NCBI GenBank assembly: GCA_028277795.1
Contig: JANQFP010000104.1
Location: forward strand, 1-40,108
Length of the DNA stretch: 40,108 nt
Reading direction: 5' to 3'
Source of the DNA: Rhodospirillales bacterium
GTDB taxonomy: Bacteria > Pseudomonadota > Alphaproteobacteria > Rhodospirillales > JANQFP01
In this document: positions 1-40,108 of the stretch, piece after piece
Layout of the letters: each line of letters starts with the position of its first letter
Numbering within the stretch: the stretch's first letter is position 1
Translations under genes and position numbers: made by a program
Notes under the pieces: generated by a model
Seen by the model: the letters and a program-made list of their open reading frames with translations, nothing else
The model's database searches: none
What the model was told of the DNA's origin: nothing

Positions 1-1
1 C

Positions 2-706
2 GAACACGCCAAGGCCGCCTTCAACCTGGGCAACGACTACGGCATGGCCGGGGACATCCCCGCCGCCCGCCACCTCTACGACACCCTCGCCGACCTCGCC
101 CAACGCCACCCCGGCGAGCCCGAGCTGCGCCTCAGGCAAGCCCAGGCCGCCTTCAACCTGGTCAGCGACTACGGCACGGCCGGGGACATCCCCGCCGCCC
201 GCCACCTCTACGACACCCTCGCCGACCTCGCCCAACGCCACACCGGCGAGCCCGAACTGCGCCTCGAACACGCCGAGGCCGCCTTCAATTTGGTCACGCT
301 CTGCGGCAAAGCCGGGGACATCCCCGCCGCCCGCCACTTCTACGACACCCTCGCCGACCTCGCCCAACGCCACCCCGGCGAGTCCGAGCTGCGCCTCGAA
401 CACGCCAAGGCCGCCTTCAACCTGCTGAACGACTACCGCACGGCGGGGGACATCCCCGCCGCCCGCCACCTCTACGACACCCTCGCCGCACTCGCCCATC
501 GCCACCCCGGCGAGGAACAACTCCTGGAGCCGGTGGTTCGCGGTTTGCGGCTTCTCTTTCGGCTCTACCGAGAGGCCGGCGACGACGAAGCGGGGCGATC
601 GCTATTCGCATCGGCGCTGGAGATACCGAGTCTGAAAGATGCCCTTGCGGCGATGCTGCGCAGCGCGGAGGAGCCTGGAGAAGCCGACGACAATGACGGC
701 TCGTAA
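2..706 (+). CDS. Tetratricopeptide-like repeat protein, 5' end outside window
   Basis: The reading frame is open from base 2, so the gene begins upstream and only its C-terminal part (about 234 codons) is present. It consists of 44-residue units, each with a core AGDIPAARHLYDTLADLAQR followed by a helix rich in Glu, Leu and Ala and ending in AAFNL. Units start at 47, 179, 311 and 443, exactly 132 bases apart, and are almost identical at DNA level. The last unit diverges into a non-repeated tail of about 70 residues containing FRLYREAGDDEAGRSLF. Paired amphipathic helices in each unit are typical of TPR or Sel1-like solenoids, which bind other proteins. I cannot say what it binds, and no membrane segment or enzyme domain is visible in this part. 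Confidence 0.8.
   Translation, partial: EHAKAAFNLGNDYGMAGDIPAARHLYDTLADLAQRHPGEPELRLRQAQAAFNLVSDYGTAGDIPAARHLYDTLADLAQRHTGEPELRLEHAEAAFNLVTLCGKAGDIPAARHFYDTLADLAQRHPGESELRLEHAKAAFNLLNDYRTAGDIPAARHLYDTLAALAHRHPGEEQLLEPVVRGLRLLFRLYREAGDDEAGRSLFASALEIPSLKDALAAMLRSAEEPGEADDNDGS
47..507 (+). repeat. Tandem 132-bp coding repeats
   Basis: Four direct repeats begin at 47, 179, 311 and 443 with a constant 132-base period (44 codons). They share long identical stretches such as GCCGGGGACATCCCCGCC and differ by scattered substitutions, mostly in the second half of each unit. The low divergence suggests recent duplication or gene conversion. The array probably continues beyond the left edge, where base 2 is already inside a unit. 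Confidence 0.9.
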
Positions 707-722
707 GGCCGTCGGGTCGACC

Positions 723-1361
723 TCAATCCCGCCGATGGGCCGCCAGCACGGTGCGTACGGCGGCGGCCACCGCGGCGGCCACCGCGGCGGCCGTCGGCGG
801 GGGGCCGACGCCGAGCAGGCGGCGCAGGAACAGGTCGCCGCGCAGGGCGCCGAAGAACTGGGCGGCGGCCAATGCCGGCTCGGCCACCGACAGGGCGCCG
901 CGGCGGTCGAGGTCGGCGAGATAGGCGGCCAGCGCCGTGACCGCGCGCTCGGGGCCTTCCCGGTGGAAGGCCGCCGCCAGCTCCGGAAACCGCATGCATT
1001 CGGCCACCACGACCCGGAAGCGGGCCAGGGTCTCCGGCGTCAACAGGAGGTCCAGGTAGCTGCGGCCGATGTCGGTGAGGGTCGCCGCCGGGTCGCGGAC
1101 GGCGCCGAGAGCGCCCGGGATGAGCGCCAGGATGCGGTCGGCGCGGCCGTGGATGATGGCCCCGAACAGGGCGTCCTTGGCGCCGAAATGGGCGTAGACC
1201 GTCTGTTTCGATACGCCGGCCGCCTGGGCGATGGCATCCATGCTGGCGGCGCCGTAGCCGGACTCCAGGAACACCTGGGTCGCCGCCGCCAGGATGGCCT
1301 CCCGCGTCGCCGCCGGATCGGCGCCCCGCGCCCGTTTCGCCGTCGCCTGCCTGGTTCCCAT
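723..1361 (-). CDS. TetR/AcrR-family transcriptional repressor
   Basis: This is a 212-residue protein of normal TetR length. The N-terminal DNA-binding domain (about residues 14-62) has the helix-turn-helix SMDAIAQAAGVSKQTVYAHF followed by the usual G-KDALF segment. The remainder is an all-helical ligand-binding domain with the PELAAAFHREGPER region common in AcrR-like regulators of efflux. It is divergent from the RND operon starting at 1544, and a perfect inverted repeat lies between them at 1442-1462. I infer that it represses the pump operon and itself until a pump substrate binds. The start is the ATG at 1361, about 80 bases from the operator; no strong ribosome binding site is visible. 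Confidence 0.9.
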   Translation of the reverse strand: MGTRQATAKRARGADPAATREAILAAATQVFLESGYGAASMDAIAQAAGVSKQTVYAHFGAKDALFGAIIHGRADRILALIPGALGAVRDPAATLTDIGRSYLDLLLTPETLARFRVVVAECMRFPELAAAFHREGPERAVTALAAYLADLDRRGALSVAEPALAAAQFFGALRGDLFLRRLLGVGPPPTAAAVAAAVAAAVRTVLAAHRRD

Positions 1362-1441
1362 CCCGTCACCGGACCCGCCGACACCCTAGGCGCCGGCCCA
1401 TGGTCCGTTCCGATTGATTCGCCCTCGCTTTCACCATAGAT

Positions 1442-1462
1442 TGGACTGGACGGTCCAGTCCA
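1442..1462. promoter_or_regulatory. Inverted-repeat operator between tetR and RND operon
   Basis: Arms TGGACTGGAC and GTCCAGTCCA flank a single central G and match perfectly over 10 bp. The two halves also contain internal direct repeats (TGGAC-TGGAC). A symmetrical site of this size between a TetR gene and the pump operon it faces is the usual position for the repressor's operator. Binding by this TetR is inferred from position and symmetry. Confidence 0.75.
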
Positions 1463-1543
1463 GTTCGTTGACGGCATGCCGGCCGGCCCGATGACCGTCT
1501 CGGCATCCGCGCGCCGGCGACACCATATGACGGGAATGGCGCC

Positions 1544-2737
1544 ATGACGGGCACGGCGCGGAGAACACAGGTCGAGGCGATGGCGTCAGCGTTGCGGCTC
1601 CCGCCATTCCGTGTCCGGGCGCGTGTCCGCCGGTGGCTGCGCGGCCTAGTGGTGGCGGCCGCGGTGGCCGCATTTGCGCCGCACCCGGCGGCGGCGCAGG
1701 AGGACGAAGCCACCCTGGTCGGGGTGGACGAAGTCACCATCCAGCCCATGAAGCAGACGGTGCCGGTGATCGGCCGCCTGGTGGCGTCGCGCACCGGCGT
1801 GGTGGCGGCCCGGGTCGACGCGGCGGTGGAGTCGTTCCGGGTCGAGGTGGGTGACCGGGTGAACAGCGGCGAGATCCTGGCCGTCCTGGTGGCCGACCGC
1901 TTCGCCTGGGAGCGCGAGCTGCGCCGCGCCGAAGTGCGCGAGGCGGAAGCCGCCGTGGCCACCGCCGAGGCCGAGATCGCGTTGCGTGAACAGGAGTTCC
2001 AGCGCCTCGAAGGCCTGCGCCGGTCGGCCGCCTTCTCCCAGGCCCGCCTGGACGACAAGCGCCAGGAGGTGGTGATGGCGCAGAGCGCGGCGTCCGAGGC
2101 CCAGGCGGCCCTGCTCAGTGCCAAGGCGCGCCTGCGCCTGGCCGAGATCGAGCTCGGCTACACCAAGGTGCAGGCCCCCTATGGCGGCGTGGTGTCGCAG
2201 CGGCACACCGAGGCCGGCTCCTACGTGGATGCCGGCGATCCGATCGTGTCCCTGGTCGACGACACCACCCTGGAGATCGAGGCCGACGTGCCGGCCGAGC
2301 GCATCCCGGCCCTGGAGCCGGGCACCCCCGTGGTGTGCGATTTGAACGGCCGCCAGCTGCCGGCCACCGTGCGCGCCGTCATCCCCGAGGAGAACCCGCT
2401 CACCCGCACCCGGACGGTGCGGTTCACGCCCCAGTTCGCCGGCCGCCTCACCCACTTGGCGGCCAACCAGAGCGTCACCCTGAAGCTGCCCGCCGGGGCG
2501 GCCCGCAATGTCGTGACCGTGCATAAGGACGCGGTGCTGACGCGCAAGGGCAACACGGTGGTGTTCCTGGTCGATGCCGAGGTGGCCAAGGTGCGCCCGG
2601 TGCGGCTGGGCGAGGCCGTGGGCACCCGCTTCCAGGTCCTCGACGGCCTCCAGGCCGGTGACCGGGTGGTGGTGCGCGGCAACGAGCGGCTGCGCCCGAA
2701 CCAGAGGATCCGCACCCAGGGGAACTCGCCCGGATGA
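1544..2737 (+). CDS. RND efflux periplasmic adaptor (membrane fusion protein), system 1
   Basis: This 397-residue HlyD/AcrA-type adaptor would link the inner-membrane RND pump to an outer-membrane channel. After a basic N-terminus comes a hydrophobic signal (residues about 34-50) ending AAAQ, so it is probably exported, without a lipobox cysteine. The lipoyl half-motif is seen around VEVGDRVNSGEILAVL, then an Ala/Glu-rich coiled-coil hairpin (about 125-205), the second lipoyl half (YTKVQAPYGGVVSQRHTEAG), a beta-barrel and a membrane-proximal domain. ATG 1580, with GAGG just upstream, is an alternative start that keeps the signal. The stop overlaps the next start by ATGA, so the pair is translationally coupled. 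Confidence 0.92.
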   Translation: MTGTARRTQVEAMASALRLPPFRVRARVRRWLRGLVVAAAVAAFAPHPAAAQEDEATLVGVDEVTIQPMKQTVPVIGRLVASRTGVVAARVDAAVESFRVEVGDRVNSGEILAVLVADRFAWERELRRAEVREAEAAVATAEAEIALREQEFQRLEGLRRSAAFSQARLDDKRQEVVMAQSAASEAQAALLSAKARLRLAEIELGYTKVQAPYGGVVSQRHTEAGSYVDAGDPIVSLVDDTTLEIEADVPAERIPALEPGTPVVCDLNGRQLPATVRAVIPEENPLTRTRTVRFTPQFAGRLTHLAANQSVTLKLPAGAARNVVTVHKDAVLTRKGNTVVFLVDAEVAKVRPVRLGEAVGTRFQVLDGLQAGDRVVVRGNERLRPNQRIRTQGNSPG

Positions 2738-5700
2738 ACCTGATCCGCCTGGCCATCGACCGCCCCATCGCCGTGATCTCGGCGGTGCTGATGGTGGTCA
2801 TGTTCGGCCTGGTGGCCCTGCAGACCATCCCCATCCAGCTCACGCCGGACGTCTCCCGCCCGGTGATCAGCATCCGCACCTCTTGGCCCGGCGCCGCCCC
2901 GGCCGAGATCGAGCGCGAGATCGTCAACCGCCAGGAGGAGGTGCTGCGCGGCCTGGAGGGGGTGGAGGAGATCCGCAGCCGCTCCGAGGACGGCCGGGCG
3001 TCGGTCACCCTGGAGTTCGACGTCGGCCAGGACATGGACAAGGCCCTGCTGCTGGTGGCCAACCGCCTGGACCGGGTGGCCGACTACCCGGACGAAGCGG
3101 ACGAGCCGACCCTGGACACCGCCGGCAGCGAGGACCGGCCCATCGCCTGGTTCGTGCTGACCCGCGAAGAGGGCAACGACCGGCCCATCCATACCTTCGG
3201 CGACTTCGTCGAGGACGTCATCCAGGACCGCCTGGAGCGGGTCGCCGGGGTGTCGCGGGTCAACGTGTTCGGCGGCGTCGAGCGGGAGATGCAGGTGGTC
3301 GTCGACCCGGCCCGCATGGCCCAGTACGGCCTCACCGTGCCGGAGGTGGTGAGCGCGCTGCGCGCCGCCAATTCGTCGGTCTCCGCCGGTGACGTGGAAG
3401 AGGGCAAACGCCGCTACGTGGTGCGCACCGAGGGCGACCTGCAGAGCCTCGAGCAGGTCATGGCGGTGGTCCTGCGCAGCGTCGAGGAAGAGGAGACCGG
3501 GCGCATCGCCCGCGTCACCGTCGGCGACATTGCCGACGTCACCTTCGGCTACCAGGAGGCCGCCGCCACCATCCGCCGCATGGGCGTCCCGGCCATGGCC
3601 ATGAACGCGGTGCGCGAGACCGGCGCCAACGTGATCGAGACCATGGACGGCATCTACGCCGCGGTGGAGGAGCTCAACGAGTTCGCCCTGCCCCAGGCCG
3701 GCCTCAAGCTCACCCAGGTCTACGACGAGACCGTCTACATCAACTCGTCCATCGACCTGGTGCGTCAGAACATCTTCGTCGGCGGCACCCTGGCGGCGCT
3801 CATGCTGCTCCTGTTCCTGCGCTCGGGCGTCGCCACCCTGATCATCTCGCTCGCCATCCCGGTCTCCGTCATCGGCGCCTTCGTCGCCATGGCCGGCATG
3901 GGACGGTCCATCAACGTCATCTCCCTGGCCGGCATCGCCTTCGCCGTCGGCATGGTGGTCGACGCGGCGATCGTCGTGCTGGAGAACATCTACCGGCTGC
4001 GCCAGGAAGGGCGCCCGGTCTCCCAGGCCGCCTACCTGGGCGCCCAGCAGGTGTGGGGCGCGGTCCTGGTGTCGGCCCTGACCACGGTGATGGTGTTCGC
4101 GCCGGTGCTGGTCATGGAGCTGGAGATCGGCCAACTGTTCCGCGACATCGCCGTCGCCATCTCGGTGGCCGTCATGCTGTCGCTGATCGTCGCCATCACC
4201 CTGATCCCGGCCCTGGCCAACGGGCTGCTGCACCGCTCCGGCGCCCATCTCCGGCCGCGCCGGCTGCCGGTCATCGACAGCTTCGCCGGCGCTTTCACCC
4301 GTGCCGCCATCGGCCTCACCCACCGGGTGGTCGGCCACCGGGGCCTGGCCATCGGCGTGGTGACCGCCATCTGCGGCAGCGCCGCCCTGGCCACCTGGGC
4401 CTTCCTGCCCAAGCTGGAGTACCTGCCGGAAGGCAACCGCAACCTGGTCATCGGCGTCATGCTGCCGCCGCCGGGCTACAACCTGGACACCACGACCCGC
4501 ATCGCCCAGGACGTGGAGGCGGCGGTGCGGCCCCTGTGGACGTCCGTGAGCGGCACCGAATCCAAGGAAGGCGAGCCGCCCAAGATCAGCCATTTCTTCT
4601 TCGTCGCCCGCCGCGCCACCACCTTCGTCGGCGCCAAGGCCCACGACGCCGACCGGGCGGGCGAGCTGATCCCGGTCCTGCGCAAGCCCGTGTTCCGCGA
4701 GCCCGGCACCTTCGGCTTCATCACCCAGCCGTCCCTGTTCGGCCGCGCCATCGGGTCCGGCCGCTCCATCGACCTCCACATCTCCGGCCCCGACCTGGAG
4801 GAGGTCCTGGAGGTGGCGCTCGACGCCACCGCCATCATCAACCGCCACCTGCCCCGGGACGACGGCCACCAGCTCCGTCCCAAGCCGGGCCTGGAGCTGG
4901 GGGCGCCGGAGGTGCGCATCTTCCCCGATCCGCTGCGGCTGGCCGACAACGGGGTGACGGCGCGGGAGTTCAGCGACACCGTGGACGCCTTCAACGACGG
5001 CCTCCGGGTGGCCGAGATCACGGTGGAGGGCCAGCGCATCGACCTCATTCTGATGGGGCCGGAACGCCGCATCACCTCCACCCAGGGCATCGACAGCCTG
5101 CCGGTGGTCACCCAGTCGGGCAAGATCCTGCCGGTCCGCTCCCTGGCCGACGTGCGGGTGACCTCGGGCCCCACCGAGATCCGCCACATCGAGCGCGAGC
5201 GCACGGTCACCCTCGAAATCCGCCCGTCCAACCAGCTGCCCCTCGAGGCGGCCATGGACCTGCTGCGCGATCAGGTCATCGGGCCCCTGTCCGAGCGCGG
5301 CCTGCCGGACGGCGTGCGCATGCGCATGGCGGGCACGGCGGACAAGCTGACCGAAGCGTGGAACCACATGGTGTGGGACCTGCTGCTGGCCATCGCCATC
5401 GTCTACCTGGTGATGGCGGTGCTGTTCGAGAGCTTCGCCTACCCGCTGATCATCCTGCTGTCGGTGCCGGTGGCCGCGGCCGGGGGCATCGGCGGCCTGG
5501 CCGTGCTCAACCTGTTCGTCCACCAGCCGCTCGACATGCTGACCCTGCTCGGCTTCGTCATCCTGGTCGGCATCGTGGTCAACAACGCCATCCTGCTGGT
5601 CCACCAGACCCTCTACCACCTGCGCACCGACGGCATGTCGCTGGAGGACTCCATCGTCGCCGCCACCCGGCACCGCATCCGCCCCATCTTCATGTCCACG

Positions 5701-5919
5701 CTGACCAGCGTCTTCGGCATGCTGCCGCTGGTCGTCTTCCCGGGCGCCGGGGCCGAGCTCTACCGGGGCCTGGGGTCGGTGGTGGTGGGCGGCCTCACCC
5801 TGTCGGCGGTGCTGACCCTGGCCATCATCCCGCCCATGCTGACCCTGGTGGCGGGCGCCGCCGAGGGCCGGCGGGCGGCCCGCGGCCGGGCACCCATGGA
5901 ACACAAGCCGGCCGAATGA
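2734..5919 (+). CDS. RND-family inner-membrane efflux transporter, system 1
   Basis: This 1061-residue protein has the normal length for a proton-driven RND pump of the hydrophobe/amphiphile or CzcA-like group. It begins with TM1 (AVISAVLMVVMFGLVAL) and a large periplasmic porter domain. A central block of helices (about 345-515) contains the TM4 segment GMVVDAAIVVLENIYRL, whose adjacent acidic and Ala residues match the proton relay region. A second periplasmic loop and TM7-TM12 (about 875-1045) follow, with GFVILVGIVVNNAILL as the pseudo-repeat of TM4. It overlaps the adaptor at its start and the oxidoreductase at its end (ATGA both times). No outer-membrane channel gene is in the operon. 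The substrate cannot be told from sequence. Confidence 0.93.
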   Translation: MNLIRLAIDRPIAVISAVLMVVMFGLVALQTIPIQLTPDVSRPVISIRTSWPGAAPAEIEREIVNRQEEVLRGLEGVEEIRSRSEDGRASVTLEFDVGQDMDKALLLVANRLDRVADYPDEADEPTLDTAGSEDRPIAWFVLTREEGNDRPIHTFGDFVEDVIQDRLERVAGVSRVNVFGGVEREMQVVVDPARMAQYGLTVPEVVSALRAANSSVSAGDVEEGKRRYVVRTEGDLQSLEQVMAVVLRSVEEEETGRIARVTVGDIADVTFGYQEAAATIRRMGVPAMAMNAVRETGANVIETMDGIYAAVEELNEFALPQAGLKLTQVYDETVYINSSIDLVRQNIFVGGTLAALMLLLFLRSGVATLIISLAIPVSVIGAFVAMAGMGRSINVISLAGIAFAVGMVVDAAIVVLENIYRLRQEGRPVSQAAYLGAQQVWGAVLVSALTTVMVFAPVLVMELEIGQLFRDIAVAISVAVMLSLIVAITLIPALANGLLHRSGAHLRPRRLPVIDSFAGAFTRAAIGLTHRVVGHRGLAIGVVTAICGSAALATWAFLPKLEYLPEGNRNLVIGVMLPPPGYNLDTTTRIAQDVEAAVRPLWTSVSGTESKEGEPPKISHFFFVARRATTFVGAKAHDADRAGELIPVLRKPVFREPGTFGFITQPSLFGRAIGSGRSIDLHISGPDLEEVLEVALDATAIINRHLPRDDGHQLRPKPGLELGAPEVRIFPDPLRLADNGVTAREFSDTVDAFNDGLRVAEITVEGQRIDLILMGPERRITSTQGIDSLPVVTQSGKILPVRSLADVRVTSGPTEIRHIERERTVTLEIRPSNQLPLEAAMDLLRDQVIGPLSERGLPDGVRMRMAGTADKLTEAWNHMVWDLLLAIAIVYLVMAVLFESFAYPLIILLSVPVAAAGGIGGLAVLNLFVHQPLDMLTLLGFVILVGIVVNNAILLVHQTLYHLRTDGMSLEDSIVAATRHRIRPIFMSTLTSVFGMLPLVVFPGAGAELYRGLGSVVVGGLTLSAVLTLAIIPPMLTLVAGAAEGRRAARGRAPMEHKPAE

Positions 5920-7064
5920 GCACCGCGCCGGCCACCCGTGACGGCGACGTGTTGATCGTCGGCGCCGGCATCGCCGGGGCCGCCGCCGGGTTCTTCCTCG
6001 CCGCCGACGGGGTCCGGGTCACCGTGGCCGAGGCCGAGGACTTCCCGGGCTATCACAGCACTGGCCGCTCCGCCGCCCTGTTCACCGAAAGCTACGGGCA
6101 GCCCTTGATCTGGGCCCTGGCCGCGGCCAGCCGTTCGTTCCTGGAGAACCCGCCGGCCGGATTCGCCGAGGCGCCGTTGCTGACGCCGCGCGGCCTGCTG
6201 CACCTGGCCCGCGACGACCAGCGCCCCCGGGCCGAGGCCTTGTTCGCCCAGTGCCGGGACGCCGTGGCCGACATCGACCTCATCGACGGTGCCGCGGTGG
6301 CGGCCTTGGTCCCGGTGGTGCGGCCGGATGCGGCCGCCTGCGCGGTCCACGAGCCGAGGGCCTGCGACATCGACGTCGACGCCCTGCATCAGGGGTATCT
6401 GCGCGGCATCCGGGCGGCCGGCGGCACGGTCGTCAGCGGCGCCCGGATCGGTGGCCTGGAGCGCACCGGTGACGGGCGTTGGCGGGCCGAGACCAAGGCC
6501 GGCGTCCTGACCGCCCCGGTGGTGGTCGATGCCGCCGGCGCCTGGGCCGACGAGCTGGCGGGGCTGGCCGGCCTCGCACCTCTGGGCCTGACGCCCAAGC
6601 GGCGCACGGCCATCACCTTCGATCCGCCGGACGGGGTCGACCCGGGCGCCTGGCCCATGGTGGTGGACATCGACGAGGCGTTCTACTTCAAGCCCGACGC
6701 CGGCCGTGTTCTGGTGTCACCCTGCGACCAGACGCCGTCGCCCCCGTGCGACGCCCAGCCCGAGGACCTTGACGTGGCCATCGCCGTGGACCGGGTGGAG
6801 ACCGCCACCACCCTCCCGGTCCCCACCATCGCCCGCAAGTGGGCCGGCCTGCGCAGCTTCTTCGCCGACAAGCTGCCGGCGGCGGGTTTCGATCCCCGGG
6901 CCGACGGGTTTTTCTGGCTGGCCGGCCAGGGGGGCGCCGGGGTGCTGACCTCGCCGGCCATGGGCCGGCTGGCGGCTGCGCTGGTCACCGGCACGGCACC
7001 GCCCGCCGACCTGACGCAACGGGGTGTTACGCCCGAGGCCGTGTCCCCGGTCCGCTTCCTGTAA
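5916..7064 (+). CDS. DauA-like FAD-dependent D-amino-acid dehydrogenase family protein
   Basis: This 382-residue flavoenzyme of the DAO family starts with the dinucleotide-binding motif GAGIAGAAAGFFLA (about 16-29), then PGYHSTGRSAA. It follows Pseudomonas D-arginine dehydrogenase DauA along its length, as I recall that sequence: NPPAGF, DIDxDALHQGYLRGIR, AGAW, LxPKRR, DExFYxKPDAG, WAGLRSF and EGFFW-like blocks. The DauA residues that hold the substrate carboxylate appear kept (R230, Y257, R313 here for R222, Y249, R305), as does Y60 for Y53. The cationic-side-chain selector E87 is L94 here, and H48 is L55. I therefore predict oxidation of a D-amino or imino acid other than D-arginine. It overlaps the pump gene by ATGA, so it is part of the efflux operon. 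Confidence 0.85.
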   Translation: MSTAPATRDGDVLIVGAGIAGAAAGFFLAADGVRVTVAEAEDFPGYHSTGRSAALFTESYGQPLIWALAAASRSFLENPPAGFAEAPLLTPRGLLHLARDDQRPRAEALFAQCRDAVADIDLIDGAAVAALVPVVRPDAAACAVHEPRACDIDVDALHQGYLRGIRAAGGTVVSGARIGGLERTGDGRWRAETKAGVLTAPVVVDAAGAWADELAGLAGLAPLGLTPKRRTAITFDPPDGVDPGAWPMVVDIDEAFYFKPDAGRVLVSPCDQTPSPPCDAQPEDLDVAIAVDRVETATTLPVPTIARKWAGLRSFFADKLPAAGFDPRADGFFWLAGQGGAGVLTSPAMGRLAAALVTGTAPPADLTQRGVTPEAVSPVRFL

Positions 7065-7100
7065 TCGACTGCGGCCGGTGGTTGAGATACCGCCACGCCA

Positions 7101-7127
7101 ATGAAATGACCCTCCGGGCCATTTCAT
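7101..7127. terminator. Hairpin after RND/dehydrogenase operon
   Basis: ATGAAATG (7101-7108) pairs perfectly with CATTTCAT (7120-7127). An inner CCC/GGG stem follows after one mismatch, around a TCC loop. It sits 37 bases past the dehydrogenase stop. There is no T-run after it on either strand, so intrinsic termination is uncertain; it may instead be part of the repeat that begins at 7119. Confidence 0.45.
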
Positions 7128-7211
7128 GCGAAGGCGGTGGCGCTCAAGCGCCGCGCTGGCTTTCCGGCGCGCCATGACGGCGCTTCGCGAGTCGGTTCTA
7201 TGGCACGCCGG
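7119..7211. repeat. Dispersed intergenic repeat, copy A
   Basis: A 93-base stretch aligns without gaps to 26204-26296, with 71 of 93 positions identical by hand alignment. The most conserved parts are CATGCGAAGGC at the left and CCGGCGCGC followed by ATGACGGCGCTTCG in the middle. Within this copy GCGAAG pairs with CTTCGC, and GGCGCT-CA-AGCGCC is a small inner hairpin, so it could fold. It lies between the dehydrogenase and the tusA-like gene, which converge here. Confidence 0.7.
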
Positions 7212-7213
7212 CA

Positions 7214-7441
7214 TCAGCCGCCGAGGCGGACGACGATGGTGAACACCCCGCCGTCCTCGGTGCACGACACCAGCGCATGTCCGGCGGCCTCGCAGAAGGT
7301 CTCGAAGTCTTTCGGCGCGTCGCGGTCGGTGGCCAGGACCTCCAGCACCTGGCCAGGGGCCAAGTCGGCCGCGGCCTTGCGGGCCCGCAGGACGGGCAGC
7401 GGGCAACTGAGGCCCGTGAGGTCCAGTTTGACCGTGCTCAT
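7214..7441 (-). CDS. tusA: TusA-family sulfur carrier protein
   Basis: This small protein of 75 residues has the diagnostic TusA/SirA N-terminus: a short beta strand, then GLSCPLPVLRARKA with the Cys-Pro pair (C13-P14) that carries persulfide sulfur. GQVLEVLATDRDAPKDFETFCEAAGH completes the two-layer fold. TusA proteins accept sulfur from desulfurases or rhodaneses and pass it on for tRNA thiolation, cofactor synthesis or sulfur oxidation. A longer open frame upstream is rejected because family similarity begins exactly at this ATG, which has AAGGCGAG a short way upstream. The gene lies near a BigR/SqrR-type regulator at 7931, consistent with a role in cellular persulfide traffic. Two extra cysteines (C50, C60) are present. 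Confidence 0.9.
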   Translation of the reverse strand: MSTVKLDLTGLSCPLPVLRARKAAADLAPGQVLEVLATDRDAPKDFETFCEAAGHALVSCTEDGGVFTIVVRLGG

Positions 7442-7930
7442 GGAGGCTCGCCTTTTCCTGGACTCGGCGCCGGGTGCCGGGAATCGCTCATAACACCGCC
7501 CCGCCGAACCCGGCAAGCCGCATCCACGCCCGCCCGCAATCGCCGGCGTCGATGCTGCGCCGCACACACGAATTTCGCTTTGCGGCACGGCGATGGCAGG
7601 CCCCGTCTCGTGTGCGCCCCTGTCATGATACCGGACCGAAATGGCAATTTCGGCCCCATTCCTGACCAGTATCGGCGGTCGGAGGGTGGCGCCAGGGACC
7701 ACTATGGGGAGCGATCAGGGGAGAGTCCGTTGTGCGCCGCACAACGCGTCGGCAAATTTTGGCTGGCGCTGGCGTTCGGCGTCCACTACATTATAATTCC
7801 TTAATACAATAACGGGTATTGTATACCAGCGTTGAGGTCGGACAGGGGGTGGCGCGGCGGCTCGGCCGTCGTAGCCGGAGGAGATCCGGTCGGTGCCGTG
7901 ACTGAGGCAGGGGACAAGTGGTAACAGGCT
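7442..7930. other. Intergenic region between tusA-like gene and arsR-type regulator
   Basis: The two flanking genes are divergent, and about 490 bases separate them. I find no convincing gene here. The left part is GC-rich without visible structure. The stretch 7785-7830 is abruptly AT-rich and carries the candidate promoter and inverted repeat listed separately. Confidence 0.6.
7792..7824 (+). promoter_or_regulatory. AT-rich promoter with inverted-repeat operator upstream of arsR-type regulator
   Basis: TATAAT at 7792-7797 could be a -10 element, although no good -35 hexamer is seen. Just downstream, ATACAATA (7804-7811) and TATTGTAT (7817-7824) form a perfect 8-bp inverted repeat around ACGGG. 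ArsR repressors of the BigR/SqrR group bind AT-rich dyads overlapping their own promoters, so autoregulation by the product of 7931-8284 is a reasonable inference. Confidence 0.6.
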
Positions 7931-8284
7931 ATGGAACTTGAACGACTTCAGGAAAACGCACGCCGTGCCAGCACGTTGCTCAAGGCCATGAGCAACCAGC
8001 ACCGCCTTCTCATCCTGTGCCGCCTGGTCCAGGGCGAGAAGTGCGTCAGCGAGTTGGAGAAGATGATCGGACTGAGCCAGTCGGCTTTGTCCCAGCATCT
8101 GGCGCGGTTGCGCCGCGACGATCTGGTCAAGACCCGACGCGAGGCCCAGACCATCTATTATTCGCTGAACGGCGAGGAGGCCAACGCGGTCATCGAGACC
8201 CTTTACGACCTCTACTGCCACAGCGCCGATCCCCTGGCCAACATCCCCGAAGACCAGATCCGCAAGGCCGCCTTCGCCACCTGA
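7931..8284 (+). CDS. ArsR-family regulator, BigR/SqrR-like persulfide sensor
   Basis: This is a 117-residue winged-helix repressor. The recognition region is LEKMIGLSQSALSQHLARLR (about 42-61) and the wing is RREAQTIYYSL. C30 (in LLILCRL) and C96 (in LYDLYCH) are 66 residues apart, the same spacing as C42/C108 of Xylella BigR and C41/C107 of Rhodobacter SqrR. In those proteins the pair forms a tetrasulfide link in response to reactive sulfur and releases DNA. No metal-binding CxC motif of classical ArsR is seen; C38 is additional. The divergent neighbour is tusA-like, and an AT-rich dyad lies upstream. I infer control of sulfur-handling genes, probably including itself. It converges on the hydrolase at 8442 across a long palindrome. 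Confidence 0.87.
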   Translation: MELERLQENARRASTLLKAMSNQHRLLILCRLVQGEKCVSELEKMIGLSQSALSQHLARLRRDDLVKTRREAQTIYYSLNGEEANAVIETLYDLYCHSADPLANIPEDQIRKAAFAT

Positions 8285-8328
8285 CCGCCGCGCGGCCGGC
8301 GGGCGGCCGGGTACACTTCGTGGCCATG

Positions 8329-8443
8329 AAACGCCGAGGTCGCGGAGGTTTCGCTGAGAACGCGGAGGAGAAGGACTGCGCCGCGTAGCGGCGCGGGATC
8401 TATTCTCTGCGCCCTCGGCGAAACCTCTGCGTTCACTGCGTTT
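8329..8443. repeat. Long palindromic intergenic element, copy 1
   Basis: Two imperfect arms of about 45 bases (8329-8373 and 8399-8443) are inverted copies. They share AAACGC, GAGGTTTCGC and CGC-GAG-type blocks around a GC-rich centre (8377-8396) of two arms flanking GTAGC. The centre is nearly identical to that of the element at 38982-39097. It fills the gap between two converging genes and runs into the stop codon of the hydrolase gene at 8442. As RNA it would form a very long stem in either direction, so it may stop transcription from both sides. Confidence 0.8.
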
Positions 8444-9488
8444 ACATTTCAGCACCTTCCGGGGCGGCCTGACGGAACAGGTCGACGCCGTCGGCGGTGC
8501 GGGTGCGGCCGATGTATCCCTCCCCCATCAGGAAATGCAGGTGCGCCAGGCTTTCGCCGATGGCGAAAAAGAGCTGATGGCTATCCAGCTCGCGCTTGAA
8601 CAGGTGCTTGAGGATGTCGATGCCGGTGCACGGACGGGCGCACGCCGCCGCCGTGTCGGCCAAGCGGGCGTCGTGATGGTGGGCGAGCTGCTCGAGCCGT
8701 GGGTGCAGGCCGGTGAACGGCTGGTCGTGGCTGGGCAGGACCACCGTGTCGGCGGGCAGCCGCTGGAACTTGGGCAGGCTGTCCAGGTAGAGCCGCAGCG
8801 GGTTGGCCTCGGGCTCCTGGGGCCACACGCTGATGTTGGGGCTGATCCGCGGCAGCACCTGGTCGCCGGAGATGAGCACCCCGATCTCCGGGCAGTACAG
8901 GCACCCGTGCTCGGGCGAGTGGCCGGTGCCCACCATGACCCGCCAGCCGCGGCCGCCGATGGGGATCACGTCGCCCTCGGCGATGCGCCGGAAGGCTCCG
9001 GGAATGGGCGAGATGCGCCGCGGGTAGGCCCGCTTGCGCTCGTCCACCTTCTCCAGCAACACGTCGTCGAAGCCGGCGGCCCGGTAGAAGCGGCGGAAGT
9101 CCTCCAGCCCGGCGGCCCCGTCGTCCAGCTTGAGCATGCGCCCGAAGGCCCATTCGCCCAGGGGCATCCACAGCTCGACGCCGAACCGCTCGGTGAGCCA
9201 GCCGGCCAGGCCCACGTGATCGGGATGGAAGTGGGTGACGATCACCCGGTTGACGGGGCGGTCGGCGAAGTGGCGGGCGAAGATGATCTCCCACGCCGCC
9301 TTGACCTCGTCGCGGTTGATGCCGGTATCGACGATGGTCCAGCCGTCGCCGTCCTCCAGCAGCCACAGGTTGATGTGGTCGAGCTGGAACGGCAGCGGCA
9401 TGCGCAGCCAGTGCACGCCGGGCGCCACCTCGCGGGTCTCGCCGGGCTCCGGCTTGCCCTCCAACACGTACCGAATCTGCTCCGCCAC
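8442..9488 (-). CDS. Metallo-beta-lactamase-fold hydrolase
   Basis: A 348-residue protein. The zinc-binding signature THFHPDHVG (HxHxDH) is followed by GTGHSPEHGCL, SGDQVLP and PSHDQPF, which supply the remaining His and Asp ligands of a two-metal site. The C-terminal 80 residues (TGIDILKHLFKRELDSHQLFF and AHLHFL) look like the helical tail of LACTB2-like hydrolases. No signal peptide is seen, so it is probably cytoplasmic. The substrate may be a thioester, glutathione adduct, lactone or nucleic acid end; sequence alone does not decide. The start chosen is GTG 9488, which has AGGGA seven bases upstream; GTG 9515 would add nine residues. It faces the ArsR-type gene tail to tail. Confidence 0.85.
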   Translation of the reverse strand: MAEQIRYVLEGKPEPGETREVAPGVHWLRMPLPFQLDHINLWLLEDGDGWTIVDTGINRDEVKAAWEIIFARHFADRPVNRVIVTHFHPDHVGLAGWLTERFGVELWMPLGEWAFGRMLKLDDGAAGLEDFRRFYRAAGFDDVLLEKVDERKRAYPRRISPIPGAFRRIAEGDVIPIGGRGWRVMVGTGHSPEHGCLYCPEIGVLISGDQVLPRISPNISVWPQEPEANPLRLYLDSLPKFQRLPADTVVLPSHDQPFTGLHPRLEQLAHHHDARLADTAAACARPCTGIDILKHLFKRELDSHQLFFAIGESLAHLHFLMGEGYIGRTRTADGVDLFRQAAPEGAEM

Positions 9489-9575
9489 GGCCGTTTCCCT
9501 CACCCCATTTTGCACTGCACAACATAGGGAGCCGGCGGCGGCGCCACAAGCGATGGCTGATGCGGGGCCGCGGGA

Positions 9576-9776
9576 TTACCTGTCGTCCAGGACCTCACGC
9601 AGGTCCCGGCGCGGCGCGTAGAGCTGGTCCGGCAGGTCGAGCACCACCGGCATGCTCTCGTCGTTGACCATCCGGTCATGGCGCGGCTCGCGGGCCAGCT
9701 CGCGGTACGCCTTCTTGAAGTCGGCGGCACCGGCGTCGCGGGACACGCCCAGGGTTTCGTAGGGGTCGGCCGTCAT
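9576..9776 (-). CDS. Short degenerate J-domain protein
   Basis: This 66-residue product begins DPYETLGVSRDAG followed by FKKAYRELARE, a clear helix I and helix II of a DnaJ J-domain. Where the loop should read HPDR it reads RHDR, so the proline of the HPD motif needed to stimulate DnaK ATPase is missing. After that, helices III and IV are replaced by MPVVLDLPDQLYAPRRDLREVLDD, which resembles nothing I know. It starts seven bases after the CbpA-like gene, with GAGG overlapping that stop codon, so translation looks real. It could be a decaying duplicate of its neighbour or a small partner or competitor of it. Confidence 0.65.
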   Translation of the reverse strand: MTADPYETLGVSRDAGAADFKKAYRELAREPRHDRMVNDESMPVVLDLPDQLYAPRRDLREVLDDR

Positions 9777-9783
9777 CGCCGCC

Positions 9784-10647
9784 TCACTGGCCGCCGGTCT
9801 CCCGGCCGCGCACCCGGTAGGGGTGCTTGGCCCCCCACTTGCGGACGAAGGCCGCGAGGTCCTTGTCCGGTTTCGGCGGCAGCACGACCTTCAGGGTCAC
9901 GTACTGGTCGCCGCGCCCGCCGTTGCGCTGGGCCAGGCCCTTGCCGCGCAGGCGCAGCACGGTGCCGCTGTTGGCCCCTTCGGGCACGGTCACGGTGACC
10001 GGGCCGTCGATGGTCGGCGCCTCGATGCGCCCGCCCAGCACCGCCTCGGGCAGGGTGACCGGGACCTCCACGTGAACGTCCGCCCCCTTGCGGACGAACA
10101 GGGGATGGGGCGCCACCCGCACCTCCACCAACGCGTCGCCGGCGTCGCCGCCGCCGATGCCCGCCGTGCCCTGCCCCTTCAGCCGCAGGGTCTGGCCGTC
10201 CTCGGTGCCGGCCGGCACCCGCACCTCCAGGGTGCGGCCGTCGGTGAGCGCGATCCGTTTCACGATTCCGTGGGCGGCCTCCAGGAAGTCCGCGTCCACG
10301 GCATAGGAGATGTCGGCGCCGCGCACCTTGATGGTCGCCCCCTTGCCGCGTTGCCGGCGGACGTCGGGTTTGAAGGGACCGCGGCCGGGGCCGCGGCCAC
10401 GGCTCCAGGTGCCGCGCCGGACGCGGGTGCCGTTGGCGTCGATGTCGCCGCTGTCGAAGGCGGCACGGGTCTCGGGATCGGACAGCAGGGCGTAGGCGGC
10501 GGCCAGGTCCTTGAAATCGTCCTCGGCCCAGCGGCTCCCCGGGTTGTTGTCGGGGTGCAGCTCGCGCGCCCGGGTGCGGTAGGCCCGCTTGATCTCCTGC
10601 TGGCTGGCGCGGCGGCGGACGCCCAGGATGTCGTAGGGGTCCTTCAT
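9784..10647 (-). CDS. CbpA-like J-domain co-chaperone (DnaJ class II)
   Basis: This 287-residue protein has an N-terminal J-domain (residues 3-67) with an intact HPD motif in ARELHPDNNPG and the closing FKDLAAAYALLSDPETRAAFD. A Gly/Arg-rich linker (about 75-100) follows, then two client-binding beta domains of the DnaJ C-terminal type (about 105-270) with VRVPAGTEDGQTLRLKGQG and the second copy VTVPEGANSGTVLRLRGKG. The CxxCxGxG zinc finger is absent, which places it with CbpA/DjlA-type class II proteins. It would deliver substrates to DnaK in the cytoplasm. It lies 20 bases after the lipoprotein gene and just before the mini J-domain gene, probably as one transcript. Confidence 0.92.
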   Translation of the reverse strand: MKDPYDILGVRRRASQQEIKRAYRTRARELHPDNNPGSRWAEDDFKDLAAAYALLSDPETRAAFDSGDIDANGTRVRRGTWSRGRGPGRGPFKPDVRRQRGKGATIKVRGADISYAVDADFLEAAHGIVKRIALTDGRTLEVRVPAGTEDGQTLRLKGQGTAGIGGGDAGDALVEVRVAPHPLFVRKGADVHVEVPVTLPEAVLGGRIEAPTIDGPVTVTVPEGANSGTVLRLRGKGLAQRNGGRGDQYVTLKVVLPPKPDKDLAAFVRKWGAKHPYRVRGRETGGQ

Positions 10648-10667
10648 TCAGCGCCGGCCCGCCGTCG

Positions 10668-11165
10668 TCACTGCACGATGCGCCAGACGCCGCCGGGCTC
10701 GCGGCAGGCGCGGCCGATGGCTTTCTCGTTGCGGCCGTCGATGGTGACCACGGTCTCGTACTCGCGGCAGTCCTGGCCTTTGGCGTTCTGGTAGGTGCGC
10801 GTCGGCGTGGTGGCGCCGGCGTGGCCGCTGTCCGGGTTGCGCCAGGAGGAGGTCTCGCCGGTGCGGTTGTACTCCAGCGCGTTCTGGGCGCTGCGCTGGG
10901 CGTAGGCCTGGTCGGCCTTGTCCAGCGAGCGGCCGATCTCGCCGCCGAAATAGGCGCCGGCCAGGGTGCCGACGGCAACGGCGGCCAGCTGCCCCGTGCC
11001 GCTGCCGAACTGGGCGCCCCCATAGGCGCCGAGGGCGGCCCCGCCCAGGGTGCCGATGAGTTCCTTGTTGATCACGGGCTGCTGGCCCTGGTTGGCGCAG
11101 GCGGCCACGGCGAGTGCGACGGCCACCGGGACGGCGATGCGTTTGACGGTCATCATGGTCGGCAC
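10668..11165 (-). CDS. Glycine-zipper surface lipoprotein (RT0821/17-kDa antigen-like)
   Basis: A 165-residue exported protein. A short hydrophobic signal (residues 8-22) ends LAVAAC, a lipobox that would be cleaved and lipidated at Cys. A glycine-zipper segment [21 protein letters not shown] and [16 protein letters not shown] follows (about 40-82). The C-terminal domain has [22 protein letters not shown] and ends [15 protein letters not shown], the pattern of the RT0821/Lpp0805 surface-protein family. It would sit in the cell envelope, where related proteins are suspected to have structural roles. Several Met codons occur in the first six residues, so the exact start is uncertain. It is divergent from pdxH. 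Confidence 0.85.
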
Positions 11166-11284
11166 CTCCGATCGATGGGCCCTGTACTCTTAAGATAATC
11201 CAGACTCCGCGCCCGGCCAATGGCCGCCGCGCCGGCCGCCGGAGGGGTTGCCAAACCGGTTGCGACCGGGTACCGGGAGGGGCC

Positions 11285-11878
11285 ATGACCGAGAAGACGA
11301 CCCGCCAGGACCCCATCGCCCTGTTCGGCGAATGGATGGCCGAGGCCGAGCATTCGGAGTCGACGGACGCCAACGCCGCCGCCTTGGCCACCGCCGACGC
11401 CGACGGCGCGCCCTCGGTGCGCATGGTCCTGATCAAGGGCTTCGACGAGGACGGGTTCGTCTTCTACACCAACGCCGAAAGCCGCAAGGGGGTCGAGCTG
11501 GCGGCCAACCCGCGGGCGGCCCTGTGCGTCTACTGGAAGTCCCTCGGCCGGCAGGTGCGCATCGAGGGCCCGGTGGAGCCGGTGGGCGACGAGGAGGCCG
11601 ACGCCTATTTCGCCTCCCGCCCGCGGGCCAGCCAGATCGGCGCCTGGGCGTCGGCCCAGTCGCGCCCCCTGCACGGCCGGTTCGAGCTCGAGCGCAAGGT
11701 GGCGGAGGTCACCACCCGCTACGGCTTCGGCACGGTGCCGCGGCCCGCGTACTGGTGGGGCTACCGGGTGCGGCCGCAGATGATCGAGTTCTGGCAGGAC
11801 CGTCCCTACCGCCTGCACGACCGGGTCGTGTATCATCGCCGCGACAACGGCTGGGCCGAAGAGCGGCTGTATCCGTGA
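11285..11878 (+). CDS. pdxH: Pyridoxamine/pyridoxine 5'-phosphate oxidase
   Basis: A 197-residue FMN enzyme that makes pyridoxal 5'-phosphate from pyridoxine or pyridoxamine 5'-phosphate. Family blocks are in order: [21 protein letters not shown] (FMN binding), [41 protein letters not shown], and the C-terminal PDXPH_C piece [17 protein letters not shown] with final RLYP. The length is slightly short of the 210-220 common in enterobacteria, with a trimmed N-terminus. GGGAGGGG lies directly before the ATG. The stop overlaps the GTG of the transporter gene downstream (GTGA), so the two are co-translated, an association with no obvious metabolic reason. Confidence 0.96.
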
Positions 11879-12861
11879 CCACGTCCAACGAAGCCCCCGC
11901 GGCGGTCGATCCCGCCCTGCCGCCGGAGCGGGCGGGGCGGCTGATGCGCGCCGCAACCTATGCGTCGGTCGGCGTCGCCTCGGTGCTGGTCGCCGCCAAG
12001 TTCGGCGCCTGGGTGACGACCGACGCCGTCAGCATGCTGTCCACCCTCATCGATTCCCTGCTCGACGCGGCGGCGTCCCTGATCAGCCTTCTGGCCGTCC
12101 GTCAGGCCCTGGTGCCGCCGGACCGGGAGCACCGCTTCGGCCACGGCAAGGCCGAGCCCCTGGCATCCCTCGCCCAGTCGGCATTCATCCTGGGCTCCGC
12201 CGCCTTCCTGCTCATCGAGGCGGCCGAACGCCTGACCCATCCCCGACCCGTGCCCCATTCCGACGTGGGCATCGCGGTCATGGGGCTGGCCATCGTCCTC
12301 ACCCTGGGGCTGGTCGGGTTCCAGCGCTACGTGGTGCGGCGCACGGGCTCGGTGGCCATCGGTGCCGATTCGCTCCACTACCAGGTGGACCTGCTGGTCA
12401 ACCTCAGCGTCATCGTCTCCCTGGTTCTGACGGCGCGCTTGGGCTGGCTGCTCGCCGATCCCCTGTTCGCCCTCGCCATCGCCGCCTACATCATCTACGG
12501 CGCCTGGCGCCTGGGGCGGGAGGCCATGGACCTGGTCATGGACCGCGAGCTGCCCGACGACGAGCGCCAGCGCATCCGGAACCTGGCCCTGGCCCACCCG
12601 CGGGTGCTGTCCCTGCACGACCTGAGGACCCGCCGATCGGGCCCCAACGTGTTCATCCAGATGCACCTGGAGATGCGCGCCGACATCACCCTGCGCGAGG
12701 CCCACGAGATCGCCGAAGAGGTCATGTACGACATCGAGACGGCGTTCCCCGGCGCCGAGGTCCTGATCCACGAGGACCCGGCGGGGGTGCCCGAGCGCCG
12801 GGTGGTGTTCGAAGAGGGCCGCGGCGGCCGACGCAAGGTGGTGACGGACGCCGACGGCTGA
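11875..12861 (+). CDS. fieF: Cation-diffusion-facilitator metal exporter (FieF-like)
   Basis: A 328-residue CDF transporter with six membrane helices. The metal site pattern of zinc/iron types is visible: Asp-x3-Asp in TM2 ([14 protein letters not shown]) and His-x3-Asp in TM5 ([12 protein letters not shown]). Between TM2 and TM3 is the signature [17 protein letters not shown]. The cytoplasmic C-terminal domain includes [20 protein letters not shown] and FIQMHLEM, which form the dimer metal-sensing fold. It should export Zn(II) or Fe(II) in exchange for protons; the precise metal is inferred. The GTG at 11875 overlaps the pdxH stop; ATG 11944 is a fallback start that would remove the N-terminal tail. 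Confidence 0.9.
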
Positions 12862-12917
12862 GCCGGCGGCGGTTTTAGCCCGCATAGGGGGCCGGCGAAA
12901 AACGCATATCGAAATTA

Positions 12918-12950
12918 CCTAAATTAGTATTATCTAATATACAGCGTTTC
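12918..12950 (+). promoter_or_regulatory. AT-rich promoter region with small dyad before RND system 2
   Basis: The gap between the metal exporter and the second RND operon turns AT-rich from about 12905. ATTAG (12923-12927) and CTAAT (12934-12938) form an inverted repeat around TATTAT, and several TA-rich hexamers could serve as a -10 element. No regulator gene is adjacent, so which protein would bind is unknown. The short arms make chance formation possible. Confidence 0.4.
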
Positions 12951-12969
12951 CGTGACCAAGGTGACCGCC

Positions 12970-13992
12970 ATGCCGGCCAGCCATCGTCCAATCGCCGCCC
13001 GCCGCCGCGCGCTGCTGCGCGTGCCGCTGGCCCTGGGCCTGTGGGCGGCCCTGACGGCGGCCGCCGCGGCCGAGCCGTTCACCGTCGCCGAAGTGGACGT
13101 CGAAGACCGGAAGGCGGTGTTCGCCACGGTCGAGACGGTCGACGTGACCGCGGCCCGCACCCGCATCGGCGGCACGGTCGACAAGCTGTCGGTGGACGAG
13201 GGCAGTCAGGTGACCGCCGGCCAAGTGGTGGCCCACGTGGCGGACCCGAAGCTGCGCCTGCGCCGCAAGTCGGTGGAGGCCCGCATCCAGGCGCTGGAGT
13301 CCCAGAAGAAGCTGGCGGAAACGGCGCTGGCCCGGGTGCGCAAGCTGCACGCCAGCGGCACCGTGGCCAAGGCCCGCCTCGACGTGGCCGAGACCGACCT
13401 GGAGGTGGTCACCCGCGACCTCGCCGCCGTGGCCGCCGAGCGCCAGGTAGTTGTCCAGCAGCAGGCCGAAGGGGCGGTGGTCGCCCCGGCCGCCGGCCGC
13501 GTGCTCAAGGTCCACCTGACCAAGGGCGCCGTGGTCCTGCCCGGCGAGACGGTGGCCACCATCACCGCCAAGGGCTTCGTCCTGCGCATGTACCTGCCGG
13601 AACGGCACGCCCGGTTCCTGAACACCGGCGACGAGGTGCTGGTGGGCACGCCCGGCCTGACGGCGGACGGCGGCGCCTCGGAGACGCGGACCGGCCGGGT
13701 GCGCCAGGTCTACCCGGAGATGGCCCAGGGCCGGGTGGTGGCGGACGTGGACGTGGACGGCCTCGGCGACTTCTTCGTCGGCGAGCGGGTGCCGGTGTAC
13801 GTGGCCACCGGCCGCAGGACCACCATGGTGGTGCCCGAGACCTATCTGTTCCGGCGCTACGGCCTCACCTACGTGCGCCTGGACGACGGCGCCGAGGTGG
13901 TGGTGCAGCCCGGCCAGCCGGCGCCCGGCGGGGTGGAGATCCTGTCCGGCCTCAGGCCCGGTGACGTGCTGGTGCCGCCGCCGGCGCCGTGA
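12970..13992 (+). CDS. RND efflux periplasmic adaptor, system 2
   Basis: A 340-residue membrane fusion protein. An Arg-rich start (RRRALLRVPLALGLW) leads into a hydrophobic signal ending AAAAAEPF. A lipoyl half (RIGGTVDKLSVDEGSQVTAGQVVAHV), a short alpha-hairpin (about 85-150), the second lipoyl half (GAVVAPAAGRVLKVHLTKGAVVLPGE), a beta-barrel, and a membrane-proximal part ending LSGLRPGDVLV follow. It is distant from the system 1 adaptor. ATG 12970 is chosen because AAGGTGA lies five bases upstream; GTG 12952 lacks such a site. It is followed after 13 bases by its pump gene. Confidence 0.9.
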   Translation: MPASHRPIAARRRALLRVPLALGLWAALTAAAAAEPFTVAEVDVEDRKAVFATVETVDVTAARTRIGGTVDKLSVDEGSQVTAGQVVAHVADPKLRLRRKSVEARIQALESQKKLAETALARVRKLHASGTVAKARLDVAETDLEVVTRDLAAVAAERQVVVQQQAEGAVVAPAAGRVLKVHLTKGAVVLPGETVATITAKGFVLRMYLPERHARFLNTGDEVLVGTPGLTADGGASETRTGRVRQVYPEMAQGRVVADVDVDGLGDFFVGERVPVYVATGRRTTMVVPETYLFRRYGLTYVRLDDGAEVVVQPGQPAPGGVEILSGLRPGDVLVPPPAP

Positions 13993-14005
13993 CGGGATCG
14001 TTCCC

Positions 14006-17000
14006 ATGAAGCTCGGCATCTCCGGGGTGCTCACCCGCACCTTCATCGACTCGCCCCTGACGCCGCTGATCCTGATGGCGGCCTTCGCCGTCGGCATCGT
14101 CGCCCTGGCGGTCTTGCCGCGCGAGGAGGAGCCCCAGATCAGCGTGCCGCTGGTCGATATCCTGGTCACCGCCGACGGCCTCAAGGCGGCCGACGCGGTG
14201 GAGCTGGTGACCGAGCCCCTGGAGGACGTGGTCAACGGCATCGACGCCGTCGAGCACGTCTATTCCCTGAGCGAGGACGACCGGGTCATGGTCACCGCCC
14301 GGTTCGAGGTGGGCACCGACCAGGACGTGGCCATCCTCCGCGTCCACGACGAGATCCGCGCCAACCTGCACCGCCTGCCCATCGGCATCCCCGAGCCCCA
14401 CATCGTCGGCCGCGGCATCAACGACGTGCCGATCCTCACCCTCACTTTGTCGCCCGAGGCCCGCCACCGGGACCGGTGGACCGACAACGCGCTCTACGAC
14501 ATCGCCGAGGAGCTGCTGTTCGAGCTGGTCAAGGTGGACGACGTGGGCTTCACCTTCCTGGTCGGCGGCCGGCCCGACCAGATCCGCGTCGAGCCCGATC
14601 CGGAGCGCCTGTCCCTTTACGGCGTCACCCTGGGCCAGCTCGTCGACAAGGTGCGCAGCGCCAACCGGTCGTTCCTGGTCGGCAAGGTGCGCGAGGCGGA
14701 CCGGGCCCTGCCGGTGGCCGCCGGCCAGACCCTGCAGGGCGTTCCCGACATCGGGCTGCTGCTCATCACCACCCGCGATGGCCGCCCGGTCTACGTCAAG
14801 GACGTGGCCCGCGTGGTCATCGGCGCCAAGCCCGACGAGCACCGGGTCTGGCACCTGGCGCCCGACGGAGCCGGCGGCTTCGACCGCCGCCCCGCCGTCA
14901 CCCTGGCGCTGGCCAAGCGCAAGGGGGCCAACGCGGTGGTCGTCGCCGAGGAGGTGCTGGCCACCCTGGAGACGGTGAAAGGCCGCCTGGTGCCGCCCGA
15001 GGTCGCGGTGACGGTGACCCGCAACTACGGCGAGACGGCGCTGGAGAAGTCGGACGAGCTCCTGTTCCACCTGCTGCTGGCCACCGTGTCCATCGTCGCG
15101 CTGATCGCCTTCACCCTCGGCTGGCGCGAGGGCGTGGTGGTCATGGTGGTGATCCCGGCCACCATCCTGCTCACCCTGTTCGCCTCCTGGATGATGGGCT
15201 ACACCCTCAACCGGGTGAGCCTGTTCGCGCTCATCTTCTCCATCGGCATCCTGGTGGACGACGCCATCGTGGTGGTCGAGAACGCGGTCCGCCACTGGCG
15301 CATGGAGGGCACCGACGACCCGGTGGGCGCCACCGTGCGCGCCGTCGCCGAGGTCGGCAATCCCACCATCATCGCCACGCTGACCATCATCGCCGCCCTG
15401 CTGCCGATGATGTTCGTCTCCGGGCTCATGGGGCCGTACATGAGCCCCATCCCGGCCAACGCGTCGGCGGCCATGCTGTTCTCGTTCTTCGTCGCCGTCA
15501 TCGTCACGCCATGGATGCTGTGCCAGGTGGCCTGCCGCGGCGCCGACCTGCCGGCTCCGGGAACCCAGCCGGCCCACGACAATGGCCACGCCGCCAGCGG
15601 CGCCCTGGCCCGGTTCTACCGCTGGGTGGCCCGGCCCCTGCTGGTCGGACGGTGGCGGTCGTGGGTGTTCCTGGCCGCCGTCGGCCTGGCGACCGTAGTC
15701 GCGGTCCTGCCCTTCGTCACCCGGGACGTCACCGTCAAGCTGCTGCCCTTCGACAACAAGTCCGAGATCCAGGTGGTGGTGGACCTCCCCGACGGGGCCA
15801 GCCTGGAGGCCACCGAGCGGCTTCTGATGGCGGCCGCCGACCGGCTCGCGGACCTGCCCGAGCTGGTCCACGCCCAGGCCTACGCCGGCACCGCCATGCC
15901 CTTCAACTTCAACGGCCTGGTGCGCCACTACTACCTGCGCGACCAGCCCTGGCAGGGCGACCTGCAGGTCAACCTGACGGCCAAGGGCGAGCGCGACCGC
16001 ACCAGCCACGCCATCGCGCTCGACATCCGCCAGCGCCTGGCCGACCTGCCGCGGCCCGACGGCACCGCGCTGAAGGTGGTCGAGGTGCCGCCCGGGCCGC
16101 CGGTCCTGAGCACCCTGCTGGCCGAGGTCTACGGACCCGACGAGGCCACCCGCCGGGCCGCCGCGGCGCGGGTGCGGCAGGCCTTCGAGGCGGTGGACTT
16201 CGTCGTCGATGTGGACGACTCCCTGGGCGAGCCGCCGGAGCGCCTGCGCCTGTCCATCGACCAGGAGAACCTGGAGTACCACGGCGTCCACGAGCGCGAC
16301 GTCTACGACACCCTGCGGGCGCTTCTCGGCGGCATCAGCGTCGGCTACTCCCACCGCGGCCATGGGGTGAACCCCATCGAGATCGCCGTCCGATTGCCCA
16401 AGGAACGGTTAGCCATCGGAGAACATCTGCTGAGCACGCCCATCCCGGCGCCCGGCGAGGCGGCCGACACCGGCGCCGTGGTCGAGTTGGGCGACGTGGT
16501 GACGGTGCACCGCGAACGGGCCTCCCATCCCCTGTTCCGCCGCAACGGCCGCCACGCCGAGCTGGTCATGGGCGAGCCTTCGGGGCGGTTCAACGCACCG
16601 GTCTACGCCATGCTGGCGGTGGAGGACGAACTGGCCGCCATGGACTGGGGGCCGTCGGGCCCGCCCGAGGTGCGCTACCACGGCCAGCCGGTGGACGAAT
16701 CCGAGACCACGGTTTTGTGGGACGGGGAGTGGGAGATCACCTACATCACCTTCCGCGACATGGGCATCGCGTTCGCCTTCGCCCTGTTGGCCATCTACCT
16801 GCTGGTGGTCGGCCAGTTCGGCAGCTTCCGCCTGCCGCTGGTGATCCTGACCCCGGTGCCGCTGACACTGATCGGCATCGTCTTCGGCCACTGGCTGTTC
16901 GACGCCCCGTTCAGCGCCACCTCCATGATCGGCTTCATCGCGCTGGCCGGGATCATCGTGCGCAACTCCATCCTGCTGGTGGACTTCATCCGCCACGGCC

Positions 17001-17242
17001 AGCACGCGGACACCTCCCTGCGCGACGTGCTCATCGAGGCCGGCGCCGTGCGCTTCAAGCCCATCCTGCTGACCGCCCTGGCCGCCATCATCGGGGGCGC
17101 CTTCATCCTCGCCGACCCCATCTTCCAGGGGCTGGCCATCTCCCTTGTCTTCGGCCTGGCCTCGTCGACGGCGCTGACCCTGCTGGTCATCCCGGCGCTC
17201 TACGTCGTCCTGCGCGACGACGGCCGCCCGATGGCGGCGTAG
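14006..17242 (+). CDS. RND-family inner-membrane efflux transporter, system 2
   Basis: A 1078-residue pump. TM1 (LTPLILMAAFAVGIVALAVL) is followed by PREEEPQISVPLVDILV, the start typical of the acriflavin-resistance/HAE-type branch. A periplasmic porter domain comes next, then TM2-TM6 with GILVDDAIVVVENAVRHW (TM4, two adjacent Asp as in proton-coupled RND pumps). The second half repeats the plan, with GFIALAGIIVRNSILLVDF near TM10. It runs with the adaptor upstream and lacks an outer-membrane channel gene. Its sequence clearly differs from the system 1 pump, so the two are not a recent duplication. Substrate unknown. Confidence 0.93.
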   Translation: MKLGISGVLTRTFIDSPLTPLILMAAFAVGIVALAVLPREEEPQISVPLVDILVTADGLKAADAVELVTEPLEDVVNGIDAVEHVYSLSEDDRVMVTARFEVGTDQDVAILRVHDEIRANLHRLPIGIPEPHIVGRGINDVPILTLTLSPEARHRDRWTDNALYDIAEELLFELVKVDDVGFTFLVGGRPDQIRVEPDPERLSLYGVTLGQLVDKVRSANRSFLVGKVREADRALPVAAGQTLQGVPDIGLLLITTRDGRPVYVKDVARVVIGAKPDEHRVWHLAPDGAGGFDRRPAVTLALAKRKGANAVVVAEEVLATLETVKGRLVPPEVAVTVTRNYGETALEKSDELLFHLLLATVSIVALIAFTLGWREGVVVMVVIPATILLTLFASWMMGYTLNRVSLFALIFSIGILVDDAIVVVENAVRHWRMEGTDDPVGATVRAVAEVGNPTIIATLTIIAALLPMMFVSGLMGPYMSPIPANASAAMLFSFFVAVIVTPWMLCQVACRGADLPAPGTQPAHDNGHAASGALARFYRWVARPLLVGRWRSWVFLAAVGLATVVAVLPFVTRDVTVKLLPFDNKSEIQVVVDLPDGASLEATERLLMAAADRLADLPELVHAQAYAGTAMPFNFNGLVRHYYLRDQPWQGDLQVNLTAKGERDRTSHAIALDIRQRLADLPRPDGTALKVVEVPPGPPVLSTLLAEVYGPDEATRRAAAARVRQAFEAVDFVVDVDDSLGEPPERLRLSIDQENLEYHGVHERDVYDTLRALLGGISVGYSHRGHGVNPIEIAVRLPKERLAIGEHLLSTPIPAPGEAADTGAVVELGDVVTVHRERASHPLFRRNGRHAELVMGEPSGRFNAPVYAMLAVEDELAAMDWGPSGPPEVRYHGQPVDESETTVLWDGEWEITYITFRDMGIAFAFALLAIYLLVVGQFGSFRLPLVILTPVPLTLIGIVFGHWLFDAPFSATSMIGFIALAGIIVRNSILLVDFIRHGQHADTSLRDVLIEAGAVRFKPILLTALAAIIGGAFILADPIFQGLAISLVFGLASSTALTLLVIPALYVVLRDDGRPMAA

Positions 17243-17304
17243 TTGGGGGCCGGATTCCGCGTTACCATCGGCCGCAGGCCAAACGACATGGGGAGCGCAG
17301 CGAC

Positions 17305-18186
17305 ATGACGGTCACCGCGGACAGCACCACGGTCGGTTTCGTCGGTCTGGGGATCATGGGCAGGAGCATGGCCGGGCATCTCCAGGCCGCCGGCTACGCG
17401 CTCCACGTCTACACCCGCACCCGGAGCAGCGCCCAGGATCTGCTCGACGCGGGCGCGGTGTGGCACGACTCGCCGGGCGAGGTGGCGGCCAACGCGGACG
17501 TGGTCATCACCATGGTCGGCTATCCGGCCGACGTGGAGCAGGTCTACCTGGAGCCCGGCGGCATCGTCGAGCGGGCCCGGTCCGGCGCCATCCTCATCGA
17601 CATGACCACGTCGGAGCCCAGCCTCGCCGCCCGCATCGCCGAGGCCGCCGCGGCCAAGGGGGTGAAGGCGCTGGACGCCCCGGTGTCGGGGGGCGACGTG
17701 GGCGCCCGCGAGGCCCGGCTGTCGATCATGGTGGGCGGCGACGAGGACGCCTTCGACGACGTGCTGCCCCTGTTCGAGCTGATGGGCAAGAACATCGTGC
17801 TGCAGGGCCCGGCCGGCGCCGGCCAGCACACCAAGGCGTGCAACCAGATCGTGGTCACCGGCAACATGCTGGGCGCCACCGAGGCGCTGGTCTACGCCCG
17901 CCGCGCCGGCCTCGATCCCAAGCGGGTGCTGGAGTCCATCGGCGCCGGCGCCGCCGCCAGCTTCCTGCTCAACAACCTGGGGCCGAAGATGCTGGACGGC
18001 GACTTCGCGCCCGGCTTCTTCGTCCACCACTTCATCAAGGACATGGGCATCGCCATCGCCGAGGCCGAGCGCCTGGGCTTCGACCTGCCCGGCGTCAAGA
18101 CGGCATTGGCGAAATACGAGAAACTGGTCGACATGGGCTGCCGCGAGGACGGCACCCAGGCCCTGATCAAGGCCTACGAAGACTGA
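17305..18186 (+). CDS. Beta-hydroxyacid dehydrogenase (3-hydroxyisobutyrate dehydrogenase family)
   Basis: A full-length 293-residue NAD(P)-dependent enzyme. The Rossmann motif GFVGLGIMGRSMAGHL (about 9-24) is the family signature. DAPVSGGDVGAREARLSIMVGG is the substrate loop, and GAGQHTKACNQ carries the catalytic Lys. The C-terminal helical domain ends with FFVHHFIKDMGIAIAEAERLG, the equivalent of the usual KDL-LA segment. Members reduce or oxidise 3-hydroxyisobutyrate, tartronate semialdehyde, succinic semialdehyde or glyoxylate; this sequence does not let me choose. GGGGAG sits nine bases before the ATG. It lies 62 bases after the RND pump on the same strand and may be co-transcribed. It converges on the stress-protein gene with 13 bases between stops. 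Confidence 0.88.
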   Translation: MTVTADSTTVGFVGLGIMGRSMAGHLQAAGYALHVYTRTRSSAQDLLDAGAVWHDSPGEVAANADVVITMVGYPADVEQVYLEPGGIVERARSGAILIDMTTSEPSLAARIAEAAAAKGVKALDAPVSGGDVGAREARLSIMVGGDEDAFDDVLPLFELMGKNIVLQGPAGAGQHTKACNQIVVTGNMLGATEALVYARRAGLDPKRVLESIGAGAAASFLLNNLGPKMLDGDFAPGFFVHHFIKDMGIAIAEAERLGFDLPGVKTALAKYEKLVDMGCREDGTQALIKAYED

Positions 18187-18199
18187 GCGTGGCGGTCCC

Positions 18200-19054
18200 T
18201 CACCCGCCGCTGCGGACGACCATGATCGGGCAGGAGGCGGTGTTGATCACGCGCTCGGCCTTGCTGCCGAACAGCACCTGATCGAGGCCGGTGCGGCCGA
18301 AGTTGCCGAGGACGATCAGGTTGGCGCTCTTCTCTGCGGCGACGGCAACGATGGTCTTTTCCGCCACCCCGTCCGCCACCATGCCTTCGGCCGGCACACC
18401 CTGTTCCTCCATGAACGCCAGCACTCTGTCCACGATGGGCTGTGCCTCCGCCTGGCGCTGTTCGCTGTGGAAGGGCACCTTGACCGACAGGACGATGACG
18501 GGGGCATTGCAGCACTTGCCGAGCTCGGCGGCCGTCACGGCGGCGGCATCGCTGAACCGGGAGCCGTCGGTGGCCAGCAGGACCCGGTCCCACATGTCCG
18601 ATTGCTCGGGAACCACCAGCACGCTGCACGGCGCGTGGCCGATCACCTTGGCCGTGGCATCGCCCAGCATCAGCCGGGCCAGACCGCGGCGGCCGCGCCG
18701 CCCCATGACCACCACGTCGGAGACCGTGTCCCGCGAGGTCTGGACGATCACCTTGTAGGGATCGTCGCCCTCCTGCAGGAGCTTGGTGCATGCCACGCCG
18801 GCCTCGGCAGCCCGCTTTTCGATGTCGTCCAGGTGCTGCGCCGCCCCTCCCGCCACCTCCTTGTCCGCCAGCGGCCCCATGAACCCGCCCTCGGTCTTGC
18901 CCCCGAAGACGGCGGTCATGGCATAGAGGTGGGCGCCCGCTTTGGCGCACATCGCGATGGCCACCCGCTCGGCTCCGGTGCTGTAATGGGAGCCTTCGGT
19001 CGCCAGCAGGATCTTCTCGAACCGCCCGACGGGCGACAGGTTCAAGCCCGGCAT
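18200..19054 (-). CDS. Tandem-domain universal stress protein
   Basis: A 284-residue protein made of two UspA domains (about 10-145 and 150-284). The second has a full ATP-binding pattern GNFG-x9-GS. The first has GRRG-x9-GD, where Asp replaces the usual Ser/Thr, so the two halves may differ in nucleotide binding. Both begin with the ILLATEGS/VLLATDGS strand. Such proteins help cells survive starvation or oxidative stress in the cytoplasm. GGAGGA lies seven bases before the ATG. It is the last gene of a likely operon with the TauE/SafE exporter and the small membrane protein, a hint that it responds to or modulates transport. Confidence 0.92.
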   Translation of the reverse strand: MPGLNLSPVGRFEKILLATEGSHYSTGAERVAIAMCAKAGAHLYAMTAVFGGKTEGGFMGPLADKEVAGGAAQHLDDIEKRAAEAGVACTKLLQEGDDPYKVIVQTSRDTVSDVVVMGRRGRRGLARLMLGDATAKVIGHAPCSVLVVPEQSDMWDRVLLATDGSRFSDAAAVTAAELGKCCNAPVIVLSVKVPFHSEQRQAEAQPIVDRVLAFMEEQGVPAEGMVADGVAEKTIVAVAAEKSANLIVLGNFGRTGLDQVLFGSKAERVINTASCPIMVVRSGG

Positions 19055-19106
19055 CGTTCAATCCTCCAGAATTCGGGTCATCATTTTCCGCGTGCCACCC
19101 GCCGAC

Positions 19107-20192
19107 TCACGTGGCCGACGCCAGGTCGGCCTCGGCGCGGGTCTCGCGGCGGTGTCGGGCCATCCCCTTGACCAGGGCCCCGAGGATGGCGCCGGCTCCG
19201 ACCAGCAACGCCAACGCCAGGGTCCCGAAGCTGACGCCGCTCAAGACCCCGCTCAAGGTCGGCGACAGGGACTCGATCATGTCGAGATCGGACAGGTAGA
19301 CCGGGATCTTGAAAAACCGGCTGACCAGAACGATCAGCATGATCAACGCCATGATCAGCTTCACCACCCAGTCCTTGACGTAGGTGGTGCCGATGGCGCC
19401 GACCTGGACGCCGAACAGGGACCCGGCAAGAATGATCAACGACAGGCGGATATCCACGAAACCGTCCCAGGCATAGAACATGCTGCCGCCGAAACCCATG
19501 ACGAAGGCGACCACCAGCTCGGTGGCCGTCGCCATGATGGCCGGCACGCCGAGCACGTAGATCATCGCCGGGACACCGATGAAGCCGCCGACCGCGATCG
19601 ACGCCGCCAGCAGGCCGGTGGCGAAGCCGAGCGGCGCGATGAACAGCACCGAGACCTCGCGGTCGCCGATGGACTTGAATCGCATCATGGTACCCGGGAT
19701 GCGGACCGACTGCACCCAGCGCGCCAGTGGCGGCGTCTTGTGCTCGACCTCCGCGGCGCCTCCCTCCCGGCGGCGGCTGACCAGGGCGTCGCGCAGCACC
19801 AGGAGGCCGACCGTGCTGAGCACGACGACGAAGATCGCCGACACGTAGAGATCGGTTCCGGTGTCGCCGAAGCGGCTCCGGATATCGGTCATCAGCACCT
19901 TGCCCGTGAACACGCCCGCCTCGGCGAACACGCCCATCATGATGCCGAGCTTGACGTCCACCTGCCCGTACCGGGCCCTCTTGAAGGCGCCGACCAGGGC
20001 CTTGGGGAACTTGTGGGCCATGTTGCTGGCCACGGCGACGATGGCCGGCGCGCCCAGGCTCATCATGGCGGGCGTCAGCACGAACGCGCCGCCGGAGCCG
20101 ATGAACCCGCTCACCATTCCGCCCACGAAGCCGACCAGAAACAGCACGACGACCGTGGCGAGATTGAGGTCGAGGAAACTGACCGCGTCCAT
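19107..20192 (-). CDS. TauE/SafE-family anion (sulfite/organosulfonate-type) exporter
   Basis: A 361-residue inner-membrane protein with about eight hydrophobic segments in two repeats. The first repeat has VVLFLVGFVGGMVSGFIGSG and GGAFVLTPAMMSLGAP. The second has APLGFATGLLAASIAVGGFIG followed by VPAMIYVLGVPAIMATAT. These Gly-rich repeats define the TauE/SafE family, which moves sulfite, sulfoacetate or other small anions. An extra-long loop (about 130-190) separates the halves, making it longer than the usual 250-270. It is flanked on the same strand by a small membrane protein 15 bases upstream and the stress protein downstream. The transported ion is not determined. Confidence 0.88.
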   Translation of the reverse strand: MDAVSFLDLNLATVVVLFLVGFVGGMVSGFIGSGGAFVLTPAMMSLGAPAIVAVASNMAHKFPKALVGAFKRARYGQVDVKLGIMMGVFAEAGVFTGKVLMTDIRSRFGDTGTDLYVSAIFVVVLSTVGLLVLRDALVSRRREGGAAEVEHKTPPLARWVQSVRIPGTMMRFKSIGDREVSVLFIAPLGFATGLLAASIAVGGFIGVPAMIYVLGVPAIMATATELVVAFVMGFGGSMFYAWDGFVDIRLSLIILAGSLFGVQVGAIGTTYVKDWVVKLIMALIMLIVLVSRFFKIPVYLSDLDMIESLSPTLSGVLSGVSFGTLALALLVGAGAILGALVKGMARHRRETRAEADLASAT

Positions 20193-20207
20193 GATCCGTG
20201 GGTCCCC

Positions 20208-20501
20208 CTAGTGCTTGGCCCGCAGACCCAGGACGTCCCAGAACCGGTCGGTGAACCAGCCGTGCGCGAAGGAGAACGCGAACGCGATGACGATGGGCAC
20301 CAGGAAATAGAGCTTGTCTCCGGACGCGGTCCGCTCGGCCAGGTGCCGGATGTCTTCGTGGACATAGTAGAGCAGGGTATAGAGCCCGCCGCTCAGGAAG
20401 CCGGGCAGCAAAGCCCGGCGGGCCTTGTGCAAAACCCGGCGTGGCGACCGCCTTGCGGCGGGCGGCTGGGTCCCGCGGTGTGACTCGGTGGGGTCGGTCA
20501 C
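20208..20501 (-). CDS. Small membrane protein upstream of TauE/SafE exporter
   Basis: A 97-residue protein of unknown function. After a basic, Pro-rich N-terminus (about 1-30) come two hydrophobic stretches, around LPGFLSGGLYTLLYYVH and KLYFLVPIVIAFAFSFAHGW, ending FTDRFWDVLGLRAKH. The GTG start at 20501 is preferred because GGAGA lies seven bases upstream; a TTG start at 20636 would add 45 residues with no membrane character. The 15-base gap to the exporter gene implies co-translation, so it may be an accessory subunit. I do not recognise a named family. Confidence 0.7.
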   Translation of the reverse strand: MTDPTESHRGTQPPAARRSPRRVLHKARRALLPGFLSGGLYTLLYYVHEDIRHLAERTASGDKLYFLVPIVIAFAFSFAHGWFTDRFWDVLGLRAKH

Positions 20502-20526
20502 TGGTGTCTCCGTTGACTGTGGATTG

Positions 20527-20545
20527 TCGACACGGCTCGTGTCGA
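20527..20545. promoter_or_regulatory. Perfect inverted repeat upstream of small membrane protein/TauE operon
   Basis: TCGACACG (20527-20534) and CGTGTCGA (20538-20545) are perfect 8-bp arms around GCT. It lies 25 bases before the GTG of the operon's first gene. It could be an operator for an unlinked regulator or a leader hairpin in the mRNA; the sequence alone does not separate these. Confidence 0.5.
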
Positions 20546-20697
20546 AGATGCTTGTGGGTGGATCGCCCACCACCGCAACCGCTGCGGCTACCTTGCGGTC
20601 GCCGGCTGGCCACGGGATGATCGAACCCGGTCCCAACTGGGCGGCGCCGGCCCGGCCAGCGATGGCCCCGGCCGGCGGACATACGGGGAATTAGGAT

Positions 20698-21006
20698 CTA
20701 AGCGGCGGGCGGACCGGTGGAGTCGGGGAGCAGATCGAAGACGGCTCGGGCGGCGAGCGCCGAATCCCCGTCCATGGTCGGCGCGCGGCAACCGTCCGCA
20801 GAGGGGATCAGGGAGCGGAGACCCGGCGCGACGTCCTCGGGTGCCTTGCCGTCGCCCAACGCCTCCTCGGCGTCGGCCAAGCATTCCCCGGCCAGCCGGG
20901 GTGCCGAATCCAGCCAGTCGGAAACCACGCCGACGCCCGCCTGCCCGGCGACGAAACACGCCAGGAATGCCAGCAACGCCAAGTATCTCGGGCGGCACGA
21001 CGACAT
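20698..21006 (-). CDS. Small secreted hypothetical protein
   Basis: A 102-residue frame starting MSSCRPRYLALLAFLACFVAGQAG, which reads as a signal peptide (basic start, hydrophobic core, small residues near 21-24). The mature part contains two cysteines (ECL and GCR) that might form a disulfide. No family is recognised and no good ribosome binding site is seen. Antisense frames stay open in this GC-rich DNA, so a chance frame is possible. The signal-like N-terminus is the main support. Confidence 0.45.
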   Translation of the reverse strand: MSSCRPRYLALLAFLACFVAGQAGVGVVSDWLDSAPRLAGECLADAEEALGDGKAPEDVAPGLRSLIPSADGCRAPTMDGDSALAARAVFDLLPDSTGPPAA

Positions 21007-21172
21007 GAGAACCGGGTCCGAAACGTGCCCCTACGCAACGGAAAGGCACGGGATTGCCAGGGGTTGACGCATTCTAGCCGGGGCGCCCGCCGCTTCAACC
21101 GCTATCTTCATGCGGTTGTCCGGAAATTCTACCTTTCAGTTCGCGCGGCAGTCCGTCCGTCCGGCCCGCCCG

Positions 21173-23335
21173 TCAGCCGCCGTACCGGGCCTTGGCCTCG
21201 CGGCGGCGCGCGTGGAGGATGAACTCGGTGTAGCCGTTGGGCTGATCGCGGCCCTGGAACACCAGGTCGCAGGCGGCCATGAAGGCGACGCTGTCCCCGA
21301 ACTCGGGCGCCATGGGCCGGTAGGCGGGGTCGCCCTCGTTCTGGCGGTCCACCACGGCGGCCATGCGCTTGAGGGTCTCCATCACCTGGTCCTCGGTGCA
21401 GGTGCCGTGGTGCAGCCAGTTGGCGATGTGCTGGCTGGAGATGCGCAAGGTCGCCCGGTCCTCCATCAGGCCCACGTCGTCGATGTCGGGAACCTTGGAG
21501 CAGCCGATGCCCTGGTCGATCCAGCGCACCACGTAGCCGAGGAGTCCCTGCGCGTTGTTGTCCAGCTCCTCCTGCACCTCGTCGGGCGACAGGTTGACCC
21601 GATGCAGGAGCGGGATGGACAGGATGGCGCCGAGGTCGGCGCGGCCGCGGCCGGCCAGCTCCTTCTGACGCGCCGCCACGTCCACCTGGTGGTAGTGCAT
21701 GGCGTGCAGGGTGGCGGCGGTGGGTGACGGCACCCAGGCGCAGTTGGCCCCGGCCTGCGGATGGGCCGCCTTGATCTCGACCATCTGTTTCATCTCGTCG
21801 GGCTTGGGCCACATGCCCTTGCCGATCTGGGCGCGGCCGGGAAGCCCGGTCTCCAGGCCGATGTCCACGTTCCAGTCCTCGTAGGCGCGGATCCACGGGA
21901 GCGTCTTCATGGCCTCCTTGCGCTGCATGGGCCCGGCTTCCATGCTGGTGTGGATCTCGTCGCCGGTGCGGTCGAGGAAGCCGGTGTTGATGAACACCAG
22001 CCGGTCCTTGGCCGCGCGGATGCATTCCTTGAGGTTGACGGTGGTACGGCGCTCCTCGTCCATGAGCCCGACCTTCAGGGTGTGGCGGGCCAGTCCCAGG
22101 GCATCCTCGACCCGGCCGAACAGGGTGTCGGTGAAGGCCACCTCCTCGGGTCCGTGCATCTTGGGCTTGACCATGTAGACGCTGCCGGTGCGGCTGTTGC
22201 CGGGTCCGTTGCCCTTGAGGTCGTGCAGGGCGATCAGGGCGGTCACCATTGTGTCCAGCATGCCTTCCGGGATCTCGTCTCCGTCTTCGTCCAGCACCGC
22301 GTCGGTGGCCATCAGGTGGCCGACGGTGCGAATCAGCATGAGGCTGCGTCCGGGCAGGACCAGGGTGCCGCCGTCGGGGGCCGCGTAGTCCCGGTCCGGC
22401 TCCAGGCGACGGGTCAGCGTCTTGCCGCCCTTCTCCACCGTCGCCTCCAGGCCGCCTGTCATCAGGCCCAGCCAGTTGCGGTATGCCAGCACCTTGTCTT
22501 CGGCATCCACGGCGGCGATGGAGTCCTCCAGGTCCTGAATGGTGGTGAGGGCCGCTTCCAGGACCACGTCCTTGACCCCCGCCGGGTGATCCCGGCCGAC
22601 CGGATGGCCGCGGTCGATGTGCAGCTCGATGTGCAGTCCGTTGTTGCGCAGCAGGATGACCTCGTCCCCGCGGCTGCCGGCGAGTTGCTCCGGCCGCTCC
22701 AGCCCCGTCGTCCCGCCGTCCGCCAAGGTCACCGCCAGGGTGCCGCCATGGACCGCATAGGCCGTCGCCTCGCCGTGGCTGCCGCGCGCCAACGGCGCCG
22801 CCTGGTCCAGGAACCCGGTCGCGTAGGCGATGACCCGGGCGCCACGGGCCGGATTGTAGCTGGCGCCGGTCTCGCAGCCGTCGTCCTCGGCGATCACGTC
22901 GCTGCCGTACAGGGCGTCGTACAGGCTGCCCCAGCGGGCATTGGCCGCGTTCAGCGCATAGCGCGCGTTCATCACCGGCACCAGCAGTTGCGGGCCGGCG
23001 ATCTCAGCGATCTCCGGGTCCGCGCCCATCGTGGTGATGTGGAAGTCGGCGCCTTCCGGGACCAGGTAGCCGATGTCGGTCAGGAACTGCCGGTACTCGG
23101 CCGCGTTGGCGGGCCGTCCCTGACGGCCCCGGTGCCAGGCATCGATCTCCGCCTGGAGCCGGTCGCGGCGCTCGAGCAGGGCCGCATTCATCGGCACCAG
23201 ATCGCCGACGATCTCGTCCAGTCCGGCCCAGAAGACCGCCGGCTCGACGCCGGTGCCGGGGGCCGCCTCCTCGGCGATGAAGTCGCGCAGGACAGCCGCC
23301 ACCTGCAGACGGCCGATGCGGGTTCGCTCGGTCAT
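21173..23335 (-). CDS. glcB: Malate synthase G
   Basis: At 720 residues it matches the length of malate synthase G, which condenses glyoxylate with acetyl-CoA to give malate. Active-site blocks are present: [20 protein letters not shown] with the catalytic Arg, [11 protein letters not shown], the Mg-binding [20 protein letters not shown] region, and [28 protein letters not shown]-type sequence holding the cysteine and catalytic Asp near 620-640. The N-terminal domain ([16 protein letters not shown]) is also typical. The ATG at 23335 overlaps the stop of the reductase-like gene, so the pair is co-translated. Together they suggest use of glycolate or glyoxylate as carbon source. Confidence 0.96.
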
Positions 23336-24048
23336 CGCCCCGCGCCTTGCCGATGGGCTCGTGGGACCTCCAGGATGCGGGAATCGGCGAAGCCGCCTCG
23401 CAGGGCCTGGCGCACCCGCGCCGGGTCGACGCCGGCCCGCCGGGCCAGGGTGAGGGCCTCGGCCACGGCGCCGATGGTCAGACCGACGATCACCTGGTTG
23501 GCCGCCTTGGCCACCTGCCCGGCGCCGACGGCACCCACGTGGACGACGCTCTTGCCGAGCACGGCGAACAGGGGTTCGCCCCGGGCCACGGCGGCCTCTC
23601 CGCCGCCGGCCATGATGTTCAGCGTGCCGCCCTCGGCCCCGATGGTGCCGCCGGACACGGGCGCGTCCACGTAGGCGCCGCCCTTTGCCTCCACCGCGGC
23701 GGCGAATTCCCGGGTCTCGGTCACGGCCGTGGTGCCCATGTCGATGATCAGGTGGTCGGGCCCCACACCGCTGATGACGCCGCCGTCGCCCAGCAGCACA
23801 TGGGCCACGGCCGGGGTGTCCGGCAGCATCAGGATGACCGTCTCTGCACGGGCCGCTACGTCGGCGGGTCCGGCGGCGGCGACCATGCCCTCGCCGGCCA
23901 GCTCGTCGACCACGCCCCGGGAGCGGTTGTGGACGACCACCGTCGCCCCCGCCCGGTGGAGGTTGCGGGCCATGGGCTTGCCCATGAGGCCGAGCCCGAT
24001 GACCCCGACGGTCCATCCCGTCAGGGACGTGGTGCGGTTGGATGTCAT
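23332..24048 (-). CDS. Tartronate-semialdehyde-reductase-like dehydrogenase, C-terminally truncated
   Basis: A 238-residue protein; complete relatives have about 290-300. The Rossmann motif [20 protein letters not shown], the substrate loop [22 protein letters not shown] and the catalytic Lys in [11 protein letters not shown] are intact. The sequence follows GarR/GlxR to [11 protein letters not shown] and then ends in [10 protein letters not shown], lacking the final 55-60 residues that include the KDL-LA helix and complete the dimer and substrate pocket. AGGAGA precedes the ATG. Its stop overlaps the glcB start by ATGA, and no frame downstream continues the family. A deletion joining it to glcB is the simplest explanation. 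It may be inactive. Confidence 0.82.
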
Positions 24049-24795
24049 GTGCTGATCTCCTAGCTTAGCCGACGCCCTACGCCGCTCCCAAGGACGATTC
24101 CTTCGCGCCCAGGCGGTGCCAAATTCTCCGCAAGGGCAAGAAGCGGGCGACCTCCGACGAAACCAAACATATGCGAGCGCAAGATGGCGGTCTCGGCCTT
24201 AAGCGCATTGAGCTTCGCGGGAACCGTACACTCTCCCATGATCGGATTGAATTGAGACGATCAGAAGTTCGCGCCTCAGGATTCGGCGTTCCGGCATCGG
24301 CCCCAATCGAATGCTGCCGCCCCCGTTTTCCTGGGATCGTCACCCCGCGACAGCTTCAAGGGCTTGGCCGGGAGCTTGCCAATACAGCTGCTTATTTTTC
24401 ACATGAAAAAAATACAAAAAACGCCGCAAAAGAATATTTTGTTAATTATTTGTCCAGTTATTGCCCTCCAATTTCAGCGGCATGTATTAATAAGTTTATG
24501 TTTATTATAGATATTTTCAGAAAATACGAACGAAACAACTGTTTCGGCATTTTTTGTTTGCGCTTTCAATTTCATTTTGCCTGAGCACCACCTGAGTGGT
24601 CGGCATGCTGCGCGCGAACTTCGCTCGGCAAGCTGTCGAATTCACTAGAATCCATGCCTCAAAACAATGACGTTGATTGTGTGAAAACCTCCTTGATCAA
24701 CGAATAGAATGCGTACATCCTCGTTGGTCGCAAGACGCCATTCGGGCGTTAGTCGCCGACGGGGGGATCGGAGGTCGAAAAGGTAGACGGGTTCG
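24049..24795. other. Gene-poor AT-rich region
   Basis: No convincing gene is seen. From about 24385 to 24590 the base composition falls sharply, with runs such as AAAAAAATACAAAAAACG and TAATAAGTTTATG, against the GC-rich surroundings. A plus-strand frame (24171-24584) crosses the composition boundary and the hairpin at 24531, and a minus-strand frame (24645-25052) opposes a better-supported gene; both are treated as chance. The region looks like the left flank of an acquired segment. Confidence 0.6.
24531..24556 (+). terminator. Possible intrinsic terminator in AT-rich region
   Basis: CGAAAC (24531-24536) pairs with GTTTCG (24541-24546) around AACT, and a run of six T follows two bases later (24550-24555). 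The stem is short and weak, and no well-supported plus-strand gene lies immediately upstream. It may be a leftover from an acquired segment. Confidence 0.4.
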
Positions 24796-25155
24796 ATGTG
24801 CGATCCGGAGTCGAATGGAAGAGACGCGGCCGCTCCGAGCGGCCTCAAGATGATGGAGCAGACATTTGGAGGCTCGCTCGCTCTCACGGCAATTTTGATC
24901 GGTGTATTCACGCTGGCCGCTGCAGGGCTCGAGGGAGTAGCGCGCGGGTACGCGTTGCCATACGGTTTCTTAATGTCCGCGGTCGGTGTGTTGGTCATCG
25001 GGAGCGCCGCCGCAGGTTTTTTCGCATACCGGGACGTGGCTCGCGCCTCCAAGATGACGCCCTACCAAACACGCGTTGTCCGGGCATTTACTGCCGTACT
25101 GCTTTTGGCCGCATTTGTTCCCATAGGCTTCGCGCTAACGTTGTTCCCGAATTGA
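24796..25155 (+). CDS. Small three-helix membrane protein of unknown function
   Basis: A 119-residue protein. After a polar start come three hydrophobic segments: LALTAILIGVFTLAAAGLEG (about 27-47), YGFLMSAVGVLVIGSAAAGF (about 56-75) and FTAVLLLAAFVPIGFALTLF (about 97-117). RDVARASKMTPYQTRVVR lies between the last two. No family is recognised. An internal ATG-ATG at 24850 would trim the polar N-terminus and is a plausible alternative start. It is the first of three closely spaced plus-strand genes; the ribosome binding site of the next gene overlaps its stop codon. Confidence 0.65.
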   Translation: MCDPESNGRDAAAPSGLKMMEQTFGGSLALTAILIGVFTLAAAGLEGVARGYALPYGFLMSAVGVLVIGSAAAGFFAYRDVARASKMTPYQTRVVRAFTAVLLLAAFVPIGFALTLFPN

Positions 25156-25168
25156 GGAGGAGAGCGAA

Positions 25169-25639
25169 ATGGTGAAGGATATTTCGTGGGAATTCGCATT
25201 TCCGGAAAAAGACGATTTAAAGCGTCTGTTGGAAAATGACAAAACTATGCAATGGTTCTATACAGAAACGAATAACAAAATAAAAGCTCTTACTGATGCT
25301 GTTCTTATATCATATAAAGAATATCGAAAAAATCTTCCCGAAGAAGAACCATGGTCTCGCGAAACCGTTACATGGCTTACGCAAAACTGTTTCGAAGAGA
25401 CGGATCTTTGGATTAGCATCATAGAAACTGAGAAATCCGTGGATTTTCCGCGCATTACTGATTTTTTGAGAGATAAATACGAAGGGCAGTGGGGTGATGT
25501 AAAAGCCAAATCAAAAACGCAATTTGCACAAGTGCTTTTGATATTCAACAACATTGCTCGCCCTTGCGACCGAATAATTTTTACTCCAGGATTATTGGGA
25601 ATACTTGATCCCAACGTGAAAGCGCCATCGTGCAAATAA
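25169..25639 (+). CDS. Unknown soluble protein in AT-rich cassette
   Basis: A 156-residue, mainly helical and charged protein with many Lys, Glu, Trp and Phe residues (LENDKTMQWFYTETNNKI, FEETDLWISIIETEKSV). There is no signal peptide and no recognised motif. GAGGAGGA stands eight bases before the ATG and overlaps the preceding stop. Base composition is strikingly foreign: two 60-base lines inside it (25261-25320 and 25321-25380) contain only 16 and 26 G or C. Codon use (AAA, AAT, ATA, TTT) differs from all genes outside this region, which strongly suggests horizontal acquisition. No function is proposed. Confidence 0.8.
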   Translation: MVKDISWEFAFPEKDDLKRLLENDKTMQWFYTETNNKIKALTDAVLISYKEYRKNLPEEEPWSRETVTWLTQNCFEETDLWISIIETEKSVDFPRITDFLRDKYEGQWGDVKAKSKTQFAQVLLIFNNIARPCDRIIFTPGLLGILDPNVKAPSCK

Positions 25640-25653
25640 AAAAGGAGGAAGCA

Positions 25654-26025
25654 TTGAAAAGGAAATTGGCCACTGAGGGCGCGGCGACACGGCGGGCGAC
25701 TCTAGCGGCGATGGGAGCATTCGCTTTGGGTGGCTGTGCCGCTGCCGTCGGCGTCCCGGTCGCCGGGGCGTTCGGTACAGCGTATCTGAAACGGGAACGC
25801 ATTGCCGAAATCGTCGACGAACAATTCGGAGCCAAGCCCGACGAACCGGTGGACATCGAGAAGATCAAGGAGATTGTGGACCAGGAGATCGCCGAATTCG
25901 TGGCCAATGCCAGGAAACAAAACTGGTATCTTAGAGACGAAGAAATATACAGATTAAAGAAGACCGCCGTCAAAAACTATTTGAAAATATTAAAAGATGC
26001 AAACTACCCTATAAAGGCTCAATGA
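25654..26025 (+). CDS. Putative Tat-type lipoprotein of unknown function
   Basis: A 123-residue frame read from TTG at 25654, chosen because AAGGAGGA ends five bases before it; an in-frame GTG at 25630 overlaps the previous gene. The N-terminus TRRATLAAMGAFALGGCAAA combines twin arginines, a hydrophobic stretch and a Cys in a lipobox-like ALGGC. This suggests a Tat-exported lipoprotein, or possibly a transmembrane anchor. The rest is charged helix (ERIAEIVDEQFGAKPDEP, DIEKIKEIVDQEIAEFVANA) ending YLKILKDANYPIKAQ. It is the third gene of the cassette. Its first half is GC-richer than its 3' end, so the gene may be mosaic. Confidence 0.7.
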   Translation: MKRKLATEGAATRRATLAAMGAFALGGCAAAVGVPVAGAFGTAYLKRERIAEIVDEQFGAKPDEPVDIEKIKEIVDQEIAEFVANARKQNWYLRDEEIYRLKKTAVKNYLKILKDANYPIKAQ

Positions 26026-26203
26026 GAGCGTGAGTCACAAACAGCGGTTTTCTTGAATACTAGCCGTATACATTGGAGCTCTCGTCATTCAGGGCATGAA
26101 AGGGATGGCCAGCTTCAATAAGTCCAAATTTTCCCTCATGCTAGATGGTAAGCCGCCGGCATGGCGTCAAATCACAGCCGCACCAACGAACCGCTCCTAC
26201 GAC

Positions 26204-26296
26204 CCATCTCATGCGAAGGCCGCGACACTCCGGTGCCGCGCAAACTTGCCGGCGCGCGATGACGGCGCTTCGAAAGTCGTCTCTTAGGCGCGCGCC
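26204..26296. repeat. Dispersed intergenic repeat, copy B
   Basis: This 93-base stretch matches 7119-7211 without gaps at 71 of 93 positions. The conserved pieces are CATGCGAAGGC and CCGGCGCGC followed by ATGACGGCGCTTCG. CGAAG near the left end can pair with CTTCG near the right. Copy A also lies in a gap between converging genes. The hairpin seen just left of copy A (7101-7127) is not present here. Confidence 0.7.
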
Positions 26297-26315
26297 AAAA
26301 TATCTCGGGGCATTG

Positions 26316-26347
26316 AAGGCAGCGGGTGACCGTCACCGCTGCCTTTT
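26316..26347 (+). terminator. Strong intrinsic terminator, probably bidirectional
   Basis: AAGGCAGCG (26316-26324) pairs perfectly with CGCTGCCTT (26337-26345). The inner GTGAC/GTCAC extends the stem after one unpaired G. Four T follow on the plus strand (26344-26347). It lies between the converging unknown cassette and the YjbQ gene, starting seven bases from the latter's stop, so it could serve both. The T-tract favours the plus strand. Confidence 0.75.
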
Positions 26348-26353
26348 CTGATC

Positions 26354-26782
26354 TCAGCCGTTGCCGACGACGGTCACCTCGACGGTCCGGCGCCGGGGCC
26401 GGTTGTCGTGGTTGATCAGGATGGCCTGCTGCCAGGTGCCCATGCGCAGCTTGCCCCGGCGCACGGGCACGGCCAGGGACGGTCCCATCATGGCCGCCTG
26501 CACGTGGCTGTGGCCGTTGCCGTCGTGCCACGCCTCCTCGTGGGCGTAGCGGATGTTCTGCGGCGCCATGCGCTCGATGGCCCGCTTCAGGTCCTCCACC
26601 GCCCCGGGCTCGTATTCGATGGTGGTGAGCGATCCGGTGGAGCCGACGACAAAGGCGTAGGCATTGCCGTCCACCACCCCGGAGTCGCGGACGATCTCGC
26701 CCAGATACCGGGTGACGTCCGTGGTATCCGGGCCGGTGGCGAGGGACACCTCGAAGGAATCGCAATGAACGATGGTGGCCAT
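26354..26782 (-). CDS. yjbQ: YjbQ/UPF0047-family protein
   Basis: A 142-residue protein of the normal family length. The signature region is complete: HEEAWHDGNGHSHVQAAMMG followed by PSLAVPV and GKLRMGTWQQAILINHD. The conserved His, Asp and Glu residues form a presumed metal or phosphate site. Family members show weak thiamine-phosphate-synthase activity in genetic tests, but the true cellular role is unsettled. GGAGGA precedes the ATG by nine bases. It appears to be a single-gene transcript ending at the hairpin at 26316-26347. Confidence 0.92.
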   Translation of the reverse strand: MATIVHCDSFEVSLATGPDTTDVTRYLGEIVRDSGVVDGNAYAFVVGSTGSLTTIEYEPGAVEDLKRAIERMAPQNIRYAHEEAWHDGNGHSHVQAAMMGPSLAVPVRRGKLRMGTWQQAILINHDNRPRRRTVEVTVVGNG

Positions 26783-26924
26783 AGACCCGAATCCTCCCTA
26801 CCGCCGGTCCGCCGCGGCCGGCACCGGCCGGATGGTACCAAAAAGCGGGCCGCGGGGCAGCCTCGGAGACGGGCCCGTCGGGCGACCGGACGCTGCCGCG
26901 CAGCAGCCATGCGGCCCCACGTCT

Positions 26925-26953
26925 TTGAGTTGCAAGTCAAGTCGTGATATAAT
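26925..26953 (+). promoter_or_regulatory. Near-consensus sigma-70-type promoter for the GGDEF gene
   Basis: TTGAGT (26925-26930) and TATAAT (26948-26953) are separated by exactly 17 bases, close to the ideal for the main sigma factor. This stretch is AT-rich compared with its surroundings and leads into an untranslated leader of over 100 bases before ATG 27074. A second TATAAT at 26979-26984 lacks a matching -35. Confidence 0.6.
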
Positions 26954-27073
26954 AAAGTTCGAATATGAAGAGGGTGTATATAATTCACAGCTTGAACGAT
27001 GAAGAAAAGTAGAAATATTATTTCCACATTTTATTTAACATTAGTTTGATATCGTATCGATTTCGTCGGCAAT

Positions 27074-29536
27074 ATGACCAAACAACGTCGCGTTCGTGTG
27101 GTTAGTCGCCTGCGGCGTGCCGCCGCGCCCGCCGTGGCGGTCGGCGTGCTTGTCGCCTGCCTGTCCGCCGCCGTGACGGCGGCCCCGGCGCCGGGGCCTC
27201 TCCCGGCGGCCGTCGTGGTGGCCCAAGCGACGGCCCCGTCCCTGGGCGAGCGCTTGTGGCGGTTCTACGGGCGCAACGAGACCGCCCTGTGGGCGGCGTC
27301 GGGCCTCGCCCTCGGGGTCGCGGTCTATGCGGCGGCCATGGTCGCGCAGACGGGGCGGCGGCGGCGGGCCGAGCAGCAGTTGGAGAAGATCCTCAACACG
27401 CTGGAGCGGCGGGTCGCCGAACGTACCGCCACCCTGACCGCCCAGATGGCCGAGCGCGACCGCGCCGAGGCGGCGCTGCGCGAAAGCGAGGCCCGCTACT
27501 ACGCCATGTTCGCCGAGAACGCGGCGGTGATGCTGCTGGTGGACCCGGACGGGGGTGCCATCGTCGACGCCAATGCCGCCGCCTGCCGCTTCTACGGCCT
27601 GCCGCGGGAACGGCTGATCGAAGGCACCCTGGCCGACATCGCCGCCATGGACGCCGAGCAGGTGGCCGAGGCCCTGCGGGCGGCGCGCGACGGTGCCGCC
27701 GGCGCCGCCCACCAGCGTCACCGCCTGGCCTCAGGCGCCGTGCGCGATGTGGAGGTGTACGCCAATCCCATCCGCGTCGACGGCCGGAGCCTGCTCTTTT
27801 CCATCGTCCACGACGTCACCGAGCGCCGCCGGGTCGAACGGGCCCTGCGCCGCAGCGAGGAGGGCCTGGCCAGCGCCCAGCGGGTGGCCCACCTGGGCAA
27901 CTGGGTGTGGGACATCGAGACCGGCATGAGCTGGTGGTCCGACGAGATGTACCGCATCTTCGGCCAGCGGCGCGGCGACGTGGACCCCAGCAGCCTCACC
28001 GTGCTGCGGCACGTCCATCCCGACGACCGCGGCGCCATCGAGAGCATGGTCACCGAATGCCTGGCCGAGCGCGCGCCGGTGGAGGCCGAGTTCCGCATCG
28101 TGCGCCAAGACGGCGAGGTGCGGACCGTCCATGGCCGCGCCGAGGTCACCGTCGATGCGGCCCGCAAGCCCATCCGCATGACCGGCGTGATCCAGGACAT
28201 CACCGAGCGCAAGCAGACCGAGGAGCGGCTGGCCCGCCGCGAGCGGGAGTTCCACCAGTTGGTCGACGCCGTCCCGGTGCTGCTCGCCTACCACGACGCC
28301 GAGGAGCGCTACCGGCTGGTCAACCGGCACTTCGAGGACTGGTTCGGCATCAGCCAGGACGCCATCGTCGGCCGCACCGTGGCCGAGGTGGTCGGCGCCG
28401 ACGCCTATGCCGTCCTGCGCCCCAACATCGCCCGGGTCCTGGCCGGCGAGTCCTTCGTCTGGCAGGGCCCGGTGACCTTCGAGCGGGCCGGCACCCGCCA
28501 CGTGCGGGAGGCCTATGCGCCCCGCCGGGGCTCCGATGGCCGAGTGGTCGGCTACTTCCAGCTCACCGAGGACGTCACCGCCTTCAAGCGGGTCGAGGAG
28601 GCCCTGCGGCGCAGCGAGGCCGAGCTGCGCGCCGTGTTCGAGGCCACCGACGACGCGGTGACCCTGCTCGACACGGAGGGCGTCATCAAGCTCATCAACG
28701 AGCCCGCCGCCCGCATCCTGGGCCGCGCGCCCGACGAGGTGGAAGGCCGCCTGCTGTACGACTTCCTGCCGCCGGACGCGGCCCGCGAGCGCCGCCTCGA
28801 GGTCGAGTCCGTGCTCGTCTCGGGCGACGGCTTGCGGGTCGACCATCCGTGGGGCGAGCGCTGGTTCGAGACCGGCATCCATCCGGTCCACGAGGGCGAG
28901 ACCACCCTCGGCGTGGCCATCTACGCCCGCGACATCACCGACCGCAAGCAGGCCGAGGACCGCATCCGCCACCTGGCCACCCACGACGACCTCACCGACC
29001 TGCCCAACCGCAACCTGGGCCGCGACCGGCTGGCCGGCGCCCTGGCCCGGGCGCGCCGTGACTCCACCATGGCGGCGCTGCTGTTCATCGACCTCGACGG
29101 GTTCAAGCCCGTCAACGACACCCTGGGCCACGACGCCGGCGACACCGTGCTCAAGGAAGTGGCCCGGCGGCTGTCGGGGAGCGTCCGCGAGACCGACACC
29201 GTGGCCCGCTTCGGCGGCGACGAGTTCATTGTCATCCTCACCCACGTGACCGACGACTCGGCGGCCGGACGCATCGCCGAGGCCATCCTCGAGCGCCTGC
29301 CCCGGCCCATCGCCCTAGCGGATCAGGAGGTGGCGGTGGGCTGCTCCATCGGCATCGCCGTCTACCCCGCCGACGGCGACACGCCCGAGCAGATGATCGA
29401 TCAGGCCGACGCCGCCATGTATCTGGTCAAGCGCGCCGGCAAGCACCACTACCGGTTCGCGTCGTCGGCCGGCGCCGGCGAGTCCTCGGACGGCATCGGC
29501 TCGTCGTCGACCATGGCGGTCTCCAAGTTCAGGTAG
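27074..29536 (+). CDS. Membrane-anchored four-PAS diguanylate cyclase
   Basis: An 820-residue signalling protein. Two hydrophobic segments (about 16-36 and 74-92) place a short loop outside the membrane. A coiled coil (RAEQQLEKILNTLERRVAERTATL) leads into four PAS domains (about 143-258, 270-385, 390-510, 515-630), several ending with the DITERK-like linker. The GGDEF domain (about 640-795) has an intact GGDEF in ARFGGDEFIVIL, preceded by RETD, the RxxD inhibitory site five residues upstream. Active c-di-GMP synthesis with product feedback is therefore predicted. No EAL domain is present. The last 88 bases overlap the TolC-family gene on the other strand. The signal sensed is unknown. Confidence 0.9.
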   Translation: MTKQRRVRVVSRLRRAAAPAVAVGVLVACLSAAVTAAPAPGPLPAAVVVAQATAPSLGERLWRFYGRNETALWAASGLALGVAVYAAAMVAQTGRRRRAEQQLEKILNTLERRVAERTATLTAQMAERDRAEAALRESEARYYAMFAENAAVMLLVDPDGGAIVDANAAACRFYGLPRERLIEGTLADIAAMDAEQVAEALRAARDGAAGAAHQRHRLASGAVRDVEVYANPIRVDGRSLLFSIVHDVTERRRVERALRRSEEGLASAQRVAHLGNWVWDIETGMSWWSDEMYRIFGQRRGDVDPSSLTVLRHVHPDDRGAIESMVTECLAERAPVEAEFRIVRQDGEVRTVHGRAEVTVDAARKPIRMTGVIQDITERKQTEERLARREREFHQLVDAVPVLLAYHDAEERYRLVNRHFEDWFGISQDAIVGRTVAEVVGADAYAVLRPNIARVLAGESFVWQGPVTFERAGTRHVREAYAPRRGSDGRVVGYFQLTEDVTAFKRVEEALRRSEAELRAVFEATDDAVTLLDTEGVIKLINEPAARILGRAPDEVEGRLLYDFLPPDAARERRLEVESVLVSGDGLRVDHPWGERWFETGIHPVHEGETTLGVAIYARDITDRKQAEDRIRHLATHDDLTDLPNRNLGRDRLAGALARARRDSTMAALLFIDLDGFKPVNDTLGHDAGDTVLKEVARRLSGSVRETDTVARFGGDEFIVILTHVTDDSAAGRIAEAILERLPRPIALADQEVAVGCSIGIAVYPADGDTPEQMIDQADAAMYLVKRAGKHHYRFASSAGAGESSDGIGSSSTMAVSKFR

Positions 29537-30834
29537 CCGGGCTGCAGCCGGCCCATGGCCAGCAGCACCTGATAGACGGCCAGACGCTCGTCGTAGGACG
29601 CGGCGGTGAAGTTGATGCGGGCGTCGATGATCTCGTTCTCGGCGTCGAGCACGTTGATCACCGTCTCCTTGCCCGCCTCGCGCAGCTTGCGGCGGGACTC
29701 GAACACCTCGGACGCGATGTTGATGGCGTTCTCCAGGAGCTCCAGCCGCTCGCGGGTGGTCACCAGCGACTGCCAGGCGACCCGGGTCTGCTCGATCACC
29801 CGGCGGATGACGAACTCGTGGTTGTCCCGGCTGGCACGGTAATCGAAGGCGGCCTGGGCGGCGCTGGCGCGGGTCGAGAAGCCGGTGAACAGGTCCCAGG
29901 TGGCCTGGAGCAGCAGCGAGTAGTCGCGCCGTGTGCCCAGGGTCGCGTCCTGGTGCTTCTCGTAATTGGCCGAGCCCACCAGGTCCACGGTGGGGAAATA
30001 CTCGGCGCGGACCGACCGTCGGCGCTCGCGCGCCACCTCGACGGTGGCGTTGCTGCTGCCCACCGCCGGGTTGGAGGTGCGGGCGATGTCCTCGGCCGTG
30101 GTCAGGTCCACGGGCAGGGCCTCGATGGGGGGCACGGGGTCGCGCATGCGGTCCACTTCCGGCGCGCGATCGAACACCTGCTGGTAGCGGCTGATGGCGT
30201 CCTGGAAGGCGCCCTCGAAGGTGACCCGCCGCTCCTTGGCGATCTGCAGCCGCGACTTGGCCTGCAGCACATCGACGGCGATGCCCGAGCCCCGGGCGAC
30301 CCGTTCATCCTCCAGGCTGAGCTGACGCTGGATGGTGGTCTCGTTGTCCCGGGCCAGCTCCACCAGGCGCTTCTGGCGCAGCACGTCGATGTAGGCGCTG
30401 ACCCCCTCGAACAAGACGTTCTGGCGGGTCCCTTCCAGGGTCAGGGCCGCCACCTCGCGGCTGAACCGCGCCGACCGGGTGGCCGACGTGGTGGCCAGGC
30501 CGTCGAACAGGTTCTGGGTGACGGTGACGCCGGCCGTGTTGCGGGTGCGCATCCATTCCTTGTCGGGGATGCCGGTCCGCGACCGCTGGGCCGGGCTGTC
30601 GACGCGCTCGGGCCCGATGTCGCCGGAGACGGAGACCTGGGGCAGGTAGTCGGCGCGCGCCTTGTTGATCTCCCGGCCCGCCGATTCCAGCGCCTTCTCC
30701 TGGGCCTTGATCTGCGGGTGCGTGGTCAGCAGCGACCGCAGCTCCACGCCCAGGGGATTGGCCGAGGCGGCATCGGCGCACACGGCACCGAGCCCCGTCA
30801 CGACCAGGATGGTGGCGGCGCGAATCCAGTACAA
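29449..30834 (-). CDS. TolC-family outer-membrane channel protein
   Basis: A 461-residue protein. A signal peptide (about 1-25, ending ASA) is followed by two repeats of the TolC alpha-hairpin/beta plan: the first includes LTTHPQIKAQEKALESAG and VTQNLFDGLATTSATRSA, the second SNPAVGSSNATVEVARERRR and LLQATWDLFTGFSTRASA. The NLFDG and DLFTG pieces mark the equivalent positions of the two halves. It would form the trimeric exit duct for RND pumps or a type I secretion system. Neither RND pair in this window has its own channel. The TTG start has GGGAGAGGG just upstream. Its 3' end overlaps the diguanylate cyclase gene. Confidence 0.9.
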   Translation of the reverse strand: MYWIRAATILVVTGLGAVCADAASANPLGVELRSLLTTHPQIKAQEKALESAGREINKARADYLPQVSVSGDIGPERVDSPAQRSRTGIPDKEWMRTRNTAGVTVTQNLFDGLATTSATRSARFSREVAALTLEGTRQNVLFEGVSAYIDVLRQKRLVELARDNETTIQRQLSLEDERVARGSGIAVDVLQAKSRLQIAKERRVTFEGAFQDAISRYQQVFDRAPEVDRMRDPVPPIEALPVDLTTAEDIARTSNPAVGSSNATVEVARERRRSVRAEYFPTVDLVGSANYEKHQDATLGTRRDYSLLLQATWDLFTGFSTRASAAQAAFDYRASRDNHEFVIRRVIEQTRVAWQSLVTTRERLELLENAINIASEVFESRRKLREAGKETVINVLDAENEIIDARINFTAASYDERLAVYQVLLAMGRLQPGYLNLETAMVDDEPMPSEDSPAPADDANR

Positions 30835-31002
30835 AACCCTCTCCCGCCGGGCGAGAAGACCTGCGGCGATGCGAGGCCCGGCAGCATATACGCAACGATT
30901 CCCAGGGTCAAACCAACCCCTTAGAAAACAATTAAAATGAAGATCCCGTGTCCAAATAATAACGACAACACCATCGTCAATATTCAGTGAACAAGGCGGC
31001 CT

Positions 31003-34635
<3,633 letters not shown>

Positions 34636-34750
34636 GGTGCCGCCCCTGCCGCGCTGCGTCCCCGTCAAGTGGCCGTTATAGGGGCAAACCGGACGGCCCG
34701 CCACGCCGGCGGCCCGTCCTACGGTGTGGGATCATGGGCACGGGGCAAGG

Positions 34751-36679
34751 TCAGCCCTTGAGCCGTGCCCGCGCCTCGGCGCGGGTCTCGTAGACGTGGG
34801 AAGACACCTTGCGGTCGCGCAGCGCCCGGCCGAGCTTCAGGCGCATGAACCCGCTGGTGGTGTAGCGCGAGACGCCCAGGTAGTACCGCTTCTCCACGTA
34901 GTGGACCAGGTCCATGTAGGAATCCAGAACTTCCCGGTCGGCCTGGAAGGAATCGTAGTTGACGATGGAATAGACCTTCCTGCCGAGAGGGCCGAGCAGG
35001 GCGTCCACGGCCCGCTTGATGCGGTCCAGGTCGTCCCGCGTGCGGACCCGCATCCCGGCGAAGTTCATGAACACGGTGTTGGTCTCGGGGTCGTAGCTGA
35101 GGCGATCCTCGATGCGGATGTCGAGCAGGCCGTCCCGCAACGCCATCGGCTCGTCGCGGAAGATGGCCGCGCGCATCTCCTTCGGCTCCGGCCCCACCGG
35201 CTCGAAGGGAAGCAGCGCGAGGATGTCCCTGTCCACGTCGATGCCGGGCGCGACCTCGGCCAGCGCCAGCCCCTCCGGCGTCAACCGGAAGACGCAGCGC
35301 TCGGTGACGTAGAGCACGTCCCGGTCCGCCTCGGCCGCCACCGGGCCGGAAAACGTGATCTGTCCGACCGCGTCGACGAACTTCCGGAACTTTCCTTCCT
35401 CATGGATGGTGAGCGCCCCATCCCTGATCTCGGCCTTGAAACCCCCGGAGGTGAACGTGCCGACGAACACGACCTTCTGGGCGTTCTGCGAGATGTTGAT
35501 GAAGCCGCCGCAGCCGGCGATGCGGTTGGCGAAGCGGCTCGCGTTGATGTTGCCGCCGCCGTCGCACTCGGCAAAGCCGAGACAGGCCATCTCCAGCCCG
35601 CCCCCGTCGATGAAATCGAACGCGTACGGATGGTCGATGGCGGCGTTGAAGTTGATGGCGGCGCCGAAATCCAGCCCGCCCAACGGCACCCCGCCGATGA
35701 CGCCGGGGTCCACGGTCAGCGTGACCAGGTCCAGCACGTGCTCCTCGTTGGCCACGTTGGCGACCGCCTCGGGCAGGCCGATGCCGAGGTTGACCAGGCT
35801 GTTGGGCAGCAGCTCGAAGGCGGCCCGGCGGGCGATGACCTTCTTCTCGTCCAGCGGCAGCGCCGCCACCGTCTCCACCGGCACCCGCAGCTCCCCCGAC
35901 AGCCCCGGATTGTAGCGGGTCCCGTAGGTCTGCATGTGCTGCTCCGGCTCGGCCACCACCACGGCGTCGACGAGCACGCCGGGCACCCGGACCCGCCGGG
36001 CATCCAGGGTGCCGGCCTGGGCCAGCCGCTCGACCTGGCACAACACGACGCCGCCCGAGTTGTGGACCGCCATGGCCAGCGCCAGGGTCTCGAGCCGCAG
36101 GGTCTCCCGTTCCATGGTCACGTTGCCCTCGGGGTCCGCGCTGGTCCCCCGGATCAGTGCCACGTTGATCGGAAAGGCCTTGAAGAACAGGGTCTCCCGG
36201 CCGCCCAGCTCGACCACTTCGACCATGTCGTCCACGGCGGCGGCATTGACCTTGCCGCCCTCGATGCGCGGATCGACGAAGGTCCCGATGCCGACGCGGG
36301 AGAGCGTCCCCGCCTTGCCGGCGGCGATGTCGCGGTAGAGGTGGGTCAACACGCCCTCGGGGAGGTTGTAGGCGGCGACCTTGTTCTCCACGGCGAGCCG
36401 CTCGATGGCCGGCATCAGTCCGTAGTGGCCACCGATGGTGCGCCTGATCATGCCTTCGTGGCCCAGGTGGTCGAGGCCCCGGCCCTTGCCGTCGCCCTGC
36501 CCGCCGGCCCAGACCAAGGTGAGGCCGCGCGGCTCCCGATGCTCGAGGAAGCGCGCCTCGAGCGCCTCGAACAGGGACTCGGGGACCCCGTTGCCGCCGT
36601 AGCCCGAGCTCGCGACCACGTCGCCATCCTGAACCAGCGCCACGGCCTCGGCGGCCGTCACGACCTTTCTCACCGACAT
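34751..36679 (-). CDS. Fused alpha-beta acyl-CoA:acid CoA-transferase (YdiF-like) with C-terminal extension
   Basis: A 642-residue protein. Residues 1-520 align with the family I CoA-transferase fusion (E. coli YdiF, propionate CoA-transferase): SSGYGGNGVPESL and WAGGQGDGKGRGLDHLGHEG at the N-terminus, and LVNLGIGLPEAVANVA, GLDFGAA and GGFINISQNAQKVVFVGTF in the beta half. The catalytic Glu, in a TVE-x-G-x-IGG-type context in relatives, is Asp here: TVDPGVIGG, D324, codon at 35708-35710. An additional 120 residues (from about FEPVGPEPKEMRAAI, including VYSIVNYDSFQADREVLDSY) have no counterpart in YdiF. GGGAGG is six bases before the ATG. CoA transfer may be altered to hydrolysis or a different acceptor. 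Confidence 0.85.
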   Translation of the reverse strand: MSVRKVVTAAEAVALVQDGDVVASSGYGGNGVPESLFEALEARFLEHREPRGLTLVWAGGQGDGKGRGLDHLGHEGMIRRTIGGHYGLMPAIERLAVENKVAAYNLPEGVLTHLYRDIAAGKAGTLSRVGIGTFVDPRIEGGKVNAAAVDDMVEVVELGGRETLFFKAFPINVALIRGTSADPEGNVTMERETLRLETLALAMAVHNSGGVVLCQVERLAQAGTLDARRVRVPGVLVDAVVVAEPEQHMQTYGTRYNPGLSGELRVPVETVAALPLDEKKVIARRAAFELLPNSLVNLGIGLPEAVANVANEEHVLDLVTLTVDPGVIGGVPLGGLDFGAAINFNAAIDHPYAFDFIDGGGLEMACLGFAECDGGGNINASRFANRIAGCGGFINISQNAQKVVFVGTFTSGGFKAEIRDGALTIHEEGKFRKFVDAVGQITFSGPVAAEADRDVLYVTERCVFRLTPEGLALAEVAPGIDVDRDILALLPFEPVGPEPKEMRAAIFRDEPMALRDGLLDIRIEDRLSYDPETNTVFMNFAGMRVRTRDDLDRIKRAVDALLGPLGRKVYSIVNYDSFQADREVLDSYMDLVHYVEKRYYLGVSRYTTSGFMRLKLGRALRDRKVSSHVYETRAEARARLKG

Positions 36680-36837
36680 GGCCGCCTCCCTGTTGGCCCG
36701 CCCACGTGACCGATCGCGGGTCTCGGAGGCTATGGTACACGCACTCGTCGGTTCCCGCATTGGGCCGCGGCGCGCGTCCCTTGCCTTGGGGGAGACGGCG
36801 ATGACCATCGGCTGCCGGCTCGGTACCGGCCGCCCGA

Positions 36838-36871
36838 CAAAAAGCCGCCGCACCCTCGGGGCCGGCGGCTT
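36838..36871 (-). terminator. Intrinsic terminator of metallophosphoesterase gene
   Basis: AAGCCGCCG (36842-36850) pairs with CGGCGGCTT (36863-36871). Read on the minus strand the stem is followed by a run of five T (complement of 36839-36843). It lies about 31 bases after the metallophosphoesterase stop at 36903, the expected position for rho-independent termination. Confidence 0.8.
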
Positions 36872-36902
36872 CCTCGCGTGGCGCCCGGAGGCGCCGCGTC
36901 CT

Positions 36903-37883
36903 TTACTTGCGCAGGGTGACCAGGGTCGCCTCGCCGCGGGAGAAGTAACGCAAGGGGGCCGCCGAGGTGCCGGCGCCGGGGCTGGTGAAGCCGACCATGC
37001 CGCCGCATTGCCACAGCCCGGCCGCCTTGTCAAAGGCCCGATGGAGCCGGGTGACGATGGGACGGCCGCCCGGGAAGCACACCTGGCCGCCGTGGGTGTG
37101 GCCGCACAGGTAGAGCGCATAGCCGTGGGCCGCCGCCTCCTCGGCCATCTCCGGGGAATGGACGGCAACGATGCCGAAGCCGTCCGGCGCCTCGGTCAGC
37201 GCCTGATCGGCCATGGCCGTGTAGAACCGGTTGACGTCGTCGAGGCCGGTGAGATGGATCTCCGCCCCCTCCCGCTTGAGGTACGCGGTCTCGTTGGCGA
37301 GGACGCGGATGCCCATGTCCTCGAAGGCCGCCGCCATGCGGTGGTCGTCGTGATTGCCGAGAGTGGCGTAAACGCCGTCGCGGGCCTTGACGACCTCCAA
37401 CACCCGGGCCATGGGCTCGAGGATCTGCTCGTAGGGGCCGTCCTCCTTGGCCCGGTAGTCGCCGGTCATGATGCAGATGTCGGGGTCGCAATCCTGGACC
37501 GCCTCGGCAATGGCCCGATCGGTGCCCGGAAGCATGTCCAGGTGCAGGTCGCTCAGGTGGAGGATGCGGTAGCCGTCGAACTCGGCCGGCAGCTTGCGGA
37601 AGACCAGGCCCAGCTTGCGCAGGCGCAGGTCCAGCGCGTTGCGGGTGCCCCGCCTGTAAAGCCCGAGGGCGCGCACGCCGACCGTCAAGGCCATGGCGAA
37701 GACGTCCTCGAAGGGATGGCCCGCGGACCCCCGGAGCCCGAGCGGCGTACTGCAGACGCGCCGGTTCTCGAGGGTGGCGCGGCTGCGCTCCCACATCAGA
37801 CGGCGCGGTGCCTGGGGCTCCGACGGTACGGTGACGTCCGCCGGAAGCGTTTGGTTGGCCGTATTGGGCGGTGTCGGCGACAT
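36903..37883 (-). CDS. Calcineurin-like metallophosphoesterase (YaeI/LpxG-like)
   Basis: A 326-residue protein. The five two-metal motifs are complete and in order: SDLHLD, TGDYRAKEDG, LGNHDDH, VHSPE and CGHTHGGQ. They match the YaeI branch, whose members cleave phosphodiester or pyrophosphate bonds in lipid A precursors or related lipids. A hydrophobic patch near residue 60-75 (FAMALTVGVRALGLY) could anchor the protein to the membrane. The N-terminal 50 residues are low-complexity and possibly disordered. AGGAGG lies six bases before the ATG. The gene appears to be single, ended by the hairpin at 36838-36871. The substrate is inferred only by family. Confidence 0.87.
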   Translation of the reverse strand: MSPTPPNTANQTLPADVTVPSEPQAPRRLMWERSRATLENRRVCSTPLGLRGSAGHPFEDVFAMALTVGVRALGLYRRGTRNALDLRLRKLGLVFRKLPAEFDGYRILHLSDLHLDMLPGTDRAIAEAVQDCDPDICIMTGDYRAKEDGPYEQILEPMARVLEVVKARDGVYATLGNHDDHRMAAAFEDMGIRVLANETAYLKREGAEIHLTGLDDVNRFYTAMADQALTEAPDGFGIVAVHSPEMAEEAAAHGYALYLCGHTHGGQVCFPGGRPIVTRLHRAFDKAAGLWQCGGMVGFTSPGAGTSAAPLRYFSRGEATLVTLRK

Positions 37884-37990
37884 GGCGTCCTCCTATCCCT
37901 GGCAGCACCACCGCGACCTGTTCCCGATCACGGTGTCGGCAGGATAGGCGGGGGACATTCTAGACGAAGTGACCCCCGTCACAAAATGAC

Positions 37991-38009
37991 GAATTTTTTG
38001 TACAAATTC
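37991..38009. promoter_or_regulatory. AT-rich palindrome between divergent genes
   Basis: TTTGTACAAA (37997-38006) is a perfect 10-bp palindrome, flanked by GAATTT and AAATTC, which also pair. It lies between the starts of the metallophosphoesterase and the unknown gene at 38057, so it may be an operator or part of a promoter. A small GTGAC/GTCAC hairpin (37969-37982) is next to it. No regulator is adjacent. Confidence 0.4.
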
Positions 38010-38056
38010 GAACAAACGTACCTTGGCGGTGGCGCCCCGCGGCAATTGGGTGGAAC

Positions 38057-38959
38057 ATGGGGCCATCGTCCACCGTGATCGCCGTGACCATGGCCCAACG
38101 ATCCGCCGCCATCCGGCCTCCCGACCTGGCCGATCATTTCGTCGCCTGCAGCAAGCTGGGCCGCCATCTCACCTTCGAGAACGAGAGCCGGTTCGTCATC
38201 AGCGACGACTTCCGCGGCGACCGGGCGCGCATGATCGGTCCGGTGGCGACGGCCGTGGCGTCGGTGTGGTCGGCCGATCCCCTGGTGGCGCAGGCGGCGC
38301 TGCTGCCCCTCGGCGCCACCGCCCGCGACGGCACGCCCGACCGGCGGTCCCGCTACGAGGAGCTGTTCGCCCTCATCGAGGAGCACGCCATCGGCGGCGC
38401 CGTCCAGGAATCGGCGCGGGCGCTGCTGGAAGACGGTTTCGACGACGCCCGTCTGCGGGCCGTGGAGGCGGACCTGGGCCAGCGCCTCAACCCGGCGCGG
38501 CACCGCTACCGGGCGTTCCTCGGCGTGGTGCGCCATCTCATCGACGGCAAGATCTCGCCGGGCGCCTTCCGCGACGAGTTCGTGGAGTTCACCTATGCGG
38601 TGGCCGGCCGGCTGGACTTCGGCATCTACAGCCTGTGCCTGGACCGCATGGTCGCGCACCCGCGCATCCCGCTCCGGGTCAAGGGCCTGCTGATCCAGGA
38701 GGTGGTCAAGTTCCCGCCGCTGATCTGCCGCGAGCTGGTCACCAACGTGCTGGCCGCACCGGCCACCGATGCCGCCCTCGCCGCCCTGGTACGGGACGTG
38801 ATGGCCAAGAGCCTGAGCGCCGAGGCCGTCCTCGAAGTGCACCTGCTGGAAGCGGTCAAGCGCTCGCGCCTGTCGGTGGCCGATATCGAGCGCCAGCTCC
38901 GCACCGATGCCGGCGGACACGCGATTCTGGTCGACCGCGCCGGCACCCTCGTCGGCTGA
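38057..38959 (+). CDS. Unknown helical protein
   Basis: A 300-residue protein I do not recognise. It is mainly helical and rich in Arg, Leu and Ala, with no signal peptide or strong membrane segment. Features include LADHFVACSKLGRHLTFENESRFVISDD near the N-terminus, HRYRAFLGVVRHLIDGKISPG in the middle (about 155-175) and LDFGIYSLCLDRMVAHPRIPL (about 195-215). Codon use is like the neighbours and the frame is long and well conditioned, which supports a real gene. ATG 38090 is an alternative start. It ends just before the second long palindrome, converging on the secreted-protein gene. Confidence 0.75.
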   Translation: MGPSSTVIAVTMAQRSAAIRPPDLADHFVACSKLGRHLTFENESRFVISDDFRGDRARMIGPVATAVASVWSADPLVAQAALLPLGATARDGTPDRRSRYEELFALIEEHAIGGAVQESARALLEDGFDDARLRAVEADLGQRLNPARHRYRAFLGVVRHLIDGKISPGAFRDEFVEFTYAVAGRLDFGIYSLCLDRMVAHPRIPLRVKGLLIQEVVKFPPLICRELVTNVLAAPATDAALAALVRDVMAKSLSAEAVLEVHLLEAVKRSRLSVADIERQLRTDAGGHAILVDRAGTLVG

Positions 38960-38981
38960 TCCGGCCTCTTTGCGGTCATAT

Positions 38982-39097
38982 AACGCTGAGAACGCAGGGG
39001 AGGCGCAGAGGACGCAGAGAAAAGGGAATGCGCCGCGAAGCGGCGCGGGGACCTTCCTCCGCGACCACTGCGTGCCCCCCCCGCGACCTCAGCGTTT
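38982..39097. repeat. Long palindromic intergenic element, copy 2
   Basis: Arms of about 45 bases (from AACGCTGAG at 38982 and ending at GCGTTT, 39097) are imperfect inverted copies. They surround a core (39029-39048) made of TGCGCCGCG and AGCGGCGCGG-type arms separated by A, nearly identical to the core at 8377-8396 in copy 1. It lies between the stops of two converging genes, as does copy 1. It could act as a bidirectional transcription stop, or be a REP/MITE-type element that tolerates only such sites. Confidence 0.8.
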
Positions 39098-39128
39098 CAT
39101 AGACCCGGGGTGCTGCCGAACAGCCGGA

Positions 39129-39500
39129 TCAGCGCTTGCGGAAGACGCGGCGCAGGCGGGTGATCGCCGCCTCCACCTGAAGGCCGAAGGCCTCGGCCCC
39201 CGGGCAGGCGTGGCCCAGGTGCGCCGACTGGCGGCTCGCCTGGTCGCTCACCCGGTCGAAGGTGCGGGACAGCGCCTCGTCGGCCGCCACGGCGGCGCGT
39301 ACGGCGTTGCGGATCACCAGCTTGCGGTCGTCGTACCGGCAGTGGCGGGCCACGCCGTCGAGCGCGGCGAGGGCGGACACCGCCGCCGGACGCGGATCGT
39401 AGGCGTCGGCCGGGGTGGCCGTGACCATGGCCGCCACGGCGAAGGCGGCCGGCGACGCCGCCGGGACGGTGACGACTAGGCGAGGCCGAAATCGCCGCAT
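39129..39500 (-). CDS. Small secreted protein of unknown function
   Basis: A 123-residue frame beginning with MRRFRPRLVVTVPAASPAAF and a hydrophobic stretch ending ATPADA, a convincing signal peptide cleaved near residue 33. The mature part has two cysteines (RHCRYDD and HACPGAE) that could form a disulfide, with helical segments between. No family is recognised. Its start lies 25 bases inside the end of the hemerythrin gene in another frame, so it would be co-translated; no clear ribosome binding site is visible. The same frame remains open far upstream, but that part lacks protein character. Confidence 0.65.
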   Translation of the reverse strand: MRRFRPRLVVTVPAASPAAFAVAAMVTATPADAYDPRPAAVSALAALDGVARHCRYDDRKLVIRNAVRAAVAADEALSRTFDRVSDQASRQSAHLGHACPGAEAFGLQVEAAITRLRRVFRKR

Positions 39501-39922
39501 TGCGCCGCCGCCGCGTCGGCTTCGGGCCGGCCGGCCACGTAGGGACGATAGGCCATGTCGGTCAACAGGATGTGGTGATTGAGCCGGGTCATCAGAAAGG
39601 CGAGCAGCTCGGCGCGGGTCACCGCCGACGGGGCGCTGTCGTGGCGGCGGCGCAGTGCCTGAACGTCCCGGGCCAGAGCGTGGTGCTCGTCCCGGTGGGC
39701 GGCGAGATCGGGATAGCCGCACGCCTCCATCACCTTCTCTTCGCGGCAGAAATGGAACGTGGTGTAGTCGAGGAGGATGTCGAGAACCTCGCCGACCAGC
39801 GCCGGGTCCTCGTCCGTCGCCGTCGCGTCCACGCGTTTGAGCAGCCCCACCAGGGTCTTGTGATCGGCATCGAGCAAGGGCACGCCGACACTCAGCCCTT
39901 CGCTCCACCGCACCGCCGTCAT
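39476..39922 (-). CDS. Bacteriohemerythrin
   Basis: A 148-residue non-heme di-iron oxygen-binding protein. The four-helix ligand set is complete: VGVPLLDADHKTL (first His), TFHFCREEKVM (His and Glu), HRDEHHAL (His pair) and LNHHILLTDMAY (His and Asp). Such proteins bind, carry or sense oxygen, or deliver it to oxidases; this one is a single domain with no signalling partner fused. ATG 39922 is chosen because the family match starts with its RWSEGLSVGV segment; an upstream ATG would add an unrelated stretch. GGGG-rich sequence precedes it. The downstream secreted-protein gene overlaps its 3' end. Confidence 0.9.
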   Translation of the reverse strand: MTAVRWSEGLSVGVPLLDADHKTLVGLLKRVDATATDEDPALVGEVLDILLDYTTFHFCREEKVMEACGYPDLAAHRDEHHALARDVQALRRRHDSAPSAVTRAELLAFLMTRLNHHILLTDMAYRPYVAGRPEADAAAAQCGDFGLA

Positions 39923-40108
39923 GGCCCCCATCCCCGCTCCGGCCATCGAACGGCAAGGGTAACACGGCACGGCCCGGAGGCCAACGCCAAGCCCAGCCCG
40001 CATTTCTCACATCCGCCACGGCCTGCGCGGTGCCGTCCCGCCGACAGGGCAGGAGAGCCGGGCCGCGCGATGCGGGGCCATCGGGCAAGCGGCTTGACGC
40101 ACCCTGTC

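Follow-up and report, generated by a model that had tools for sequence, protein, structure and literature searches.

An AT-rich islet of three orphan open reading frames in a Rhodospirillales genome, perhaps left over from an unsampled integrative element

An AT-rich islet with three plus-strand open reading frames (ORF1, ORF2, and ORF3) was found between a 3-hydroxyisobutyrate-dehydrogenase-like gene and a UPF0047 (YjbQ) gene in the window, by which we mean the whole 40,108-nucleotide stretch of DNA analysed here. The islet lies on a contig (C159) of a Rhodospirillales genome of 4.38 Mb in 253 contigs, which is the sole representative of its family among the genomes compared. On balance, and with slightly better than even confidence, we interpret the islet as a small foreign ORFan operon that encodes a membrane-associated protein set and is most likely the remnant or cargo of an unsampled integrative element. 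The features of the locus are as follows.

23332-24048, minus strand: 3-hydroxyisobutyrate-dehydrogenase-like gene (start at 24048), left neighbour of the islet
24385-24795, plus strand: AT-rich leader, delimited by composition; presumed promoter region of the trio
24796-25155, plus strand: ORF1, 119 aa; weak ribosome binding site; orphan in the collections searched
25156-25168, plus strand: Shine-Dalgarno sequence GGAGGAG of ORF2, in the 13-nt gap between ORF1 and ORF2
25169-25639, plus strand: ORF2, 156 aa; soluble and acidic; orphan in the collections searched
25640-25653, plus strand: Shine-Dalgarno sequence GGAGG of ORF3, in the 14-nt gap between ORF2 and ORF3
25654-26025, plus strand: ORF3, 123 aa; TTG start; orphan in the collections searched
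26173-26298, plus strand: decayed copy of a MITE-like repeat at the right islet edge, probably outside the gene set
26354-26782, minus strand: UPF0047/YjbQ gene, right neighbour of the islet

The three frames are open from the starts at 24796, 25169, and 25654 that a preliminary description of this DNA had named, and the close spacing it reported is borne out by the gaps of 13 and 14 nt. With these starts, no start overlaps the preceding stop, contrary to that description; an overlap with the end of ORF2 would arise solely from a different start, GTG at 25630, to which the TTG at 25654, closely preceded by GGAGG, is preferable as the start of ORF3. The ribosome binding sites, all of which had been called good, are strong Shine-Dalgarno sequences for ORF2 and ORF3 but not for ORF1, where GGAGGT is located approximately 19 nt upstream of the ATG. 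In the leader, whose part 24385-24600 has 33% G+C, there is one weak sigma-70-like match (24681-24710), which carries no evidence of function.

Two observations were made on the neighbouring genes. The dehydrogenase-like ORF (23332-24048, minus strand) ends early and matches just positions 1-53 of the 122 of NAD_binding_11, indicating that the C-terminal part is absent or lies in another frame; this could be due to either a truncated gene or an assembly error. Farther to the right, a PAS-GGDEF gene (plus strand, ending at 29536) and an outer-membrane-efflux gene (minus strand, ending at 29449) are convergent with an 88-nt overlap at 29449-29536.

The G+C content drops from approximately 70% around the islet to 44-56% within it. 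The segment 24385-26173 has 47.6% G+C compared with a mean of 67.7% in the background, which consisted of 400 kb of stretches sampled from the same genome and read in 1.5-kb windows, and just 0.4% of these windows had a G+C fraction of 0.49 or less. The foreign composition claimed earlier therefore holds for the patch, but it is uneven: ORF2 (38.6% G+C) is alone among the three in being AT-rich along its whole length, whereas ORF1 has 59% G+C and ORF3 begins at 63% and ends at 32%. Two 60-base lines had been said to contain 16 and 26 G+C; the first count is exact and the second is 25. The G+C by codon position separated the trio, with GC3 values of 0.66, 0.36, and 0.60 for ORF1, ORF2, and ORF3, respectively (range 0.36-0.66), from seven reference genes of the window at 0.83-0.96 (five at 0.92-0.96, one at 0.91, and an ArsR-type gene at 0.83).

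The same figures bear on a different reading, in which the ORFs are native genes, young or very fast-evolving, that lie in an old intergenic or relaxed AT-rich region with no transfer from outside. ORF1 and the first half of ORF3 are intermediate in G+C, as this reading would have it, and AT-rich spacers are present nearby. In the stretch 26921-27073, which precedes the PAS-GGDEF gene, the G+C is 31% and there are two promoter-like sites, and hence AT-rich spacers exist here without gene acquisition. Moreover, the lineage is isolated, with no other member of the family compared, so that native genes too would appear to be orphans. However, the GC3 of ORF2 (0.36) is far from the host value, and two genes in succession with strong ribosome binding sites resemble an imported operon. 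We consider a native origin unlikely.

It is also conceivable that the AT-rich patch is non-coding and that some of the frames, ORF1 before the others, are open by chance; the poor ribosome binding site of ORF1 and its 59% G+C could be cited in favour. With sequences simulated at the composition of the whole region, a run as long as the longest open one turned up in 21 of 500 cases, which is moderately unusual and not extreme. At the composition of ORF2 itself, however, a 156-codon open run did not occur in 2000 first-order Markov simulations; furthermore, the G+C of ORF3 by codon position is coding-like, and ORF1 gives three clean hydrophobic peaks. Chance frames are an improbable explanation, and in our view ORF2 and ORF3 are very likely to be genes and ORF1 is probably one.

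The predicted products mostly agree with what had been proposed. ORF1, described as a three-helix membrane protein, has three computed hydrophobic peaks, corresponding to three predicted membrane helices, and a pI of 9.0. The middle protein, described as soluble, gave no hydrophobic peaks; it is acidic (pI 5.0), and its single-sequence AlphaFold model was unusable (pLDDT 36.5). For ORF3, which had been likened to a Tat-type lipoprotein, the motif TRRATL...LGGC and one N-terminal hydrophobic stretch are present, in that an RR motif is followed by a glycine-rich hydrophobic stretch bearing the LGGC site. However, the hydrophobicity runs on beyond the Cys, and for that reason a plain membrane anchor is as likely for ORF3 as a Tat-type lipoprotein. 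The model of its C-terminal helical region is of moderate confidence, with block means of 72-88 for residues 41-120, and Foldseek found no fold match for it (best E 2.5).

Subsequently, we consider the searches for relatives. The preliminary description recognised no known family, and indeed none of the three proteins had a match above cut-off in Pfam or NCBIfam; the best Pfam match of ORF1 was a sub-threshold one to Phage_holin_3_6 (17.3 bits, cut-off 28.4). Nothing convincing was obtained from PHROGs, lysis families included, and no component was matched among the 5027 models of PADLOC-DB 2.0.0. A PDB sequence search gave no match for ORF2 and a best E of 0.12 for ORF3. In 72,556 plasmids and 50,697 phages, neither the proteins (protein search) nor the islet DNA (DNA search) had a match. 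Viral contigs contained no relative of ORF1 or ORF2. The single match of ORF3 in the viral contigs, to a contig (L003) which we take from its ORFs to resemble an ssRNA levivirus, was rejected as a coincidence of the lipobox GAFALGGC.

A pattern scan of contigs from 84,980 species with ORF2 and ORF3 as queries, which detects close relatives only, returned no relative. Whole-genome samples were searched with ORF1 (150 relatives), ORF2 (60 relatives, 385 genomes of the class, and 398 of the phylum), and ORF3 (60 relatives and 385 of the class), and they yielded just chance-level or membrane-helix matches. These rejected candidates comprised an ORF1 match in G457 (E 2.5e-5), which was a permease-like frame alike in membrane helices; three further ORF1 matches in relatives with E of 0.005-0.009, the chance level for 150 genomes; an ORF2 match in G322 covering 38 residues, whose E of 0.008 over 385 genomes is at chance level; and ORF3 matches in G299 and G094, likewise at chance level (E 0.008). 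The trio together was not found in any other genome searched. As judged by these sequence comparisons, ORF1, ORF2, and ORF3 are orphans within the collections searched, and remote homologues are possible.

With regard to mobility, the islet was found to be framed by neither a tRNA nor an Rfam RNA nor a convincing pair of repeats, and no integrase, transposase, or attachment site was found at it, so that the searches gave none of the marks of an integrative or transposable element (an integrase or transposase, an attachment site or framing repeats). The flanks (24049-24795 and 26026-26353), translated piecewise in six frames, gave no pseudogene or transposase remnant above the Pfam cut-off. In the stretches read from six order-level relatives, the YjbQ orthologues are without dehydrogenase or GGDEF neighbours, and no empty site was found. 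Since neither a sister genome nor an empty site was at hand for comparison, the foreign origin of the islet and its status as a remnant are suggested by two lines, composition and orphan status. The repeat at the right edge was rejected as the carrier of the islet, because its well-preserved copies elsewhere stand alone as 126-nt units and the local copy is decayed.

The islet shows two properties of an ORFan cluster, namely genes without homologues in the collections searched and a base composition that departs from that of the host genome. For small AT-rich ORFans that sit in clusters of unusual composition, an origin from integrative elements has been proposed (PMC2718499). The main clusters in that survey were defined by seven or more atypical genes in ten, and its authors allowed that clusters of two to six genes might be what is left of older elements (Cortez, Forterre and Gribaldo 2009, PMC2718499). 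Like those clusters (PMC2718499), the islet groups short genes without relatives, has an atypical composition, and has few or no recognisable mobility genes; unlike the main clusters, which have more genes, it has three.

The genome has other islets of this kind. Patches with a 1.5-kb G+C below 52% number three in 400 kb, the islet included, and there are several milder ones besides. One of the other patches contains a sulfotransferase-like gene plus one gene without an assigned family. The presence of genes without a family in other AT-rich patches is a point for the foreign-ORFan reading. On contig C190, a patch that falls to 42.5% G+C carries a 386-aa gene (L049:15151-16311) with no Pfam or PADLOC match. 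A moderately AT-rich patch of the same contig (minimum 53% G+C) encodes a PtuA/AriA-type-like AAA ATPase and, after it, a 296-aa partner to which neither Pfam nor PADLOC assigns a family (L048:12262-14252).

That ATPase indicates that AT-rich patches of this genome can hold defence-type genes, and an immunity, defence, or envelope device had been suggested for the trio itself. In such a system, ORF2 would be a sensor, effector, or immunity factor, and ORF1 and ORF3 would act on or protect the envelope. Architecture is what speaks for it at the islet, where a membrane, a soluble, and an anchored protein are encoded together in foreign DNA; the systems of PADLOC-DB 2.0.0 likewise include small genes in one orientation whose membrane and soluble products are partners, in DNA of foreign appearance. 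The suggestion found no support in the searches, however, as the trio, unlike those systems, has no model match for any of its proteins, and hence no component matched to a known anti-phage defence family. Nor was recurrence near defence or mobile genes seen, there being no homologues in the collections searched. The islet lacks a framing tRNA, Rfam RNA, or convincing repeat, and the adjacent genes tested for family are metabolic, efflux, signalling, or UPF0047 genes with no defence gene among them. A dedicated defence or immunity role is doubtful, and it is very unlikely that the trio is a membrane-associated defence or immunity module of three components, not described before, on an unsampled mobile element.

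The least probable reading is a decayed phage lysis cassette, with ORF1 as the holin, ORF2 as the endolysin, and ORF3 as a spanin-like anchored protein: the order and sizes of the genes fit (a membrane protein, a soluble protein of approximately 156 aa, and an anchored helical protein), as does the sub-threshold holin match of ORF1, but the idea was unsupported when tested, since no holin, endolysin, spanin, or other lysis family was matched above cut-off, no phage matched, ORF2 is without the E-8-[DC]-5-T lysozyme motif, and no other phage genes were seen beside the trio.

The repeat at the right edge belongs to a family of its own. It is a 126-nt unit with near-perfect terminal inverted repeats (TACCGCCGCGCC...GGCGCGCCGGTA), of which at least 40 copies were scored in the genome (128 first-look candidates). 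Two copies are in the window, at 7088-7213 and 26173-26298, the latter with approximately 76% identity to the consensus; others are found, for example, in L126, L134, L104, and L141, and other members of the order have weaker matches. Identical triplets, mostly of the form TNA, flank 24 of the 42 full-length copies. A TNA duplication of 3 nt resembles that of the IS1031 group of IS5 elements, but a search of the genome gave no DUF4096-type transposase. The consensus, read as RNA, has a folding energy of -67.5 kcal/mol with a z of -2.7.

The stop codon of a coding-like frame was abutted by 20 of 39 copies, compared with 19 of 146 control stop triplets within 150 nt, by a crude coding score that was trained on six genes and overlooked the copy at 7088-7213. 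The right flank of that copy, TCA (7214-7216), is the stop of a 162-aa minus-strand ORF (7214-7702), which we assume to be TusA-like. Targeting of TNA together with selection against intragenic insertion may explain much of the stop-codon enrichment. Bacterial MITEs are known in general (for example PMC5896051); literature searches found no paper on stop-codon targeting by such repeats, which is weak evidence of absence. The repeat family, often abutting stop codons, may merit its own study and is perhaps worth more than the islet.

Taken together, the preferred reading is that of a three-gene ORFan operon without recognisable mobility genes, which would have been gained horizontally from an unsampled integrative element (a phage, a plasmid, or similar) as a remnant or cargo fragment and would have landed between the 3-hydroxyisobutyrate-dehydrogenase-like gene and the UPF0047 (YjbQ) gene. 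The AT-rich leader would drive one mRNA over all three ORFs, and the layout suggests that the trio is transcribed as one unit. The products would be an inner-membrane protein of three helices, a soluble acidic one, and a helical one anchored in the membrane, which probably work jointly at the membrane and may form a membrane complex there. The predicted features thus point to a membrane-associated cellular role, and one might guess at a selfish, accessory, or defence-like function. The islet alone makes no open question directly testable. If it is real and foreign, it would be one more case of the unexplained ORFan fraction of bacterial genomes, which maybe comes from unsampled mobile elements.
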